64,000 bases of DNA from a virus, in IMG/VR virus record IMGVR_UViG_3300039106_000653, positions 1 to 64,000 of that record; one strand, given 5' to 3'. Numbering within the stretch: position 1 is the stretch's first letter; every line of letters begins with the position of its first letter. Of the stretch, positions 1 to 64,000 are shown in pieces. The position numbers were made by a program, and so were the translations under genes. The notes beneath the pieces were generated by a model, which was not told the DNA's origin, did no database searches, and saw only the letters and a list, made by a program, of their open reading frames with translations.

Positions 1-2
1 AT

Positions 3-221
3 ATGGAATATATATTTTCAATGCAGTTAGAAAAATTCAAAATTTCATTTACTAAAGATGAATTAGCAATAGATTGCGAGCAACATCCAATCAAAGACTG
101 GAAAGAATTTGATGATGAAAAAATATCTTCAATGCACACATCGGCTCTTATTTGGTGGAATAAATGGAGGGCTTTTATATTCAAAGCCATTGAATTATCA
201 ACAACAGATAGGGTGGCTTAA
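3..221 (+). CDS. Hypothetical protein, possibly 5'-truncated by the window edge
   Basis: A 72-codon open frame that ends directly against the next ATG. It begins 3 bases into the window, so the true start could lie upstream; a second in-frame ATG sits at 21. The product is charged, with two Trp-rich stretches (DWKEF and WWNKW), and has no recognisable domain or membrane segment. Same strand and tight spacing place it in the early operon. Confidence 0.55.
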   Translation: MEYIFSMQLEKFKISFTKDELAIDCEQHPIKDWKEFDDEKISSMHTSALIWWNKWRAFIFKAIELSTTDRVA

Positions 222-512
222 ATGGCAGCGACAGAATTTAGGGTATCAAATGAAATAAATCTACTCAAAGACAAAATACTGTCAAAACAATCTATTCAAG
301 AACAATACAGTTCTGAGCTACGCACAGCCACATTAAGACGCGAACAAAAAGCCAAGCATAACTACTACATGAATATCGAAAAGCGCCTAGAAAACGCTTA
401 TATCGTGATTACTGCACTATGTTTCGTGATAGTTATGCTGGTAATACATGAGGTTCCACATGAAAAACAAATACAGACAGTTAGTGCTGCGTCTGCAAGA
501 AACGCAAGGTAA
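222..512 (+). CDS. Small membrane protein, hypothetical
   Basis: A 96-aa protein starting immediately after the previous stop, with a GGGTGG-type ribosome site just upstream. The first ~60 residues are charged and helical. One hydrophobic span (about residues 66-82, AYIVITALCFVIVMLVI) predicts a single transmembrane helix, followed by a short basic tail. No family recognised. Confidence 0.6.
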   Translation: MAATEFRVSNEINLLKDKILSKQSIQEQYSSELRTATLRREQKAKHNYYMNIEKRLENAYIVITALCFVIVMLVIHEVPHEKQIQTVSAASARNAR

Positions 513-630
513 GTTAGACGCTGCTACAGGCACTCCCCCACGCAAGACATCCAAGACCTACATCAATTCATACAGTCATCAATACGCTTACGATCAGATT
601 ATGACTGCTAGATCAGAAGCACCGTTTTAA
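460..630 (+). CDS. Hypothetical basic protein
   Basis: Overlaps the 3' end of the preceding gene in another frame. An ATG exists at 448, but the one at 460 has GAGG placed 6 bases ahead and is preferred, giving 56 aa. The N-terminus is basic (KNKYRQLVLRLQ) and the middle carries PPRKTSKTY. It sits directly before the recombination ATPase. No family recognised. Confidence 0.5.
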   Translation: MKNKYRQLVLRLQETQGKLDAATGTPPRKTSKTYINSYSHQYAYDQIMTARSEAPF

Positions 631-640
631 GGTTAATATC

Positions 641-1486
641 ATGAGCATAATTAGAAAAGCACAAAGATCAAAATCCAAGTTAAGACTTGGTATATCTGCA
701 CCTTCGGGGGCTGGTAAAACTTATTCATCGTTACTTTTAGCATTCGGTATTGGTGGGAAAATAGGTGTTGTTGACACTGAACGCGGAAGTGCTGATTTGT
801 ATTCGCATTTAGGTGATTATGATGTTATCGACATTTCAGCACCCTTTACTATTCCTAAATATCTCAATGCTATTAAGGCGTTTGAAGATGAAAATTACGA
901 TGTAATCATCATTGATAGCTTAAGTCATGCCTGGGCAGGTGATGGTGGATTACTTGATAAGCAAGGCAAGATTGCAGACAGCGGAAAGGGCAATAGCTAC
1001 ACAGCTTGGCGATCAATTACACCAGAACATAACTCACTAGTTGAAGCAATCCTACAAAGCAAAGCGCACATTATTGCGACTATGCGTGCCAAGACTGAAT
1101 ATGTGGTCGAGCAAGGTTCCAACGGCAAATCACAGCCAAAGAAAATAGGTTTAGCTCCTATTCAACGCGATGGCATGGAGTATGAGTTCACTGTGTTTTT
1201 AGATATTGACGCTAATCACATTGCTAATTCAACAAAAGATAGAACCAGTTTGTTAGATGGCAAATACTTCAAAATCACCAAAGAAACAGGCAAAGAGTTA
1301 AGTGATTGGCTAAATAGCGGAGTAGTTATTGAGCCAGTTGATTACAGCTTGTTGTTGCGTAGTTCTGCGGTATCGCTAACAAGCTTAGGTGCGGCATGGA
1401 AGAAAATCCCAAATGAATTAAAACCTGAATATGAGTCGTTAAAAAATGAACTTAAAGGCTCACTTGATAACAAAGAGGCAGCATGA
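641..1486 (+). CDS. RecA-fold AAA ATPase, phage nucleotide-binding type (AAA_24/Sak4-like)
   Basis: A 281-aa P-loop ATPase. Walker A is APSGAGKT at about residues 20-27; a VDTERGSAD motif at 44-52 and a Walker B-like strand YDVIIIDSLSH at about 86-95 follow. This layout matches phage AAA_24 proteins, which include the Sak4-like recombination ATPases. Such proteins work with SSB and a Gp157-type partner on single-stranded DNA, and that is the context here: Gp157 overlaps by 4 bases, and RdgC-like and SSB genes lie downstream. The annealing role is inferred from family and neighbours. Confidence 0.85.
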   Translation: MSIIRKAQRSKSKLRLGISAPSGAGKTYSSLLLAFGIGGKIGVVDTERGSADLYSHLGDYDVIDISAPFTIPKYLNAIKAFEDENYDVIIIDSLSHAWAGDGGLLDKQGKIADSGKGNSYTAWRSITPEHNSLVEAILQSKAHIIATMRAKTEYVVEQGSNGKSQPKKIGLAPIQRDGMEYEFTVFLDIDANHIANSTKDRTSLLDGKYFKITKETGKELSDWLNSGVVIEPVDYSLLLRSSAVSLTSLGAAWKKIPNELKPEYESLKNELKGSLDNKEAA

Positions 1487-1977
1487 CAAGTTTATACGAA
1501 ATATCGCAAACCCATAATCAAGCATTACTAAACATGGCAGATATGGATGATCTACCAGAAGAAGTGATTAACGACACACTGGAAATGCTTGAAGGTGATT
1601 TTAAGGACAAAGCCATATCTGTTGCTGCGTTCTTTTTGAACCAAGAAGCAGATATTAAGGCAATGAAAGATGCTGAAAAGCGAATAGCAGATAGACGAAA
1701 ATCTATCGAGAATCGCGTTAATTGGATGAAGAATTACTTGCTATCCAATATGCAACGCACTGGCATCACTTCTATTGACTGCCCTCAATTTTCAATAAAG
1801 CTTAGAAACAATCCTGAATCAGTTAAAGTGTTAGATGAAGATTTAATACCTGATGAATACATTGTCAAGAAAATTGAGCATAGCGTTGACAAGGTTGCCA
1901 TTAAAAATGCTATCAAATCTGGCGAAAAGATTGACGGAGTTGAATTAGTTAGAAGTCAGTCAATAATGTTTAAGTAA
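1483..1977 (+). CDS. Siphovirus Gp157 family protein
   Basis: A 164-aa protein starting in an ATGA overlap with the ATPase. Visible hallmarks are the N-terminal SLYEISQ, a long helical middle (residues ~45-90) with ENRVNWMKNYLLSNM, and a C-terminal SIDCPQFSIKLRNNPESV block followed by LIPDEYIV and a KIDGVELV segment. This is the typical order of the phage Gp157 family, once linked to phage resistance in Streptococcus and usually found beside recombination genes. Molecular function is unknown; translational coupling to the ATPase suggests they act together. Confidence 0.88.
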   Translation: MTSLYEISQTHNQALLNMADMDDLPEEVINDTLEMLEGDFKDKAISVAAFFLNQEADIKAMKDAEKRIADRRKSIENRVNWMKNYLLSNMQRTGITSIDCPQFSIKLRNNPESVKVLDEDLIPDEYIVKKIEHSVDKVAIKNAIKSGEKIDGVELVRSQSIMFK

Positions 1978-1993
1978 GGATGAATTTTATTTT

Positions 1994-2857
1994 ATGAAGA
2001 ACGCAATAACTTACAAGGCTATATTGCCTGCAACAAATGAACTTAATTCCGCATTATCAAGTAATGCCTACAAGCCTATAACTGATTTGCAAGCCACTAG
2101 CACAGGGTTTATTCCTAATGCTATTAGTGAATATCTTGATGACTTTTCTACCATAGATAGCTTTAAAGTCAGATACGATGAAAAGATATTGCCTATATCA
2201 GTCGTTAATGACGAAACTGCTAAAGCCATTGCACGCATTGAACAAGATGAAAGCCGAGTTGTAGGCAAAAAAGAGCGCAGTAAGATCAAAGAATCGGTGT
2301 ATGACATGCTGCTGGCTAAATCGCATGTTAAAACCACGATTATCCCTATGTATTACTTGTATGAGCATGAGCTACTGGTGCTTGATACATCAAGCAAGAA
2401 ACTTGCAGATATTGCGGTAAACAAGTTACTGGATGCATTGCCAATAGGTACGGCTAATCTCAAGCCTGTAAGTGTAGATAAGCTTGATTTACAACTAACG
2501 ACAGCACTTACGGAATGGGTTTTGGGTAGTGTTATCATTAATAAGATAACCCCATTTTACCTGGGAGGGATTGTAAAACTCAAAGGTGATTATGGATCAG
2601 TATCAGTTAATCTCACTTCAGTTGGTAATGTTCCTAACACAATCAAAGAAGCAATAGAAGATAAGTTAGTTACTGAAATTGAAATGGGTAACGATGCTAT
2701 GACATTCAAGCTAACTAAAGACTTCATCTTCAAAGGCATTAAATTCACTAGCGAGCCACAAGATGAAACAGACCCAGTGCATGAATTAACAACCCAGTTA
2801 CTTGAGCTTAGACAAGCTCACAGTGATTTACTAAAACTTTTTAACAGCGAGAATTAA
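1994..2857 (+). CDS. RdgC-like recombination-associated protein
   Basis: A 287-aa protein. The span around residues 60-160 follows the RdgC pattern: KILPISVVND, then a helix with IEQDESRVVGKKERSKIKE, then a variable strand and YLYEHELLVLDTSSKKLADIAVNKLLDALP. The C-terminal part has EWVLG, an LKGDYGSVSVNL strand, and EMGNDAMTFKLTKDFIFKGIKF, equivalent to the end of RdgC. Host RdgC is a ring-shaped dsDNA-binding protein that limits RecA activity. Here it lies between Gp157 and SSB, so a role in controlling recombination on phage DNA is inferred. The assignment rests on motif pattern only. Confidence 0.75.
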   Translation: MKNAITYKAILPATNELNSALSSNAYKPITDLQATSTGFIPNAISEYLDDFSTIDSFKVRYDEKILPISVVNDETAKAIARIEQDESRVVGKKERSKIKESVYDMLLAKSHVKTTIIPMYYLYEHELLVLDTSSKKLADIAVNKLLDALPIGTANLKPVSVDKLDLQLTTALTEWVLGSVIINKITPFYLGGIVKLKGDYGSVSVNLTSVGNVPNTIKEAIEDKLVTEIEMGNDAMTFKLTKDFIFKGIKFTSEPQDETDPVHELTTQLLELRQAHSDLLKLFNSEN

Positions 2858-2861
2858 TAAC

Positions 2862-3278
2862 ATGTTTGCAAAATTTCTTAAAAGCGCAAAAAAAGTACAA
2901 AACCAAAACATTTTTGAAGCAGTTATTGCAGCGTCTTTACTGGTTGCATCGGCAGACGGTGAAATTGAACAATCAGAATTAAAGAAACTGGAAAAGCTAC
3001 TTAGCAGCAATGACAATTTATCCAGCTTCAAAGGTTCTGAAATCAATCGTATCATCACAAAATACAGTTCAGTTTTGGAAGCTGATTTTGAAGTTGGCAA
3101 AATGCGAATGCTACGAGAAATAGAAGATGTTGCAGGAAATCCTGATGATGGGGAAGAAGTATTTTTAAATGCGCTTGCTATCGCAAAAGCCGACAACGAA
3201 ATAGACGATAAAGAAAAAGCAATATTAACAAAACTAGGCAGCCTGCTTGGTGTTAGCGTTTCTGAATACGGCCTATGA
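2862..3278 (+). CDS. TerB-like acidic helical protein
   Basis: A 138-aa all-helical protein of the TerB type. It has two similar units, VIAASLLVASADGEIEQSEL near residue 20 and ALAIAKADNEIDDKEKAIL near residue 107. Each carries an acidic D-G/N-E-I-(E/D) turn like the metal-binding loops of TerB and DjlA proteins. Such proteins are common passengers in phage early regions. Nothing here supports tellurite resistance itself, as no other ter genes are nearby. Confidence 0.7.
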   Translation: MFAKFLKSAKKVQNQNIFEAVIAASLLVASADGEIEQSELKKLEKLLSSNDNLSSFKGSEINRIITKYSSVLEADFEVGKMRMLREIEDVAGNPDDGEEVFLNALAIAKADNEIDDKEKAILTKLGSLLGVSVSEYGL

Positions 3279-3358
3279 TAGTAGTTACACTAGACTTTAT
3301 TTTTGCAGTTGCATGTGTCGTAGCTTTAATATTTTTCAGAAAAAAGTTTAAGCGATAA
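3275..3358 (+). CDS. Tiny single-span membrane peptide
   Basis: A 27-codon frame starting in an ATGA overlap with the TerB-like gene. The product is one hydrophobic helix (FIFAVACVVALIFF) followed by a basic tail RKKFKR, as expected for an inner-membrane peptide with its C-terminus inside. It could be a regulatory or toxic micro-protein. Support is the overlap and composition only. Confidence 0.4.
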   Translation: MIVVTLDFIFAVACVVALIFFRKKFKR

Positions 3359-3391
3359 TAAGTAAGTAATTAACAATTTTAGCGAGAATTA

Positions 3392-3790
3392 ATGAGCAAT
3401 ACAATTTCATTCGTAGGAACTTTAGGTCGTGATGCTGAAGTGAATACAACTAAATCAGGACAATCCGTTCTATCAGCAACAGTAGCTTGCTCTATGGGTT
3501 TTGGTGACAAAAAGCAAACTATGTGGTTTAGAGTGTCTTTATTCGGAAAAAGAGCAGAAGGAAAATTATCTGATTATCTGTTAAAAGGAACTCAAGTCTA
3601 TGTATCAGGCGAATTAACAGTACGAGACTATGAAAAAGATGGTGTCAAGAACTACTCACTTGAAGTTATGGCGAATACACTTGATCTAGTCGGTAAGCGC
3701 GACAATTCACAGCAATCAGCACCACAGCAAAGCAGACAGGCAGCAAGTAAGCCTGCTGATGATTTTGGTGACGATCAAATCCCGTTCTGA
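3392..3790 (+). CDS. ssb: Single-stranded DNA-binding protein
   Basis: A 132-aa SSB. The OB fold spans residues ~1-107: SNTISFVGTLGRDAE at the start, WFRVSLFGKRAEG in the middle, and GTQVYVSGELTVRDYEKDG near 75-93. A Gln/Ser/Ala-rich linker follows, then the acidic tip DDQIPF, the usual docking peptide for partner proteins. It coats ssDNA during replication and recombination. It closes the recombination block begun by the RecA-fold ATPase. Confidence 0.93.
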   Translation: MSNTISFVGTLGRDAEVNTTKSGQSVLSATVACSMGFGDKKQTMWFRVSLFGKRAEGKLSDYLLKGTQVYVSGELTVRDYEKDGVKNYSLEVMANTLDLVGKRDNSQQSAPQQSRQAASKPADDFGDDQIPF

Positions 3791-3810
3791 TACCCACCAA
3801 CAATGATTAA

Positions 3811-4029
3811 ATGCCGCCAAAAAGAGCACCTTTTTTACCGCTAAAACCCTGCTTATTTTGCGGCACTTTAATGCCGTATCAACGCTACAAAACACCAACC
3901 CAAAACAAAACCGAAACCAACGGTGATTATATTAAGCGCAAGTTCTGTAATCTCAGTTGCTCGAACGCTTATAACAATAATCGCCTTGGTACTCGGAACA
4001 AGACTTCAATTTGGAATGCTAGATGGTGA
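3811..4029 (+). CDS. Small zinc-finger-like protein
   Basis: A 72-aa basic protein with two Cys pairs, CLFCG near residue 14 and CNLSCSNAYNNNR near residue 46. The second resembles the CxxxCxxxxxxR endings of zinc-ribbon and HNH-like phage proteins, but no HNH core is visible. It is first of three small Cys-pair genes between SSB and the Bro-N control region. Confidence 0.55.
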   Translation: MPPKRAPFLPLKPCLFCGTLMPYQRYKTPTQNKTETNGDYIKRKFCNLSCSNAYNNNRLGTRNKTSIWNARW

Positions 4030-4032
4030 CTA

Positions 4033-4287
4033 ATGGCTATATGTTCTAAATGCCTTAAAGAAGTAGAAATTAACCAGCTCCACTACACTATTTGCAGAGG
4101 TAAGAAATACTTTTACAAATACTGTACGAACTGCAAATACAAGCAAGAGCGAGCGAGGTTTGTAACACGCAAGAAAGTAGAATCAAAACCGCTATCCTGG
4201 CATGACGAATGCACAATACACTACAGTTTATTTGCTAGACTTATTTCGGGGGTGAATGTTGCGGAAGTGTTCAATATGCAAGATTGA
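4033..4287 (+). CDS. Zinc-ribbon-like protein, tandem paralogue 1
   Basis: An 84-aa protein with CSKC at residues 4-7 and CTNC near 31-34, a four-Cys zinc-ribbon pattern. The C-terminal segment SWHDECTIHYSLFARLI is almost repeated in the next gene, so the two are paralogues from a local duplication. Its 3' end overlaps the next start by 32 bases. Function unknown; nucleic-acid binding is the simplest guess. Confidence 0.6.
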   Translation: MAICSKCLKEVEINQLHYTICRGKKYFYKYCTNCKYKQERARFVTRKKVESKPLSWHDECTIHYSLFARLISGVNVAEVFNMQD

Positions 4288-4486
4288 TAAACCCGAAGAT
4301 CAGTTTTACAAGACTAAGCAAAAAGGCAAGTATGTTTATGCAGCAACACGGTGTAAGGCATGTTGGCATTACAAATCTGAAAAGCCAAAAAAAAACATGA
4401 TTGCACCCAGTTGGCATGATGACTGCAATATCCATTACAAAGATTTTGCTAAATTAATTGATAGGGTTAGTTGTAAAGACCAGTAA
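4256..4486 (+). CDS. Zinc-ribbon-like protein, tandem paralogue 2
   Basis: A 76-aa protein starting inside the end of its paralogue, behind a GGGGG ribosome site. It has CSIC near residues 5-8, KPEDQFYK, and CKAC near 33-36, then SWHDDCNIHYKDFAKLI matching the first copy. The N-terminal half looks like HNH-associated zinc-ribbon proteins in which CxxC is followed by xxxxFYK. It is the last gene before the 270-base control region of the Bro-N gene. Confidence 0.6.
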   Translation: MLRKCSICKIDKPEDQFYKTKQKGKYVYAATRCKACWHYKSEKPKKNMIAPSWHDDCNIHYKDFAKLIDRVSCKDQ

Positions 4487-4498
4487 TTAGAGTTGTGT

Positions 4499-4527
4499 TT
4501 GACAAGATGCCAGTTTTGTATTAGCAT
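4499..4527 (+). promoter_or_regulatory. Sigma-70-like promoter of c4-like module A
   Basis: TTGACA at 4499-4504 and TAGCAT at 4522-4527 are separated by 17 bases. Transcription would begin near 4533, at the base of the first leader hairpin. The -35 is a perfect consensus and the -10 matches 4 of 6. Confidence 0.6.
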
Positions 4528-4531
4528 TCAG

Positions 4532-4605
4532 GTGTCACTAAAAATTAGTGATACAGGCTGCAATCCTGGAATATCACGGCATAACGCCGCTACATGCGGT
4601 TTTTT
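4532..4605 (+). ncRNA. Leader RNA of module A: two hairpins, target mimics and terminator
   Basis: The predicted transcript starts with a 10-bp hairpin (4532-4541 with 4545-4554, one G-U pair). A 4-bp hairpin CAGG/CCTG (4554-4557 with 4565-4568) follows, holding CTGCAAT in its loop. Next is TATCACGG (4572-4579), then competing stems: CGGC (4577-4580) with GCCG (4586-4589), or CCGC (4587-4590) with GCGG (4596-4599) followed by six T. CTGCAAT and TATCACGG both recur downstream at the Bro-N start, so the leader carries a copy of each target site. The layout repeats at 63386-63466. Confidence 0.65.
4587..4605 (+). terminator. Intrinsic terminator inside the module A leader
   Basis: CCGC and GCGG arms with a 5-base loop, followed by TTTTTT. 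Its left arm is shared with an alternative upstream stem, so it probably acts as an attenuator rather than a constitutive stop. Confidence 0.65.
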
Positions 4606-4638
4606 ATTGTCAAAAATTTAGCTCATAATTATGCTGGG

Positions 4639-4698
4639 CTAAGTTAGGCCATCTTTGGGTGGGCCGGGTCGTGATTCCGGTATTGCAACCTAACTTAG
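4639..4698 (+). ncRNA. c4-like antisense RNA fold, module A
   Basis: A 10-bp closing helix pairs 4639-4648 with 4689-4698 perfectly. Inside are a 5-bp hairpin CCATC/GGTGG (4649-4653, 4658-4662) and a 4-bp CCGG/CCGG hairpin (4664-4667, 4677-4680) with a 9-base loop. An 8-base single strand TATTGCAA (4681-4688) precedes the closing helix. Loop bases CGTGAT (4670-4675) pair with ATCACG at 4742-4747 over the Bro-N ribosome site. TATTGCA pairs with TGCAATA at 4714-4720. This two-site arrangement upstream of an antirepressor is that of c4 RNA in phages P1, P7 and N15, where c4 blocks expression of ant. Class membership is inferred from architecture. Confidence 0.7.
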
Positions 4699-4712
4699 TT
4701 CCGGCTCCAATT

Positions 4713-4750
4713 CTGCAATAGTTGGCCCGGATAATTCAATTATCACGGAG
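4713..4750 (+). promoter_or_regulatory. Predicted c4-target sites over the Bro-N ribosome site
   Basis: CTGCAATA (4713-4720) and TATCACGG (4741-4748) are complementary to the two exposed segments of the upstream c4-like fold. The second overlaps the ribosome site GGAG (4747-4750), 6 bases ahead of the ATG at 4757. Pairing there would block initiation. Confidence 0.6.
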
Positions 4751-4756
4751 AAAGTC

Positions 4757-5527
4757 ATGCCTGCATTAGAATTATCATTCCAAAATACTCAATTTGATAT
4801 TATTGATCGTAATGGTTGCACTTGGTTAAAATCTAGCCAAATAGCAACGGCTTTAGGATATTCAGATCAAAGTAGTATCAATAGAATTTATGCAAGAAAC
4901 AAAGATGAGTTCAGCGAGTCAATGTCAGCATCGGTCAAACTGACCGACCCTAATGGTGATATGCAAGATACAAGGATTTTTAGCTTAAGAGGGTGTCATT
5001 TACTGGCGATGCTTTCAAAAACTAAAATTGCTAAAGACTTTAGAAAATGGGTTCTTGATTTGATAGATAGGCAATTAGAATCTTCTTCTAGTATCTCCGA
5101 ATCCGAAGCGCAGCAGTTCAAGAAGTCAATGGAAAATCATTGTAAGCACAATGGCAAAAAGTACAGTGAACTGTATCGAATGGTTTATGACTATTTTGGG
5201 ATTACAAGTTACAAAAATATCCCGAATGGCAAGTTAAGTGAAGCGTGCCAAGTATGTGGAATGGACTTAATACCACTGTCTAGGCCAAAGATCACTGAAA
5301 ACAAAACTCCCATAAGTTTACCAGCACCTACAGTAGATAAACTAGACTGTGCGTCAGCTAGAAACACGCTATATCAACTGAAGCAACTACACAAAGATCA
5401 AGAATCAATCACTCGACTAGAGCACCTAGAGCGTTGCTACATCAAAGCTTGGACAGAAATGGATGAATCTATATTCAGACTAGAGTTAGCACTAGGTATG
5501 CTACGCCGATGGCGAACAACACTTTAA
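4757..5527 (+). CDS. Bro-N antirepressor-type protein with P22AR-like C-terminus
   Basis: A 256-aa protein. The N-terminal Bro-N domain (about residues 5-110) shows WLKSSQIATALGY, an SxFSLRGCHLLAMLSKT-like helix and a DFRKWVLDLIDRQ end. Residues ~130-170 contain KYSELYRMVYDYFGITSYKNIP, matching the P22 antirepressor C-terminal pattern. The final ~60 residues (LEHLERCYIKAWTEMDES...RRWR) are shared with the broken KilA-N gene at 16.3 kb. Antirepressors of this kind inactivate a prophage repressor. Its leader carries the c4-like control RNA. The repressor target is not seen in the window. Confidence 0.82.
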   Translation: MPALELSFQNTQFDIIDRNGCTWLKSSQIATALGYSDQSSINRIYARNKDEFSESMSASVKLTDPNGDMQDTRIFSLRGCHLLAMLSKTKIAKDFRKWVLDLIDRQLESSSSISESEAQQFKKSMENHCKHNGKKYSELYRMVYDYFGITSYKNIPNGKLSEACQVCGMDLIPLSRPKITENKTPISLPAPTVDKLDCASARNTLYQLKQLHKDQESITRLEHLERCYIKAWTEMDESIFRLELALGMLRRWRTTL

Positions 5528-5536
5528 CCCAAAACG

Positions 5537-5562
5537 AGCCAGCCTAAGAACTGGCTTTTTTT
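5537..5562 (+). terminator. Intrinsic terminator after the Bro-N gene
   Basis: Arms AGCCAG (5537-5542) and CTGGCT (5551-5556) enclose an 8-base loop and are followed by a run of T to 5562. It closes the c4/Bro-N unit. Confidence 0.85.
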
Positions 5563-5584
5563 ATGTCCAAAATAAAGGTACTTA

Positions 5585-5821
5585 ATGAAAGGCTCATTTC
5601 TAGGCAATGTAACCGTTATTGATGATAGACCATGGCGAGATAAGGTAATTGCGCTAAATGAGTCTATACGCCTTAACAGTAGTGGTAATAGATGCAAGCA
5701 ATGTGGTGGCCCACTAGCCAAATACAGTAGCTTAAACACCAAACAATGCTATGACTGCGGCAAACAGTACGACTGGAAACTAAAGCCAAAACAGCAACCA
5801 TTAGTCAAGTATCAGAGATAG
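5585..5821 (+). CDS. Small zinc-ribbon protein
   Basis: A 78-aa protein with CKQCG near residue 38 and CYDCGKQYDWK near residue 55, a four-Cys zinc ribbon followed by a basic tail. The N-terminus is NVTVIDDRPWRDKVIALNESIR. Similar short proteins are common in phage early regions but have no assigned role. It is the first gene after the Bro-N terminator. Confidence 0.6.
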   Translation: MKGSFLGNVTVIDDRPWRDKVIALNESIRLNSSGNRCKQCGGPLAKYSSLNTKQCYDCGKQYDWKLKPKQQPLVKYQR

Positions 5822-5823
5822 TC

Positions 5824-6060
5824 ATGTATAGCACATTAAAAGCATTCATTAAACATCACATTATTGACGATGAACCAGAGGATTTAATGGAAAGAGAAGA
5901 AATAATCGCAAAGATAGCAAGATTAAGAGATACCGCGCACAAGGTGGCTGAATCAGCATTGCGTGCAGAAACTAATGCCGAGCATAACGCAGAAATGGCT
6001 AGATCAAATAAGTTGTTAGATGAGGCTGCTGCGCTTGAAAAGATTTTGAGGGATTTATGA
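5824..6060 (+). CDS. Small coiled-coil protein, paralogue of the next N-terminus
   Basis: A 78-aa, mostly helical protein. The segment EEIIAKIARLRDTAHKVAESA and the later SNKLLDEAAALEKIL match the N-terminus of the following gene (AEIRDKIWRLREQARKLINNA and AKKLNDKADVIEQCL). The two genes overlap by 4 bases (ATGA). Likely a local duplication; function unknown. Confidence 0.55.
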   Translation: MYSTLKAFIKHHIIDDEPEDLMEREEIIAKIARLRDTAHKVAESALRAETNAEHNAEMARSNKLLDEAAALEKILRDL

Positions 6061-6587
6061 CAAGAGCAGAAATACGCGACAAAATCTGGCGATTGCGAGA
6101 ACAGGCACGCAAACTGATTAATAACGCAAAAAACCAAAATGAATATAAAAATAAAGCTTATATGGCAGGTGCAAAAAAACTGAATGATAAAGCTGACGTA
6201 ATTGAGCAGTGCTTGGATGATTGCATGAGTTTAGACGCATCTAAACGCATTGAAAAACTTCAATTTTTATTAGGCATTCGCGAAGTCAGGATTTCTGAAT
6301 TAGAAAGAGAAATTGGATTATTAAAGTTAACATTATCTCAATCTGTTGCCGGAAGAAAAAACGCAGAGGATGCGTATGTCAACCTTGAATCCATGTATCT
6401 AAATACTGCTCAAGAGCGCGATTTACTACAACCCAAGATTGATAGCGGTGTAAGAGTATTGGTTATCCCTGAGCCTACGTTGGTAAGAAATCCATTAGTC
6501 AAAAACAGCTATATTGTGTATTGCGGCGACGATAAGGAATGGGGAAATAAACACAACGCCACACTGATTTTTGACAATGATAACTAG
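6057..6587 (+). CDS. Coiled-coil protein with extra C-terminal domain
   Basis: A 176-aa protein. Residues 1-55 repeat the helical unit of the preceding gene. Residues ~60-135 form a long heptad-like helix (LQFLLGIREVRISELEREIGLLKL). The last ~40 residues are beta-rich and acidic (VRVLVIPEP...YIVYCGDDKEWG). No family recognised. It overlaps both neighbours and so belongs to a coupled gene run. Confidence 0.55.
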   Translation: MTRAEIRDKIWRLREQARKLINNAKNQNEYKNKAYMAGAKKLNDKADVIEQCLDDCMSLDASKRIEKLQFLLGIREVRISELEREIGLLKLTLSQSVAGRKNAEDAYVNLESMYLNTAQERDLLQPKIDSGVRVLVIPEPTLVRNPLVKNSYIVYCGDDKEWGNKHNATLIFDNDN

Positions 6588-6777
6588 AGCTGAGTTATTA
6601 AGCGCACACGATCCATTGGTATTACAAATATTAATAGATCGTATCGAAAAAGGGTGTGCATGGGATTATTACTCACCTGATTTTATAAAATCGGGGTGTG
6701 GTAATTTTATTTACAAAAAACGATCTGCTTTGCGATTTAGATATTGTCCGCATTGTGGATGTGAAATTAAATTGTAG
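6577..6777 (+). CDS. Small Cys-rich protein
   Basis: A 66-aa protein using the ATG at 6577 inside the end of the previous gene; a TTG six bases upstream is less likely. It has an isolated CGNF near the middle and a C-terminal RYCPHCGCEIKL zinc-knuckle motif. This ending is typical of small phage proteins placed near Lar/DUF551-type genes. Function unknown. Confidence 0.5.
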   Translation: MITRAELLSAHDPLVLQILIDRIEKGCAWDYYSPDFIKSGCGNFIYKKRSALRFRYCPHCGCEIKL

Positions 6778-6785
6778 GGGTATTT

Positions 6786-6980
6786 ATGAATGAAAAAAAT
6801 CAGTCGTGTGCATTCCCAGTTCGGAATAAATTGCAATTTGGATTAACTAAGCGTGAATATTTTGCTGCGATAGCGTTGCAAGGATTATTAGCTAATCAAG
6901 GAAAAACTCTTGGGCTAGAACACGCTGCCGCTGTAGCAGTTAATTACGCTGACGCACTAATAGAAGAGTTAATTAAATGA
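6786..6980 (+). CDS. Small phage protein with GLTKREYFAAIALQG motif
   Basis: A 64-aa protein. The core GLTKREYFAAIALQGLLA followed by AVNYADALIEEL is a frequent pattern in small proteobacterial phage proteins of unknown function. A good ribosome site (GGGG at 6777-6780) precedes the ATG. It overlaps the next gene by 4 bases. Confidence 0.6.
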   Translation: MNEKNQSCAFPVRNKLQFGLTKREYFAAIALQGLLANQGKTLGLEHAAAVAVNYADALIEELIK

Positions 6981-7249
6981 AAATTGAATTAACAATAGAA
7001 CTTTTAGTAGATAACTATCAAAAAACTATAAAGATACCTGTAGAGTCTGTTGAGTTTGCTAAGCATTGGGATTTATTGTTTTTAGCTGAGCCACAGCATG
7101 TAAATTATTTTACAACTATACGATTTAATGAAAATAATGATAATCATCAAAGGTATCTTGAAAGAGGATTACTATTTAAATCAGAAGCAGATGTGTTGCT
7201 TTTTTCAAAAAGTTTTTTAATAAGTAATAGACAGGAATTAAATAAATGA
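6977..7249 (+). CDS. Hypothetical protein
   Basis: A 90-aa protein coupled by ATGA overlaps to both neighbours. The sequence alternates short beta-like strands (IELTIELLVDNYQKTIKIPVESV) with Phe/Leu-rich segments. No Cys pairs, membrane helix or known motif. Confidence 0.5.
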   Translation: MKIELTIELLVDNYQKTIKIPVESVEFAKHWDLLFLAEPQHVNYFTTIRFNENNDNHQRYLERGLLFKSEADVLLFSKSFLISNRQELNK

Positions 7250-7773
7250 AAATTGAACTAAAAATATTACCCCACCTACAACATAATCCACACTTTGACT
7301 TGAATCAAGACACACGAAACTACCGTTATTATGGCCCAAGTTATGCCAAGCCAGGGGATGCAGGTATGGATATTCGAGCATGTATTGATGCACCGATTGA
7401 GTTATTACCTGGCGACACCGTACTTATACCGACTGGATTAGCGTTTTATGGTGGTTCCATTTGGAATAGCACTGAATTATATAACGACGATGATACAGTG
7501 GTTGCATTAACACTTGTTCCGCGCTCAGGACTAGGGCATAAGCATGGAATCATTCTAGGAAATACAATAGGTGTCATTGACGAAGGCTATCAGAACGAAA
7601 CCTTTATAAGTGCCTACAATCGCTCAAAAGTAGCTTACACAATACAACCAGCAGAGCGTATCTGTCAGATAATGGTTATGCCTGTAGTTAAAGCCGAATG
7701 GCAAATTGTCGATGAATTTAGCGGCACTACTGAGCGAGGTTTAGGCGGCTTTGGTAGCACAGGGGTTTTATGA
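7246..7773 (+). CDS. dut: dUTP diphosphatase (dUTPase)
   Basis: A 175-aa trimeric-type dUTPase. The conserved motifs appear in order: KPGDAGMDIRA (motif 1, ~35-45), LIPTGLAF (2), PRSGLGHKHGIILGNTIGVIDEGYQ (3, split by a short gap here), QPAERICQIMVMP (4), and the flexible arm ERGLGGFGSTG (5) at the end. It hydrolyses dUTP to dUMP, keeping uracil out of DNA and feeding thymidylate synthase, encoded 4 kb downstream. An insertion after LAF (SIWNSTELYNDDDT) makes it slightly longer than usual. Confidence 0.93.
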   Translation: MKIELKILPHLQHNPHFDLNQDTRNYRYYGPSYAKPGDAGMDIRACIDAPIELLPGDTVLIPTGLAFYGGSIWNSTELYNDDDTVVALTLVPRSGLGHKHGIILGNTIGVIDEGYQNETFISAYNRSKVAYTIQPAERICQIMVMPVVKAEWQIVDEFSGTTERGLGGFGSTGVL

Positions 7774-7949
7774 CAACACTATCACCTCAATCGGCAAAAG
7801 AACGGTTAATAGCGTTAGTTCATAGTAGCAGCATTCAGTCCATTGACTGCCCAAAAAGACGATACAGTCGGCAAGACATTATGCAGGCTATTGATAGAGC
7901 AATACAGGCATTAGACGAAGAAATATTATCTGAGGATGATCTTAAGTGA
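7770..7949 (+). CDS. Small helical protein
   Basis: A 59-aa frame starting in an ATGA overlap with dut and ending in overlap with the next gene. The product is helical with PKRRYSRQDIMQAIDRAIQALDEEIL. No family recognised. Support comes from coupling at both ends. Confidence 0.5.
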   Translation: MTTLSPQSAKERLIALVHSSSIQSIDCPKRRYSRQDIMQAIDRAIQALDEEILSEDDLK

Positions 7950-8113
7950 ATAAGCTACTAATAGTCATTGGTGTTGTTGGTGGCTTTTATTTTGGTCTAA
8001 TTACAACCAGTGATGCGATTATTAAAGATTGCATAGATAACCATAATTTCAGTATCAAGCGGCAATCGTTTGAGTGTAGAGAAAAGCCTATTAATGCGAA
8101 CATTAATCAATAA
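7946..8113 (+). CDS. Small membrane-anchored or exported peptide
   Basis: A 55-aa frame with a GTG start in a GTGA overlap with the previous stop. The N-terminus MNKLLIVIGVVGGFYFGLI is a signal-anchor-like hydrophobic segment, followed by a short polar tail with two Cys (KDC, FEC). It probably faces the periplasm. Function unknown. Confidence 0.45.
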   Translation: MNKLLIVIGVVGGFYFGLITTSDAIIKDCIDNHNFSIKRQSFECREKPINANINQ

Positions 8114-8285
8114 CCCGAATGAACTTCAAGACGCAATAATTCGAGCAAGAGTCAATCCACCTTCCCCAGTATTCAGTGAACATCCTAGATTCATGTGTGT
8201 GCGCTGCAAGACACGGCAATTAGCCAAAGGTGGAACTTGGGTTACTAGAACCAGACGGCAATTTATTTGCGCAGGATGTAAATGA
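8094..8285 (+). CDS. Small zinc-ribbon protein
   Basis: A 63-aa protein from the ATG at 8094; an upstream in-frame TTG at 8070 lacks support. It ends with CVRCK near residue 36 and CAGCK at the very C-terminus, a compact treble-clef or ribbon pattern with a basic loop GTWVTRTRRQ between. It overlaps both neighbours. Function unknown. Confidence 0.5.
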   Translation: MRTLINNPNELQDAIIRARVNPPSPVFSEHPRFMCVRCKTRQLAKGGTWVTRTRRQFICAGCK

Positions 8286-8458
8286 CTTGGATAGCAAAGA
8301 ACGCACCTCCCGATAATATCAAAGCAATAAGACCCCCAGAATCAATCCGATACATGCAGCGATTGCGTGAGATAGACAAACTTCCACCAGTTACGATCAC
8401 AGTTAGTGAAGAATCTTCAAACCGTGAACGCAAATTTTATTCAAGAGAATACCGATGA
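8282..8458 (+). CDS. Small basic protein
   Basis: A 58-aa frame starting in an ATGA overlap. It is Pro- and Arg-rich (KAIRPPESIRYMQRLREIDKLPPV) and ends RERKFYSREYR. No family recognised; the coupling and clean frame are the support. Confidence 0.4.
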   Translation: MTWIAKNAPPDNIKAIRPPESIRYMQRLREIDKLPPVTITVSEESSNRERKFYSREYR

Positions 8459-8498
8459 TAATAACATTATTAACAACATTTATAGAGACGGAGGTTTT

Positions 8499-8786
8499 AT
8501 GAGTTTTGATGAATGGTGGAAAGAATATTCGCGTGATTTTGGTAGCAGTACATATACAAGAGCAACTGGAAATTATGCAAAACTTGGCTGGAATGCTGCG
8601 CTAAAAAACCAGTGGCAGCCTATAGAGAATTGCCCGATTGATACACCAGTTTTGTGCGTTGAAAATGGAAAAACATTTAGATCAGTTTTTGTTTTTGACG
8701 GAAAGCATTGGTACGACAGTGATGGCTATATTGTTGATGATTTTAAACCAACGCATTTCATGCTAATCCCGGAGACACCAAAATGA
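8499..8786 (+). CDS. DUF551-like phage protein
   Basis: A 95-aa protein from the ATG at 8499, which has GGAGG at 8490-8494; a GTG at 8406 would add an unsupported extension. The C-terminal half has WQPIENCPIDTPVLCVENG, FVFDGKHWYD and PTHFMLIPETP. This matches the DUF551 pattern (WQPIExxPxDxxVLV to PTHWMPLPxPP) common in phages. Function unknown. Confidence 0.65.
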   Translation: MSFDEWWKEYSRDFGSSTYTRATGNYAKLGWNAALKNQWQPIENCPIDTPVLCVENGKTFRSVFVFDGKHWYDSDGYIVDDFKPTHFMLIPETPK

Positions 8787-9148
8787 TAACAACAATACCA
8801 GTGGCACTTATAGCCACTATTGTTTCAATAGTAGATGGCGACACAATTAAGGTTAATTTACCGTGTGACCAGCCTATATTTTGCAAAGCGATACCCGTTA
8901 GAGTTGGACACTTAGACACACCAGAAATACATGGGCAGTGTCCAGAGGAAAAGGATTTAGCACTGAAAGCACGCGCTATAACCGCTAGTTATTTTGCGGT
9001 GGGTAGCAAGGTTGAGCTAGTTAACCCAAGGCGCGATCAGTATTTCAGAATTGATGCAGACTTCCCGGAATTAGAGCAAAAGCTTATCAGTATGGTATTA
9101 GCTAAACCGTATGAGGGCGGCAAGAAAAAGGAGTGGTGCAATGAGTGA
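8783..9148 (+). CDS. SNase-type thermonuclease-like protein
   Basis: A 121-aa protein of the staphylococcal nuclease fold. VDGDTIKVNL near residue 17 and VRVGHLDTPEIHG near 39 carry the metal-binding Asp and the Arg/Glu pair of the active site. The end, MVLAKPYEGGKKKEWCNE, matches the usual family C-terminus. It is short, and the middle strands are reduced, so activity is uncertain. The N-terminal stretch IPVALIATIVSIV is only weakly signal-like. It would degrade or process nucleic acid. Confidence 0.78.
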   Translation: MITTIPVALIATIVSIVDGDTIKVNLPCDQPIFCKAIPVRVGHLDTPEIHGQCPEEKDLALKARAITASYFAVGSKVELVNPRRDQYFRIDADFPELEQKLISMVLAKPYEGGKKKEWCNE

Positions 9149-9170
9149 TAAAGAAGCGTTTATTTAATTT

Positions 9171-9284
9171 GTGTCAATAGTTATATTTTTACTTGGATTC
9201 CTTATTGCAAATATGACTATTAAAGCGTGGACAGAAAACAGTTGCATGATTGGAGAGCATAAGACAGAGCAGGTGTCTAAGTGA
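9171..9284 (+). CDS. Tiny membrane peptide
   Basis: A 37-aa frame with GTG start. MSIVIFLLGFLIANMTI is a single hydrophobic segment; a polar tail with one Cys follows. It ends in overlap with the next GTG. The 22 bases before it hold only an 8-codon frame from 9141. Weakly supported. Confidence 0.3.
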   Translation: MSIVIFLLGFLIANMTIKAWTENSCMIGEHKTEQVSK

Positions 9285-9295
9285 GGGCAATCATC

Positions 9296-9547
9296 ATGAC
9301 AAGACGCAAAAGAACATTTTGGGCAAAAACAAATAATGGTTACGCATTAGATGGGCATATGTCAGGGCATCATAAATTCTTGCTTTTGCGTGGTCTTTGT
9401 ATGCCTGTGTTTGCTCCACCGACAAATCATTTCAAGCTGATGAGATTCTTCAAAACATGGTACTGGAATGAGAAAAAAATGCGCCTTCGCTTGAGAATTT
9501 TACTTAATGAGGTTAAGCAATTATGCGTGAATTTAAAGGCTTCATAA
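9296..9547 (+). CDS. Hypothetical basic protein
   Basis: An 83-aa, Arg/Lys- and Phe-rich protein (TRRKRTFWAKTNNGY, FFKTWYWNEKKMRLRLRILL). The ATG at 9296 has GAGG at 9283-9286; a GTG at 9281 is the alternative. No motif recognised. Confidence 0.45.
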   Translation: MTRRKRTFWAKTNNGYALDGHMSGHHKFLLLRGLCMPVFAPPTNHFKLMRFFKTWYWNEKKMRLRLRILLNEVKQLCVNLKAS

Positions 9548-9684
9548 AAACGGATAAGGTAGGTTCGCTTTGCGAATTTAAATTTGAGGTTGAGAATGAT
9601 GCTTCAGATACTGATATAGAAGAAATTGCCAAAGAATGCGCCTTTGAATTGATCGAGTGGAACTATGAAGAGGTGTCAAAATGA
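9523..9684 (+). CDS. Small conserved-type phage protein (TDKVGS motif)
   Basis: A 53-aa protein with FKGFIKTDKVGSLCEFKFEV followed by IEEIAKECAFELIEWNYE. Short proteins with a DKVGSxCEFE core and a WxYE ending recur in proteobacterial phages without assigned function. It starts inside the previous gene and overlaps the next by ATGA. Confidence 0.5.
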   Translation: MREFKGFIKTDKVGSLCEFKFEVENDASDTDIEEIAKECAFELIEWNYEEVSK

Positions 9685-9860
9685 ATGATTTAATTGATAT
9701 TGTACTTAGCTCTTATTTTGCTTTAGGGATGTTTATGTATGGATATAAAAGCGGCAAGAATCCAACTGATTATGATGTATGGGGTGAAATGACTCATGCG
9801 GTAGTAACGGTATGGTTCTGGCCTTACATTATCTGGAAAGGACTAAAAAATGAAACCTAA
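9681..9860 (+). CDS. Small two-segment membrane protein
   Basis: A 59-aa frame in ATGA overlap with the previous gene. Hydrophobic stretches occur at about residues 4-21 (LIDIVLSSYFALGMFMYG) and 41-53 (VVTVWFWPYIIWK), with a polar loop between. No holin features beyond size and topology are seen, so no lysis role is claimed. Confidence 0.45.
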   Translation: MNDLIDIVLSSYFALGMFMYGYKSGKNPTDYDVWGEMTHAVVTVWFWPYIIWKGLKNET

Positions 9861-10128
9861 ATTTGAATACCAAGGTAAAACATTCATCCAGATAACACCA
9901 CAAGGAAGTGATTGTACTGGGTGTTATTTCTGGCATAACGCATGTACCTTTGAAGGAAAGAAAGTATGCACATCACAAACGATATTAGTCGAAGAACCGA
10001 TAACCGACCCATATAAGGCTTATCTGGTAAAGAAAATATCAAACTACAAATGGTCATCGGTTAACTTGGTATTTCTTGAACTGGTAGCTAAGTTGTTAGG
10101 TGTTGAGCCTTACCAGAAGCAGTATTAG
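9850..10128 (+). CDS. Hypothetical Cys-containing protein
   Basis: A 92-aa protein with a clustered CTGCYFWHNAC and a further Cys at ~40, a possible metal site in the N-terminal half. The C-terminal half is helical and hydrophobic (SSVNLVFLELVAKLLGVEP). It begins within the end of the preceding membrane protein. No family recognised. Confidence 0.5.
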   Translation: MKPKFEYQGKTFIQITPQGSDCTGCYFWHNACTFEGKKVCTSQTILVEEPITDPYKAYLVKKISNYKWSSVNLVFLELVAKLLGVEPYQKQY

Positions 10129-10130
10129 CA

Positions 10131-10292
10131 ATGAAGATCAGAGATAAATCTATTAAGCAGTATGTCGATGTTTCTCGCAAAGACTGTCAGACATTTGAAT
10201 GCTATTTACCTACCTCATTTCGAGGTGACTATTTTTGTGGCGGCCGTGAAAAAAGAGGCTGTCCAAGTAACCCTATAACTAAAGGTAAATAA
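10131..10292 (+). CDS. Small Cys-rich protein
   Basis: A 53-aa protein with four Cys (DCQTFEC, FCGG, GCPS) in a pattern that could bind one zinc. It follows the previous stop by two bases. No family recognised. Confidence 0.4.
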   Translation: MKIRDKSIKQYVDVSRKDCQTFECYLPTSFRGDYFCGGREKRGCPSNPITKGK

Positions 10293-10300
10293 GATTAATT

Positions 10301-10585
10301 ATGGAATGCCCTAAGTGCAATGCATCCACCGAAATGCGGGTACAAGTTACCTTAATTTTTCCTTCAGAATTTGAATCGCAATTAACGAAAAAACTTATTT
10401 CATCAAGACAAGTCAAGATATATGCCGTTGATTGGGATGCAGCAAGCTACCTTTGCAAGAGTTGTGGATGGGGAGAATCAGGAGTCATCAGGTACACAAA
10501 AATACTTGAAAGAAGGGTTGCTGAATTAGAACTATTGTTAGATAAAAACAAGATAAATTATGAACAAATCAATATTAATTTATAG
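10301..10585 (+). CDS. Zinc-ribbon protein with C-terminal coiled coil
   Basis: A 94-aa protein. CPKC at residues 3-6 and CKSCGWGE near residue 52 form a split zinc ribbon, followed by LERRVAELELLLDKNKI, a short coiled coil suited to dimerisation. Possibly a nucleic-acid-binding regulator; that is inference. Confidence 0.5.
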   Translation: MECPKCNASTEMRVQVTLIFPSEFESQLTKKLISSRQVKIYAVDWDAASYLCKSCGWGESGVIRYTKILERRVAELELLLDKNKINYEQININL

Positions 10586-10593
10586 GTATCAGA

Positions 10594-10881
10594 ATGAGTG
10601 GTGGACATTTTAATTATGCATTTACTTATGTAAGTAATTTTGCCAGTGAACTTCAAACTGAATTAGATGAAGCTGGAAAAAGAAACATGGATGGAAATAT
10701 TAATCCAGATATACATCCAGAAGTAAAAGATTTGCTTCAAGAAATAGTTAATGAAGCAAATTATTATTCAAACCTTATGCACGAAACGGAGCTATATTTT
10801 TCTGATGATATTGGTGATGATTTATTCTTAGATAGGGTTTATGAACTAAAAGCAAAGCATAAACCTTACTCTGATGAATAA
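10594..10881 (+). CDS. Phage protein with MSGGHFNY N-terminus
   Basis: A 95-aa acidic helical protein. The opening MSGGHFNYAFTYVSNFASEL is a recurrent N-terminus in small phage proteins of unknown function, followed by a helical body and LKAKHKPYSDE. It overlaps the next gene by 8 bases. Confidence 0.55.
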   Translation: MSGGHFNYAFTYVSNFASELQTELDEAGKRNMDGNINPDIHPEVKDLLQEIVNEANYYSNLMHETELYFSDDIGDDLFLDRVYELKAKHKPYSDE

Positions 10882-11059
10882 TCATGAACTCCCATTCGAT
10901 TACTCAAGATGCCAGCCTAATACCAATGGATGCCAAGATAAAGACACTTGCGCTAGATATACTTCACAATGGCGCGAAGGTTATCAGATTTGCACTGACT
11001 TTACCTTGAATAGTCCTGGCAAGTGTGAACACTTTATACCTAATAAGGCAATATTATGA
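10874..11059 (+). CDS. Small Cys-rich protein
   Basis: A 61-aa protein with five Cys (RCQP, GCQDKDTCARY, ICTDF, KCEHF), a likely metal-binding knuckle. It overlaps both neighbours. No function can be given. Confidence 0.5.
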   Translation: MNNHELPFDYSRCQPNTNGCQDKDTCARYTSQWREGYQICTDFTLNSPGKCEHFIPNKAIL

Positions 11060-11472
11060 ATGCAAAAGACTTAAAAAATACGCCTGGGCCTTGGGAAATT
11101 GTTTATCGTGATGACAATCCTTTTCAGAAAATGGCTCTTATCTATAAAAAAGACGCTATAGAAAATGTTATTAATAATTTTGATCTGAATGAAAATAAAA
11201 GTAATACAAAAGTAATTGCTGTAATCTGGCATCAAAGAAATTCAATTGAGAATAAAGATGCAATTAGTGGCGATGAATCCGATGCAAACGATAGATTAAT
11301 TGCAGCAGCACCAGAATGGCAGCACTGGAATGATTATTTTGCAGATGCACTTGAATTAATACCCGGTATAAATGTTGACAGAGAAATCATGACAGCGAAA
11401 AGATTACCTGTTACCCAAAGAAAAAAAGCGATTAAAAAAATCCTTGATGATAGAAAAGAAGGGCAACCATGA
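11056..11472 (+). CDS. Phage protein with TPGPW and [13 protein letters not shown] motifs
   Basis: A 138-aa protein. [13 protein letters not shown] at the start and [13 protein letters not shown] near residue 77 are signature motifs of a widespread, uncharacterised phage family. The C-terminus is basic and helical. It overlaps thyA by 4 bases, so it is co-translated with nucleotide metabolism genes. Confidence 0.65.
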
Positions 11473-12305
11473 AGCAATACTTAAACTTACTACAAACCAT
11501 ACTAGATACTGGTAATGACAAGGACGATAGGACTGGTACTGGTACGTTATCAATATTTGGTCATCAAATGCGCTTTAATTTAGCTGATGGCTTTCCATTG
11601 GTGACTACGAAGAAAATTCACATAAAGTCGGTTATTCACGAATTACTATGGATGCTCTCTGGTGATACAAATATCAAATACCTTAATGATAACGGCGTTA
11701 CTATTTGGGATGAATGGGCCGATAAGAATGGTTATCTTGGGCCTATTTATGGGGAGCAATGGCGTAGTTTTAGCGAGCCAATAGGAGGTTATTCAGGAAT
11801 AGATCAGATAGAAGATGTAGTCAGGAATATTAAAAAACGACCAAATTCTCGCAGACATATTGTTTCAGCATGGAATCCATTAGCACTACCACTTGAGTTT
11901 GTTTCATCTAAAGCAAATATTGAATTAGGCAGAATGTCTTTAGCTCCATGTCATTGCTTGTTTCAATTCTATGTTTACAATAACAAGCTATCATGCCAAT
12001 TATATCAGCGTAGTGCAGATGTATTTCTTGGCGTACCATTTAATATTGCCAGCTACGCATTACTCACAATGATGATTGCGCAACAATGCGATCTACGTTT
12101 AGGTGAATTGATTTGGACTGGTGGTGATGTGCATTTATACAAAAATCACATTGAGCAAGCCAAGTTGCAGTTAACGCGAGAACCTACACTGTTACCGACT
12201 ATGCTTATCCTTAAAGCAGATTCAATCTTTGATTATCAGTACGATGATTTTAAGCTAATTAAATATGACCCTTGGCCTGCAATTAAAGCGGAAGTATCTG
12301 TATGA
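11469..12305 (+). CDS. thyA: Thymidylate synthase
   Basis: A 278-aa ThyA-type enzyme converting dUMP to dTMP with methylene-tetrahydrofolate. Visible are DDRTGTGT near residue 20, the [10 protein letters not shown] segment, [13 protein letters not shown] near 125-137, the catalytic Cys161 in [32 protein letters not shown] and [12 protein letters not shown]. Length is slightly above the usual 264 aa because of a short insertion around [13 protein letters not shown]. With dut it drains dUTP toward dTTP for phage DNA synthesis. It overlaps both neighbours. Confidence 0.96.
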
Positions 12306-12595
12306 CACCAGAAGCTAAAGAAGCATTAGAAAAGTGTATTGAAAAGTATGACAGAGCTAGTAAGGGAAAGAGTATTTCATTAGGGCCAAGTAGTTGCGCT
12401 TTATGCAAGATATTTCATAGTTTTTATGGATGTGACGGGTGTCCAGTTAAAGAAAGAACTGGCTTAGATTATTGTGAAAACACGCCTTATCTTAATATTG
12501 CATGGACAATGGCAAAGCATCATCATTCAAGTGGATTTTACAAAGATGCAGCAAGACAAGAGCGAGACTTCTTAATTAGCTTACGAGAAGATTAA
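12302..12595 (+). CDS. Hypothetical Cys-rich protein
   Basis: A 97-aa protein overlapping thyA by 4 bases. Cys clusters CALC and [16 protein letters not shown] suggest one metal site in the middle; a helical C-terminus ([12 protein letters not shown]) follows. Similar SLGPxxCALCxxF proteins are seen in phages, function unknown. Confidence 0.5.
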
Positions 12596-12837
12596 TGGTA
12601 AATACATTCTTTGCATTAATGGCAGAGTTTAATCAAGCTCATGTGCCTGTAACCGAGGTTGCTAAAAAGTATTACGATCATGATGAAATAACGGCAAAAA
12701 GATATGCAGCTAAAGGTAAATATCCATTCCCTGTGTTCAGACTGGAAGGACAAGGGTCAAAATGGATGGTTGCAATTAATGATCTTGCGGATTACACCGA
12801 CAAAGCGAGAGATAGGGCTGCTAAAGATTTACTGTAA
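12595..12837 (+). CDS. PrtN-like (pyocin activator family) DNA-binding protein
   Basis: An 80-aa protein. FFALMAEFNQAHVPVTEVAKKYYDHDEITAKRYAAKGKYPFPVFRL..WMVAINDLADYTDK matches the small winged-helix-like family of the pyocin activator PrtN. Such genes often sit next to phage integrases, as here (260 bases upstream of int), where they may act as excisionase or regulator. The TGCAC repeat array begins 3 bases after its stop and is a candidate target; that link is inferred. Confidence 0.7.
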   Translation: MVNTFFALMAEFNQAHVPVTEVAKKYYDHDEITAKRYAAKGKYPFPVFRLEGQGSKWMVAINDLADYTDKARDRAAKDLL

Positions 12838-13097
12838 AATGCACGATAAATGCACTATGAACTATGGAAGCACATTTAGTTTGCATCTATGTTATTGTTT
12901 AGCATTAGTGAATAAATGAGGTAATTTTAACTGTCAATCCAATCGAGCATTGGCGCTATGGAGAAAGTAGACAAGGGCTTCAGTCTGTCACCTCTAAATT
13001 CACTGTAAAGTTTCTGCATATTTTGTAATATTTCTGTATTTTTTTGCACGGTCAATGCACAATAAGTGCACTATCAATTTTCATAGTGCATTATTTC
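12838..13097 (+). promoter_or_regulatory. Integrase upstream region with TGCAC repeat array; candidate attP or operator
   Basis: A 260-base gap between the PrtN-like gene and int. TGCAC occurs at 12840 and 12851, and again at 13045, 13056 and 13067, always 11 bases apart within each cluster. The extended form is TGCACNATAARTGCACTAT. The last copy is the left arm of an inverted repeat. Helical-phase spacing suggests cooperative protein binding, as in integrase/excisionase arm sites or operators. No attL/attR partner can be identified from one window. Confidence 0.5.
13067..13090. repeat. 8-bp inverted repeat TGCACTAT/ATAGTGCA before int
   Basis: Perfect arms at 13067-13074 and 13083-13090 with an 8-base spacer. 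It ends 7 bases before the integrase start, so a bound protein would control int transcription or translation. Confidence 0.6.
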
Positions 13098-14120
13098 ATG
13101 GCCTCGACAAAAACTATAAAAAACAAGGACGGCACAACCAGCTACCGCATATTCGTAAATTTTACACAAGACGGGAAGCTTAAGCGAGAAAGCCGAACAT
13201 TTAGTAAAAAGCAACTTGCTATCGACTGGGCTGCTAAGCGTAAAAAAGAACTTGAGTATGCCAGCGTTCATGGTGATTCGAATAGTTGTCTTATTAAGGA
13301 TGTGATTCAAGCGTACATAGATCAATTTGGTTCCGGGTATGGTCGATCTAAGAATTATGACCTACTGAGATTGCTTAATTACCCTATCGCTGAATTGCGT
13401 GTAGATAAGTTAGCGCCTAAAGACATTGTGGCTCACTGTATAGAACGTAATAAAGAAGCAAAGCCCCAGACAGTAGCGAATGATGTTATTTGGCTACGAA
13501 GCGTTATCAAAACAATGTCGGCATTGCAAGGCTTTCAATTCAACAGCGCAGTATTTGATACAGCATCCGAATTGTTACGCAAAGAAAAGCTTATCGGTAA
13601 ATCTGCTAACAGGAAGCGATTGCCGACTAGACTGGAAATGATAAAACTAACACGGCATTTTAAGCGCAGTCGTAGTCAGATACCGATGGTTGATATTATG
13701 TGGTTTGCTTATTTCTCAGCAAGACGCTTGTCTGAGATTACACGCCTGGAATGGACTGATAATAACAATGAGCGATTAACAGGTATGGTACGTGATGCCA
13801 AACATCCAAGACTTAAAGAAGGTAATCACAAGCGTTTTAAGTACGATAAGTCTGCATGGAAAATAGTGATGCGCCAAAAGCAGACATCAGTATATATATT
13901 TCCTTATAACAGTAAGACCATAGGCACGCTATTTGAAAGAGCATGTAAGTTACTATGCATTAATGACCTGCACTTCCATGATCTTAGACACGCCGCAGCT
14001 ACTCGCTTATTTAGCAAAGGTTACAGTATAGAGCAAGTCCAGCAATTCACCTTGCATGACGACTGGAAAACACTAGCTAGATACACACAAATACAACCAG
14101 AGGATATTAAGAGTTTATGA
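13098..14120 (+). CDS. int: Tyrosine-type integrase
   Basis: A 340-aa site-specific recombinase starting at the ATG at 13098; an upstream TTG-initiated extension crosses the repeat array and is rejected. An N-terminal arm-binding-type region (residues ~5-60) precedes a core-binding helix bundle. Catalytic residues are Arg210 in FSARRLSEITRLEW, the HxxR box His294/Arg297 in FHDLRHAAATR, His320 in the LHDDW turn, and the nucleophile Tyr329 in LARYTQI. All are intact, so integration competence is expected. It overlaps the next gene by 4 bases. Confidence 0.92.
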   Translation: MASTKTIKNKDGTTSYRIFVNFTQDGKLKRESRTFSKKQLAIDWAAKRKKELEYASVHGDSNSCLIKDVIQAYIDQFGSGYGRSKNYDLLRLLNYPIAELRVDKLAPKDIVAHCIERNKEAKPQTVANDVIWLRSVIKTMSALQGFQFNSAVFDTASELLRKEKLIGKSANRKRLPTRLEMIKLTRHFKRSRSQIPMVDIMWFAYFSARRLSEITRLEWTDNNNERLTGMVRDAKHPRLKEGNHKRFKYDKSAWKIVMRQKQTSVYIFPYNSKTIGTLFERACKLLCINDLHFHDLRHAAATRLFSKGYSIEQVQQFTLHDDWKTLARYTQIQPEDIKSL

Positions 14121-14410
14121 AACGATATTACACATTAAGATGGAAAGAAAATAAATATACTGAAGCTGAAATTAATGGTGTATTTGATTCAAGAAATGAC
14201 GCTATCTCAAGAGCAAAACAAATTGGTTATATTGAGCCAAAATGGTGGCAATTATGGAAACCAAAGATAGAAGTATTTTCTTGCGAACCATCATTAGATG
14301 AAAACTATGACGAAGGACACAGCGTAAAAGAGTATTCAGATACTTGGTCTATGGGTAAAGATGGTAAGCACTATTGGAGTGATGCTACTGATAAGTTTAT
14401 GCGTAAGTAA
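14117..14410 (+). CDS. Hypothetical protein
   Basis: A 97-aa polar, aromatic-rich protein (YTLRWKENKYTEAEINGVF, KWWQLWKPKIEVF, HYWSDATDKFM). It overlaps int by 4 bases, so it is co-expressed with it. No family recognised. Confidence 0.5.
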   Translation: MKRYYTLRWKENKYTEAEINGVFDSRNDAISRAKQIGYIEPKWWQLWKPKIEVFSCEPSLDENYDEGHSVKEYSDTWSMGKDGKHYWSDATDKFMRK

Positions 14411-14422
14411 ATTGGAGATATT

Positions 14423-14905
14423 ATGAATACTGAAGGTGTTATTAATTTAATTAAAGCTCATGGTGAAATTTTAGGGTATGGCTTTGAATATTTGAAATTA
14501 GGCAGAAAGCTATGTGAGTCTAACCCTGTTGAAAGCATTTGGTTAGGCGAAACCGATTTCAACCTTAATAAAAAACATCCAGACACTTATCCACGGCCTG
14601 ATATTAATAAAGAAGAACCAGATGAAGATCATATTGATATGTTTCTTTGTTATAGCAATGATAAGTTGATCTATATGCTCAAATTGTATAAACCTGGATT
14701 ACTAGATACTCACCCTGCACGCGAACACTGTGCTTTTAAAATTGAGCTAAAGCAAATACCTGTAGAACTAGAAGAAATTATTTATAATAAATTGGCATCT
14801 ATAGCTAGAAAAGAAATTGAGCGACAAAAGAATGCAGAGTACAACAGGCGTGTTCAAGCTGAAATTAGAAACATAATGGTTAATATTGGCTTACATGTGA
14901 AATAA
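14423..14905 (+). CDS. Hypothetical protein
   Basis: A 160-aa protein behind a clear GGAG ribosome site (14413-14416). A mixed alpha/beta N-terminal half with acidic EEPDEDHIDMFLCYSND is followed by a helical C-terminus (IARKEIERQKNAEYNRRVQAEIRNIM). No motif recognised. Confidence 0.5.
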   Translation: MNTEGVINLIKAHGEILGYGFEYLKLGRKLCESNPVESIWLGETDFNLNKKHPDTYPRPDINKEEPDEDHIDMFLCYSNDKLIYMLKLYKPGLLDTHPAREHCAFKIELKQIPVELEEIIYNKLASIARKEIERQKNAEYNRRVQAEIRNIMVNIGLHVK

Positions 14906-14909
14906 ATTA

Positions 14910-15167
14910 ATGAAGAAAAACATTCAAACACTTAACGAATACCTATTCCAATCCATAGAAAGACTCAGTAACGAATCACTATCAAACGACCAACTAGCAG
15001 TAGAAATAGCGCGATCAAAGCAAATAGCAGACACAGCCAGGACACTAATTGAAAGCGGCAAACTAAGTCTAGCCGCAGCACAAGCAATACATAACGATGA
15101 ACTTAGCTCATTACCACTACTCCTAGAAAATAAAGATAGATCAACTATTCCTTATGGGCAGCAATAA
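14910..15167 (+). CDS. Small helical phage protein preceding the HNH gene
   Basis: An 85-aa protein. TLNEYLFQSIERLSNESLSNDQLAVEIARSKQIADTARTLIESGKLSLAAAQ is a familiar short phage protein type, often directly upstream of an HNH gene as here. The last 14 bases overlap the next gene. Function unknown. Confidence 0.6.
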   Translation: MKKNIQTLNEYLFQSIERLSNESLSNDQLAVEIARSKQIADTARTLIESGKLSLAAAQAIHNDELSSLPLLLENKDRSTIPYGQQ

Positions 15168-15615
15168 CGGCAGATTCAAAAAGGGGATGACACCTTGGAA
15201 TAAAGGGCTTAGCTACACTCCAAAGAATGCAGAAATTGGTAAATTCAAAAAAGGTATTATTCCTGCAATCACGCATGAAGTAGGATATGAGTCATTAGAT
15301 AGCAAAGGTCGTCACATCATCAAGATAGCGCACCCTAGAACATGGCGTCTAAAGCATCACATCCTTTACGAGTGGTACACGGGTGAGACATTAACCAAGA
15401 CCGATCTAGTCATCTTTGTTGATCTAAATCAGAGTAACTTCGCACCTAGTAATCTCAGTAAAGTAAATAGAAGTGAACTAGCTATGCTATGCAAAATGAA
15501 ATACAACGAATACCCAGTAGAACTAAGGCATACACTAATTGCGTATGTTAGATTAAAATTACTAATAGCCAGTCTTGAAAATGCCAAAACATGTGAAAAA
15601 GTTAACAGAATTTAG
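15154..15615 (+). CDS. HNH endonuclease-like protein
   Basis: A 153-aa protein. The N-terminus GRFKKGMTPWNKG and a second KFKKGIIP are DNA-binding NUMOD-like repeats seen in phage HNH proteins. The core TWRLKHHILYEWYTGETLTKTDLVIFVDLNQSNFAPSNLSKVNRSEL follows the HNH_3 pattern, with the His pair, the conserved D-N-x-x-N and the NL-x-x-V-x-R-x-E-L end. It is likely a free-standing nicking or homing nuclease. No intron or intein is visible beside it. Confidence 0.75.
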   Translation: MGSNNGRFKKGMTPWNKGLSYTPKNAEIGKFKKGIIPAITHEVGYESLDSKGRHIIKIAHPRTWRLKHHILYEWYTGETLTKTDLVIFVDLNQSNFAPSNLSKVNRSELAMLCKMKYNEYPVELRHTLIAYVRLKLLIASLENAKTCEKVNRI

Positions 15616-15688
15616 CGTTTCAATTAGATACAATCCACCCTAGCATTGTTGCTTACAGTGCTATTTTTAACTCAACAAGGTAAACACT

Positions 15689-15979
15689 ATGAAAAAACTA
15701 GCACTTGCAGTAATGATGATGGCGGTATCTTCTAACATACTTGCAGCAGACTTTAGAATCAGACTAACTAGAGACTCAGGTAATCTTTATAAAGCCGATA
15801 ACCTTGGCGATGGATATAGCAATGTGTGGTATATAGCAACAAGCTTATGCTTAGAGTTTGCAATTTATGATGACTCTATTGTGTCTTATGTGCCATACAG
15901 CTTTAACAATAAAATAACTTTTCACAACGGCAAGACATGCAAGATTGATTATATACAAAATGTTATTAATTATAGGTAG
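15689..15979 (+). CDS. Small secreted protein
   Basis: A 96-aa protein with a textbook Sec signal peptide: MKK, hydrophobic LALAVMMMAVSS, then NILA with cleavage before ADF. The mature part (~77 aa) has two Cys (SLCLEF, KTCKID) that could form a disulfide. It has its own AAGG ribosome site and a 73-base upstream gap, so it may be expressed independently. A lysogenic-conversion or envelope role is possible but not shown. Confidence 0.65.
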   Translation: MKKLALAVMMMAVSSNILAADFRIRLTRDSGNLYKADNLGDGYSNVWYIATSLCLEFAIYDDSIVSYVPYSFNNKITFHNGKTCKIDYIQNVINYR

Positions 15980-16075
15980 TTAAGGTATGTCCATTATGGA
16001 CACAGCTATAGCAAGTTATATACAGGATGTTTGTTTGACAATAATATAAATTTAATGTACGCTTATGATTGAGTC

Positions 16076-16268
16076 TTAGAAAGCTCAAAGGCGGACACCA
16101 AACCCGTAAGCATACTTGGTATTTTTGTCCCTACCGTTTTCACCCTTAGCGATTTCAAATCGGAATGGGTAAAAGTTGCGTTAGGAGTGATTGAGAATAT
16201 ATTGAATATCAATCGCAGCGCCTTTGGCTGTTTCTAAGCTCCTACCGCTTCAATTATGAGGCTTTTTT
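16076..16268 (+). ncRNA. Large structured leader RNA upstream of the KilA-N gene
   Basis: The 310-base gap 15980-16289 has no gene. Long-range arms TTAGAAA (16076-16082) and AAAGGCG (16087-16093) pair with TTTCTAA (16231-16237) and CGCCTTT (16219-16225). They enclose three branches: ACCAA/TTGGT near 16097-16120; ACCC/GGGT (16142-16145, 16167-16170) topped by CGAT/ATCG; and GATTGA/TCAATC near 16180-16214. TAGGAG (16172-16177) can instead pair with CTCCTA (16239-16244), a rival fold. GTCCCT (16127-16132) can pair with the KilA-N ribosome site GGGGAC. The class is unknown. Confidence 0.55.
16247..16268 (+). terminator. Terminator hairpin between structured leader and KilA-N start
   Basis: GCTTCA (16247-16252) pairs with TGAGGC (16257-16262) through one T-G pair over a 4-base loop, and is followed by TTTTTT. 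It ends 21 bases before the KilA-N ATG, so much of the leader transcript probably stops here. Confidence 0.6.
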
Positions 16269-16289
16269 AGAAAATACAAAGGGGACATT

Positions 16290-17218
16290 ATGTCTAATCA
16301 ATTAATTCCAGCGTCTTACAATGATGCGATCACAATAAGTTTCACATCAACCGCTTGGTTTAATGCTACCACTGTAGCTAAAAACTTTGGTAAACGCCCA
16401 ATAGAATGGCTTAGACTTGATAGCACTATCGAGTATATTAATAATTTAATTGAAATTCAAAAGTGTGATAATCCCACCTTTGATAAAAATCAATTAGTTG
16501 TAATTAAAAAGGGAAATCCAGAAAACGGCGGTGGTTCCTGGCTTCATCCTAAATTAGCAATAAGATTTGCTCAATGGCTTGATGCTAAATTTGCCGTGTG
16601 GTGCGATATGCAGATAGAAAAGATACTGCATCCAGTGTTGATACTCGAACCACCAACAATCACCAAAGCACAGCAAGGCGACATCTATAACAAGGTGAAA
16701 CTTATTGCTGGCAACAATCACAAGCCATTCCCGCACTCTGGTCACGCTTCCACCATCAATTCAATATCAACAGCTACAAAGAACTACCTGCATCAAAATA
16801 CGAAGCAGCTATAGACTACATTGACTTTCTCAACCAGCAATACAATGACGGTGTGGAAATGCTGTTTATCAGCTCAGTTGAATTAGAGAAGTTGATTAAA
16901 GAGCGCATAGCATTATTACCATCACCAGAACTAACCAGAGAGTCGGTATTAGCGATGATTGATGAAAAACTGAAGTTGATACCTGAACCCTTGCCAGAGA
17001 TTGAAATACCCACTAAAACCTATAACCAGGATGCAAGACAGTGTATCGACATGTTACGCAAGACTAAACTCACTTACCAACAACAAGAATTAGTCGAGCA
17101 CCTAGAGCGTTGCTTGATAAGTGCATGGACTCATTTTGATGAAATGGTGCCAAGATTGCGTATGTGTGCCGACCTTGCTATGCGTTGGCGCGGCACACCT
17201 TATAGTATTGCGGCTTAA
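16290..17218 (+). pseudogene. KilA-N antirepressor-type gene split by a -1 frameshift
   Basis: The first frame (16290-16814) gives a KilA-N domain: FNATTVAKNFGKRPIEWLR and GGGSWLHPKLAIRFAQWLDAKFAVWCDMQIEKIL. At about 16723-16733 the coding signal moves to the -1 frame, which continues ALWSRFHHQFNINSYKELP, a P22AR/ORF6C-type element, and runs to 17218 with LEHLERCLISAWTHFDEM..RW. That end matches the C-terminus of the Bro-N protein at 4757. One missing base near TTCCCG would explain it; programmed slippage is the alternative. The intact protein would have about 309 residues. Confidence 0.75.
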
Positions 17219-17308
17219 GTAGAAAATACATCGGCTCTTCCTAAAATGGGTCGATGTATTATTACATTCAATAATATCTCACGCTTTATACACAATACAG
17301 GTTTCGCT

Positions 17309-17734
17309 ATGGCAAAATTAACCGAAGAACAAAAACAAGCTAACAAAGAAAAAGACAAAATTCTTAGAGCAGAGTTTAATAAACGGCGCAAGGAATATGA
17401 AGCAGCAAAGAAAAAAGCTCTTAATGAAATAGAGTTATCTAGTCTGAAAAAAGAATTGGAGGCAGCCTACAGCAAAGAGTCAATAGCCAGGGAAGCTATG
17501 ATTCATGAAGAACTTATTTATAAAGATGAAATATACGAAATACAGGAAAAAATTAAACAATTAAGAGATAAGCACCATATAGATTCTATAGCCGAAGAAC
17601 GAAAATCGGCTAGCATTAGATTATGTGCGGCAAGTAATGAAGCCATGAGAAAAGTTGCAGAACAATATTCTGATATTGCAGAAGATTGCTATTGTTTTAT
17701 ACGATGGAAGCATAAAAGAAATTTATCCAATTAA
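17309..17734 (+). CDS. Coiled-coil protein
   Basis: A 141-aa, strongly helical, charged protein from the ATG at 17309; an upstream in-frame start at 17246 is not supported. Heptad-like segments run from LTEEQKQANKEKDK to IQEKIKQLRDKHH. The C-terminus has ASNEAMRKVAEQYSDIAEDCYCFIRWK. No family recognised. Confidence 0.5.
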   Translation: MAKLTEEQKQANKEKDKILRAEFNKRRKEYEAAKKKALNEIELSSLKKELEAAYSKESIAREAMIHEELIYKDEIYEIQEKIKQLRDKHHIDSIAEERKSASIRLCAASNEAMRKVAEQYSDIAEDCYCFIRWKHKRNLSN

Positions 17735-17788
17735 TGAACCGTAAAGTAAACTCACAAGGATGTGATTATTAACTTGAGGAAATGAATC

Positions 17789-18076
17789 GTGATCGAAGAA
17801 GTAATAGTAAATGAATCTATCGGCCCCATTTTGACTGATTTTGATGGTGCATTATCTAGCAAAATTCTAAAATGCTTTGATGGTGATTATCGCTGTAAGT
17901 TCCTGGGTATTCATGATTGTCATTATTTTTATTGCTCAGCTCAGACTTCTATAGAAAATTCTAGCAGTGGCGATTATGCTTATCCTTGGCCCAATGCTGG
18001 AAAGCAGTTAAGAGATTCATCCCCAAATAAAGGTTGCCCATACGGGAACATTAATAAAGATAATGAAGTAATATAA
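17789..18076 (+). CDS. Hypothetical protein (GTG start)
   Basis: A 95-aa protein using GTG at 17789, with GAGGA at 17775-17779; the nearby ATG at 17782 gives only 10 codons. Five Cys (KCFDGDYRCKF, DCHYFYC, GCPYG) suggest disulfides or metal binding. No family recognised. Confidence 0.45.
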   Translation: MIEEVIVNESIGPILTDFDGALSSKILKCFDGDYRCKFLGIHDCHYFYCSAQTSIENSSSGDYAYPWPNAGKQLRDSSPNKGCPYGNINKDNEVI

Positions 18077-18111
18077 GCCAAAATTAAAAACATATTATTA
18101 ACAAACTGCCA

Positions 18112-18663
18112 ATGAATACATTATCTGAATCAGCATTACAATATGCAACCCTGTGCCACGAAGGGCAGCTACGCAAATACACCAATGAACCATATATAAA
18201 TCATTCAATAAGAGTTGTTGAAATGGTGTCTAAGCATACTACGAATGAGCATGTTATTGCGGCAGCTTATTTGCATGATGTTGTTGAAGATTGTGGCGTT
18301 ACTATAAGAAAAATAAACGGCATGTTCGGCTATAGGGTTGGCGCTATGGTTCAAGATGTTACTAAAGTAAGTAGCCATTTGAATGGTGATAGAGACTTTA
18401 GATTACAATTAGAAATAGATCACCTTAAAAATGCCCTTGTAGAATCAAAAATAATTAAAATTGCAGATATTATTGATAATACTAAAGACATTTGCGAACA
18501 TGATATTGAGTTTGCAAAAGTTTATTTGCCTGAAAAGTATGCAATACTACATGAAGCACTTTATGAAGATGTTATTTATTCATTATGGAATTATGCTGAA
18601 TACCAAATAGCTTACGCATTAAAAAGACACAATATTGACTATAAATCAAAGGTAAAAACATGA
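18112..18663 (+). CDS. Small alarmone hydrolase-like HD protein (MESH1/SpoT hydrolase type)
   Basis: A 183-aa HD-superfamily protein whose pattern is that of the (p)ppGpp hydrolase domain. GQLRKYTNEPYINHSIRVVE contains the Arg21 and His31 equivalents; AAAYLHDVVED gives His55-Asp56 and Glu59-Asp60; KIADIIDNTKDI supplies the late Asp and Asn. A synthetase domain is absent, so it is a stand-alone small alarmone hydrolase. It would remove ppGpp-type alarmones, possibly including those made by toxSAS toxins. It overlaps the next gene by 4 bases. Confidence 0.8.
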   Translation: MNTLSESALQYATLCHEGQLRKYTNEPYINHSIRVVEMVSKHTTNEHVIAAAYLHDVVEDCGVTIRKINGMFGYRVGAMVQDVTKVSSHLNGDRDFRLQLEIDHLKNALVESKIIKIADIIDNTKDICEHDIEFAKVYLPEKYAILHEALYEDVIYSLWNYAEYQIAYALKRHNIDYKSKVKT

Positions 18664-18962
18664 AACACAAAGAACCAGAAGAAGGCTCATACTGGCTGCA
18701 CAAGAAATCAGGTAACTACTATCAAGTTATTGTCGTAGCTAATACCAGTGAACTCAACAAAAAACCAGAAGAATATCCACCATCCATTACTTACAAAAGA
18801 TTGATTGATGGCAGTATATGGGAGCGCAGACTTTCACGGTGGTATGAATCCTACGAGCCTGCAAATACCTCTTGCGAAGAATTTAAAAATCAAATAGGTA
18901 ATATCATTTATGAGCACTTAAATAAATGGAAGGTTTATTATGGCGACATCGTTAAGCACTAA
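18660..18962 (+). CDS. Hypothetical protein, YWLHKKSGNYYQV type
   Basis: A 100-aa protein coupled to the alarmone hydrolase gene by an ATGA overlap. The N-terminal half (SYWLHKKSGNYYQVIVVAN, then YPPSITYKRLIDGSIWERRLSRWYESYEP) looks like a small beta-barrel seen in several phage proteins of unknown function. The C-terminus is helical. Confidence 0.5.
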   Translation: MKHKEPEEGSYWLHKKSGNYYQVIVVANTSELNKKPEEYPPSITYKRLIDGSIWERRLSRWYESYEPANTSCEEFKNQIGNIIYEHLNKWKVYYGDIVKH

Positions 18963-18975
18963 TAGAAGGTAAAAC

Positions 18976-19311
18976 ATGAGTGAAGCATCAATAAACACAA
19001 GGCTTAATAATGTTTTATCAGATATTGAGAAAACTAAGTCAAATATAAAGATTGTTAAAAGAAATATAGATATTTTAACAATATTAAACAAGAATGATGA
19101 CTTGGTTAAGTACACTCTGTTTTTGATTAAGTTAAGAAAAAAACTTCACTTATTGAAAAGAACAAAAATAAAACTCAAGAATCTACAAAAAGGATTCTGG
19201 TCTAAGCATCCATATAAAATACGCAAACTTTTAGCCGAGAGAGATTATTGGAAGCAGGAGGCTATGAAATATAAGTTTATTATTGAAAAACAAGGGAATA
19301 ATAATGAGTGA
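18976..19311 (+). CDS. Basic coiled-coil protein
   Basis: A 111-aa Lys-rich helical protein (NTRLNNVLSDIEKTKSNIKIVKRNIDIL, LIKLRKKLHLLKRTKIKLKNL). Likely a coiled coil with possible nucleic-acid affinity from its charge. It overlaps the next gene by 8 bases. No family recognised. Confidence 0.5.
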   Translation: MSEASINTRLNNVLSDIEKTKSNIKIVKRNIDILTILNKNDDLVKYTLFLIKLRKKLHLLKRTKIKLKNLQKGFWSKHPYKIRKLLAERDYWKQEAMKYKFIIEKQGNNNE

Positions 19312-19636
19312 AGAATACAAAGAGCAATTATCGTATATAGCGAATAGCATTAATAATCTTGCCGATGATGTGTCTAAAAAAAGACAAGAGCAATTAGAAT
19401 ATATCAGCAACAGTCTTAGTGCGATTGCTAGTCAGATTGCTAATGAGAGATTGGCTAAGCTTAAGCTGTTGGATAATGCTAAGTTAATCTCAGGTCTTGG
19501 CTACATAATGCAAAAAGGCGATGAATTGCATATTACTTTAGAAAATGAAGGGTACAGGATGTGCTGTAAGGATATTAAAGCATTATTAGATGAATTAGCG
19601 AGTAACTGTAATACTAACTTAAAAGACGATCAATAA
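19304..19636 (+). CDS. Helical hypothetical protein with internal repeat
   Basis: A 110-aa protein from the ATG at 19304, behind AAGGGA; a start 21 bases upstream is not supported. Two near-repeats, YKEQLSYIANSINNLADDVSKKR and RQEQLEYISNSLSAIASQIANER, form a duplicated helix. The C-terminal half is alpha/beta. Function unknown. Confidence 0.5.
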   Translation: MSEEYKEQLSYIANSINNLADDVSKKRQEQLEYISNSLSAIASQIANERLAKLKLLDNAKLISGLGYIMQKGDELHITLENEGYRMCCKDIKALLDELASNCNTNLKDDQ

Positions 19637-19675
19637 GTATGGTGCTATAATCAAGTTTTCACAGTAAGGAATTTA

Positions 19676-20347
19676 ATGAAGAAGCACTCATCTGTAGTTG
19701 AATTACCCTATGTTCCAGCACCACTAAAACCGCTAAACACCAATCAAGAACGCTATATCAAATCAATCAAGACCAATACTATTACTTTTGGTATTGGTTC
19801 AGCAGGTACAGGTAAAAGCTATATCGCTGCGTCAATGGCGGCTGATATGCTTAAGTCGCGTAAAATAGATAAAATCATTGTGACACGACCAGCGGTAGAG
19901 GCTGGTGAAAAGCTTGGGTTTTTGCCTGGATTCAAAGAAGAAAAATTTGAGGTATATCTTGACCCAGTTAAATCTATATTCGAGGAAAGACTAGGAAAAA
20001 GCCAAGCAGAGTACCTAATTAAGCGCAATATTATCGAGGGTAAGCCAATGGCTTATCTACGAGGACAGACCTTTAAAAACGCCTTTGTGTTGCTTGATGA
20101 AGCGCAGAATGTTAGTCCAGGTCAAATGTATTTATTCTTGACGCGTATAGGTGAGAACTGCAAAGTTGTAGTAGATGGTGATGTATTGCAAAAAGATATA
20201 CCTGGACGATCTGGATTACAGGATGCGATAGATAAGCTTGATAATAAATTGAATGATTGTAAGTTCATCTACTTCACTATTGATGATGTAGTTAGATCAG
20301 GAATTGTGCGTGGAATCATGGAGCTATATGCTGAACATAATAATTAA
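19676..20347 (+). CDS. phoH: PhoH-like P-loop ATPase
   Basis: A 223-aa PhoH-family protein. Walker A GSAGTGKS is at residues 41-48, TRPAVEAGEKLGFLPG at ~70-85, Walker B FVLLDEAQN at ~137-145, and VVVDGDVLQKDIPGRSGLQDAID follows. It lacks PIN or KH domains, like many phage PhoH proteins. PhoH is a predicted RNA-linked ATPase common in aquatic phages; its role in infection is unsettled. It is near the end of the left early operon. Confidence 0.9.
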   Translation: MKKHSSVVELPYVPAPLKPLNTNQERYIKSIKTNTITFGIGSAGTGKSYIAASMAADMLKSRKIDKIIVTRPAVEAGEKLGFLPGFKEEKFEVYLDPVKSIFEERLGKSQAEYLIKRNIIEGKPMAYLRGQTFKNAFVLLDEAQNVSPGQMYLFLTRIGENCKVVVDGDVLQKDIPGRSGLQDAIDKLDNKLNDCKFIYFTIDDVVRSGIVRGIMELYAEHNN

Positions 20348-20576
20348 CATACTGGCCTTACTGATACCGCACTTCAGGACTGACGACTACGCACTTGTCA
20401 TTAATGATGACGAGGATTTCGAGATATTGTGTTTAGCTGAAGAACTGGAAGAAGGCGAGGATTTTGACGCGTTACAGCAAATGAGTATGCTGGTGTGGCT
20501 TAACTGTTGTTTATATGGAAGTACGGTTGGGCCGCTAAGGATAAAATTAGAGTCAGTGATGGAAAGGCTAGACTAA
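20328..20576 (+). CDS. Small acidic protein
   Basis: An 82-aa protein from the ATG at 20328 within the end of phoH; an upstream GTG at 20304 is the alternative. A hydrophobic N-terminus (LNIIINILALLIP) could be a membrane or signal segment, followed by a very acidic stretch (INDDEDFEILCLAEELEEGEDFD). It is the last gene of the left plus-strand block. Confidence 0.45.
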   Translation: MLNIIINILALLIPHFRTDDYALVINDDEDFEILCLAEELEEGEDFDALQQMSMLVWLNCCLYGSTVGPLRIKLESVMERLD

Positions 20577-20590
20577 CCACCACTGTCTAG
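20568..20590. terminator. Hairpin at the convergent junction of early and late regions
   Basis: CTAGAC (20568-20573) and GTCTAG (20585-20590) form a 6-bp stem lying exactly between the last plus-strand gene and the last minus-strand gene. No long T run follows on either side, so termination strength is uncertain. Confidence 0.4.
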
Positions 20591-20592
20591 GA

Positions 20593-21246
20593 CTAATAAC
20601 CCACTAATATCTTCTTAAATGGACTAATAGTCATTGTCCATGTAACTGTATCAGGTGGGCTATCTTTATGCTTTGGAAGTACCTTATAACCCAGTCTAAC
20701 GCGTAGACACCGATCAGACTTACCCCAACGCATAATGATATTGATCCCACAACGCAAATATAGCCAGCTACCACTAGCCCAGACAATATTGAAGCCACTC
20801 TTTATACTCCCATCTTCATTGTATCTGTTATCGACATCATAAGTACCTGCATAGTTCACTGACTTAATGCGCTTGAAATTAGCGTTATACAGCCATGTAG
20901 AGCAGAGATTATGCACTGGATTGCGCCATGCTAACCAAATGTATTGGTTCCAGAATGAGCGTGCTTTAGTGAAGTCTGGGCAATCTAAATCATGATGCGC
21001 CCAGTTACCTTCTTTATCACCAAGACTGCCATCATCCTTGTTGCTCCATAGGTACGCCCAGGATGGTAACTGACGCAATGCCCAGCCATTATCACGCCTT
21101 TCTGTATCGCTGTCTTTTGCAAAAGGTAAGGCTATTGGGACAATAAAAACCCCTAACAGCCATAGTAACCTTTCAGGAATCCATAGTATCAGCGTATGAA
21201 TGATGCAGTAGATTGTTAATGGTATTGCTTTAAGTGTATTTACCAT
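20593..21246 (-). CDS. Membrane-anchored phage protein, conserved small-virion/lysis-region type
   Basis: A 217-aa protein from the ATG at 21246, overlapping the previous stop by 7 bases. The first ~45 residues form one or two hydrophobic helices (IPLTIYCIIHTLILWIPERLLWLLGVFIVPIALPFA). The soluble part has WALRQLPSWAYLWSNKDDGSLGD and NQYIWLAWRNPVHNL. That combination recurs in proteins at the end of phage structural operons, without known function. Confidence 0.6.
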   Translation of the reverse strand: MVNTLKAIPLTIYCIIHTLILWIPERLLWLLGVFIVPIALPFAKDSDTERRDNGWALRQLPSWAYLWSNKDDGSLGDKEGNWAHHDLDCPDFTKARSFWNQYIWLAWRNPVHNLCSTWLYNANFKRIKSVNYAGTYDVDNRYNEDGSIKSGFNIVWASGSWLYLRCGINIIMRWGKSDRCLRVRLGYKVLPKHKDSPPDTVTWTMTISPFKKILVGY

Positions 21247-21521
21247 TCTCGCCAAGTGTAGGTAGAAGTTGCCGTGGCACACCAGACACTAACTGCAAAT
21301 ATAGGGCTAACTCCTGCTGGTGTTGTGTAACTGCTATTCGCTGGTACAAGAATACTGACATTATCATTTGCAGCAGTACCGTTGATTTCATTTATTTTCA
21401 TAGCATTTGCTGATGTATTAAAGAACTGAAAGCCGTTTCTTAATTGTGATGCAGGAGCTACTTGCTGTGCTGTGCCGCCTACAGCTATTGTAGACCCTGA
21501 GCCTACTGGTGGATTACGCAT
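21240..21521 (-). CDS. Small virion-type protein
   Basis: A 93-aa Ala/Ser/Thr/Asn-rich beta protein (PPVGSGSTIAVGGTAQQVAPASQLRNGFQFFNTSANAM). It resembles small capsid- or tail-decoration proteins of podoviruses. It starts downstream of one of the 17-bp palindromes and is the penultimate gene of the late strand. Confidence 0.5.
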   Translation of the reverse strand: MRNPPVGSGSTIAVGGTAQQVAPASQLRNGFQFFNTSANAMKINEINGTAANDNVSILVPANSSYTTPAGVSPIFAVSVWCATATSTYTWREW

Positions 21522-21542
21522 TGAATATAAACCTAATAATTA

Positions 21543-21559
21543 ATTAATCGTTGTTTAAT
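21543..21559. repeat. 17-bp palindromic site 1 (degenerate)
   Basis: ATTAATCGTTGTTTAAT matches the perfect site at 45434 in 15 of 17 positions. It lies 21 bases upstream of the minus-strand start at 21521, inside the divergent gap before the plus-strand island. Confidence 0.5.
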
Positions 21560-21592
21560 TATACCACTTTTAACGCAAATAATAAAAAACTA

Positions 21593-21620
21593 TTGCACTA
21601 AAACGATTTATGTGTATATG
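21593..21620 (+). promoter_or_regulatory. Possible promoter of the plus-strand island
   Basis: TTGCAC (21593-21598) and TATATG (21615-21620) are 16 bases apart in the AT-rich gap before the 21685 gene. The match to sigma-70 consensus is moderate. Confidence 0.35.
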
Positions 21621-21684
21621 TAAAATACTCCTAAAAAACTAATGCTAAAATAACACCTCACTAATTTAACCACACGGATTCACT

Positions 21685-22002
21685 ATGGATTTAAAAGACG
21701 CAATTATTAACAAAGTAGCTGAGTATCAAAAAGATATGCACAGCAATATTGTTAAAAACAAAGTAGGCAAAGATATTCTTGAAGAAGGATTCTTGATTGC
21801 ATCAGGAGTTAAGACGATTACTACTGAGCAAATGAAGCAAATATCTAAAAGCAATCCTAAATTACGCATAGCGATTGATAATGCTGCGGCACATATTCAA
21901 CTAGCTAATGCCGAGGAATTTGCACAAAAAGATGATCTGCAAAATGCGTTTGATTATTTATGCGTTGGATGTGTTTTATTTGGTCAAGCCATTTATAAGT
22001 AG
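21685..22002 (+). CDS. Hypothetical helical protein
   Basis: A 105-aa protein, first of four plus-strand genes inside the minus-strand late region. It is helical, with IASGVKTITTEQMKQISKSNPKLRIAIDNAAAHIQLA. No family recognised. It is expressed opposite to its late neighbours, so probably at another time. Confidence 0.5.
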   Translation: MDLKDAIINKVAEYQKDMHSNIVKNKVGKDILEEGFLIASGVKTITTEQMKQISKSNPKLRIAIDNAAAHIQLANAEEFAQKDDLQNAFDYLCVGCVLFGQAIYK

Positions 22003-22011
22003 GTAAATCTA

Positions 22012-22458
22012 ATGAACTTTGAAGAATTTTACGCATCAATAGAATCTGATATTAAGGCTGTAATTAAAGCTAAATTTGAAGCAGAAAACAAACCTGAAAC
22101 ATGGAATCCTAAAGGTGGTGAATGGACTATTGATATAACAGGCGAGGTTTTTACTGGTGCTACTGATCGAGAGAGTAGAGATTTTGGCACTGAGCGAGCA
22201 ACTAGAGAGTTAGCACAAGCTGCAAGTGAAAAAATGCGAGTGTTTAATAGACTCATGGCTTATGTGGACGAGGTTTCAGGCGGTTGGGAGTTCACTGTTG
22301 GTTGCGATAATGCTTATATATCTTATGATATAGAAGATAATGAATATTTAGTTAGTTACGAAAAATCAGAGTTTAAAGGTCTGGGCACAGTCTACATGCA
22401 TATAGATACAGCTCATATGTTATGTAAGAAGTTAAATTCAGGCGAGGTGGTGTTATGA
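22012..22458 (+). CDS. Hypothetical protein
   Basis: A 148-aa protein with WNPKGGEWTIDITGEVFTGATDRESRDFGTERATRELAQAA near residue 30, then a beta-rich C-terminal half (GGWEFTVGCDNAYISYDIEDNEYLVSY). No family recognised. It overlaps the next gene by 4 bases. Confidence 0.5.
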   Translation: MNFEEFYASIESDIKAVIKAKFEAENKPETWNPKGGEWTIDITGEVFTGATDRESRDFGTERATRELAQAASEKMRVFNRLMAYVDEVSGGWEFTVGCDNAYISYDIEDNEYLVSYEKSEFKGLGTVYMHIDTAHMLCKKLNSGEVVL

Positions 22459-22679
22459 GTAGTGTTATTGAAGAACTAAAGGAAAGTATTGTCAGACATA
22501 GAGCTGCACATCCTAATTATCTTCGTGGCGCACTTCTAGCTCAAAAAGAATCTATAAAGAACTGGTTACTAACTACCTACACTAATAGACAAGCGATAGG
22601 CGAATGGAACGACCATTACTACTCTATTTCAAGCTTTAATGCAGGAATTGCAGCAAATAAATTTAAGTGTTCAGTGTAG
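22455..22679 (+). CDS. Hypothetical helical protein
   Basis: A 74-aa helical protein (VIEELKESIVRHRAAHPNYLRGALLAQKESIKNWLL) coupled to its upstream neighbour by an ATGA overlap. No family recognised. Confidence 0.45.
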   Translation: MSSVIEELKESIVRHRAAHPNYLRGALLAQKESIKNWLLTTYTNRQAIGEWNDHYYSISSFNAGIAANKFKCSV

Positions 22680-22748
22680 CACTCAAGAAAGATACTAGAT
22701 AGTCTGTCAAGTCTTAGTATTTTAAATAGAACAAAGACGCATTCATCC

Positions 22749-22883
22749 ATGGGTAACAAGGCGTCACCAGTGACATATCGCTTTGATAGAAAGATATGTG
22801 ATGCTCTAGCTGAGGAAGTTACGAAGGAACTGCTTGCTGCTGGATTTGTTATGGATGAAAAGCAACCCCTAGACTCAAAATAA
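22749..22883 (+). CDS. Small hypothetical protein
   Basis: A 44-aa frame: N-terminal GNKASPVTYRFDRKICDALAEEVTKELLAAGF, then a short polar tail. It ends the plus-strand island 24 bases before the convergent end of the 2398-aa gene. Supported only by frame and composition. Confidence 0.35.
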   Translation: MGNKASPVTYRFDRKICDALAEEVTKELLAAGFVMDEKQPLDSK

Positions 22884-22907
22884 CATTAGCATAGGGGTCG
22901 ATACTAT

Positions 22908-25900
22908 CTAGGCCGCTATCTTGGTGTATTGCCTTATCAGGTATTCCATGCTCTTATCTCTTAACCTATCAGCCTCAAGCTTAAGTAACTTAGCCTTACC
23001 TGATTTACCATCTTTCTCAGCTTTAGTCGCTGCCGCCATCTTGCCATTAGCTTGATTGATACGGTGATTTATCTCGTCACCCAATTCGGCTAATTGTGCT
23101 TCCTCTGGCGTTAATTTAGAGCCAACTGATGCTTCTGCTGATAGATCATTCACTCTAGCAATATAGCGGTAAAACAGCTTCTCCTTAAGCGCATCATCAT
23201 CTTGTGCTAAAACCCATCTATCAACAAAAGGCGATACCGTTTGTTTGCCTCTAGCTTCACGACTAGGGTTTTCAATGAACTGCTTAATCAGTGTATTGAA
23301 TACCACTGGGAACGGCATGTAGGTTCTAGCTATCTCTCTGACTTCTTCAGGATATACATCAAAGCCTAATTTAGCCATTTCTTGCGCAAACATTTTGTAT
23401 TCTTCTGGCGTAGTCTTTCTGCCTTGCAATGCCTTAGCTTTGTTATCTTTAGCAAACTTAGCATTGGTCAGTGAGTTTCCAAATGCGTTAACATCCATAC
23501 CGACATTTGCTATGCCTTTGAATGGTTGCGGCGTGATAGATTGCATAAACCAGATTGCAGGATGATCTGAAATAGCGGTATCTGATGGTGCTACTGGTGA
23601 TGCTATTTTGATTGCACCATAAACCATTTCTGTTAATGTCTCGCCTGCCGACTGATTGCCTTGAGTGAACTTAGCCAAGTTAACCGCAGTAGACCATGCT
23701 AGTTGTGGTAAGCCGAAGCCTACTGGGATTTTAGCGTAAACACCATTGCCTACTGGAATCGGTATATTGCGATACAAGTTAAAGTTTCCCAGTTCATCCA
23801 TGTTATTTACACCAAGTTCATCATCGTCATCACCTGAGCGTAATAGTGAATACAGCATATAACCTGCAATGATGTAGGAGTACAGCCTGTATTGACCACG
23901 CTTAGTTTGAAGCGATTGAGCTAATTGGTGTGCTGATGTCGCTGCTGGCTGGGCAAACATCCATAACGCTCTAATAGGTGACATAATTCTGCCACGCTTA
24001 CTAAAGTTAAATAAGTTTAGCGATGTGGTTGCTGCTGTTTTGACATCTACATTCTGCTCACGCAATGCCTTGTAAACCGCATAACCTGAGATTAAGTCAA
24101 ATGATTGGTTCCAAGTATGCACGACATCCATTGAGCCTTTAGTCCATGTACCTATTTTTTCCAGCTTCTCTGATAGACCTTTACTATCGGTGTTCAGATA
24201 ATCACCCCAGGTACTCGCCCCACCTTCATTCAGAAACTCAAGGATAGATAATGTCTCAGGGTCTGAGTAATCCACTGTCAAATCCATTTTCATACCCAAG
24301 AAATTAACACCACCTTCTAGTGGCGTACCTAGTGCTGAAATCGACATAATCTTTTTCAATAGCTTCATGGTTTGCGTTGATGCAATAGCCAGTGTACGCT
24401 TACCTGCTAGGTTCATATCGACATTATCGTAACCAGGAATAGTCCTAGCACGAATATTCTCTGAACGCTCAAAGGTATCCATTAATGCGTTTTTAATTGC
24501 AAAGAATGGCATGAACTGCGTAATAAAACGACTGTTCCAAGCATTTAAGAATGCTACTGGTTTTAACAGTGTAGGTGTTTCTTCGTGGTTGATACTTCTC
24601 AATGCATCAATAGCGGCTTTATTGTTTAGATCATAAACCCAAACACTATCGCCTTTGCGCACGATAATACCATCATCACTGGTACGCTGGCCTTGTCTTT
24701 CTGCATGGCGATTAATGCCGTATTTTTCAGCAACCTCTCTAACTGCTTCTTGTTCGGTGCTGCCAGTATCAACAAAGCCTTTCACAAGATCATCATAAAC
24801 CTCTGTTAGCTTATCTTTGAAGTCTAGCCAGCCATGATACCTAGCAGACTTTTCTGCTTGCTCAAAACTAGCATCAATACCATTTTGCGCAAGGCTAGTT
24901 TGGCGTCCTTGTAATCTCTTATCGTTTTGCTGATTTAGATTGCCAGTGGTAAAGAAATCATCAGAACTATCATCATTACGCGGGTCGCCTGTCAATGGTA
25001 CATAGAATCCAGACTTATCGAATTTATCTGCTGCTTCTTGTGTTATCTTGCCATTCTTGATGTCTTGTTGCAGCTTGTAAGCATTCATTGCGTACACATG
25101 ATTAGCAACTTTTTCTATCAATCCTTTATCAAGCACTCGCTCAATATTTGCCATGTGCTTTTGCGCCGTGGCGTTATTATAACCACCCGCTAAACCTATC
25201 TCATGCTTTTGTACGGTCGGGTCAATAATATCTGGGCTATTCATTGCAGCTTCAAACTGATTAACTTTTTTAGTTGCTCGATCTAAAGCATTCGCTAATC
25301 GTTCTCTTTCCCCTGCAATTTCTGATGAAGTCATCATCGGGTCTGGATTATTGTTAAAAGCATCTAACTCTTGAAATGCTTCTTGCTCCTTTTCCTTGTA
25401 GCCTTTCAGTAAGTTTTGGTTGGCGATCTGAGCGTATCTAGCAGTCATCCATTGACCTGTCATTTCTTTAGTGGCTCGGTAATCTTTCCAACCTGCTTTA
25501 TTCATTACGGCACGAATTGATTTGCCAATGTCATCACCGAACTTCAGCATAATTTCTTTTTCAAACGCTTTCTTGCGCTCCACTGCACGATCTTTAGCCA
25601 TAACCAACTGCGCCGCTTTAATAGCATCAGGTAGCTTGCGCGTCCATACATCGAATGGTCTAGTTGCATCGGCAAATAATTCAACTAGCTTATCCGCAGT
25701 ATCATTCCATGTATCGCGTCTTTCTGGCATACGACCAGATTGCAAGATTTGATTAAACTCGTCTAAAGATCGTGGTGTCTCGGTATTATCGCCTAGTACA
25801 GTTCTTTTTGCCCTATCAGCAATGTTAGATGCAATACTAAATCTGATTTCGTTGTTGTCACCAGCATTAGCAGGAGCACTGTGCATTTCCTTACCGTTAT

Positions 25901-28900
25901 ACATCACAATAACATCACTATTGGGCGTGTCTTGTGTTGATTCTATCGGTGTATTCTTGCGCTGCTCTGCTGTTAGATATTGTCTTGCTTGTACATTGCG
26001 TGATTCTACTTCGCCTGCTAATCGTTTATATCTTTCTGACGAAGTAAGCTTTCCTTTACCATACTTTAATACTGCAATTTCATTAGTCCATGAGTTATAC
26101 AAAGAATCGTGCTCAAAAATATAAAATTCTAACTTTTCTTTCTGCGACCAATCAGCAACGCCTTTTCCATAATCTTTAGCCCAAGCATTTGCCTTATCAA
26201 TTAAGTCTTGCTTTGCATAATCAGCTTCTTCACTAACTTGATTTTCTCTTACGCGAATTTTATCTTCTAACTCATTGATTCTATATTTGTCTGCTAGCAC
26301 ATTTTGCTGTGAACTGTCTACACTTCCACCACTTGCAAAGCCTTCATTTTCCTGAATAGCGTGTTGTACTTCATGGAGTAGAATATTTAAAAACTCATCA
26401 TTTGCGCCTTTAAAACTATAGGGGTCTTTAATTGTTATGGTATTTGATTCTGGGCTAAAACCTGCGCTACTTTTGATGTTGTCATCAATTTTGACTCTAA
26501 CTAGATTTAACTGTGGATATGCCGCAAATAAAGCAGGATGCACCAATACATTTACTAATGGCTCACCATTTTCACGATTAGTGGCTTTTTCAATCCATGA
26601 GTCGCTATCCATTTGACTTGGCTGTAATCTTGCATCACTATCATCAATCTCGAATCGCCATTTACCGTCAACGCCTTTAAACCAGCCAGTGTCTTTACGG
26701 ACTTGCTCAGCATCATCACCTTTAGTTAGACGCTCTTGTGCTGTAGATAACTGGTATTTATCTGCTGTCTGTGCATTCTGTCCTGCGAATGATGTTCTTA
26801 CGCTATCATCAGTATTACCGATATTATCAAACAACAAACTATCAGGCGCAGTTCTTAGTGCATTCTCTGCCATGTAAGCAATATCATCAGTAGTCATCCT
26901 AGATGCGTAATTGTAGATAGCGAGTTTCTGTGCTGCGGGTAATGCTTTACCGATATTACGGATAGCTTGACGGAACCATGCTAGTAGGCGTTTTACGATG
27001 CCTAGTTGCGGGTGATATTGTACGAGGTACGCCAACGCTTCTTCGGTAATATGCTCTGCTTTAGTATCTTTAGGTACACGACCAAAAGCATCAACAACTT
27101 TCTTATTGCCGAAGTCACGCATTTGCTCTAACTGCGTAAGTATGGCTTTAAATTCTTTATCGTTTTTGCCAAGCTGTAACGCATGAACTGCAATCTCATG
27201 ATTCAGCAATCCAAAGAGATCGTTATCTTTGTCGATGTTGTTATAGACTAAATAAGTAGTATCTTTTCCGTTAGTATCATCATAGAAACCTTGAGCTATA
27301 GATGCTTTGTAGCCGCCTATATCATAAGCTTCATCGCTACTAATGATCTTAAACTTACCTGTAGCTAATAAACGATCTACCCAGTTGCTACCGAACTTAG
27401 CATTGAATACTTTACGCATTGATTGCAGTAATGATGCTTCAGTGTGTGGGTTCTCTACTTGGGATTGTGATGTTGAATAAGCAATTCCATTAAGGCTTTC
27501 AGGTAAATCTCCTGATAAAAATGAATCCAGAAGCTCAGAAAATCCTGATCTGTCGCCTTGTTTGGATATAAGTTCTTTTGTAAGAATAGCTCGCTTAATC
27601 GTTGCTTCGCCAATGCTAAAGCCTGCTTTTCTTGCTTGCTGCGAATGTTTTGCGTATTCGCTTTCTGTAATTTCTTTGCCAGCTTTGTTTTCAAATTTCC
27701 CGGTATTGGTATTGAATCTAGCATCATCAAACCATTGCTTGTCACTGATTGCATTTTCTACATAATCAAGGTTATCGGTGTCATAGAATGGACTTAGCTT
27801 TGGATTGCTTACGCTGAATTTAATATCGGTATCTTTGCTTGCGTAATGCTCTTTTGCAATTTCCGATGTATGGTAGTCGAAATCAGGCTCAGGAATGTAT
27901 TTTCCATCACTGTAATCAGATTGGTTTAGATCAAATGGTTTAAATAATTCAGCACCATAAGCATCATTTAGAGCCATTACAATAACTTGAGCATTACCAT
28001 CTTGTGACTCAATAGATATGCCATTAACAAACTGATAAATAACAGCCTTATCATAACCAAGTTTTTGTATAAGGTTAGCAGCTTCTTTAATATATTTTGC
28101 ACTCAATACGAAAGTATTATCTTTGAACTTTACTGATTTAAGCGTTATTGGTACATATTGATTGATGCTTCCATTTAAGAACTTACTTGTTTTAACAATG
28201 CCATCAGCATAGGCAGATAAGTTGACTGTTGAAACAACAAAACCTTCGCCATTATTCTTTGCTTCAGTAACGAGATTTTCTATTTTTGTATATTTAGGGT
28301 ATCTACCATCTATCCATGTTTCAGCTTCAGATTGTGATTTACCTTCTACCGATGCTCTGCTATATATTGCGTCAGAAAAATTATGTGAAAGCACTGGCAC
28401 ATCATCACCTGAGTATTTCACAGAAGCAATCATGTGACCATTTGTTGATGTTAGTTTTCCATCGCTTATCAAAAGTCCATTTAGGTAATATCTAACATCA
28501 TCCTTAGCCATTATTGGCAACAATGCTTTTGATATATCCTTAAATGTTTTATTAATTTTAGATACATTTGCTTTTTTGATAAATGGTACGATGTCACTTA
28601 AAAGCTGAGTTTCAAATCCATTTTGAATATATCCTTGTTTAGATATTTTTGGTGCTACTTTAGGTAATAGCCTGTTTAAGAATAATCTTGCGGCATCGGC
28701 GTAGGCTTTATCACTGGAGACTCTTTTCTCATAATCCCCTTCATCAAATAATCGCAATGAGTAAGTAATGTCATCACCAAGAAAATCACTTGAATCCTTT
28801 ACAGGTTGTGCAATACCTTTTGCTTCTGTTGGCTTATCTTTTAATTCTTTATCATTTTTTTCTGCAATAGATACAAGATGAGCTATATGCGGATTACCTA

Positions 28901-30104
28901 ATATGCTAGCGTCATTAATGTATCTATAATCTCCAACGTTAACCTTTGTATTTACAGCTAGTTTAGCAAAATCTTTATATTTATCTTTATACTCCTGGTT
29001 GCCATCTAATTCTGTAAAAGTGGAAACGAATTTTTCAACCCAATCTTGCTCTAGCTTTTTATCATCACTATAAGCAGCGTAAGTATAAAAGTCAGTGACC
29101 AAATCATTTACAATATTTTTTAACTTATCAGAAGTAAGTAAATCACTTGCAATGCTGTCGCTATCTGAAACATCATTAATTATTTTTTCTTCTGATTGCT
29201 GGCTTTGTGATTCTGTATCATCTTCAAGTTCAGACGATAATTTACCAAAACCCAATTTCTCTTTAGCTTTTCGATCTTCTATTTCTTTCGATGAAAGTCC
29301 ACCTTTAACTTCATTTTCTGTAATAACACCTTTATCTAGTGCGGCCTGATAAAGATTTACACCGTCCTGCCATAGCTTTTGATACTCACTGTTGTTAGCT
29401 ATTTCAAAAGCAGTTTTAAATGCTTTTACTTCTTTTTCTTTTCTAATTCCTGATTTATAAGCAAGTTCTTCTGGTGATTTATTTGAGCTAAACGCAAACG
29501 ATTCAGCACCAGCATCTAAGCCTTTGTTAAAAGCGCCTCTGACATTATCTTTTACCAATATTGGATTTTTTGCATCAGCTTCAAGGTTGATTTGTGATTC
29601 TGAATCACTAGGTAATTTAGCTACCCTAACTCGAATATTCCTTAGCTTTTCATTACTTTTTAATCTTTCAGGATAATCCTTGCTACTACTCATTCTTGCA
29701 ATACTACCTACTCCACCAGTGTATGCATTATTAACAATCGCGTCTGTTAAAATATCCTGATAAGCAACAGATAGTCCTAGTTTTTTATTGCCTTTAGAAA
29801 CTAGCTTTTCAAATTCATCCTCAGTAATGAATTTTGTTTTTTCATCAAGCACGCCTTTTATAGCATGTTTTCCATTAGGTATATTATTGAATACATAAGC
29901 AATGACAGTACCCATATCTGACTGCTTCTGTTCATATTCTGTTTTAGGTGATTCTGCTTTGACCTCACTCACACCTGTTAAGGACTTATAATCAAACTTA
30001 ACATCAGGATAAAGCTTTTCTAATCCACCATTAGCTAAGTAGGCTTTAAACTCATTCTGTGAGATAAAATCTTCCGTTCCTGGCAAAGCATAGGTACACG
30101 CCAT
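22908..30104 (-). CDS. Giant multidomain polyvalent protein, probably packaged in the virion
   Basis: A 2398-aa protein, the largest in the window. Visible modules: a region at ~505-715 resembling a DNA sliding clamp (VRYYLNGLLISDGKLTSTNGHM, then WIDGRYPKYTKIEN); a metallopeptidase-like NHEIAVHAL near 967; a second HEVQHA site near 1243 (HExxH form) in LNILLHEVQHAIQENEGFA; a long helical region ~1450-1700; and an LPD38-like segment near 1865 (FMPFFAIKNALMDTFER). Polyvalent proteins of phages and conjugative elements are typically injected with DNA to protect or establish it. The late position, among virion genes, supports that. It is coupled to the upstream gene by TAATG. Confidence 0.75.
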   Translation of the reverse strand: MACTYALPGTEDFISQNEFKAYLANGGLEKLYPDVKFDYKSLTGVSEVKAESPKTEYEQKQSDMGTVIAYVFNNIPNGKHAIKGVLDEKTKFITEDEFEKLVSKGNKKLGLSVAYQDILTDAIVNNAYTGGVGSIARMSSSKDYPERLKSNEKLRNIRVRVAKLPSDSESQINLEADAKNPILVKDNVRGAFNKGLDAGAESFAFSSNKSPEELAYKSGIRKEKEVKAFKTAFEIANNSEYQKLWQDGVNLYQAALDKGVITENEVKGGLSSKEIEDRKAKEKLGFGKLSSELEDDTESQSQQSEEKIINDVSDSDSIASDLLTSDKLKNIVNDLVTDFYTYAAYSDDKKLEQDWVEKFVSTFTELDGNQEYKDKYKDFAKLAVNTKVNVGDYRYINDASILGNPHIAHLVSIAEKNDKELKDKPTEAKGIAQPVKDSSDFLGDDITYSLRLFDEGDYEKRVSSDKAYADAARLFLNRLLPKVAPKISKQGYIQNGFETQLLSDIVPFIKKANVSKINKTFKDISKALLPIMAKDDVRYYLNGLLISDGKLTSTNGHMIASVKYSGDDVPVLSHNFSDAIYSRASVEGKSQSEAETWIDGRYPKYTKIENLVTEAKNNGEGFVVSTVNLSAYADGIVKTSKFLNGSINQYVPITLKSVKFKDNTFVLSAKYIKEAANLIQKLGYDKAVIYQFVNGISIESQDGNAQVIVMALNDAYGAELFKPFDLNQSDYSDGKYIPEPDFDYHTSEIAKEHYASKDTDIKFSVSNPKLSPFYDTDNLDYVENAISDKQWFDDARFNTNTGKFENKAGKEITESEYAKHSQQARKAGFSIGEATIKRAILTKELISKQGDRSGFSELLDSFLSGDLPESLNGIAYSTSQSQVENPHTEASLLQSMRKVFNAKFGSNWVDRLLATGKFKIISSDEAYDIGGYKASIAQGFYDDTNGKDTTYLVYNNIDKDNDLFGLLNHEIAVHALQLGKNDKEFKAILTQLEQMRDFGNKKVVDAFGRVPKDTKAEHITEEALAYLVQYHPQLGIVKRLLAWFRQAIRNIGKALPAAQKLAIYNYASRMTTDDIAYMAENALRTAPDSLLFDNIGNTDDSVRTSFAGQNAQTADKYQLSTAQERLTKGDDAEQVRKDTGWFKGVDGKWRFEIDDSDARLQPSQMDSDSWIEKATNRENGEPLVNVLVHPALFAAYPQLNLVRVKIDDNIKSSAGFSPESNTITIKDPYSFKGANDEFLNILLHEVQHAIQENEGFASGGSVDSSQQNVLADKYRINELEDKIRVRENQVSEEADYAKQDLIDKANAWAKDYGKGVADWSQKEKLEFYIFEHDSLYNSWTNEIAVLKYGKGKLTSSERYKRLAGEVESRNVQARQYLTAEQRKNTPIESTQDTPNSDVIVMYNGKEMHSAPANAGDNNEIRFSIASNIADRAKRTVLGDNTETPRSLDEFNQILQSGRMPERRDTWNDTADKLVELFADATRPFDVWTRKLPDAIKAAQLVMAKDRAVERKKAFEKEIMLKFGDDIGKSIRAVMNKAGWKDYRATKEMTGQWMTARYAQIANQNLLKGYKEKEQEAFQELDAFNNNPDPMMTSSEIAGERERLANALDRATKKVNQFEAAMNSPDIIDPTVQKHEIGLAGGYNNATAQKHMANIERVLDKGLIEKVANHVYAMNAYKLQQDIKNGKITQEAADKFDKSGFYVPLTGDPRNDDSSDDFFTTGNLNQQNDKRLQGRQTSLAQNGIDASFEQAEKSARYHGWLDFKDKLTEVYDDLVKGFVDTGSTEQEAVREVAEKYGINRHAERQGQRTSDDGIIVRKGDSVWVYDLNNKAAIDALRSINHEETPTLLKPVAFLNAWNSRFITQFMPFFAIKNALMDTFERSENIRARTIPGYDNVDMNLAGKRTLAIASTQTMKLLKKIMSISALGTPLEGGVNFLGMKMDLTVDYSDPETLSILEFLNEGGASTWGDYLNTDSKGLSEKLEKIGTWTKGSMDVVHTWNQSFDLISGYAVYKALREQNVDVKTAATTSLNLFNFSKRGRIMSPIRALWMFAQPAATSAHQLAQSLQTKRGQYRLYSYIIAGYMLYSLLRSGDDDDELGVNNMDELGNFNLYRNIPIPVGNGVYAKIPVGFGLPQLAWSTAVNLAKFTQGNQSAGETLTEMVYGAIKIASPVAPSDTAISDHPAIWFMQSITPQPFKGIANVGMDVNAFGNSLTNAKFAKDNKAKALQGRKTTPEEYKMFAQEMAKLGFDVYPEEVREIARTYMPFPVVFNTLIKQFIENPSREARGKQTVSPFVDRWVLAQDDDALKEKLFYRYIARVNDLSAEASVGSKLTPEEAQLAELGDEINHRINQANGKMAAATKAEKDGKSGKAKLLKLEADRLRDKSMEYLIRQYTKIAA

Positions 30105-30274
30105 TAAACTTCCCCTGCTAGTTTCAACGCAAGTTCACAAATAGTTGCTGTAAATTCTTCTACCGAATAATCTTCTTGATAGATAGCATCACGGATAGGA
30201 TGACCGCTATCAGAGTATTCAACGACATCCTTAGCCAGTTCTAGTAATTGTCTTTCTTTAGGTGTGAGTTTCAT
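30104..30274 (-). CDS. Small acidic protein upstream of the giant gene
   Basis: A 56-aa frame whose stop shares its last A with the giant gene's start (TAATG). The sequence, MKLTPKERQLLELAKDVVEYSD then SVEEFTATICELALKLAGEV, is helical and acidic. No family recognised. Confidence 0.5.
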   Translation of the reverse strand: MKLTPKERQLLELAKDVVEYSDSGHPIRDAIYQEDYSVEEFTATICELALKLAGEV

Positions 30275-30282
30275 TAACCGCC

Positions 30283-30474
30283 TTATAAGTTAGCAAACAC
30301 TGAATCAATATGTGCTTGCTCTATTTCATCTATTTCATCGGAGAATTGGGAGAATTGATCTGGCTTATGGAGTACATAGTATTCAACTTCACCACCAAGA
30401 CCATCGTAAATAAAGTCGTCAAAGTCATCAGTGAACATTGAGTCGATGACTTCTTCTCGATTTGGCGCAAGCAT
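30283..30474 (-). CDS. Small acidic protein
   Basis: A 63-aa, very acidic protein (SMFTDDFDDFIYDGLGGEVEYYVLHKP, DEIDEIEQAHIDSVF). It shares a TAATG junction with the ferritin gene. DNA-mimic-like charge is notable but no function can be assigned. Confidence 0.45.
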   Translation of the reverse strand: MLAPNREEVIDSMFTDDFDDFIYDGLGGEVEYYVLHKPDQFSQFSDEIDEIEQAHIDSVFANL

Positions 30475-30959
30475 TATTTACTGCCAAGTTCGTTATCGAA
30501 TACCAGAATATCCCCGCCAAGGTCTAGTCTTTGCAGTAAGTCTGCGTACTCACCAATAGACTTATTTTGAATCTCTAGGAATTGCAGCAAGAATTGACCA
30601 GTAATAGGCTCCACTGTCACTGTCTTTTTGTACCAGTCTGCATATTTTGCACCTAATGCAACTTCAGCCTCATATCCAGCCTCTAAGGCATCTTTTAGGC
30701 TTGTTACTTCAGTGGCGATAGATTCTATAGTGGGTGTTTCTGCAACGCTGCCACGATCATTGATGAAGTCTACAATGCGTTCATAGTGCGTTAGCTCGTC
30801 TGCGCTTTCTGCTTTGAAGTATTTTTGTGCACCGAACAATCCTAATCGCTGACATTGGTTAGCGAGGTGTCGGTAAAGATGTGATGCGTGTAATTCTTGT
30901 TCGATAGCTTGTTCAAGTATTTCGGTAGTGAGTGGTGTTAGGAATGATTTTAATTGCAT
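30474..30959 (-). CDS. Ferritin-family protein
   Basis: A 161-aa four-helix protein matching bacterial non-haem ferritin along its length. Helix A has AIEQELHASHLYRHLANQC; helix B ends AESADELTHYERIVDFINDRG, holding the E-x-x-H iron ligands. Helix C has the Glu of the third ligand in GYEAEVALG. Helix D has LQFLEIQNKSIGEYADLL, and the end LGGDILVFDNELG matches the FtnA C-terminus. The FtnA Glu130 position appears replaced by Ser. It would store iron or shield DNA from peroxide. It sits among late virion genes. Confidence 0.8.
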   Translation of the reverse strand: MQLKSFLTPLTTEILEQAIEQELHASHLYRHLANQCQRLGLFGAQKYFKAESADELTHYERIVDFINDRGSVAETPTIESIATEVTSLKDALEAGYEAEVALGAKYADWYKKTVTVEPITGQFLLQFLEIQNKSIGEYADLLQRLDLGGDILVFDNELGSK

Positions 30960-30962
30960 TAA

Positions 30963-31598
30963 TTATCCGCAGTGGTATCTAACTTTATCTGATTGCGCTT
31001 GTTCTTCTGGTGTCATATTATTTTTATTTTTAACATTATATCCAATACCATAAGGTATCGGAGAGTTTTCATTTTCATTATCTGTAATAACATCATGCCA
31101 GTAATTCTGAATAAAAGCCATTTGCTGTACTTGATCTTCTGTAATATTATATTCTTTACCATATGTGTTAATTATATCACTAGCTGATAATATTTTCGTA
31201 CCTAGCTTATCAAATACGGTTTCAATATTACTTTTTGCTTTTTCTAGCTTAGGTCTTTTAAGCTCATTTAATGAACTATTAATCTTTTGAATTGCTTTGT
31301 TATTGTCATTAATTTGCTTTTTTAATGACTTTTTTTGATCTTGTTTAGACGCAAGAATATCATTGTACTGTGGTAACTGCTTTACAGAATTTATTAGTGC
31401 ATCAGCAAGTAGTTTGTGGCCTGAAATATATTGCTCTTTGCTTTCATTTGCAGCATCAATATACAATGCATCAACAGATTTTCTTTTAGCTAATGGCTTT
31501 TTATTTTCCTCTATCTTTAGTTCATCAACTCTTTCATTGATATATTTAAAATCTTCTTTGTCTAAGTGCTTAATGCCGCATAACGATGGTGAACCCAT
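30963..31598 (-). CDS. Helical protein of unknown function in late operon
   Basis: A 211-aa Lys-rich protein with a central coiled coil (DQKKSLKKQINDNNKAIQKINSSLNEL). The C-terminal half has TEDQVQQMAFIQNYWHDVI. No family recognised. It lies between the repeat protein and the ferritin and shares a TAATG junction with the former. Confidence 0.5.
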   Translation of the reverse strand: MGSPSLCGIKHLDKEDFKYINERVDELKIEENKKPLAKRKSVDALYIDAANESKEQYISGHKLLADALINSVKQLPQYNDILASKQDQKKSLKKQINDNNKAIQKINSSLNELKRPKLEKAKSNIETVFDKLGTKILSASDIINTYGKEYNITEDQVQQMAFIQNYWHDVITDNENENSPIPYGIGYNVKNKNNMTPEEQAQSDKVRYHCG

Positions 31599-32500
31599 TA
31601 AATGATACCTCTATAAAATAAATCAACTAATACCAATACCACAGATTCTTCCTCGTCATTATCTTCATTAATAATTAAATCTTTATTCTTTTCTAGCTTA
31701 ATAGTTAGCTTTCTTTTATCAAAGTTCTTTTGAAAGATAAGATTGCTACTACCGCCACGCAAAAACTGTGGCAATACATAGGGTGTAATTGTTACTGCAT
31801 CTGATGCAATCGTGCTACTATAAAATGTATTATCGTTAACAAATAGGCTTGGCGATAATGTTCCAGCTATAAATACATTGCTGCTAAAAAATGTATTGTC
31901 ATTTGATAATAAAGGTGCTGTTACTGTGCTGTTACTAACTAAACTTGCAGAGTAAAAGCTATCGGCATCAGCAAATAATACTGGCGATACAAAGCTATTG
32001 CCTACTACAGAATGACCGTAGAATGTATTGCTATTAGTAAATAATGTGGGTAATAAGCTACCTGAAGCAGCACTGATTGTAGGACTGAAAAAAGTATCAG
32101 CGTCAGTGTATAAGCTTGGTGATAATGTATTTAAACTAGATGCACTTGAAATAAAGAATGTATTAGTGTTACTGAACAGTGATACAGGTAATGTTGAATT
32201 ACTTGTAATAGCCTCACTGTAAAAAGTATTTTGATTGCTAAATACAGAAGGCGTAATAGCATTATTACTTGTAACTGTTTCAGCAAAAAATGTATTACTA
32301 TTGGAAAATAATAACGGCGAAAGCGTATTGTTATTTAATACATTTTCACTGTAAAAAGTATTGGTATTAGTATATAACGATGGAGTTAGACTTGCGCTAG
32401 ATGTTACCTGTGCAGCATAAAAGCTATTGGTATTAACAACTAATGGAGGTGATAGCGCACCAGCGATTGCACCAGATGCTAACGCAAGTAGTAAGGACAT
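31598..32500 (-). CDS. Tail/capsid-type protein with ten 22-residue repeats
   Basis: A 300-aa protein. An Ala-rich start is followed by about ten tandem units of 22-23 residues, each reading roughly LFxNxNTFYSxxVxxxxTLSPS (residues ~20-245). The invariant core is N-T/S-F-Y/F. Such repeats suggest a beta-solenoid or fibrous rod. A basic C-terminal segment (KNFDKRKLTIKLEKNKDLII) follows, then an acidic DNDEEE. It is probably an elongated virion protein such as a side fibre; no enzymatic site is seen. Confidence 0.65.
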   Translation of the reverse strand: MSLLLALASGAIAGALSPPLVVNTNSFYAAQVTSSASLTPSLYTNTNTFYSENVLNNNTLSPLLFSNSNTFFAETVTSNNAITPSVFSNQNTFYSEAITSNSTLPVSLFSNTNTFFISSASSLNTLSPSLYTDADTFFSPTISAASGSLLPTLFTNSNTFYGHSVVGNSFVSPVLFADADSFYSASLVSNSTVTAPLLSNDNTFFSSNVFIAGTLSPSLFVNDNTFYSSTIASDAVTITPYVLPQFLRGGSSNLIFQKNFDKRKLTIKLEKNKDLIINEDNDEEESVVLVLVDLFYRGII

Positions 32501-32772
32501 TAAATTATGCTGCCCTCAATTTTTCCTGTAGCCAAAACATATTGATAAATCTGCTTGACTAGATCATCCCGCCTAGTCATTCCTGCTTCTGGTTGTGCAT
32601 CCAATACTTTTGATAGATCACTTGGCGATATTTCAAACATCATTGAGTCAATAGGAGTGAAGATATTATCCACTATCTCGCCTTTACGCATTACGAGAGT
32701 AGCGCCACCATCAGCATTGAATGTTAATGGCAATGGTAAATAGTAATAAGTCTTTGGATTACACTGTATCAT
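32500..32772 (-). CDS. Small structural-operon protein
   Basis: A 90-aa protein from the ATG at 32772, which shares the TAATG junction with the previous stop; an upstream start at 32850 runs inside that gene. It has TYYYLPLPLTFNADGGATLVMRKGEIVD, beta-rich, with a helical C-terminus. No family recognised. Confidence 0.5.
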   Translation of the reverse strand: MIQCNPKTYYYLPLPLTFNADGGATLVMRKGEIVDNIFTPIDSMMFEISPSDLSKVLDAQPEAGMTRRDDLVKQIYQYVLATGKIEGSII

Positions 32773-34211
32773 TAGACATCTTCCTTCCAATTTAATGCTG
32801 CCCAGAATGTAGGAGCTACCGTAGCTGCCGCACCCAACACGCCTACACATAACACCATGATTGAGCCGCCAGTAGTTGCTGCCGTACCAGCCGCCGTGTT
32901 AGCCATCTTGATTAAGTTATCTTCAAAATATTCAAAATCAATCGCGTTATTGATATTGACAGTGGTCGGAATAATACCTTGAGCAACAATAATTCCACCT
33001 GCGATTGCTGTCGCTGTGGTTGAAGCTGTATCTACTTGTGCGCCTTCGGTAGTTAACGCAGCAAATGTAGCACCTGTAAATGTACTCGGCGCATAAATCA
33101 AAGCCCATGTAAACGCTGTCGGCCCTGTACCTGCTGCTGCAACCATGATATTTGCTTTAGTAGGTATAACAGATGCCCTACGACTAATATCATTCGTACC
33201 AGAAGGTCTAAGTGCAATTAATGGATACCATGAACCAATGGCTGCTGTAGCTGATATTGCTTTTGCCGCACCTGATACGTTAGCTATAAACGATCTATAG
33301 CGCCATGTAACCCGCCGCGCAAAAATATCACCTTCTTGAACTACCGAACAGTTAACCAGTTTAAGCAATCCAGCCTGTGCAGTTACACCTGTAGTAAATA
33401 TCTCTGCACGCATAGGAAAAGAGCCTGTTCTTGACCAAGGCACAGCAAGATTGTTTACTGAGTTAAATTGATGCGCCCAAACAATACCACCTGAACCTGT
33501 CTCGAATCCTACTCGAATAGTACCTACACCAAGCCATTGCCATTCAATAACTAAGTGCTGAGTCTTGGTAAAATCTAAATTAATACCCGATGCGCCTGTA
33601 CCATTTAACAAGTCGATATTCCATGACGCTTGCACTACCTGCTCAACAGCACCTACACCACCACCTGTGAGATAGCGTCTACTAATGAATAGCGCAGTAC
33701 CTACAGCTTCTAAGAAAATACCATCACCCGCGTTTGATGGGAACGTACCTTGGTCTGTAAAACACCCTACTCTCCATGTTTGGTTTGCTTGTAATACTGT
33801 AGCGTTAAAAGTAAATTGCGCTTTAGTTGATATACCGGGAGCGTAGCGGATATGATAAAGCGATTGAATCCAATACCCCGTTGCTGAGGCTGTTGTTGTA
33901 TTTAAATTCTGACACGCATCGTTGTTAAGTGTAGGAGGAGCACCTGCAACCGCAATAGCAGCGGGTAACAATGTACCAGCACCGTAAGCGGCTGAATCCC
34001 AATATTCCGCTCTAATCCCATTTGCGAAGGTGTAAGCAAACGCAATACGAGGCTCAGACACCCTTAGTCTTTGAAACGAATCTACTATTGGGTCTTGATC
34101 TGCAAAACTGATGTAATTTTGGTTTGCCCAGACGTTAGATAATTGAACAGGTACAGGGTTAGCTAATGTAGCTATGGATGTGCCGTTTTTACCGATTGTT
34201 GAAATGCTCAT
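32772..34211 (-). CDS. Large beta-rich virion surface protein
   Basis: A 479-aa protein from the ATG at 34211, with TAATG coupling. It is Ala/Gly/Thr-rich and beta-predicted, with FADQDPIVDSFQRLRVSEPRIAF near residue 35, a lectin-like middle (GIFLEAVGTALFISRRYL...HLVIEWQWLGVGTIRVGFE) and a C-terminal AAATVAPTFWAALNWKED. Likely a capsid-surface or tail appendage protein; the receptor role is inferred. Confidence 0.55.
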   Translation of the reverse strand: MSISTIGKNGTSIATLANPVPVQLSNVWANQNYISFADQDPIVDSFQRLRVSEPRIAFAYTFANGIRAEYWDSAAYGAGTLLPAAIAVAGAPPTLNNDACQNLNTTTASATGYWIQSLYHIRYAPGISTKAQFTFNATVLQANQTWRVGCFTDQGTFPSNAGDGIFLEAVGTALFISRRYLTGGGVGAVEQVVQASWNIDLLNGTGASGINLDFTKTQHLVIEWQWLGVGTIRVGFETGSGGIVWAHQFNSVNNLAVPWSRTGSFPMRAEIFTTGVTAQAGLLKLVNCSVVQEGDIFARRVTWRYRSFIANVSGAAKAISATAAIGSWYPLIALRPSGTNDISRRASVIPTKANIMVAAAGTGPTAFTWALIYAPSTFTGATFAALTTEGAQVDTASTTATAIAGGIIVAQGIIPTTVNINNAIDFEYFEDNLIKMANTAAGTAATTGGSIMVLCVGVLGAAATVAPTFWAALNWKEDV

Positions 34212-34480
34212 TATGCGAAAACCCACGCTATAGTGTAGATGCCATGTGCTAACACTGTGTTGCACTTAGCATAAATTGTGAAGCCAGAACTATTAACTAT
34301 ATTTCCAGCTATAACTGTTAAATCTTCTACCCAGTGACAATCAGCTTCATTATTTGTTGTAGCAGTTGGGAATATCCAAGCTTCAACTAGATTGCTACTT
34401 GTGATAGTAGGTGCTGATACAAATACCGATGCATCCGATGAACCAGCGCCAAAATTAACTGTTGTTGTACCTTGCGCCAT
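34211..34480 (-). CDS. Small virion protein
   Basis: An 89-aa protein, MAQGTTTVNFGAGSSDASVFV then EAWIFPTATTNNEADCHWVEDL. This beta-sandwich-like small protein is frequent beside head or tail genes in podoviruses and siphoviruses. Function unknown. Confidence 0.55.
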   Translation of the reverse strand: MAQGTTTVNFGAGSSDASVFVSAPTITSSNLVEAWIFPTATTNNEADCHWVEDLTVIAGNIVNSSGFTIYAKCNTVLAHGIYTIAWVFA

Positions 34481-34489
34481 TACCTATCC

Positions 34490-34906
34490 TTATAAAGAAA
34501 ATATCCCTGATGCATTGAAGGTTATATTAATATTCCCGCCATTTGGTGTAATCGGTAATCCAGTGACACCAGTATCTATATATGCAATCAAAGGCCAAGT
34601 TGTGTTAGCACCTGCATTCTTGCGATATAGCACTAATGCTTCTACGCTTGCTCCCGTTACTGACGAGAATGTGACATCGTTACCATCGAATACGCCGTTG
34701 ACTTGTGTCTTGGCTGTAATCTCTTGGTCAGTACCTACCACGCCTGTTAGGGAGCTATAAAACTGATGTGCTGCATTGTAGGTATAGGTTCCAGTATCAA
34801 CCAAAGCCACATAAACACCTGTAGCACCCTCTTCTGAGTTAAGAAGGTTATTTGATGTTCCTTTCATAAGTTCTTGCTTATAAAGAGGGTAAACAGAATT
34901 AGCCAT
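34490..34906 (-). CDS. Conserved-type phage head/tail protein
   Basis: A 138-aa protein: MANSVYPLYKQELMKG, VYVALVDTGTYTYNAAHQFYSSL, TNGVFDGNDVTFSSVTG, then EALVLYRKNAG and a PLIAYIDTGVTGLPITPNGG ending. This order is widely seen in phage structural clusters as a putative virion protein. It is well preserved here. Confidence 0.65.
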   Translation of the reverse strand: MANSVYPLYKQELMKGTSNNLLNSEEGATGVYVALVDTGTYTYNAAHQFYSSLTGVVGTDQEITAKTQVNGVFDGNDVTFSSVTGASVEALVLYRKNAGANTTWPLIAYIDTGVTGLPITPNGGNINITFNASGIFSL

Positions 34907-34909
34907 TAA

Positions 34910-35194
34910 TTACTTGCTCTCTTTGATAATAATTGATTGCATTTTGCCGTTCTTGTCACGCTGAATAGTAGCTACTACATCACCACGCTTTTTCTCTGGT
35001 TGCTGTAACTGATCTATTCTGTCGTTCATTAATTTGATTTGGTCGAGCACAGATACTAGCTGCTGTTCGTTATAACTGATAACCACTTCCTGTGGCTTTG
35101 TTTCGATTGGCCTTGTTTCGATGATGGGTGCTTCAACCTTTTTAGGTTTCTCGCTTAAATCTATGAAACTGTCAAAGAATGGATGCTTAGCCAT
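34910..35194 (-). CDS. Small coiled-coil protein in the structural operon
   Basis: A 94-aa protein from the ATG at 35194 (TAATG with the previous stop). MAKHPFFDSFIDLSEKP is followed by a Pro/Glu-rich linker and a coiled coil (QLVSVLDQIKLMNDRIDQLQQ). No family recognised. Confidence 0.5.
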   Translation of the reverse strand: MAKHPFFDSFIDLSEKPKKVEAPIIETRPIETKPQEVVISYNEQQLVSVLDQIKLMNDRIDQLQQPEKKRGDVVATIQRDKNGKMQSIIIKESK

Positions 35195-38100
35195 TACTTG
35201 CCTTTGCAACATTTAATGAAGTTATCGTACTGTGATATTTTTTCTTCAATATTATTCTCACGAATTTTATCTAGTGCTACTTTACCGCTAATCTCAGTTC
35301 CATTGATTTTAACCTTAACATCACTCAAATCAATACCGCTATTTATTATATCGTCAATACTAATATTCTTGGTATCAATAGCGTTTAGTTTTTCGGTAAG
35401 TTCATCACTAGTTGATTTAAGCTTTTTTAACTGCGCATCAAGTTCTGATTTTGTTTTCTCATATTCAGATAATTTTTTTGAATATTCTTCTTGAGGTATT
35501 TTATCACTATCTGGTTTATTCGTGGTGCTAGAGTTATCAGCTTCATTATTTACAGATAATTCCTCAGCACCTTTACCACTATTATTTGCATTATCAGATA
35601 CTTGTTCTTGTGGTTTAGAGATAGTGTTTTCTGGTGATTGAGATAATAAATGCTCTGCGTAATCTAATCCTATTTTACCAATAGCCTTTTGATCTAAATG
35701 ATATTCACCATCAGGACTAACTAATTTACGCGATGTTTCTTTGTAATTGTTTTTGTCTGATAGCTTTTCCTTTAGCTTTTTCAGCTCAATATTATTTAGT
35801 CTTAATGGGTGCGCAGGAGCATCATGCTCACTTAGCTTCTGTTCGTCTTTGTGATATTTATCATAATTAATTTCACTTTCTTCCTTGATAGTCCAACCGT
35901 TATTTACTCGATTTTCAATAACATCCTTTAGTGTTCTGTTTCCGTCTTTATCAGGCGCGTATTCTTTGGTTAGCTTGGATTTGGCTTGACCTTTACCTAG
36001 CTTGTCTTTTTTATTCAGAAATTCATCAAAGCTATCTGGTTTTACTTTAATATTATTAGGTTGACCTATGTCTCCGAATTTAGCTTCGGGAACATCATTA
36101 ACCGCACCCTCAGCATCAGCCTTGGGTGCAGCGTTATCTAACAGCCTTTCTTCTTGCCCGGTTTCATCGGTGGCATTGGCTTCATTGGTTTTTGCTTCAT
36201 CTTTATTCTCCGTTGTGGTTGTGGGTTTTTCTACTACATACCATCGCTTACTGTCTTTAACGGCATGATGGGTGTCTGTTAGATTGTTATCAGCTATGTG
36301 TTTATCAGCAACTTTCTTTGTGAGGAAGTTTAAGCTGCCTTGACCACTGTTATCATCGCCTCTGGCTTCAGCCTGACTCGCATCTTCACCTTTGCTTCTG
36401 GCACTTGAACTCCCAGCCTGTCCTGTAACTTGTGAATCTGCGACTGCTGGTACAATAGTTTCTGCTCCATTCTCGCCATTTGCTCCTGCATTCGTTTTAT
36501 TTGTTTTGTCATTATTCTCTGTAAGTTTCTGGTAATCTTTTAGTGCTATATCTGGTACATTCTTTTTATCTCTAATAGCATTACTTACGATTTCCTTGTA
36601 AGTAGCAACTGCACCATCTTCATTGAATGGTTTATCTGGTCTGTATTTAGCGTGAGATGCTTTGCTGTTATTAACATATTCATCCAGAGTCATTTGATAA
36701 AAAGGTTTAGGCTTCGGCTTGGAATCCTGTTGTTCTTCAGGCTCTTTTACTACAGGCTTAGGCTTATCTACCTGATTATCTATGTCAAATAACGGATCAA
36801 GATTATCAATATTTCTTATTCTTGAGCGATCAAATCTACCATTGAGATAACCATCTAACTTGCCAAGATCATTAGCTTTGCGTAATTCACTCCGCTTATC
36901 TAAAATCTCATTAGCCTCTGATTCAGTAAAACCCTTAGACTTAAAGTAGTCTATGGCTTTCTGGTTTCCACTAAGATCAACAGATTGATCTAAAGCATCG
37001 TTAGCTTTCTGATCTTGTACTGGTGGCGTAATTGCTTCTTTAGCCGCAATGCTTTCAGGCCGATTAGTTTCCTGCTGGTTTGCATTCTCTTTACTAATAT
37101 TTTGTGATTCAGTTGCAATATCAGTAAGGGTATTCCGAGTCTCTTGTTCTTTCTCTTGATTAGCGGGTAGTACATCGTTATTTTCTTGATTGGTAGCGAA
37201 ATCAGTTTCATTGCCAGATAATAAGTTACTGACTTCACTAGGATTACTTGCTTGACCGTTGCTTGACTGAGAAATCTGTTTTGACAATTCCTCTTGAGCT
37301 TTGCTATAAGGTATAAAATTAATATCAGGGTATTGCTTTTTTAGTGTTGGTATCGTACTGGCTACATGATCTGAAACTAGAACATTAGTTATACCGTATT
37401 CTCTAATTGTTTTTCCTGGTGCTGAAGTAACTATAAACGCACCGTCTTTATATGCACCACCAGCCGAACCAAGGTGTAATGAGCCTTGATTTCCTTTGGT
37501 TACTAATGGAGCAGTATCAAAACCTCTATCTTTGTTTACGCCATGATTTAATAAGTATAGCAAGCTACCTAATTGATTAGATTTTGCTATTCCATGTGCA
37601 TCAAATTGCGAACCAATATCACTATCTACGCCGCCACCTTCATGCCATGATTCAAAGTGGTCATGATTGTTTTTGGTCAGCTCGCCATTTTCATCGGTTT
37701 TAAAGTAATTACTATTATAAGCGTCCCTTATTTCTTTATTTTTATTTGCTAGAAGCTCTTTATTTGCTGAAATTTGCTGGTCAAACTTTCCTTTACCACT
37801 TGTACTAAGTAAATATTGTTTTACTTCATCTTCTATTTGTTCGACTGTTTTACCATTAGTTGTTATGCCATTTTTTCTAGCACTATTGATAGCATTATCA
37901 AGTCTAAATTTCTGATCTTCAGCTAGTGAATCATTCGTAACGACTGGTTCGCTCTGTGGCGTTGCACTTCCTGGCTCTCCAACATTAGTCGGTACTTCAC
38001 TATCTGGCTGTTCTGAGCTAGCAGGATTTGGCGTTGCTGCTCTACTATCTGGTGTAACTGTTGGTTCTCCTGTTGGAGTTCCTGTAGTTGTGTTTGCGTT

Positions 38101-39708
38101 ATCTGGGATTGTGGCATTAATTGCCTCTGGTTTATTTAAAGCGGATAACCGTTGAATCAACTCTCTAGTCGCTGCGTTTTTCTGCGCTCTAAGTTCTTCT
38201 GGTGTTTGATCGAAAGCATCAGACTCAATTAATCCTGCTACTGGCTGTCTTAGCGCGGCATCTGGTGGTAGTAATTCGCCTTCTAATGGAGAAGGAATTA
38301 CATCAGGTTGTGATTGCTGTCTTTCAACTGGTAGCTGCGATGGCTGCTCTGAAAGTGTACTGATAATAGGATTAATGTTATCAGTCGTTTTACCAGCATT
38401 ACTGACCAATTCATCAGCGACTCTTAGTGATTCGTCTAGTGATGTATTAGGGTTGACTATATCGCCAGGGTTGACTGATTGTCTTGCTTGCTCTCTTATA
38501 CGATCTGATGCTTGATTGAGTAAATCATTCTGCTCTTGAGTTGTGCCATCAGAGTATGGAGTAGATGCTCTAGCTTCTCTGGTAATGTCATCAAACTGCT
38601 GTGGTGTTATATTGCCCTGTCCAGTGGATTGATTAGCTTGACTTATCTCCTGATCTACAGCTTGACCTAATGCACTCGGTCTATCAACAGGCCGAGGACT
38701 CAATACACCTGCAACACCACCGATAGCACCACCACCGATAGCACCCATTGCACCTGCTGTTCTTGCTTGTGCATGTGCTTCGTCAGAGTTCCAGTCATTA
38801 CCTTTACCAGCTTCTTCAAGCAAGGTTTGACCATATTCTGTACCATATTCTGCGGGAGCTGTTGTAATACCACCTATCGCACCTCGTACAGCGCGATTAC
38901 TGTTCTTCATGAACGGCAATTTACCCGCTAAGGCATCAAGCCCTAACTTATCACCCGCCGCTTCTAATCCACCTGCTGCTAATGTAGCTGCAAAACCTTT
39001 GCCGATTTCATCAGCGGTAAGTGTTCTATTTTCATCTTGTGTTTTCTGCGCTAGGCCGCCACCTATCTCACCACCTTCTTGCGCTGTACCCATTCCGTAC
39101 AATGCTGCGGCTGAACCTATATTTGCAACTTTTTGTGTAACAAGCTTGGTAGCTTCTTGCTCAGAAACGCCTTTAGCAATTTCCTTGGCGACTTCTTTTT
39201 CGATATAGTTTTTAGCTATAGCCTTAGCACCAATAGAGCCTAATCCTGCGGTCAGGAATGCTTGTGCTCCTTGCGATACAGCATGACCTAGACCATACTG
39301 AGCAAAATCCACTAATGCGCTTAAATCGCCTTCTTTGGCCTTATTTAGTGAGTAGTCCCATTCGTCACTAGGTTTAGCAGTTTTAGCTATTTCTTGTTGG
39401 CCTTCTTGGTATTTTCCAAGTAGTCCGTTTTTAATGCCTGTCGCTAATCCACCTTCACCGACTGCGCTTTCAGCGGTAGCAGCAAGTCCAGCACCTAAGC
39501 CATATAGCGTAGTCGGTACTTGTTTGATGTCGTCTTTGATGCCTCGATAGAAGTCGCTATCATCTTTGGGTTGTTCTGGTTCGGCATCTTTATTAATGAT
39601 GCTACCATCGGCGGTATAACCTAGCTTTTGTAGTGCTGATGATAATTCATCATCATTTAAGTCATCAAGACCAGGGTTTAATCTTCTAAAAGAACTTAAA
39701 TCTGCCAT
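35194..39708 (-). CDS. Very large internal virion / polyvalent-type protein
   Basis: A 1504-aa protein. The first ~330 residues contain Gly/Ala-rich, membrane-active-looking segments (LYGLGAGLAATAES, AGAMGAIGGGAIGGVAGVL). A long low-complexity Gln/Asn/Ser/Pro region follows. A compact domain at ~690-805 reads LHLGSAGGAYKDGAFIVTSAPGKTIREYG and VLVSDHVASTIPTLKKQYP. The C-terminal third is charged and helical. Position after the transglycosylase gene suggests an ejected internal protein. The ~700 domain is not identified. Confidence 0.6.
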   Translation of the reverse strand: MADLSSFRRLNPGLDDLNDDELSSALQKLGYTADGSIINKDAEPEQPKDDSDFYRGIKDDIKQVPTTLYGLGAGLAATAESAVGEGGLATGIKNGLLGKYQEGQQEIAKTAKPSDEWDYSLNKAKEGDLSALVDFAQYGLGHAVSQGAQAFLTAGLGSIGAKAIAKNYIEKEVAKEIAKGVSEQEATKLVTQKVANIGSAAALYGMGTAQEGGEIGGGLAQKTQDENRTLTADEIGKGFAATLAAGGLEAAGDKLGLDALAGKLPFMKNSNRAVRGAIGGITTAPAEYGTEYGQTLLEEAGKGNDWNSDEAHAQARTAGAMGAIGGGAIGGVAGVLSPRPVDRPSALGQAVDQEISQANQSTGQGNITPQQFDDITREARASTPYSDGTTQEQNDLLNQASDRIREQARQSVNPGDIVNPNTSLDESLRVADELVSNAGKTTDNINPIISTLSEQPSQLPVERQQSQPDVIPSPLEGELLPPDAALRQPVAGLIESDAFDQTPEELRAQKNAATRELIQRLSALNKPEAINATIPDNANTTTGTPTGEPTVTPDSRAATPNPASSEQPDSEVPTNVGEPGSATPQSEPVVTNDSLAEDQKFRLDNAINSARKNGITTNGKTVEQIEDEVKQYLLSTSGKGKFDQQISANKELLANKNKEIRDAYNSNYFKTDENGELTKNNHDHFESWHEGGGVDSDIGSQFDAHGIAKSNQLGSLLYLLNHGVNKDRGFDTAPLVTKGNQGSLHLGSAGGAYKDGAFIVTSAPGKTIREYGITNVLVSDHVASTIPTLKKQYPDINFIPYSKAQEELSKQISQSSNGQASNPSEVSNLLSGNETDFATNQENNDVLPANQEKEQETRNTLTDIATESQNISKENANQQETNRPESIAAKEAITPPVQDQKANDALDQSVDLSGNQKAIDYFKSKGFTESEANEILDKRSELRKANDLGKLDGYLNGRFDRSRIRNIDNLDPLFDIDNQVDKPKPVVKEPEEQQDSKPKPKPFYQMTLDEYVNNSKASHAKYRPDKPFNEDGAVATYKEIVSNAIRDKKNVPDIALKDYQKLTENNDKTNKTNAGANGENGAETIVPAVADSQVTGQAGSSSARSKGEDASQAEARGDDNSGQGSLNFLTKKVADKHIADNNLTDTHHAVKDSKRWYVVEKPTTTTENKDEAKTNEANATDETGQEERLLDNAAPKADAEGAVNDVPEAKFGDIGQPNNIKVKPDSFDEFLNKKDKLGKGQAKSKLTKEYAPDKDGNRTLKDVIENRVNNGWTIKEESEINYDKYHKDEQKLSEHDAPAHPLRLNNIELKKLKEKLSDKNNYKETSRKLVSPDGEYHLDQKAIGKIGLDYAEHLLSQSPENTISKPQEQVSDNANNSGKGAEELSVNNEADNSSTTNKPDSDKIPQEEYSKKLSEYEKTKSELDAQLKKLKSTSDELTEKLNAIDTKNISIDDIINSGIDLSDVKVKINGTEISGKVALDKIRENNIEEKISQYDNFIKCCKGK

Positions 39709-41519
39709 TAATTAAATCCAAGTAATCCTGATTTATAAGAACCTAGCCGTTTTGATTTGCTTACAGCATCAGGGTAATCATTAACCGTTGATTCTGGATT
39801 ACTAATAAATTCTTTTTGCTGCTCTGGCGTCATATTCTCGAATACTCTACGCTGACTATCTGTTAATGAATTTAATATTTCTTGTTTTATTGAATCAATA
39901 CTGAACTTATTTTTTTCAAAAGTATCTAATACTTTTTTAGGGTCATCTGATTTAATAATTGCCTGCTGAACTATATCTGGGAATTTGTTGATACGAGCAA
40001 TATCTTTACTATCAAATCCAGGTTCATTATCGCTGGATGCAACATTAGCTTGGCTTTCTTGCTTGGGTTCAGTAGAAGTACCTTTTCCTAGTTTTCTAAT
40101 TTCATCTTGCAAAGCTGATGATGTTATTACTTGTCCATTATAAGTAGGCACGCCATTGGTAAATGTAGATGCCAGTGCTAATGTTTTAGCGCCTTGAATA
40201 TCACCTGTTGTATCAACATAGTTTCTGAATAATGCTAATCGCTCATTCTTGTTATCATAAGGTTCGCCACTGTCTTTGGCTTCAGTAAATAAATGATCTA
40301 CTAGGTCGCTTTGGGTTTCTTTAAATTCTTTGCGCTGATCTTTGTTTAAGTAAAAAGGCTCTTGTTTTTTAGCAGCAACAGTTTTTTCTTGAGGTAACTC
40401 TTTGGAGTTATCAGGATTTGTATCTTGTTTTGTTCCATCAAATTTCTTGGCATACCCAAGAACATCATTGACATAACTTTGATTATTAACCCCATTAGCG
40501 ACACCTTCTGCTCCTGCATTATGTGCTGCAATAGCCTTTTCTACACTACCAAATCTATTGACATTTTCAGCAAAAGCTTTAACAGCACCATTAATACTCT
40601 GTACAGGGTCGTTTCTATCTGCAATACCATAGTCTTTAGCAAAACCCTCATGTGATTGAACTAAACCTACAGCTTTTCCACCATCACCAATAGCTTTCGG
40701 GTTAAAACTACTTTCTTGAGCAATAATACCTTTGATATAGTTTTTGTATGAATCATCCAAGCCATTAGCCTTGAGCGCCTTAGATATTTCATCATCATAA
40801 GCCGAACTATTAGCCGGAATAGATTTATTACTTGGACTTGATGTTGATGCTTCTTGGTTAGACTGTTTGCCATATCCTAGTAGCGAATTACTAAACGCAT
40901 CATCAATACTTAAAAGCTTATCTCGTCTTTTATAAAGAGCGTCCTCTTGTTCTTTATTTTGGAAAGAACCATTCTTAATTAAATCTTCTACAGTTTTTAA
41001 ACTTTCGTCATTGGCTTTCTTAAATTCAAGCAATGTTTTATATTGATTACTATCTTTAGCGTTTAGTTTACCAACGGCATTACCGTTTTCATCATAGATT
41101 ACACCTGCCCTACGCTGCTCGGAACCAGCATCGTAGTAATCCGCTTGCTTGTTCTTTAAATTAACATCGCTAGTAGCTTGCTTAGAATCGGTTATAGCGC
41201 GATTAGCTGCCATTAAATCTGGATTATTAGCGTCATCAATGGTTTGCTTTCTGTTAAATTCAGCTTTAGGAGCTTCACCTGCAATTTGAGCTTCTGCAAT
41301 TAATCTTGCTCTATTTGCATCTGTAAGCTTAGCCTCGTTTCTTTGATCTGTTTTTTGCGCATATTGATCTTCAATCTCAAGACTTTTCGCTTTGTTATCA
41401 AGCGCGTATTTTTGCTGAAGCGCTAGTCTGTTATTTTCAATATCTTCATCAATATACTTATTTGCCAAAGTTGCTGCGCCTGCACCAACACCACCAAAGA
41501 ATGAAAGTAGTCCAGACAT
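39708..41519 (-). CDS. Internal virion protein with lytic transglycosylase (SLT) domain
   Basis: A 603-aa protein. Long helical N-terminal half. At residues ~255-370 an SLT-type lysozyme fold is visible: YIKGIIAQESSFNPKAIG with the catalytic Glu, GKAVGLVQ, then AFAENVNRFGSVEKAIAAHNAGAEGV and YVNDVLGYAKKF. It would cut peptidoglycan locally while the ejection proteins enter the envelope. The C-terminal 230 residues are helical and polar. It lies in a cassette of ejection-type genes, typical of podoviruses. Confidence 0.8.
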   Translation of the reverse strand: MSGLLSFFGGVGAGAATLANKYIDEDIENNRLALQQKYALDNKAKSLEIEDQYAQKTDQRNEAKLTDANRARLIAEAQIAGEAPKAEFNRKQTIDDANNPDLMAANRAITDSKQATSDVNLKNKQADYYDAGSEQRRAGVIYDENGNAVGKLNAKDSNQYKTLLEFKKANDESLKTVEDLIKNGSFQNKEQEDALYKRRDKLLSIDDAFSNSLLGYGKQSNQEASTSSPSNKSIPANSSAYDDEISKALKANGLDDSYKNYIKGIIAQESSFNPKAIGDGGKAVGLVQSHEGFAKDYGIADRNDPVQSINGAVKAFAENVNRFGSVEKAIAAHNAGAEGVANGVNNQSYVNDVLGYAKKFDGTKQDTNPDNSKELPQEKTVAAKKQEPFYLNKDQRKEFKETQSDLVDHLFTEAKDSGEPYDNKNERLALFRNYVDTTGDIQGAKTLALASTFTNGVPTYNGQVITSSALQDEIRKLGKGTSTEPKQESQANVASSDNEPGFDSKDIARINKFPDIVQQAIIKSDDPKKVLDTFEKNKFSIDSIKQEILNSLTDSQRRVFENMTPEQQKEFISNPESTVNDYPDAVSKSKRLGSYKSGLLGFN

Positions 41520-42034
41520 TATTTACCTTTAAACCCTAAAAGACCTTTTGGCGATTCTTGTTTTTGCTTGGATTCGTTTTTAACTTGATCTATTTGTTGT
41601 TGCAATTCACCATTACTTGCTTTCTGCTGTAATTCAGTAAGATACTGTTGCAATAAAGCAGGGTCATATTCACCCTTATGAATGTTCAAATATGTTTTCA
41701 TAACTATTTGAGTTACATAATTTGTTTCATCAGTAGTTAACGGCTTTCTACCAGTAGCCTCGATGTCTTGCATCAAATCAGCTAAAGTAGTTTGTCCTGC
41801 GGCAAAAGCCGTGCGAAGCTCAATTACACCTGTTTCTTTGTAAATAGCATCCAGGATACCCAATACGGCCTGAGATATTGCTTGAGTTCTATCGCCTTTA
41901 TCATATGCAGCAATGATTTCTTTAAAAACTTCATCGCGATAGAGTTTGTTTGAAATAAATTGTCTGACTTGCAAGAAGTAATTTAAAAACTGTTGCTTAA
42001 ACTGCGGATCATTTTCATTTGGCATTTTCAACAT
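41519..42034 (-). CDS. Helical virion-cassette protein
   Basis: A 171-aa protein from the ATG at 42034, just after the previous stop; a longer frame from 42094 runs inside the upstream gene. It is helical, with NENDPQFKQQFLNYFLQVRQFISNKLYRDEVFKEII and a C-terminal coiled coil ending SPKGLLGFKGK. The end resembles that of the 603-aa neighbour (KSGLLGFN), hinting at a shared assembly or ejection tag. Confidence 0.6.
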   Translation of the reverse strand: MLKMPNENDPQFKQQFLNYFLQVRQFISNKLYRDEVFKEIIAAYDKGDRTQAISQAVLGILDAIYKETGVIELRTAFAAGQTTLADLMQDIEATGRKPLTTDETNYVTQIVMKTYLNIHKGEYDPALLQQYLTELQQKASNGELQQQIDQVKNESKQKQESPKGLLGFKGK

Positions 42035-42035
42035 A

Positions 42036-42887
42036 TTAAGCACCTGCTCCAATAGGAACCCACATTCCAGCTTGAGGATTCCACATTCTGTCACCTACCA
42101 CTATGGGTGCTGATTGAATACCTGTGTTCGCTCTAACATCTTTTAGTCTATCTCTTGAGGCGTCAATTTGCATTTGAGCTGTTTGTTTTTGAGCATCTGC
42201 TGTTGAATAACTTGCAATTCCGCTACCCAGTAAGCCAACTATCTCTTTATTGTCTTTTAAAAATCCACCAACGCCACTTAATAAACTTGAATTTGATTCT
42301 TGTCCTACATTAGAGTTTTGCGCAACTTGCTGACTAACTGCGGTTGGCTGGGTTTCTGAATGCTTAGATTGCGACGGTATATAAACTTGCGGAGTATCTT
42401 GAGATTCCGCTGGAAGTAAATTTGGCTTACTTTGCTCTATGCTTGATAGATTTGGCGTTATTGATTGCTGTAATGCTTGTTGATTAGTTGGATTTGTTAA
42501 TTGCTGTGGGTCATAATTATCCTCAGCAATAGGCTTTGCATTTAAGGCGCTATTAAATCTTGGGGTAAGTGATTGATCTGGTGTTTTTACGTTATTTTGA
42601 ACTAGTCCAATTTTATTATCAAGAACATTCTCTCCGCCAGAATCACTAGAATTACCGCTAAGCGCACTTCCTGTATTAAATAGATTCTTGACTGGTGTTA
42701 TTGCGGTTGAGCCTAATGCTAAACCTCCTGCAACCATACCAAGACCGCCCATAACATCCCCATCTACAGCTTTTGCAATACCTAATCCTACAGTAGCTAC
42801 TGAAACCACCGCTGTAACTACAGCTCCTACTGCTGTTGCTGTTGCTGTTGAAACTCCCACCGCAATTAATGCCGCTGAAATACTCAT
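42036..42887 (-). CDS. Internal virion/ejection protein with Ala-Val-rich membrane segment
   Basis: A 283-aa protein. Residues ~3-65 are extremely Ala/Val/Gly-rich and hydrophobic (ALIAVGVSTATATAVGAVVTAVVSVATVGLGIA), as in podoviral proteins that insert in membranes during DNA ejection. The middle is Asn/Gln/Ser-rich and the end (DRMWNPQAGMWVPIGAGA) is a short structured tail. It overlaps the GNAT gene by 4 bases. Confidence 0.6.
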   Translation of the reverse strand: MSISAALIAVGVSTATATAVGAVVTAVVSVATVGLGIAKAVDGDVMGGLGMVAGGLALGSTAITPVKNLFNTGSALSGNSSDSGGENVLDNKIGLVQNNVKTPDQSLTPRFNSALNAKPIAEDNYDPQQLTNPTNQQALQQSITPNLSSIEQSKPNLLPAESQDTPQVYIPSQSKHSETQPTAVSQQVAQNSNVGQESNSSLLSGVGGFLKDNKEIVGLLGSGIASYSTADAQKQTAQMQIDASRDRLKDVRANTGIQSAPIVVGDRMWNPQAGMWVPIGAGA

Positions 42888-43333
42888 CTTTCTATCTCCA
42901 ATCTGTAAGTAAACCCGGTTGTTTTATAACCGCATCTATGAATTATTTTTGTTAAATCTAGCCCTGATGTTGTTCTCAAACTTATATACTTAACTCGATC
43001 AAAACCTTTAGCCCACTCTGTAAACTCTTGATATAGTTTTAACGCGCCACCACGACCACGCGCATTTGGAAGTATAAAAATAGTTATACCTTCAGCTTGC
43101 ATATCCGAACTAAACCAAGACCTAACTATGCGACCACAGAATGCACCTACAAGATTGTTTTTATCGTCATAATATCCTTTACAGAAGTAATCAGGATGGT
43201 GCAATATCTCTGTTAGCGTCTTAGTCACTATTTCGTCATCTATCCTGTCCCAATATTTGACATCCTGTACGCCAATCTTTGCTAGATTTATGATTTCAGG
43301 AATTTCATCTAAACTTAAATATCTAGTTTCCAT
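42884..43333 (-). CDS. GNAT-family N-acetyltransferase-like protein
   Basis: A 149-aa protein. N-terminal MISLDEIPEIINLA-type start (here METRYLSLDEIPEIINLA), a beta strand EGITIFILP, then the acetyl-CoA loop NARGRGGALKLYQEFTEWAK near residue 95 and YISLRTTSGLDLTKIIHRCGYKTTGF, the usual GNAT C-terminal block. It would transfer an acetyl group to an unknown target. It sits within the ejection-protein cassette, so it may modify a virion or early host protein; that is inference. Confidence 0.75.
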   Translation of the reverse strand: METRYLSLDEIPEIINLAKIGVQDVKYWDRIDDEIVTKTLTEILHHPDYFCKGYYDDKNNLVGAFCGRIVRSWFSSDMQAEGITIFILPNARGRGGALKLYQEFTEWAKGFDRVKYISLRTTSGLDLTKIIHRCGYKTTGFTYRLEIER

Positions 43334-43334
43334 A

Positions 43335-45395
43335 TTACTGACTAATAGCCTTACCGATAGGTGATGTTGATTGTAAATACGAATCTATTTGTGATGATGT
43401 TAATCCCTGCACAAATGCATTTTTACTAATCGCTTGCAAGTATTGCCCCATAGTTACTGGTGGAATGCCTATCTGACCATTAATTAGATTGTATGCATTA
43501 AGCTGCGGTGCAATTACCCCGGCAACAGTTTGAAATTTATTCTCTGTTGATACCGTTGGGTCACGGAAAACATTATCCGAAAGTTGTGCAGCATTATTAG
43601 ATAAATTGACAATTTGATTATCAATATTTGTCTTAAATGTTTTGTCTGTTTGATATTTATTTGACAGATAGCTTAAGTTATTACCTTCTCGTTGAACGGA
43701 TGCATTTAAGTTTGCGTTGGCTAAGCTAGTGCTCGCTTGTGTATCAGTATTATATTTACTTGTTTCTGCATTAAGATTTGCATTATACATACTCGATGCA
43801 GCACTTTTATCTGAGCCATACATACTAGCTGAAGCACTAATTCTTGCTTGCTCTAACTGTGCTGAATTATTAATACCTGCAAGTTTTAATGCCTGACTAT
43901 TTCCTGTCTCAGTTTTCCACTTATCAAATGCTTGCTGAGAATCTTGTAATGCATTTTGAGATAAATAACTATTGTAAGCTTGGCTGTAATTAATAGCTTT
44001 TTGCAGTTCAGCTTGATTATTAGCTTGATTAATAGATAACTGTGACTGTTGCGCATTCAATGCGCCTGTGTCTATATTCTGCAAGTGCTGTTGCTGAATT
44101 TGGTTCGCAGTTAAAATATCACTTAAACCTGCTCTATTTGCATAATCTGAGTTAGCCAAATAAGATGATGATGCAGTATTTAACCCAGCATTCAATATTG
44201 CTAAATCGGCTGTATTTTGGTTGTTAGCATTAAGCTGATTTGCTTGATTTCGTGCAGTTTGATTTGCTAGATTTTGCTGCTGATAAGTGCTAGAATCTTG
44301 TAATGCAAACGGTTGAGCCGATTTCACCATTTCAGCTTGCGCATTACCTGCCGATATTGAACTATTCAATAACCCACGACCTGCCGCTGTACGCTCACCT
44401 GACTTTTGTGCTAACTGCATCAAAGGCGAATCTTCACCAGTGATTTTCGCTAACTGATACTGCGATGTCGCTTCAGGGGTAACCTGCCCTAATTGCGCTT
44501 GTGCTTGCGGCACCGTAATACCTTGAGCCTTAGCAAAATTGACAATATCTTGATACTGCTGAGCGCCTTTATAAGCTAATAACCCATTACTTGAAGGTGT
44601 TGTATTAACTAATTTACCATCCGTGGTGTACAGTGGCATTGTTGTTTGCCCTGTGGTTGTGTTATTTGCCCCACTATTAGGTGTATTGTTTGTGGAATTT
44701 TGCTGCGGCCCTAAGCCTCTAGTATTCCAGAAGTCAAAGCCATTGCTAGCAGGCGTAGTTTTACTATTAACCGCATTAATCCATTGGTTAACTTGCGGGT
44801 CAGAGAAACCATCTTTAGTGCTATTGCTTTTTATGTAGTTAGCAATATCTGTATCGCTATAGCCTGCATCCTTAGCGGTTTTATATGCACCAGTGTAGTC
44901 TTTTGATTTTATCGCTGAATCAAATGAGGCCAATGTATTTGGATTGACATTTCCATAGGTTCCGTAAGCTGGGCCTACATTATCTGCTGGTATGTTAATT
45001 GCGGTAGGGGCTTGGTCTGGTAATGGCTTTGGCTTTGGTATTGGCGTAGCTGAAGGTGTTGGTACAGGAGTATTACCAAGTAGCCCAGAAACTACATTGT
45101 TTACCGATGTATGCCAATCAGGGACAACGCTTGATGGAGCTGGAACTGGTGGTGGATTATATACCTGTGGAGCAGGAGCAGGACTTGGTGAAGGCGTCTG
45201 ATAGTTGCTTAAATAATTTGCCGCATTAGACGCTGCTGTAGTTGAACCAAGTTGCTGGCCAACATAATTGGATATTTGACTATCATTAAATCCAAATGAC
45301 CTAGCTAAGTCTGCTGCTTTTGCGTAGTCGTTTGGATTTGAGCTATTTATATAACTATTGAATTTATCGTAATCAGATTGTGTTGGACTTGCCAT
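43335..45395 (-). CDS. Large virion protein of ejection type with helical repeats
   Basis: A 686-aa protein. The N-terminus has two related helical units (NPNDYAKAADLARSFGFNDSQIS near 19 and KSKDYTGAYKTAKDAGYSDTDI near 164) separated by Pro-rich linkers. The middle carries GERTAAGRGLLNSSISAGNAQAEM, a motif recurrent in podoviral internal proteins, followed by a Gln/Asn/Ala-rich helical region to about 570. It is the first gene of the ejection cassette, just downstream of palindromic site 2. Confidence 0.6.
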   Translation of the reverse strand: MASPTQSDYDKFNSYINSSNPNDYAKAADLARSFGFNDSQISNYVGQQLGSTTAASNAANYLSNYQTPSPSPAPAPQVYNPPPVPAPSSVVPDWHTSVNNVVSGLLGNTPVPTPSATPIPKPKPLPDQAPTAINIPADNVGPAYGTYGNVNPNTLASFDSAIKSKDYTGAYKTAKDAGYSDTDIANYIKSNSTKDGFSDPQVNQWINAVNSKTTPASNGFDFWNTRGLGPQQNSTNNTPNSGANNTTTGQTTMPLYTTDGKLVNTTPSSNGLLAYKGAQQYQDIVNFAKAQGITVPQAQAQLGQVTPEATSQYQLAKITGEDSPLMQLAQKSGERTAAGRGLLNSSISAGNAQAEMVKSAQPFALQDSSTYQQQNLANQTARNQANQLNANNQNTADLAILNAGLNTASSSYLANSDYANRAGLSDILTANQIQQQHLQNIDTGALNAQQSQLSINQANNQAELQKAINYSQAYNSYLSQNALQDSQQAFDKWKTETGNSQALKLAGINNSAQLEQARISASASMYGSDKSAASSMYNANLNAETSKYNTDTQASTSLANANLNASVQREGNNLSYLSNKYQTDKTFKTNIDNQIVNLSNNAAQLSDNVFRDPTVSTENKFQTVAGVIAPQLNAYNLINGQIGIPPVTMGQYLQAISKNAFVQGLTSSQIDSYLQSTSPIGKAISQ

Positions 45396-45415
45396 TAACC
45401 CCCTATATCATTTTT

Positions 45416-45450
45416 GCTATATTATAGCAAGTAATTAAACATTGTTTAAT
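45416..45450 (-). promoter_or_regulatory. Possible late-strand promoter with palindromic site 2
   Basis: On the minus strand a TATAAT box lies inside GCTATAATATAGC (45416-45428). The perfect 17-bp palindrome ATTAAACAATGTTTAAT, as read on the minus strand (45434-45450), covers the -35 region and part of the spacer. A protein bound to the palindrome would control the 43335-45395 gene and those after it. Confidence 0.5.
45434..45450. repeat. 17-bp palindromic site 2
   Basis: ATTAAACATTGTTTAAT, arms ATTAAACA and TGTTTAAT around a central T. It is a near-perfect match to sites at 54075 and 58926. In RNA it could form a 7-bp hairpin with a 3-base loop. Confidence 0.65.
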
Positions 45451-45478
45451 TTAATTTCAAAAAACACAACATATAGTG

Positions 45479-45934
45479 CTAGTTGTTATGCGAAGTCACT
45501 ACATATTGTAGTAAGTACATTACTAGCGCACCAATAGCTGAGCTTGCACCTACTAATATTGTCTTACTAATTGATGTCATGACCTGCGTTCTAGCATTAG
45601 CCATTTCTAATGAACGTACACGATCATCAATGTTTTTAGTATCTATGTGTAGCCGAGTATCAATATCATCAATCTTATTGCCGAATCGCTCAAATGTAGT
45701 CTTGTAGCCTTCATAGATAATTTGACTTTGCTTATCACGCTCACTCATAGTGGAGGCTAATAGGCTTATTGATGTTGATAGTTCAGATACTTGTTTGCAT
45801 AGCATGTTAAAGTCTGATTTCATTGACCGCTCGAAACCATTAAAATCTTCACGAATATCATGTAAGTCATCGTGAATATCTTTTAAATCTTCTTCAGTAC
45901 GCATGACACGCTCCGAGTAATCCTGTATAGACAT
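45479..45934 (-). CDS. Coiled-coil protein with C-terminal membrane anchor
   Basis: A 151-aa protein. Residues ~10-115 form an acidic coiled coil (TEEDLKDIHDDLHDIREDF, RFGNKIDDIDTRLHI). A hydrophobic helix at ~123-145 (ISKTILVGASSAIGALVMYLLQYV) is near the end. This topology occurs in XhlA-like lysis accessory proteins and in virion-associated anchors. No holin claim is made. A degenerate half of the 17-bp palindrome lies 16 bases upstream (45951-45960). Confidence 0.55.
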   Translation of the reverse strand: MSIQDYSERVMRTEEDLKDIHDDLHDIREDFNGFERSMKSDFNMLCKQVSELSTSISLLASTMSERDKQSQIIYEGYKTTFERFGNKIDDIDTRLHIDTKNIDDRVRSLEMANARTQVMTSISKTILVGASSAIGALVMYLLQYVVTSHNN

Positions 45935-45950
45935 TAGTCTCCTTGGTCAT

Positions 45951-45960
45951 AATGTTTAAT
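45951..45960. repeat. Half palindromic site
   Basis: AATGTTTAAT equals the right arm plus centre of the 17-bp palindrome. The left arm is not conserved. It lies upstream of the 45934 start. Confidence 0.3.
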
Positions 45961-45990
45961 TGATTTCATTTGAGATTCTTGACTCAGTAG

Positions 45991-46452
45991 TTAACTATCT
46001 AAAGAATTTGCTAAAATAAAAACTTGTTCAATCTTGTAGCTAATACTTAAACTCTCAGCGAATGTAACTAAGTGCGTGTTGTTAGAATGTAGCGTGGTCT
46101 CATACTCCCACATGTCAATTAACTCGCCATCATTGCTGTTTTGTATTGCATCTTCAACAGTATCTCTTATATTTAGCCGCCTCAATGCGCGTCTAAATGA
46201 TGCTGCACTTGCTGTGTAAATAACAGGAGGTAACGGATCGGCAGGTTCTGGGGTGTGCGGCGGGTGCTCAATAACTTCACCTGTGGGTTCCCATACGTAC
46301 TCTCCATCTTGCAAACCTAATGTGATTACACCCTCAACCCAACCATCGCGCCATTTTAAATACTCTCTGTAATCTGAGTTATTTTCATCTGCTGGAATAC
46401 TTGCGCCATCAGCAATGCGGATAATTGTGTCTGTGTGTGTTAGTTTGTACAT
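45991..46452 (-). CDS. Fibre-associated protein, possible assembly chaperone
   Basis: A 153-aa protein. The N-terminal half (YKLTHTDTIIRIADGASIPADENNSDYREYLKWRDG) and a Pro-rich hinge (HTPEPADPLPP) followed by SFRRALRRLNI resemble short proteins encoded right after a phage tail fibre, where chaperones or fibre-tip proteins are found. It lies 3 bases after the fibre gene. Confidence 0.6.
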   Translation of the reverse strand: MYKLTHTDTIIRIADGASIPADENNSDYREYLKWRDGWVEGVITLGLQDGEYVWEPTGEVIEHPPHTPEPADPLPPVIYTASAASFRRALRRLNIRDTVEDAIQNSNDGELIDMWEYETTLHSNNTHLVTFAESLSISYKIEQVFILANSLDS

Positions 46453-46455
46453 TTT

Positions 46456-47751
46456 TTATAATCTCGCTGACAATGTTAATGTCTGAACTGCCCCTGTTGT
46501 TTGATAACAATGTAAAGCGTCTGCTGTTGTTCCTGTTGATGTAAAACCCGCTCCACCACCTCCAATCGTAGGCGTGGTTCGCATATTGATTGGGAATGTT
46601 GTTTTAGATGTAGACGATTGGCTAACAAACACAGTATATGTCTGATAGTATCGTTGGCATAAACTAAGTTCTATACTGTATGGTTTTCTTTCAAACGGCG
46701 TTGCTACTGAGCCTTCTTCGAGTTGCACATCTGTTATCGTAAATGAATCGTCTGCCCCAGCAGTGCCGGTAGGAGTATATGTAAAGTAAGTTCCAAATTG
46801 CGTGGCGCTTGCAGGCACTGCTATTTGTAATTGATATAAAGTTTGTGCTGCATTTAGTGTAATGGGGGTATTGTATATAGTTCCTCCGCCAGTGAATCCA
46901 GCTGTAAGTATAGAAGATTCAACTCCTGTTCCGTATTGGGAAACAATACCCAATAAATTACTGGTGGATGAGAAATTACCCCCTTTTTGAATTTTTAATG
47001 ATAATGTTACTGTTTTTCCGGCAAATTTAGCAATCTCAATAGATTCAAACGACTTACTTAAATACAAATTTGCGGTTGATGTATCGCCCGCTGTTCGCTG
47101 GACTTTTAAAGCTGGTAATCCGTTTACAGTTTGTTTCGATGCAGTTATACCTGACGTATATGAGGTTCTATTATATTGCCAGTCATCCGCGCAAAATGAT
47201 GTAGATGCGTTAGTAGGATTAGTAAAACTCGTCCCACCTTGCCATATCTGAAAATCGCCATTGATAATCTTGTTTCTGAATCCCTTGGCGGCTGAATCTG
47301 CTAAATAAGCTGTTCCAGTAGAATTAATTAATAGTGATTGACCAGCATTTGCAGAAGTTATAGATGGAAATGTAGAAACTATTGTTGCTGCTGCTGATGC
47401 GCTTGTTGCTGCTGCACTAGCTGATGCGGCGGCTGCTACCTTGCTATTGTAAGAATCAAGCGAATCATAAACCCATGCTGTGCCGTTCCATACACCGATG
47501 CGATTAGTGGTAGTATCAAAATAATCAGCACCTGTCTGTAATGCGCCGCCACTGTTATCAACTGTAGGTGCTGAGCTTTTAGCTCCAAGATGTAGCTTGT
47601 TGTATAAGTTAACCGCTGAACCATAGTTATTAAATGTACTATCTACGCTAGCAAATGCACTCTGTATTGCCAAGAACTCAGAGTAGACATCGGTTCCTTT
47701 GGCTAAAGTATTATCAGGAAATGTGTGTGTGGTTACATAGTATGTTGTCAT
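46456..47751 (-). CDS. Tail fibre / receptor-binding-type protein
   Basis: A 431-aa protein. The N-terminus (TTYYVTTHTFPDNTLAKGTDVYSEFLAIQSAFASVD) and KLHLGAKSSAPT..GADYFDTTTNRIGVWNGTAW are typical virion-anchor and repeat elements of fibres. An Ala-rich coiled region follows. The C-terminal half begins FRNKIINGDFQIWQGG and has a carbohydrate-binding-like beta fold (VTLSLKIQKGG, ending YSIELSLCQRYY), common in phage fibre tips. Confidence 0.75.
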   Translation of the reverse strand: MTTYYVTTHTFPDNTLAKGTDVYSEFLAIQSAFASVDSTFNNYGSAVNLYNKLHLGAKSSAPTVDNSGGALQTGADYFDTTTNRIGVWNGTAWVYDSLDSYNSKVAAAASASAAATSASAAATIVSTFPSITSANAGQSLLINSTGTAYLADSAAKGFRNKIINGDFQIWQGGTSFTNPTNASTSFCADDWQYNRTSYTSGITASKQTVNGLPALKVQRTAGDTSTANLYLSKSFESIEIAKFAGKTVTLSLKIQKGGNFSSTSNLLGIVSQYGTGVESSILTAGFTGGGTIYNTPITLNAAQTLYQLQIAVPASATQFGTYFTYTPTGTAGADDSFTITDVQLEEGSVATPFERKPYSIELSLCQRYYQTYTVFVSQSSTSKTTFPINMRTTPTIGGGGAGFTSTGTTADALHCYQTTGAVQTLTLSARL

Positions 47752-49833
47752 TTATCCCCTGTTAATTCGATTGGGTAGATAATGAACAGTGACGCTGTTC
47801 AATGTAAATGGCTCTGATTGGTCGCTATTACCGTAAAATAGGAATGAAATGTTTTGACCATTGCCTGTTAAGCTAAGAATCTGTTGATCTATAATGGGTG
47901 ATGACCATGACATTTGCGCCCATCTACCAGCACCCCAATAGCCACCAGCCCCCTTAACTTCTAAATTGACTGGTGTGCTACTTTCGCGATTGGTATTTCC
48001 GTAAGCTAATTCATAGCTGAAGCGAATAGCTGAACCATTCGTACCTTTAGAATTAATCTCAATGCGCTTGTATCGCTTAATGATGCTAGGTGAACCAAGA
48101 TGCAAGAACGGTGTGCGTAATGCGTAAACCATAGGCTGACCATCACAGTTATTCCCTGTATCTTCACGATAGACATAACCGTCTTTATCGCCAAACAGCA
48201 TCACCTCTGTATAGTCATCGACATTCACCGAGCTAATGCATACAGGAATATGGTAATAGCTGAATGTTGTGAACTGTGGCAAGCTGTTGTCGGCATACAA
48301 GGCATCTTGAGTTAAGATTATTCCTGTACCGTCATTGAGATAGATTCTGTATTGGTTGTTTATGCGTGATATACCAGCACCAACAACTGCCTTAGTGCTG
48401 ATTAAGTCATTCACCAGAGGCCAGATTAGCCTAGATACTGTACCGCTCTGAAAGTCCCCAAAAGCCTGGGTAGGGTCTAACCTAATAATACCCTTCTTGG
48501 TCATCATGTAGGGTCTAACTGATACCGCGCAAGTGTTGTCTATACCACTGGTATCTGCCGATAGTACCTTCAATGTAAAATCAGCCGTTGTGCTGCCATA
48601 CATGGCGCTTATTTGTCGTTCTGTGGAAATGATTAAGGCATTATCAAGCACTGACCTCATGCCTTTTATTTCGCTTCCTAGACCGTATTCTGCTGCACCT
48701 AGAAATCCGCTAAAGTTAAGAGGCTCGCCCAAGACAGAGGATTGTAATGAGCCTTTTCTGAACGCTAGCCATAAATAGTTTTTATGCGCTTCAATATACA
48801 GAGGCTTGTTGTCAAACGGGGCATTCGGTAATGTCGGTAAAATGATCGGTGTAAATATCGTGCCATCAAATTCAAATGCAGGATTAACACCATCACAACC
48901 ATACATTCTGAAAGTATCAGTCGATGCGTAGAAGTTATAGTTTACAAACTGGAACTTATTAGCGCCTGCTGTTAATGTAATAGCTGAGCTTGCACCATTG
49001 GTAGTGGCTTTAGTTACACCTGCTTTCTTAATAGCTTCAGCATTAATAAACGCACCTGATGATATTTGTACCACCATATAACCTGCCGCATCCGTACCCC
49101 AAGAGCCGCTATACTTGACAATGCGCTTAATCGTACCCGTTGCACCTGATGTGCCGCCCGTAATGACTACACCTTCAGCTAAATCACCCACTGCACCAAC
49201 ACCAGTATTGAACTTTAGCAAGCTATAGAATGTGACTGCTGTCCATGATGTGCCGTTGCCGACATACATAATGACATTTGTGCCATTGCTTCTGAATGCG
49301 TAGTAATTGGTTTTGTAAACCCATACGCCCAATACATTTCCTGTTCCTGGTACTGGCGACAGTAAGTTACGAAAGTAATTGTTAGAGGCTAATTGCCATG
49401 CTCTATTTAAAGCTGAAGTACCTGCACCATTTTGAGATTCTTTAGCAACAACAGTCACACCACTATGCGCAGTAATGCTATTACCGATACCAAATGAACC
49501 TGTTAAATTCACAATACAAAGCTGTTTAAGCGTATCATCCTTAGCTACAATATATCCAGTAGCACCGCTAGTGGCATCGGTTAATGCTGTACCAATGGTG
49601 AATGAGGTGGTATTGGATAGCGTTAACGCATACCAAGGATTTGAGTCTAATGTTGGGCCACCGCAAGTACGCTCATAACCATTGATTGTTTGATAACCAC
49701 CAGTAACTAAGGCTTTGAAGTTTCTAGCTTCAAGCATGAATCCTGGTTGAATACTATCGTGTGGCGTTGATAGATCAATACCACCACGCATACTAACTGA
49801 AGCTGTTTTAACCTGCGGTAAACCTTGCGGCAT
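47752..49833 (-). CDS. Tail nozzle/stopper-type structural protein
   Basis: A 693-aa protein. MPQGLPQVKTASVSMRGGIDLSTPHDSIQPGFMLEARNF is followed by a beta-rich body with ISTERQISAMYGSTTADFTLKVLS near 410 and a C-terminal QMSWSSPIIDQQILSLTGNG. Proteins of this length and order follow the short adaptor in podoviruses and build the tail nozzle. The assignment comes from position and general pattern. Confidence 0.6.
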   Translation of the reverse strand: MPQGLPQVKTASVSMRGGIDLSTPHDSIQPGFMLEARNFKALVTGGYQTINGYERTCGGPTLDSNPWYALTLSNTTSFTIGTALTDATSGATGYIVAKDDTLKQLCIVNLTGSFGIGNSITAHSGVTVVAKESQNGAGTSALNRAWQLASNNYFRNLLSPVPGTGNVLGVWVYKTNYYAFRSNGTNVIMYVGNGTSWTAVTFYSLLKFNTGVGAVGDLAEGVVITGGTSGATGTIKRIVKYSGSWGTDAAGYMVVQISSGAFINAEAIKKAGVTKATTNGASSAITLTAGANKFQFVNYNFYASTDTFRMYGCDGVNPAFEFDGTIFTPIILPTLPNAPFDNKPLYIEAHKNYLWLAFRKGSLQSSVLGEPLNFSGFLGAAEYGLGSEIKGMRSVLDNALIISTERQISAMYGSTTADFTLKVLSADTSGIDNTCAVSVRPYMMTKKGIIRLDPTQAFGDFQSGTVSRLIWPLVNDLISTKAVVGAGISRINNQYRIYLNDGTGIILTQDALYADNSLPQFTTFSYYHIPVCISSVNVDDYTEVMLFGDKDGYVYREDTGNNCDGQPMVYALRTPFLHLGSPSIIKRYKRIEINSKGTNGSAIRFSYELAYGNTNRESSTPVNLEVKGAGGYWGAGRWAQMSWSSPIIDQQILSLTGNGQNISFLFYGNSDQSEPFTLNSVTVHYLPNRINRG

Positions 49834-50516
49834 TAAGCAAGTGATCTCCCAATTCTAGGTTTAGGCGCTTGCTCGAAAGTCAAGTCTCTGTAATAAGATG
49901 CAAAGTTCTTTTGACCTCTAGCAATGCATTCTTGCGCGGATTCATAAAAACCGTATTCTTGTAAAGCCTTCCAGACAATAATCAGTTGATATTGTTCAGG
50001 AATAATAGGTTCATCAATATCAGTCACCATTTGATGTGGTGTACTGTAATACTGACCTTTTACTGTGTAGCCTGTAGCGTCAGGGATAGGAAATAACACT
50101 AACGACTTATCTGGTTTGATTGAAAAATCAAACGGTCTACCTGTTTGTGTCGATGCTGCACCAAAATCACGGTAATCACGAAAATGCGTGTTGTAATCCA
50201 GATACCTTAACCATTGCTCGTCATAGATACCAGTTGCCGTAGTGTAGACTCTGAATGAATTAGGTTTCCAGTCTCGAATGTCTGTATATCCACCATAAGT
50301 TTTAGGATATATTTTCTGGCCTGAGATTGTCTGAAAACTAAATTCCTTAGTGCGAAATAACCAGTCTTGGCGCATATTCTGGATTTCCTCATACGCCTGT
50401 TCTATCCAGTTGACTAAGCGTAGCATTTCACCCGTTTGATTCAATGTAGAAGCAGGCCCATCGCCTGAGATAGACGCTTCTTGCCGTAACCGCTTACACA
50501 GTTCAAGCTTTGTCAT
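49833..50516 (-). CDS. Head-tail adaptor protein
   Basis: A 227-aa protein. MTKLELCKRLRQEASISGDGPASTLNQTGEMLRLVNWIEQAYEEIQNMRQDWLF is the hallmark N-terminus of podoviral adaptor proteins, followed by beta strands and EPIIPEQYQLIIVWKALQEYGFYE with a helical C-terminus. It joins the portal ring to the tail. It is coupled to both neighbours by TAATG. Confidence 0.75.
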   Translation of the reverse strand: MTKLELCKRLRQEASISGDGPASTLNQTGEMLRLVNWIEQAYEEIQNMRQDWLFRTKEFSFQTISGQKIYPKTYGGYTDIRDWKPNSFRVYTTATGIYDEQWLRYLDYNTHFRDYRDFGAASTQTGRPFDFSIKPDKSLVLFPIPDATGYTVKGQYYSTPHQMVTDIDEPIIPEQYQLIIVWKALQEYGFYESAQECIARGQKNFASYYRDLTFEQAPKPRIGRSLA

Positions 50517-51001
50517 TATGAACGCTCAGCACGCACAGTTTGCAACCAGCCATGACCTTTAGGATTAGGGTCGTTCAAGATGGTGATGTGATGCGTAGGA
50601 GTAAAGAACGACTTTAATTCTGTAGACTTTTCATTATCACGACCAACAACTTCTTGGGTTCTAATGTTCTCAGTCTTGACGCTGGCTAATACATAAACAA
50701 ATTTACGCTTTACCCATTTCGGCATACCACGAATAAATGTTTGCCAGATACCGTTATGGCATACAGGAATTTCAATAGGGTCTAGTGGATTACCTGACTC
50801 ATTGACAACGACTTCGATTTTTTCATTCATGAAGCGTTCTTCTTCTAGCAATTTAGCGATATTTGCCGAAGGGTCTACAGCTTCATACTGACTACCAAAA
50901 TCCTCTAGTAATTCGTCTTTGTCTATTTCACCTGAGCCTGGAATAATGATTGATCTTTCACCACCAATATCCATATTATCTGTATTGTATTTTCTTGCCA
51001 T
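50516..51001 (-). CDS. Structural-operon protein
   Basis: A 161-aa protein. Acidic N-terminal half (IPGSGEIDKDELLEDFGSQYEAVD), then VVVNESGNPLDPIEIPVCHNGIWQTFIRGMPKWVKRKFVYVLASVKTENI. Similar proteins lie between capsid and adaptor genes in related podoviruses; role unknown. It starts just downstream of a strong minus-strand terminator. Confidence 0.5.
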   Translation of the reverse strand: MARKYNTDNMDIGGERSIIIPGSGEIDKDELLEDFGSQYEAVDPSANIAKLLEEERFMNEKIEVVVNESGNPLDPIEIPVCHNGIWQTFIRGMPKWVKRKFVYVLASVKTENIRTQEVVGRDNEKSTELKSFFTPTHHITILNDPNPKGHGWLQTVRAERS

Positions 51002-51021
51002 TTTATTATTCTCAGTAAGTT

Positions 51022-51054
51022 AAAAGGGAAAAGACCGGGATATTTCACCCGGTC
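51022..51054 (-). terminator. Strong intrinsic terminator between capsid and tail genes
   Basis: On the minus strand GACCGGG (51048-51054) pairs perfectly with CCCGGTC (51033-51039) around an 8-base loop and is followed by TTTTCCCTTTT. It probably ends most capsid-region transcripts. Confidence 0.8.
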
Positions 51055-51061
51055 AATAGTT

Positions 51062-51568
51062 CTAGGTTAAGAACGGTCTAGCAGGGATAAAGCCCACGCT
51101 ATGAAACACGTTGCTTAAACCTGATTGTGCAAAAGAAGTAGTACCGAAAGTAAATGCTGAACTACCTGCTGCGTTACGCACTAAAATCACACCGAATGGC
51201 GCATAAGTTGCAGATAAGTTAGGGGCTTTAGGCACTTGATTACCGAATCCATAGCTAGGAGCGGTAGTTGCACCATCCCAATCTACGATGTTGCCTTGAG
51301 CAGCTACAATGTTGCCTGAAGCATCTAAGCCCAATGTATAAGCACACGCTTTACCGACTGAAGCTGTAGGAGTTACAGCAACAAAAGCTAAGCCAGTTAC
51401 AATATCAGTAGTCGGTGTAGCTTGGTTAGTTACCGCTGCTTTGGTTTTGCCATCACTATTGATGAAATAATGAATGATGTTTGCAGTTGAAATAGTGCTA
51501 GTAGTGCCTGCTGATAAGCCAGCTACGTTCGCAGTATAAGAACCGCTTGAGAGAAAATCTGCTTGCAT
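51062..51568 (-). CDS. Capsid-decoration-type protein
   Basis: A 168-aa Ala/Ser/Thr/Gly-rich beta protein (SGSYTANVAGLSAGTTSTISTANIIHYFINSDGKTKAAV, ATYAPFGVILVRNAAGSSAF). Location directly after the capsid gene and before a strong terminator suggests an abundant decoration or head-fibre protein. Confidence 0.55.
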   Translation of the reverse strand: MQADFLSSGSYTANVAGLSAGTTSTISTANIIHYFINSDGKTKAAVTNQATPTTDIVTGLAFVAVTPTASVGKACAYTLGLDASGNIVAAQGNIVDWDGATTAPSYGFGNQVPKAPNLSATYAPFGVILVRNAAGSSAFTFGTTSFAQSGLSNVFHSVGFIPARPFLT

Positions 51569-51577
51569 TAATTTATC

Positions 51578-51802
51578 CTATGGAATGAGTTTAAGAGCCG
51601 CTGGGTTCCAGAGTGCGCCGTAGTTAGTGTCTGTTACACCTGCGTCAGCATCTAACTTGGCTGTGATACCAATGATTGCCGCGCGTAATGCCGCTAAATC
51701 CGCTTGAGCTGCATTAAGAGCTTGTCTTAACTCAAGTGCTGTACGCTGATCTGTTATAGCTGCTGTGCGCTTTGCTATTGATTGTGTGGTTACTATTGCC
51801 AT
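51578..51802 (-). CDS. Small capsid-region protein
   Basis: A 74-aa Ala-rich helical protein (TTQSIAKRTAAITDQRTALELRQALNAAQADLAALRAAI). It sits between the capsid gene's hairpin and the decoration-type gene. No family recognised. Confidence 0.5.
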   Translation of the reverse strand: MAIVTTQSIAKRTAAITDQRTALELRQALNAAQADLAALRAAIIGITAKLDADAGVTDTNYGALWNPAALKLIP

Positions 51803-51820
51803 TTATGTCTCCAATAAACG

Positions 51821-51842
51821 GGGTGACTGTGACATCACCCCT
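51821..51842 (-). terminator. Hairpin directly after the major capsid gene
   Basis: GGGGTGA (51821-51827) and TCACCCC (51836-51842) form a 7-bp stem just past the capsid stop; on the minus strand GTTTATT follows. The weak T tract suggests partial termination or 3'-end protection of capsid mRNA. Confidence 0.6.
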
Positions 51843-51848
51843 AGTGTC

Positions 51849-52907
51849 CTAGCCAGACAATGCGTTAGCCGCAACTTCAGCAACCGCCAACCAGCCTGGG
51901 TTAGCGATACCGCAACCATGCCAGAATTTAGCGCCCACATAACCGCGTTGACCGATGGGGTCAGCTTTGGTAGGTTTGGTGTCTAAATAAATAGCTTCGA
52001 CTGATTCTTGACCGCGTAAAGCAACTTGGATAAATGCTTCTTCAGCTACAAATACAACAGGATATACGTCTGGGTTAGTACCGCCAGTGGTGTATAAGTC
52101 ATAAGTAGATGCAGTAATAGAAGATGCAGCGTTAGGATAAGAGCTCAATTCAGGACTTAATACGAAACGGATGTTTCTCCATGTACCGATTTCACGATCA
52201 TTGATTAATTGGCGTTGACCGTACAAAGCAGTAACAGTGAAGCCGGGCAAATCGCGGATGTCTTGCTCTAAATCAGTATGTGCAAACGCTACATATGAAG
52301 GTTCTACTTGACGAGTACCCCAGTTGCCTGTAGAGTTGAGCACCTTAGTGATTAATTTGCCGTGATTCTTTTGCAGAGAGCGCACGATACGAGAACAAAC
52401 TACATCATTAAGTTTACCTGATACAGTTGCGCGTGAGGTCGCAGTTGTACCAGTTGCGTTAGCATAGAATTTGTTAGTTGAGCCTTTCATCTGGCCCCAA
52501 ATAGCTAACTCACGAACCAAAGACATACGATTACCGATGTTTTGCTTCATGCCTTCCATGATGTCATCTTCATACAAATCTTCGTCTTTATCGGTGTAGC
52601 TGTATAAAGCTGAATACTGTACTAATTTGATTGGTATATCACGACGAACTAAGCTATCAGCTTGAGGTGTGACACCTTCAGTAGTGATGTGCTCAGCGAT
52701 TGCGATAGACCAAGTGTTTGGAGCTGAAACAGTACCACCGTAAGGAACCCAAGATGAGTAAGTCACGGTATCTGTTTTGTTTTTAGGCATTTTTTTGTTC
52801 ATAGCAACATTGCCAAGAACTTCTGCCGGAATTGCGTATGCGATAAACTCACCTGAGAGCTGCGCAAGACGCGAAGCCTGTGAGTCGTATGTATGACCTA
52901 ATGCCAT
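51849..52907 (-). CDS. Major capsid protein, N4-gp56 family type
   Basis: A 352-aa protein. The stretch TEGVTPQADSLVRRDIPIKLVQYSALYSYTDKDEDLYEDD near residues 75-115 is the defining block of N4-gp56-type coat proteins. Later elements (VAFAHTDLEQDIRDLPGF, FVLSPELSSYPN, PVVFVAEEAFIQVALRG, PIGQRGYVGAKFWHGCGI) follow in family order. It has the HK97 fold by family. It is flanked by scaffold upstream and a hairpin terminator downstream. Confidence 0.88.
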   Translation of the reverse strand: MALGHTYDSQASRLAQLSGEFIAYAIPAEVLGNVAMNKKMPKNKTDTVTYSSWVPYGGTVSAPNTWSIAIAEHITTEGVTPQADSLVRRDIPIKLVQYSALYSYTDKDEDLYEDDIMEGMKQNIGNRMSLVRELAIWGQMKGSTNKFYANATGTTATSRATVSGKLNDVVCSRIVRSLQKNHGKLITKVLNSTGNWGTRQVEPSYVAFAHTDLEQDIRDLPGFTVTALYGQRQLINDREIGTWRNIRFVLSPELSSYPNAASSITASTYDLYTTGGTNPDVYPVVFVAEEAFIQVALRGQESVEAIYLDTKPTKADPIGQRGYVGAKFWHGCGIANPGWLAVAEVAANALSG

Positions 52908-52925
52908 TAATTCACCATATAGTTG

Positions 52926-53798
52926 TTATCTCCCCAACTCTTTTAGTTTGGATGTCAGTCCAAGATTAAAAGCGTCCGAGGTAGATAGGGTTTTTGTGTT
53001 GTTTGCTGGTGCTGAAGTCTTTGGGACGACCGCTCTATTCAGCTTCTCTTGTTTGGTTTGCTGTTCTTTAGCTTTCGCAGCTTTTAACTGCTTGAATTTA
53101 TCTAGGACATCTGATATTTCTGACGCGTCATTAGCTAAAACAGGGTCTAGTAGAATCTCTAGCACTTCAGGTTCGGAGTTCACCCAGTCTTTAAATTCTT
53201 GTGAATCAGATATTTCGTGCGCATCTTTGTGGCGTCTTAGTAATCGCTTGTGTTCTCTTTCAAACTGTTCTTTAGCGAAGTCGCTTTTAAGTACCTCTCT
53301 TTCCGCTTGCAGTTTTTCGGCTACTAATGCAGTCAAATCATCTGGCGTAATTGATTGGCTTTGAACTTCTCTAACTAACTGTAATTTATTGAGAATCTTG
53401 CTTAAATCGTTAGCAAACGATACGGATAGATCATCCCCGAATTGTTCATTAATTGATTCCAGCATATCAGGCGTGATAGTCACTTCGACTGGTTGCGGCT
53501 TAAATGTTTTTAAGTCACTGTCTAGTTGTCCTAATTTGCCGAATGCCTGATCTAATCGCTTGTACACAGCGTTAGGGTCTAGGTCTTTGATGCGATCTAA
53601 GTGCTCTTGATATGCGTCAAACCGTGTTCTGAGTTCATCAAGTGGGTTGGGTTCAACTACTTCTGGTTCTTCAATTACTTCTTGCTCGACATCTGCATCA
53701 TCACTGTCAGTCTCATAGGACTCACCAGTTACATTGGACATACCGGACATAAAAGCACTTTCTAAATCTTCACTAGTTGTTTCTAATTCTTTGTTCAT
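52926..53798 (-). CDS. Scaffolding protein
   Basis: A 290-aa protein directly upstream of the capsid gene. The N-terminus is very acidic (DSDDADVEQEVIEEPEVVEPNP), the middle is a long helix (LVAEKLQAEREVLKSDFAKEQFEREHKRLL), and the end is basic (KLNRAVVPKTS..TSKLKELGR). This charge layout and position match podoviral scaffolds, which guide procapsid assembly and then leave. Confidence 0.78.
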   Translation of the reverse strand: MNKELETTSEDLESAFMSGMSNVTGESYETDSDDADVEQEVIEEPEVVEPNPLDELRTRFDAYQEHLDRIKDLDPNAVYKRLDQAFGKLGQLDSDLKTFKPQPVEVTITPDMLESINEQFGDDLSVSFANDLSKILNKLQLVREVQSQSITPDDLTALVAEKLQAEREVLKSDFAKEQFEREHKRLLRRHKDAHEISDSQEFKDWVNSEPEVLEILLDPVLANDASEISDVLDKFKQLKAAKAKEQQTKQEKLNRAVVPKTSAPANNTKTLSTSDAFNLGLTSKLKELGR

Positions 53799-53814
53799 TT
53801 TCAGATACCTATTT

Positions 53815-54072
53815 TTACAGCGGCTTGAAAGTCGCTTGTTTGCTGCTCTGGTCGCCAGTTACGATGCGGCCTTTGATTTTGTCTGCTGTGTCTAACTCAG
53901 CTATTGTGAGTAGCCACCGCAGTTCGATTATTCGCCCGCGTAACCGAGCTGTTTCTAATTCATCAACGCCAGCATTTTCGAGTTTCGTTCTATGCAGTTC
54001 GATGCGCTCAGCAATGCTGGACGCTATCTTTTCCCACATGTACGATTCTCTTTCTGCTTGCGTGAGTTTCAT
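53815..54072 (-). CDS. Small helical protein before scaffold
   Basis: An 85-aa helical protein (MKLTQAERESYMWEKIASSIAERIELHRTKLENAG). Its ATG lies 3 bases after palindromic site 3, with no clear ribosome site, so pairing or binding there would strongly affect it. Similar proteins occur between portal and scaffold in related phages. Confidence 0.55.
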   Translation of the reverse strand: MKLTQAERESYMWEKIASSIAERIELHRTKLENAGVDELETARLRGRIIELRWLLTIAELDTADKIKGRIVTGDQSSKQATFKPL

Positions 54073-54074
54073 TT

Positions 54075-54091
54075 ATTAAACAATGTTTAAT
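54075..54091. repeat. 17-bp palindromic site 3
   Basis: ATTAAACAATGTTTAAT, a perfect palindrome apart from the central base. It overlaps the stop of one late gene and ends 3 bases before the ATG of the next, inside the portal-to-capsid gene run. Confidence 0.65.
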
Positions 54092-54306
54092 TGTTGGTTA
54101 AAAAAAGGGGTGTTTAATTCTATTGATGCTATAAAACAAGGCTTTGCATCTAACTCATTGCTTGGTATGTAGCCTAGATTACAGTGTAGGTATATGCTGC
54201 TTCTTGATTTCCCAATTACTAAGCACGGAGTCATATCTATAATTTCTCTAGCATTGAATGCGTCAGACTGAATTACAGTGATGCCGTTTAGTTGATTATT
54301 CTGCAT
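54076..54306 (-). CDS. Hypothetical structural-operon protein
   Basis: A 76-aa protein from the ATG at 54306, overlapping the portal stop by 11 bases; a longer frame from 54342 is not needed. It is beta-rich: SDAFNAREIIDMTPCLVIGKSRSSIYLHCNLGY. No family recognised. Its stop codon lies in palindromic site 3. Confidence 0.45.
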   Translation of the reverse strand: MQNNQLNGITVIQSDAFNAREIIDMTPCLVIGKSRSSIYLHCNLGYIPSNELDAKPCFIASIELNTPFFNQQLNIV

Positions 54307-56872
54307 AAGCCTGCCCTGGACTTGCTCTGCCTGCTGGCTCAACTAGTGGGCTTGATGCTTGCGTATTATGCTTATACAAGTCCTTTCCAGAGATTGAATG
54401 ATGCTTCTGTAGGTCTGCCGCCATAGCTTCTTGACTTAGTTCTTTCTGAGTCTTAAGCTTCAGCGCATCCCTAGCGACATCCACTTTAAGCTCCTGTTCT
54501 ACCTGCTGCCATGTGAGGTTGTGTTGCATGGCGTATTGCATCATCACATTCTGATTGCGCAGCTTTTCCATAGCAATTTCATGTTCGCGTTGTCTTTCAG
54601 CTTCGTCCATTTTGATTGACAGTTGGGTTGCAGCAAGTCTTTCTTTATATTCAAGTTCTTGCATAGTTTCAGCGTTCTTAAGCTGTAGATTCTGAGCTTC
54701 GGACTGTGCGTTAAGCTGTGCAATCTGTATAGCTGACTGCGATCTGATATTTGCAGCTTCAATTTGTGGTGGTGCTGGTGGTTGCTGCTGTGCTGCTTCT
54801 GCTTTTTCTGCATCTGTAAGCATTAGAGGTTTATAGTCCACCTTGTTTGCTTTGAGCATCTGTTCTAGCCAGCGAGCATAAGACATACCAGATTGTGGGT
54901 TCATGACTAGCGGTGCGATCTGACTTAAAAACTGATTAGATGCGTCACGCTCGTACAGTGATGTGCTACCCATAGCTTGAATTTGGAAGTCGCCCTTGCA
55001 ACTATCATCCTCACCGTACACCATCAGCCATTCATAATAGCGTTTCAGATGCGGAACTAACCGATCATCGAAATTACGAGCGACTCTGCGTAATGCTGTA
55101 TTGCTGTTGTTCTGTAATAGTTGTCTACCTTGAGCTGTCTCAGGACTTCCACCTTGGCTGCCTTGCATCATTAAGGGCATTTGACAGAGCTTCTCTGCCA
55201 TTTCCATTGACATCTTAATGATTTCCATGAGTTCAGCTTGTAGGCTTGGTATCACTATAGAACTCATGGCGTGCTGCACTTGTCCTGCATCTGCATTAGC
55301 ATCTGCTAGCCAAATCTTGCGTGGTGTAAGCTCCCATTCGCCGTCTGCTGGTGTAATCACGCCATCTTTCAGTATGATCTGTGGCCCAGCACTGATTCCA
55401 GCGTTATCCATGAGATTACGAACTGCTGCATTAAGCTTGCGTTGTTCAGTACGAATGATGCGACCAATGCCTTTGCCCCAAGGAGAATCATTGATTTCTT
55501 GCCATACAAAGATGTCATAAGGGAACTCACCGCTATCTAGCACGCTTAGTGTAGCTTTGATAACGCGATCATTAACCATTGTCACGACAACTGGTGTCAC
55601 TTCGTCATCATCACATTCACAGCCTGCTGCTCTGAGTTCTTCTGCGTTAGCGAATCCGTGGTAGTACCATATTTCGTATCTATCGTTTTCACTCTTGTTA
55701 TTGCGCTTGTCGTTATCGTTCTCGTAGGCTTTATTCGGCCCCTCTTTCAGAATGATCTTGATTTGGTCATCTAGGTAATCTTGACCGAGAAACTCTTGCA
55801 ACTGTTTTGATGTGATGTTGTCGCGCTCAAATACAAACGAGCCATTGTGAATATCATCGCCGCACGCTGGGTCTGGGTATAGATTCCAAGGACTGATGAA
55901 CTTACTACCTGGCTGTACACGGTCTACTTTGATAAGCTCCATGCCGAAAGGTGTTTTGCGTGACTCACGCGAGGTTACTCGATAGGGGAACGGGCCTTTT
56001 AATACGCCTGAGCCTATTTTAGCCATGCTCTGAATATTCTTTCTTAGCTCACCTACCCAACCAGATTCTTCAAGCCAATCCCAGATTTGCTGTTCTGCCT
56101 TCTCTGCTGCTTCTTGCGCTTCGTCTTGAACTTTAGCTTGTGCTAGTTCTTCGGGCGTCTGCGGCGCATTTGGCTGCGCTGCTTGCGGTTGAGCGCCCAT
56201 CATTGCAGCTAACGGATTGCCTTGTGCTGCTGGTAAACCTTGCTGTGCTGCTTGCGGTAGTCCTGCTGGTTGTGCTGGTGGCAGTCCTTGTGGCTGCATA
56301 CCTTGCATAGCATCAGGTTGCATAGCACTAGCATCTTGCCCCACATCGGAGGGAGGTGCAGACTGTAGCACAGGGGTTACCTGAGCTGAGCCTACAGCCT
56401 GACCTGTTTTATCGAATGAGCCTAAGATTTTCTCTAACAATCCGCTATGGTCATTACTCATTTTGGATTGAAGATCGTTTTTTAGACTTGCTACACTGGT
56501 AGCGATTGGTGTGGGTTTGAAGGAAAACTGTTTATCATTTGTCGGCGTTAGCATGTCTACTGCGCGAGCTGCGCATAGATCAACATACATTTGCGTGATT
56601 GGAGTGTATAGCGTACAACCTGAGATTTCGCCTTCGTTAGTAGAGTAGGTTACTCTGCCGTTCATCGAAGTTGGTTTGTAATACTGCTCATGGCTGTTGA
56701 ACTCATCTATCGCGTCATAAGCATCTTCATCTTCCTGCCAGATTTTCTCAATGCCGCTTTCTCTGCGGTACTTGACTGCTTCTTTGCGTTTGCCAGCTAA
56801 GTTGCCAGCGAACGCCATAAGTATTTCTAACTGTTGATCTTCTTCAGTATTAGCGCCAAATATATCTATCAT
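54296..56872 (-). CDS. Portal protein, P22-like type
   Basis: An 858-aa protein. Core elements: EDAYDAIDEFNSHEQYY near 50, CTLYTPITQMYVDLCAARAVDMLTP, WDWLEESGWVGELRKNIQSMAKIGSGVLKGP near 265, the DSPWGKGIGRIIRTEQRKLNAAVRNLMDNA stem region, and MPLMMQGSQGGSPETAQGRQLL. A 90-residue Pro/Gln/Ala insertion (~165-250) and a long C-terminal helical barrel (~690-850) are present. It forms the dodecameric DNA channel. It lies directly after the large terminase. Confidence 0.87.
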   Translation of the reverse strand: MIDIFGANTEEDQQLEILMAFAGNLAGKRKEAVKYRRESGIEKIWQEDEDAYDAIDEFNSHEQYYKPTSMNGRVTYSTNEGEISGCTLYTPITQMYVDLCAARAVDMLTPTNDKQFSFKPTPIATSVASLKNDLQSKMSNDHSGLLEKILGSFDKTGQAVGSAQVTPVLQSAPPSDVGQDASAMQPDAMQGMQPQGLPPAQPAGLPQAAQQGLPAAQGNPLAAMMGAQPQAAQPNAPQTPEELAQAKVQDEAQEAAEKAEQQIWDWLEESGWVGELRKNIQSMAKIGSGVLKGPFPYRVTSRESRKTPFGMELIKVDRVQPGSKFISPWNLYPDPACGDDIHNGSFVFERDNITSKQLQEFLGQDYLDDQIKIILKEGPNKAYENDNDKRNNKSENDRYEIWYYHGFANAEELRAAGCECDDDEVTPVVVTMVNDRVIKATLSVLDSGEFPYDIFVWQEINDSPWGKGIGRIIRTEQRKLNAAVRNLMDNAGISAGPQIILKDGVITPADGEWELTPRKIWLADANADAGQVQHAMSSIVIPSLQAELMEIIKMSMEMAEKLCQMPLMMQGSQGGSPETAQGRQLLQNNSNTALRRVARNFDDRLVPHLKRYYEWLMVYGEDDSCKGDFQIQAMGSTSLYERDASNQFLSQIAPLVMNPQSGMSYARWLEQMLKANKVDYKPLMLTDAEKAEAAQQQPPAPPQIEAANIRSQSAIQIAQLNAQSEAQNLQLKNAETMQELEYKERLAATQLSIKMDEAERQREHEIAMEKLRNQNVMMQYAMQHNLTWQQVEQELKVDVARDALKLKTQKELSQEAMAADLQKHHSISGKDLYKHNTQASSPLVEPAGRASPGQAYAE

Positions 56873-56875
56873 TAA

Positions 56876-58108
56876 TTAATAGCCTGCGCTCCTGTCTCTA
56901 AATGTGTGTTTCGGCAGGATAATCGTTCTATTCTGCGTTTTAGTGAACTTGCGAGCTGACTCTAAGCTGTAGCGTAATGCGTCAATTACATGGTTTTCTT
57001 TATCTTCTAGGTGTGGCTGCACTTGACCAGTTAATTTATCTACTTTATAGCTATACATCGTTAGCTCTTTGATAGTCTCTACGCAGCGTGGATGCACAAT
57101 AATGTCAAAAGACTGTAGAAACTCGATACCATCTTCTATGCTGCCTTTGCCTTTTGATGCTTTATTGATCTTCGGAAAACCGTGCCGCTGCATATAGCTG
57201 ATAGTTTCAGGGCGTGCTGAGTCTGCTGTGATGAAAAACTTGCGTGAGTCAGGAACACGATCAAATAGCATTGGTAGTTGGTCTATCTCACATCCGACCA
57301 TGTATGCTTCATAGTCTATATAGAGCTTGCGACCATCTACGCGGCATCTGACAAGTACACTAGGGTCTACACTAAATCCCCAATCAGCACCAAGGTAGTA
57401 AGTCACATTGTCTGGACTATCGAACTCTTGCACTTTCCAATTCTTGAATACTCTTGAATCACTATTAGTCTTATACTTACCTTCCCAAACATGCAGATAC
57501 TTGTCGTAGTCGCGTGCGCGGTCAAATTCCATTTCGTCTTTTAAAACATCGGGGAATTTGGGGTTGTCGTAGTAGTTAGCCTCTATGACGATGCTAGACT
57601 CAGGTACAGATTCACCACGCAAGAACGCATCAATCGGGTCTGTTTCGTACTCTGGATTCCATGAAAACCATATTTCTGAATCAGGTTTGCGGATAGTTGG
57701 GCGCAATAAGTCTAGGCTGCGCTGTGATAAACTCTGAGCTTCTTCGCACCACGCTATATCAAAACCCTCTAGTGACTTGATACTGTCGCTAGTGTGGTTC
57801 TGCATACCATTGAATATCATCAGACCGCCGCGTTTATCCTTAATGACTGATTCTTGTATTTCAAAGAAGTCATTAAGTTGAAACTGATCTATCTTAGATT
57901 CTATTAATTTCTTGACTGATTGATTAAGCGACTTCTGAATCTCACGAACACAGACCGTATCTGTTTTTTTCTGATAGTGACGCTCTACAACTGACTCAGC
58001 AAAGAAGTGACTTTTTCCTGAACCCCTCCCGCCGTGTACGCCTTTATATCTGCTTGGCTGTAGCAGAGGCTCGAACACTTTGGCAGTCTCGATCACTAAT
58101 GCCGTCAT
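56876..58108 (-). CDS. terL: Large terminase subunit
   Basis: A 410-aa terminase. The ATPase half has Walker A GGRGSGKS at residues 26-33 and Walker B FDIAWCEEAQ at ~116-125. The nuclease half has YYLGADWGFSVDP near 235, ITADSARPETISYMQRHG near 285, and ENHVIDALRYSLESA near 375, supplying the acidic metal ligands. It matches the Terminase_3 type. It pumps DNA into the procapsid through the portal. It is coupled to the small subunit by TAATG. Confidence 0.93.
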   Translation of the reverse strand: MTALVIETAKVFEPLLQPSRYKGVHGGRGSGKSHFFAESVVERHYQKKTDTVCVREIQKSLNQSVKKLIESKIDQFQLNDFFEIQESVIKDKRGGLMIFNGMQNHTSDSIKSLEGFDIAWCEEAQSLSQRSLDLLRPTIRKPDSEIWFSWNPEYETDPIDAFLRGESVPESSIVIEANYYDNPKFPDVLKDEMEFDRARDYDKYLHVWEGKYKTNSDSRVFKNWKVQEFDSPDNVTYYLGADWGFSVDPSVLVRCRVDGRKLYIDYEAYMVGCEIDQLPMLFDRVPDSRKFFITADSARPETISYMQRHGFPKINKASKGKGSIEDGIEFLQSFDIIVHPRCVETIKELTMYSYKVDKLTGQVQPHLEDKENHVIDALRYSLESARKFTKTQNRTIILPKHTFRDRSAGY

Positions 58109-58365
58109 TAATGCTGAAAATCGTCCTTCAATATCTTGCGTTGAATCTCAGTAAACTGTAAATCTAATCCACCACTGACAGTCTGATCTATCGCCTTCAT
58201 ATCAGGTAACAGCTTTTTCAAGATGATCTCAGTAGCTTTTAACTGCGTCTGAGTCATTTCAATTTCCCCTTCAGCACACTTCTGCAAACGATTCATTAGA
58301 TTGCCAACACGGACGCCGTCTTTCCACTTCTCGTTTAGTTCAATGCGTCTTGTTCTAGCTGCCAT
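58108..58365 (-). CDS. terS: Small terminase subunit
   Basis: An 85-aa protein directly before terL. NLMNRLQKCAEGEIEMTQTQLKATEIILKKLLPDMKAIDQTV is the usual helical core of short small-terminase proteins in podoviruses. It would recognise the packaging site on phage DNA. Short length (no clear N-terminal winged helix) is typical for this group. Confidence 0.75.
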   Translation of the reverse strand: MAARTRRIELNEKWKDGVRVGNLMNRLQKCAEGEIEMTQTQLKATEIILKKLLPDMKAIDQTVSGGLDLQFTEIQRKILKDDFQH

Positions 58366-58474
58366 TAATTACCTCATAGCAATAAAACACAATATCAAAT
58401 AAGCCTAAATTCACTTTGTTGATTTTGTTATGTTTTTTAAAGCATGTGTTAATCATGACTTAGACTGTTTTCGC
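58366..58474. other. AT-rich gap between the first late gene and terS
   Basis: 109 bases without a convincing frame. No terminator hairpin or palindromic site was found in it. It may hold the packaging recognition region near terS, but no repeat supports that. Confidence 0.3.
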
Positions 58475-58915
58475 TTACTCGTTATATCCACTAGGCATTC
58501 CAAGTTTCGGAGTTTTCTTCGTTACTCCCTGAACTTGCAATCCACCTTTAGCCATACCGACATCAAACGGACTAACACCACCCGACATATGCTCTTCAAG
58601 CTTCATCTTCGCTACTTTGAGAGCTGCATCAATGCTATCTACTGTTTGCATACCTGAGTCATCGTCACTGGTCATGCTCTCTTGCGACATAGCGGTTTGG
58701 TCTGTGACTTCTGTGTTCTCACTCCCGGCTGTCTCTTCTGCTTCTTGACCGACTTTAACTGTACCATCTGAGTAGACCTCTATTGTGATTGCAAACTCTG
58801 GCGCTTCTGGTTGTTGTTCACTATCCTGGGCAGGATTAGATAAGGCCGGATCATCGCCAGTCGGCATAGATTGCGCTGAGTTAATCTGGGGTTTTGCAAA
58901 CGGACTGAGAGCCAT
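58475..58915 (-). CDS. Acidic protein at the head of the late operon
   Basis: A 146-aa protein from the ATG at 58915 with AAGG upstream; a frame from 58957 reads through palindromic site 4 and is rejected. Residues ~15-95 are Ser/Glu/Asp/Gln-rich and disordered. The end (VDSIDAALKVAKMKLEEH then KTPKLGMPSGYNE) is structured. It is the first late gene, before terS; function unknown. Confidence 0.55.
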   Translation of the reverse strand: MALSPFAKPQINSAQSMPTGDDPALSNPAQDSEQQPEAPEFAITIEVYSDGTVKVGQEAEETAGSENTEVTDQTAMSQESMTSDDDSGMQTVDSIDAALKVAKMKLEEHMSGGVSPFDVGMAKGGLQVQGVTKKTPKLGMPSGYNE

Positions 58916-58925
58916 AAATACCTTT

Positions 58926-58942
58926 ATTAAACATTGTTCAAT
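58926..58942. repeat. 17-bp palindromic site 4
   Basis: ATTAAACATTGTTCAAT, one base away from a perfect palindrome. It lies 10 bases upstream of the first late-gene ATG, where a late regulator would act on the whole late strand. Confidence 0.6.
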
Positions 58943-59081
58943 TAATCGGCAACACATGCCGCATTTATTTATCCCAAATATAGCACATATCTATATATAG
59001 TGCAAGCGAAAAACAAAAACTACTATATATTGTGTTTTCATTTATTTTTACAAGTATTCGCAAATAAATCGCACATAAGTG

Positions 59082-59110
59082 TTGACAAGGTACGATAAAA
59101 GGTAAATAAT
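59082..59110 (+). promoter_or_regulatory. Strong sigma-70 promoter for the right early block
   Basis: TTGACA at 59082-59087 and AATAAT at 59105-59110 are spaced by exactly 17 bases. Transcription would start near 59117. It faces away from the late operon, so 58943-59180 is a divergent control region. Confidence 0.75.
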
Positions 59111-59116
59111 AAGTCA

Positions 59117-59138
59117 CCTTTTAAAGAAAAGGCTTTTT
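59117..59138 (+). terminator. Hairpin with T tract at the 5' end of the right early transcript
   Basis: CCTTTT (59117-59122) and AAAAGG (59127-59132) form a 6-bp stem with loop AAAG, followed by CTTTTT. It starts at the predicted first base of the transcript. A stem so near the start is more likely a 5' stabiliser or early pause than a full terminator. Confidence 0.45.
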
Positions 59139-59180
59139 AATCAACTGATGCTATCAAATGAGATAGCGGGGAATGAGACA

Positions 59181-59879
59181 ATGAAAAACTTTAATCAAGT
59201 ATCAAAAGTAGTTATTGGAAAATTCATTTTTACTCAACATGAGCATGTTGAATGGAATATGAACCGCTACTCTAAAGGCTGGCATCGTCAGCATGGAGGA
59301 GTTAAAGAAGTATCTAATAGACGCGTTATAATCTCAAAGGCAGACAAACGCGTTAAAGGCGGATTTAAAACACTGGCTACCGTGCCTTTTGATGCTTGGC
59401 GAGGTAATGTGTTGCTACAGGCAATTAAAGAAAGCGGTTTATTTACACCACCAGAATCTACACTCAACTTATCTATTCGACTTGATAAATTTTATGATGG
59501 TAGATTGATTAGAGTTATGGGCAAGCTAAGAATATACGAACGCACTTTATTAGGTGAGTTTGTGGACTATTGCGTTGTGCTTAACGGCGTAACCTATCAC
59601 GCTGAAACTATTCGTGATGCTGTCAAGGGTATTCACACTAAAATCAAAGCAGCATTCAAAAAAGTTAATGAACCGATCTCATATAAACTCTGCAAAGATT
59701 TAGGCTTTTGTGATAACGGTATTAGAGCGTTTTGTGATGCCTTTGGGTTGTCAATCAAGGACACTTTTAGTCCAGCTTACATTGAATCACTAGTAAAGGC
59801 GGAGCCAAGCAAAGCAGCACCTTTTGAATCTGAGTTAAGGACTATGGCTAAGGCTCTTAATTATAATATTTCAATTTAA
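59181..59879 (+). CDS. Hypothetical early protein
   Basis: A 232-aa basic protein from the ATG at 59181, with GGGGA 8 bases ahead; an in-frame ATG at 59148 lacks a ribosome site. Alpha/beta N-terminal half with TQHEHVEWNMNRYSKGWHRQHGG, then DYCVVLNGVTYHAETIRDAVKGIHTKIKAAF and a helical end. It is the first gene of the strong right promoter, so it is probably made very early. No family recognised. Confidence 0.55.
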   Translation: MKNFNQVSKVVIGKFIFTQHEHVEWNMNRYSKGWHRQHGGVKEVSNRRVIISKADKRVKGGFKTLATVPFDAWRGNVLLQAIKESGLFTPPESTLNLSIRLDKFYDGRLIRVMGKLRIYERTLLGEFVDYCVVLNGVTYHAETIRDAVKGIHTKIKAAFKKVNEPISYKLCKDLGFCDNGIRAFCDAFGLSIKDTFSPAYIESLVKAEPSKAAPFESELRTMAKALNYNISI

Positions 59880-59917
59880 CACTAACGCGCATGGATGCGT
59901 ATAAACCTGGAAATAAC

Positions 59918-60373
59918 ATGGCTACTAAAAAGAGCGTTTTCTTATCTGATCTCACTACCAACTGGATAGAGGTCACAACCAAAAAAGATGATTTTGAGCA
60001 AGGGGCGAAATGGTCAGAAGCTATTAATGCTACATTCGAGCAACTAATATATTTGGTTAGATCATCATTGCCAGAATTAAGTGTAAAAGAATGGGAAATT
60101 ATACTGAATGTCTACGCTGGCTGTTATTTTCCAGCCCATGGTGTACCCGCTAGAATTGCATCTGACATTATGGATAATTTTGGTGAGGTAGATATTGATG
60201 ATATTAAGCCAGAATTAGCCGCTTTTGTGCGTAAAACTCATGCTATGAGCCAAACCGAACAATTAGCAATATTATATGTGGCGCAAATGTTTTTGTCTAA
60301 AAACTGGGGTTCATATAATGATTTTCAGGATATTATTAACGCTATTAAAAAAGCAATGATTCCGCAAAAATAA
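59918..60373 (+). CDS. Hypothetical early protein
   Basis: A 151-aa helical protein from the ATG at 59918 (the frame opens at 59891 without a ribosome site). FLSDLTTNWIEVTTKKDDFEQGAKWSEAINATFEQLIYLVRSSLPELSVKEWEIILNVYAGC resembles uncharacterised phage early proteins. No catalytic motif is visible. Confidence 0.5.
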   Translation: MATKKSVFLSDLTTNWIEVTTKKDDFEQGAKWSEAINATFEQLIYLVRSSLPELSVKEWEIILNVYAGCYFPAHGVPARIASDIMDNFGEVDIDDIKPELAAFVRKTHAMSQTEQLAILYVAQMFLSKNWGSYNDFQDIINAIKKAMIPQK

Positions 60374-60381
60374 ATACTGTA

Positions 60382-60409
60382 TGGTAATAATATTTATATA
60401 CTATTACCA
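60382..60409 (+). terminator. Probable terminator hairpin
   Basis: TGGTAATA (60382-60389) pairs perfectly with TATTACCA (60402-60409) around a 12-base AT-rich loop; GTTATTTT follows. It separates the first two right early genes from the next. Confidence 0.45.
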
Positions 60410-60494
60410 GTTATTTTGATAAAATAATTACGCATTGGAATTGCACCCCATAACTCAAGGATAAGAGCATTAATAACCATAATTAGAGGTTAAC

Positions 60495-60710
60495 ATGAAA
60501 GCAGTATTATCATCACTCGTTATTAAGGTCATGTACATCAAGGTACAGTCAGAGTTTAAGATGTCACCGTTACCAAGGCATGTAAAGTTTCATGTACTCG
60601 ATCAGGCTTATAGCATGTACGGAAAAGGTAGATTCACAACACTGGCAGGGCTTAGATTTATCTCTAAGCAACTTGCAACGCTAGAAAACGAGTTACCATA
60701 CTTTAACTAA
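60495..60710 (+). CDS. Small hypothetical protein
   Basis: A 71-aa protein behind a GAGG ribosome site (60485-60488). It is basic at the start and has MSPLPRHVKFHVLDQAYSMYGKGRFTTLAGLRFISKQL. No family recognised. Confidence 0.5.
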   Translation: MKAVLSSLVIKVMYIKVQSEFKMSPLPRHVKFHVLDQAYSMYGKGRFTTLAGLRFISKQLATLENELPYFN

Positions 60711-60750
60711 TGCACACCAAGCCAAGGAAGGCTTTAATCAGGGGAATACT

Positions 60751-60951
60751 ATGCTTACTTCTTTATGTGCAAAATCAAAACGGACTCTTACCGACAAAGA
60801 ACAAAATCAAGTATTTGATCTTGAGAGAGAGTTTATTAAATCTCGATCTGATTCGGATAAGGCAAACATTATATTAACTTTGCGTGAAGTGTTTTGGATT
60901 ACTGATTTTTCTGGTGCTCCGTTTTTTATTAGATCAGATATAGTCAGTTAG
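60751..60951 (+). CDS. Small hypothetical protein
   Basis: A 66-aa protein with a GGGG ribosome site at 60740-60743. It is charged (KSKRTLTDKEQNQVFDLEREFIKSRSDSDKANIILTL) with an aromatic end. No family recognised. Confidence 0.45.
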   Translation: MLTSLCAKSKRTLTDKEQNQVFDLEREFIKSRSDSDKANIILTLREVFWITDFSGAPFFIRSDIVS

Positions 60952-60999
60952 CTATAACTCTACCCTTTTATAACCATCGAATTACGAGAGGTTCTTATT

Positions 61000-61128
61000 A
61001 TGACTATTTACAGAAATAAAAGATTGGGGCAGTATGTTTGTGTACTGCATTATGGTAATGATCTTATTGTATCTTGTGGCCTTACCAGGATGGATGCAAT
61101 GAGCAATGCTTTCAGGGGGATTTTATGA
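61000..61128 (+). CDS. Small hypothetical protein
   Basis: A 42-aa frame behind GAGAGG (60986-60991). MTIYRNKRLGQYVCVLHYGNDLIVSCGLTRMDAMSNAFRGIL; the last bases form an ATGA overlap with the next gene. The N-terminal strand pair suggests a tiny beta-hairpin protein. Function unknown. Confidence 0.45.
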   Translation: MTIYRNKRLGQYVCVLHYGNDLIVSCGLTRMDAMSNAFRGIL

Positions 61129-61445
61129 CTATTATGCTTGATATTGCTAAAGAAGTACCTATCAATGCTACAGACCATCGAGGAAGATTGCTTTTTGACC
61201 TTGATCTTAACTCTCAAGGTAGACTTACTAAGCCATATCTAACAATCAACATTCCTGTGAACTTTACCACTTATGATGGCAAAATTCATGACTCGCATTC
61301 AGGTGCTTTAATAGTTGATTTTGAAAATGTACTAGATGAAGCATTAAAGTCATTTAGTGAAAGAGAACTAATTGAAGAATTAATATCTATATACAAAGTT
61401 CTTAACATTTACGCCGAAAAATATAAAAAAGCCATACTGGAATAA
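61125..61445 (+). CDS. Hypothetical protein
   Basis: A 106-aa protein from the ATG at 61125, with AGGGGG at 61114-61119. It is beta-rich in the first 60 residues (GRLLFDLDLNSQGRLTKPYLTINIPVNFTTYDG) and helical at the end. No family recognised. Confidence 0.5.
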   Translation: MTIMLDIAKEVPINATDHRGRLLFDLDLNSQGRLTKPYLTINIPVNFTTYDGKIHDSHSGALIVDFENVLDEALKSFSERELIEELISIYKVLNIYAEKYKKAILE

Positions 61446-61447
61446 CC

Positions 61448-61693
61448 ATGCACCTACCAGACTCAAGAACTCATAATCCAGACCCAGCTTATTTAAGATC
61501 ACTTATCGAGCAAGCTGGTCTATCTCAGCGTAAAGTTGCTATCTATCTTGGGATAAGCGATAGAAGCATGAGAAAGTATTTTAGTCTTGAGCATGGTGGT
61601 GATTGTCCTTATACAGTGCAGTATTGCTTAGAAGTGTTGGCAATGAATCCCAAGATAAAAACTAATGCACACCAAAATAACAGCAACGAATAA
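61448..61693 (+). CDS. Small helix-turn-helix protein
   Basis: An 81-aa protein. LRSLIEQAGLSQRKVAIYLGISDRSMRKYFS (about 17-47) is a clear helix-turn-helix, followed by CPYTVQYCLEVLA. This short single-domain type is frequent in proteobacterial phages and is presumed to bind DNA. It is a candidate partner for the phage's operator-like repeats, without direct evidence. Confidence 0.7.
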   Translation: MHLPDSRTHNPDPAYLRSLIEQAGLSQRKVAIYLGISDRSMRKYFSLEHGGDCPYTVQYCLEVLAMNPKIKTNAHQNNSNE

Positions 61694-61704
61694 AGGTGAT
61701 TATC

Positions 61705-62028
61705 ATGACAGAACTACAATACTGGGAAGAATGTATTTTACTTGGTGCAGAAGAATGCAATCTAAATTTAAATGCAGAACAACTTAATTCACTTGCTACC
61801 AGCGCCATGGGCGGGCATGAAAACTATGATCTAGCCTTTTATTCACCACATGCTATCGACCTGATGCGCTCTTTTGAAAAAGCACATCAGGATGAATTAT
61901 CCAAACTTAAGTCTGAACTTAACGAGTATCAGATAGCGGCAGGGGAAGCCATAAGAAAATCGTTAAAACTTCCAGTGTATGCCAAAGTACAAATAAACAA
62001 AGATGGTAGTATTGTCAGGAATGACTAA
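61705..62028 (+). CDS. Hypothetical helical protein
   Basis: A 107-aa protein from the ATG at 61705, with AAAGG upstream. TELQYWEECILLGAEECNLNLNAEQLNSLATSAMGGHENYDLAFY is followed by a helix and a beta-hairpin end (VYAKVQINKDGSIV). Similar small proteins occur in phage early regions; function unknown. Confidence 0.5.
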   Translation: MTELQYWEECILLGAEECNLNLNAEQLNSLATSAMGGHENYDLAFYSPHAIDLMRSFEKAHQDELSKLKSELNEYQIAAGEAIRKSLKLPVYAKVQINKDGSIVRND

Positions 62029-62102
62029 CGCCACTATTTACACGCTACTTTAACATGATTTACGTTAAAAGTCAATGCGTTACACGATAAACAGGTGATA
62101 CA

Positions 62103-62294
62103 ATGAAATTAAAAGACTTTATCGAAATGGTAGAAAAATTAAAAACTTTAGACCCTGATACTCCAATAGTTTTACTTGATGAAGTATCACGCGAATTTGC
62201 AAGAAAAGGAGAGCATTGCAGAATAGCTGTTAGAGAATTTAGTTATGGCAATAGCGAGAGCAATCCCACATTAATTCTTCACAACACACGATAA
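62103..62294 (+). CDS. Small hypothetical protein
   Basis: A 63-aa protein behind AGGTGA. MKLKDFIEMVEKLKTLDPDTPIVLLDEVSREFARKG; the opening pattern (LxxLPPDxPVxxxD-like) is common in phage small proteins. No function assigned. Confidence 0.5.
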   Translation: MKLKDFIEMVEKLKTLDPDTPIVLLDEVSREFARKGEHCRIAVREFSYGNSESNPTLILHNTR

Positions 62295-62316
62295 TCCAAC
62301 TTAGACAGGTGATACC

Positions 62317-62553
62317 ATGAAAGAACATCTAAACCATATTGGGTATATAACCGAAGCCACCTTAAAATCTCTACAAAAACGCGGGAGAGACTTGTGCTTA
62401 ATATACCGAACAAACCCAACAACAAAAGATATTCCCGCCTACGCAAATTGTCAGCAAATGTTAAACCGTATTTCTGAACTAGAAGATGAGAATAAACTTC
62501 TTAGAGAAAGGTTAGACGCACAAGCTAAAGTAATTCTAACGCAAGGTAGTTGA
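62317..62553 (+). CDS. Small coiled-coil protein
   Basis: A 78-aa protein behind AGGTGAT. The end ISELEDENKLLRERLDAQAKVIL is a leucine-zipper-like coiled coil. No family recognised. Confidence 0.45.
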   Translation: MKEHLNHIGYITEATLKSLQKRGRDLCLIYRTNPTTKDIPAYANCQQMLNRISELEDENKLLRERLDAQAKVILTQGS

Positions 62554-62562
62554 TGGGAGTAA

Positions 62563-62931
62563 ATGAAAGTAACAATAGAAGTTGAATTAGTAGACGATCT
62601 TGGTCAATCCGTGGAGAACCCAGATCCGTGTATGGGCTGCATATTTGAGCCTTTGCATGATTGCAAAGAAGCTTTTACAAACGCCACAGGGCTTAAATGC
62701 GATGAATCCCATAAGAAACTAATAGTATTTAGCCCCAAAGACCAAGAGAAAGTTGGGAGTCCTTCAGGTATGAGTCTAAAAACACTTGAGGAAGGAAGAA
62801 GGAACCTAGAAACCCTCCTCAAACAACGTCAATCTAATACAAAAGAAGCTATGGTATCTAGGTTTAATGTGGATGATGAACTTGAATGGCTACGTCAGTG
62901 GGCGGGGGAAAAGGTTGATAAACATGGTTAA
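62563..62931 (+). CDS. Hypothetical protein with Cys-rich N-terminus
   Basis: A 122-aa protein. Cys cluster PCMGCIFEPLHDC and a further LKC in the first 50 residues suggest a metal site; the rest is charged and helical. It overlaps the next gene by 8 bases. Confidence 0.45.
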   Translation: MKVTIEVELVDDLGQSVENPDPCMGCIFEPLHDCKEAFTNATGLKCDESHKKLIVFSPKDQEKVGSPSGMSLKTLEEGRRNLETLLKQRQSNTKEAMVSRFNVDDELEWLRQWAGEKVDKHG

Positions 62932-63073
62932 AGTAAATTCCAATGAACTATCAGGTATAGCCTTAGATTGGGCTGTATCTATTTGCGAGAGGGAACCCAT
63001 TGAGTTATTCAAGGTTGATCCTGATAATAAGGCGTCAGTACAGAATTTTTATACTGACGCCATGAATAATTAA
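62924..63073 (+). CDS. Short DUF2591-like protein
   Basis: A 49-aa protein from the ATG at 62924. KVNSNELSGIALDWAVSICEREPIE matches the start of DUF2591 phage proteins (KVxTSELTGxALDWAVA). Family members are usually around twice this length, so this is a truncated or minimal form. It ends against the convergent minus-strand gene. Confidence 0.55.
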   Translation: MVKVNSNELSGIALDWAVSICEREPIELFKVDPDNKASVQNFYTDAMNN

Positions 63074-63195
63074 TGGCAGTGCCAAGAACCTGTTCTGTGA
63101 TCCATGTGGCAGCCGTTAGCATCAGCGCCGCCCGAGTGTGCAATAACATTACTTGATAAAGTTAGCGCCAAAGCTAAAGCAAATATAATTTTCAT
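63070..63195 (-). CDS. Tiny secreted YHYH-like protein
   Basis: A 41-aa frame on the minus strand. MKIIFALALALTLSSNVIA is a Sec signal peptide with cleavage after VIA. The mature part is only HSGGADANGCHMDHRTGSWHCH, matching the His/Cys-rich YHYH-type motif (HxGGxDxNGCHxxxxTGxxHCH). It could bind metal in the periplasm. GAGG lies 12 bases ahead of the ATG. Opposite orientation among early genes suggests a separately expressed cargo gene. Confidence 0.65.
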   Translation of the reverse strand: MKIIFALALALTLSSNVIAHSGGADANGCHMDHRTGSWHCH

Positions 63196-63349
63196 CTTTA
63201 ATACCTCGTGTTAATAGTTAAAAACATGTACTGCAAACTGATACTATCATGATTATTAGTCGAAATCTGTTAACTATCTCACTAATTTTGTTTTTTATCA
63301 AGGTAAGATAATTTAGTATTTGAAATACATTTAATTATTTACCTACAAA
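63196..63349. other. Gene-free gap upstream of module B
   Basis: About 150 AT-rich bases between the minus-strand secreted peptide and the module B promoter. It must hold the peptide gene's own promoter on the minus strand. No hairpin or repeat stands out. Confidence 0.3.
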
Positions 63350-63378
63350 TTTACTTTTATATTGTTTCGTGGTATGTT
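63350..63378 (+). promoter_or_regulatory. Possible promoter of c4-like module B
   Basis: TTTACT (63350-63355) and TATGTT (63373-63378) are 17 bases apart, placing the start at about 63385, directly before the first leader hairpin, as in module A. Each box matches 4 of 6 consensus bases. Confidence 0.45.
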
Positions 63379-63385
63379 ATCTCTA

Positions 63386-63466
63386 GTTGCACCACATTGT
63401 GCGACCGGGCTTGACATCCCGAAATACCAAGGCGCATGACAACGCCGCATTTTAGCGGTTTTTTTT
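63386..63466 (+). ncRNA. Leader RNA of module B: two hairpins, target mimics and terminator
   Basis: Hairpin 1 pairs 63386-63392 with 63399-63405. Hairpin 2 is CGGG/CCCG (63406-63409, 63418-63421) with CTTGACAT in the loop. ACCAAG (63426-63431) follows. Competing stems are GGCG/CGCC (63431-63434, 63443-63446) and the terminator CCGC/GCGG (63445-63448, 63455-63458) with eight T. The order and spacing equal those of module A. TTGACAT is complementary to ATGTCAA of the downstream c4-like fold, and ACCAAG to its loop. Confidence 0.65.
63445..63466 (+). terminator. Intrinsic terminator inside the module B leader
   Basis: CCGC and GCGG arms with a 6-base loop and TTTTTTTT. Its left arm is shared with the rival GGCG/CGCC stem, as in module A. 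Confidence 0.65.
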
Positions 63467-63492
63467 ATGCGTAAAACATCCCTTCTATTATG

Positions 63493-63562
63493 GCGGGGTG
63501 AATTAGGCCATCGAAAGGTGGGCCGGTACTTGGTTCCGGTATGTCAACCTGATTCACTCCGC
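63493..63562 (+). ncRNA. c4-like antisense RNA fold, module B
   Basis: A 15-bp closing helix (63493-63507 with 63548-63562, two G-U pairs) encloses CCATC-GAAA-GGTGG, one G, then CCGG/CCGG with a 9-base loop TACTTGGTT, then the single strand TATGTCAA (63540-63547). Every element and spacing equals module A, while helix and pairing sequences differ. Loop CTTGGTT (63529-63535) pairs with AACCAAG at 63602-63608 near the Bro-N start. CCGGTATGTCAA (63536-63547) pairs over 12 positions, with three G-U, with 63572-63583. Confidence 0.7.
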
Positions 63563-63571
63563 CGCCCAAGT

Positions 63572-63608
63572 TTGGCATATTGGCAGCGGTTTATATTTCT
63601 TAACCAAG
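63572..63608 (+). promoter_or_regulatory. Predicted c4-target sites upstream of the module B Bro-N start
   Basis: TTGGCATATTGG (63572-63583) and AACCAAG (63602-63608) are complementary to the two exposed segments of the module B fold. The second ends 10 bases before the ATG at 63619, over the ribosome-binding region. Confidence 0.55.
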
Positions 63609-63618
63609 AGTCAATATA

Positions 63619-64000
63619 ATGAACAACAGTTCTACACAAACCGCACTACAGCAATTCTCTTTTGAATCTCAGTCTATCCGTATTATATCGGATGAAAACG
63701 GAGCACCTTGGTTTATTGCCAAGGATGTAGCCTCACTACTTGGCTATGCAAATACAAGAGAAACTATAATCAAACATTGCAAAAAATCTAAGTCATTGAA
63801 AGATATAGGGGTAGCGATTCACGACCCCTATACAAATCAACAACTTGACACACAAACAAAAGCAATACCCGAGTCCGATGTCTATCGCTTAATAATGCGT
63901 TCAAACCTTGAATCTGCCGATAAGTTTCAAGAATGGGTTTGTGATGAAGTGTTACCAGCTATCCGCAAAACTGGAAGTTACTCAGTTGACACAAGTCGCC
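63619..64000 (+). CDS. Bro-N antirepressor-type protein, cut by the window end
   Basis: 127 codons are visible, open to the window edge. The Bro-N domain is clear: QSIRIISDENGAPWFIAKDVASLLGYANTRETI near 18-50, then the ESDVYRLIMRSNLESADKFQEWVCDEVLPAIRKTGSY block that closes the domain near 95-123. The C-terminal domain is outside the window. It is a distinct gene from the Bro-N protein at 4757, with low similarity, and has its own c4-like leader. Confidence 0.88.
   Translation, partial: MNNSSTQTALQQFSFESQSIRIISDENGAPWFIAKDVASLLGYANTRETIIKHCKKSKSLKDIGVAIHDPYTNQQLDTQTKAIPESDVYRLIMRSNLESADKFQEWVCDEVLPAIRKTGSYSVDTSR

Follow-up and report, generated by a model that had tools for sequence, protein, structure and literature searches.

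A phage carrying two differently coded C4 antisense RNA modules upstream of putative Bro-N antirepressor genes

The window analysed here, 64,000 nucleotides of a virus record of 69,387 bases, contains two C4 antisense RNA modules of different pairing specificity, and the one near its 3' end (63350-63619, module B) is, by its Rfam match, a new addition to the C4 family. The central RNA of module B is classed as a C4 because its score against the Rfam C4 antisense RNA profile (RF01695; 70.2 bits, E 1.3e-11) exceeds the curated cut-off of 45, and a differently coded copy elsewhere in the window, module A, is also matched by this profile. Both observations bear out the initial annotation, which had described the region as a second c4-like module with altered pairing sequences. 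Module B is very probably a canonical C4 antisense-RNA switch in which leader targets and a terminator precede the C4, a2/b2 targets lie at the ribosome-binding site of a Bro-N gene, and control would combine attenuation with translation block. The kind of RNA and the order of parts in P1 and Gifsy-1 are already known, and two or more C4s per phage recur elsewhere; our analysis adds a four-pairing code followed family-wide, evidence that two-switch phages recur and that their copies differ in a', and computational support for b1 as part of an attenuator.

Every element previously described for module B, including hairpins, terminator, helices, loop and targets, was found in its place (Table 1). 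Folding and the Rfam alignment place stems P1-P3, loop b' and single strand a' within the C4, and a' and b' are complementary to a2 and b2 at the ribosome-binding site upstream of a gene whose full-length product matches Pfam Bro-N (E 1.8e-24) and is a likely, putative antirepressor. The leader aligns over its full length with isrK (RF01394, 63386-63465; 42.6 bits, E 1e-7, cut-off 50) and partially with c4-a1b1 (RF03163, 63386-63423, 14-51 of 53; 24.8 bits, cut-off 46.7), both below the curated thresholds; because a1 and b1 are both present we refer to it as c4-a1b1-like, and it probably functions as isrK/c4-a1b1 leaders do. Pairing of b1 with b' covers 6 bases only, and the antiterminator consists of four base pairs. 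The promoter proposed at the start of the module is weak: a consensus promoter scan of module B returned no match, and a weak candidate -10 element was located from the position equivalent to the IsrK start. DNA similarity searches against deposited phages gave nothing useful for module A or B, and a search with the Bro-N proteins found three distant relatives only.

Table 1 Features of modules A and B and of a tandem C4 locus (window positions, except for L427)
Feature	Position	Strand	Remarks
Module A leader	4559..4600	+	a1 TGCAAT 4559-4564; b1 ATCACGG 4573-4579; terminator 4586-4600
Module A C4 antisense RNA	4627..4711	+	Rfam RF01695, 57.4 bits; above cut-off 45
Module A b' GTCGTGATT	4668-4676	+
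Module A a' ATTGCAA	4682-4688	+
Module A downstream targets	4714..4747	+	a2 TGCAATA 4714-4720; b2 ATCACG 4742-4747
Module A Bro-N gene, putative antirepressor	4757..5527	+	256 aa; Pfam Bro-N E 5.8e-13; weak ORF6C match
Module B possible -10 element TATGTT	63373..63378	+	weak, -35 uncertain; 8 bases 5' of IsrK-start-equivalent position
Module B IsrK/c4-a1b1-like leader RNA	63386..63466	+	ends at intrinsic terminator; isrK and c4-a1b1 matches below cut-off
Leader hairpin GTTGCAC/GTGCGAC	63386-63405	+
Leader hairpin CGGG/CCCG	63406-63421	+	loop contains TTGACAT
a1 target TTGACAT	63411..63417	+	in CGGG/CCCG hairpin loop; complements a' ATGTCAA; tracks a' across homologues
b1 target ACCAAG	63426..63431	+	complements loop b'; own-loop preference over 69 loops
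Antiterminator hairpin GGCG/CGCC	63431..63446	+	arms 63431-63434/63443-63446; 5' arm touches b1; overlaps terminator
Intrinsic terminator GCCGC-ATTTTA-GCGGT-T7	63444..63466	+	overlapped by antiterminator hairpin
Module B C4 antisense RNA	63486..63569	+	Rfam RF01695
C4 closing helix P1	63492-63507/63548-63563	+
C4 hairpin CCATC-GAAA-GGTGG	63508-63521	+
b' loop TACTTGGTT	63527..63535	+	loop of CCGG hairpin
Single strand TATGTCAA	63540-63547	+	includes a' ATGTCAA at 63541..63547
a2 target TTGGCATA	63572..63579	+	one G-U pair with a'
b2 target AACCAAG	63602..63608	+	overlaps ribosome-binding site AAGAG (63606-63610)
Module B Bro-N gene, putative antirepressor	63619..64000	+	ATG at 63619; continues beyond window (L003:619-1461); 280 aa
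L427 C4s	501-586, 856-941, 1454-1539, 1808-1893		each with own leader and terminator

The pairing sequences of C4 loci change in concert throughout the family. A pattern scan of viral contigs yielded more than 100 C4 loci, two short patterns having been dropped in favour of a longer one because their matches were mostly chance, and one locus was retained per distinct loop (n = 69, both window modules included). Across these 69 loops, b' scored higher against its own leader than against foreign leaders (mean 18.5 versus 13.7) and higher against its own downstream region than against foreign ones (20.1 versus 13.9), with permutation z values of 18 and 21, respectively, and observed sums reached in none of 2,000 permutations. 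Target b1 mostly lies 45-85 bases 5' of the C4, and b2 about 30-40 bases 3' of it. The a' strand co-varies with a1 and a2 across homologues, such that the variants TGAC, ATTC, ACGC, CGAC and AGTTC accompany TTGGTCA, TTGGAAT, TTGGCGT, TTGGTCG and TTGGAAC, upstream and downstream alike, and simple pair counts over homologues revealed extensive compensatory change with many pair types in stems P1 and P2. Family membership, anatomy and covariation are established by these analyses. Because all four pairings follow the code family-wide, the concerted change between modules A and B is, judging from sequence, real, functional and ordinary for C4 RNAs. Co-change of loop and target had thus been correctly read as a sign of function; the implied specialness of a four-pairing change does not survive, as the same is seen throughout the family and two or three distinct C4s coexist in several phages. 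Among the first genes 3' of 66 C4s, domains of the antirepressor type are the most frequent kind, comprising Bro-N (15), Rha (6), KilA-N (5) and AntA (3) and, in smaller numbers, others such as ANT and P22_AR_N.

We infer transcription, processing, attenuation, repression and an immunity function for module B as follows. A single transcript would carry the leader with a1/b1 and the terminator, the C4, a2/b2 at the ribosome-binding site and the Bro-N antirepressor gene. In phage P1 the C4 is cut from its transcript by RNase P, the processed RNA expected of the family being ~77 nt long, and in module B the C4 segment is probably also cut out. Loop b' and strand a' would then pair in trans with a2/b2 and block antirepressor translation. 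The C4 would also pair with a1/b1, and occupancy of b1 would prevent the antiterminator from forming and cause termination before the C4 and the gene, keeping the prophage quiet and making C4 production self-limiting. Once terminated, the leader RNA, which carries a1/b1, could sequester C4 and reopen expression, like IsrK activating anrP in Gifsy-1. Simple sponging fits poorly with the report that co-expression of the C4-equivalent RNA made IsrK toxicity worse (PMC4825925). Module A would use the same scheme with a different code. An immunity role is suggested by analogy with P1/P7 and by the Bro-N gene. Weighing against the scheme as a whole are leader scores under both cut-offs, the negative consensus promoter scan, the four-pair antiterminator, 5'-arm pairing that b1 blocking failed to lower in module B, and the direct placement of the Bro-N gene, which differs from P1 and Gifsy-1.

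Leaders across the family point to attenuation at b1. A strictly defined terminator is present in 30 of 69 leaders, compared with 2% of shuffles and 2 of 69 downstream regions, and both this terminator and a GGCG adjoining b1 recur across leaders. As a stand-in for C4 binding, b1 was forced unpaired in 26 leaders in which it lies just before the terminator, with terminator probabilities derived from equilibrium, not kinetic, folding. With b1 blocked, the mean predicted probability of the terminator rose from 0.60 to 0.84 (p = 3e-4), with module B rising from 0.60 to 0.95 and module A from 0.90 to 0.97. The gain was 0.24-0.25 when blocking either b1 or 4 bases after it, and windows 4-40 bases upstream of b1 could be blocked without effect (mean change -0.04 to +0.05). 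Nascent 5'-arm pairing in module B was not lowered by blocking b1 (0.62 to 0.71). The computed rise in predicted terminator probability upon b1 occupancy is new, and provides supporting evidence for a model in which attenuation at b1 would be coupled to a block of translation, resembling the immunity of phage P4.

An alternative that we hold to be rather unlikely, though far from negligible, is that C4 acts at a2/b2 only, by translation block and secondary Rho termination, with a1/b1 being no attenuator but setting the amount of free C4, as a sponge or by folding in cis, in the manner of IsrK in Gifsy-1. Secondary Rho termination is known alongside the translation block in P1, the P1 record annotates a1/b1 merely as putative targets, and in the minimum free energy fold of the module A transcript the leader pairs with the C4 in cis; in Gifsy-1, an alternative fold between leader and downstream sequence and a trans-activating leader RNA have been demonstrated (PMC4825925). 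The recurrence of the terminator and GGCG next to b1 speaks against this reading, as do the specific effect of b1 occupancy in silico and the described precedent of P4 CI/seqA for termination by such pairing (PMC4825925, PMC10111431). Targets in the leader and at the ribosome-binding site obey the antisense code family-wide, so whether the little-studied a1/b1 target acts as attenuator or sponge can be tested directly in this phage, with its two independent copies.

C4 antisense RNA was first found in phage P1, whose record is annotated in the order a1, b1, c4, a2, b2, icd, ant. The P1/P7 C4 (RF01695) and module B share the RNA fold, part order, ribosome-site target, antirepressor-type gene downstream and co-varying specificity strands; P1 has a single C4 and an icd frame before ant, whereas this phage has two C4s and the Bro-N gene of module B follows directly, with no small icd/orf45-like frame between. 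The Gifsy-1 locus contains matches to isrK (79.3 bits), c4-a1b1 (48.1) and C4 (69.0), then an antirepressor-like gene. Within a single leader there, IsrK overlaps the c4-a1b1 motif of Rfam (L362:34131-34329). Work on this locus has reported a short leader transcript, an mRNA arising by read-through, a processed downstream RNA of ~80 nt and trans activation by IsrK, has likened the locus to P4 CI/seqA and does not use the name C4 RNA (PMC4825925); the processed STnc1160 RNA is in all likelihood the RNA matched by the Rfam C4 profile. The IsrK-STnc1160-AnrP arrangement resembles module B in its leader hairpins, terminator, C4 RNA and antirepressor-like gene, and differs in its intervening orf45, its pairing sequences and its leader, that of module B being below the isrK and a1b1 cut-offs. 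In the P4 system (CI RNA/seqA/seqC), too, an antisense RNA is processed and has complementary sites on either side, upstream and downstream, and transcription ends early (as proposed in module B), but the genes controlled are those of replication, and the relation to module B is taken from PMC4825925 and PMC10111431 rather than from sequence comparison. Searches with the Rfam profiles for C4 and isrK recover relatives of P4 CI and seqA (PMC10111431), and c4 and c4-a1b1 are both listed as motifs in PMC2864571. One Acinetobacter genome carries 21 C4-like sRNAs with variable a', and C4-like RNAs are shown in the same study to be highly expressed with processing-like read patterns (PMC5320573); the GG at the 5' side of P1 in module B (63492-63493) is compatible with the GGW/GGC sites of that study. 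The Acinetobacter baumannii Group 1 sRNAs share many C4-like RNAs per genome and a' variation with our phage (PMC5320573), but form a chromosomal set rather than a pair in one phage record.

Within the window, self pairing scores exceed cross scores at the gene (31.5 and 33.5 versus 20.5 and 21.5) and at the leader (32.5 and 31 versus 19 and 27), and for this reason modules A and B are predicted to be most likely orthogonal, each C4 controlling only its own gene through codes that probably do not interfere. A four-base difference suffices for non-cross-reaction between P1 and P7, according to a citation in PMC5320573. The least clear-cut pairing is that of the module A RNA on the module B leader (27 versus self 31), and this moderate score and the short b1 of module B are what favours regarding one or both modules as decaying or cross-acting duplicates without separate function. 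We consider this reading improbable: every target in either module matches its cognate C4, neither Bro-N frame is interrupted, and a pattern of co-change like this one is not maintained without continuing selection. Taken alone, the individual pairings of module B are moderately unlikely by chance against shuffled targets (b'-b2, 33/2000; a'-a1, 19/2000; a'-a2, 18/2000; b'-b1, 289/2000). Although each short pairing is thus only 1-14% rare, a chance structure unrelated to C4 is ruled out by the Rfam C4 match, and the gene context is conserved.

With this window the C4 family gains a clear two-switch phage. Two or more C4s above the cut-off occur in 9 of 48 C4-bearing viral records (three in one record), a proportion that overstates their frequency because several records were picked for having two C4s already seen. 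In the window and in all nine records (a pair of them closely related), the a' strand differs between copies, an observation drawn from phage records retrieved mostly by a pattern favouring one a' type and hence made without an unbiased expectation for a' identity; in two of these records the copies have the same b' and different a'. C4s are also carried by 24 of 369 gammaproteobacterial genomes, ten of which have more than one. The rule of differing a' is not absolute across a host genome, because one genome (G129) has two contigs with C4s identical in a' and b' and another (G270) has two C4s with the same a' and different b'. With somewhat less than even confidence, we propose that co-resident C4s are selected to stay orthogonal, mainly at a', and that a C4 acts twice on its own transcript, through attenuation at b1 and translation block at a2/b2.

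One gammaproteobacterial genome has four C4 cassettes arranged in tandem within some 1.4 kb (L427; G313:C9:1200-3700), in which a' differs in each cassette with a1 and a2 matching, three share the same b', and the intervening frames are short. If the proposed selection operates, these cassettes, in which a' varies and b' stays almost the same, would represent an extreme form of selected orthogonality. The genome has two further C4s of this kind outside the tandem array. A different genome (G326; contigs 57, 81, 88, 104, 129, 149 and 163) has ten C4 matches, several with P3 regions enlarged or differently folded, perhaps representing a divergent C4 subgroup. In the phage itself, a 108-residue protein is encoded 3' of the module B Bro-N gene (L003:2095-2421; record 65095-65421) and shows similarity to the C-terminal region of the putative antirepressor of module A (34% over 91 residues, E 6e-14), as if the two domains had been split in B. 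Also encoded in the window, on the minus strand (22908-30104), is a protein of 2398 residues that contains the polyvalent-protein domains LPD23 and LPD38.
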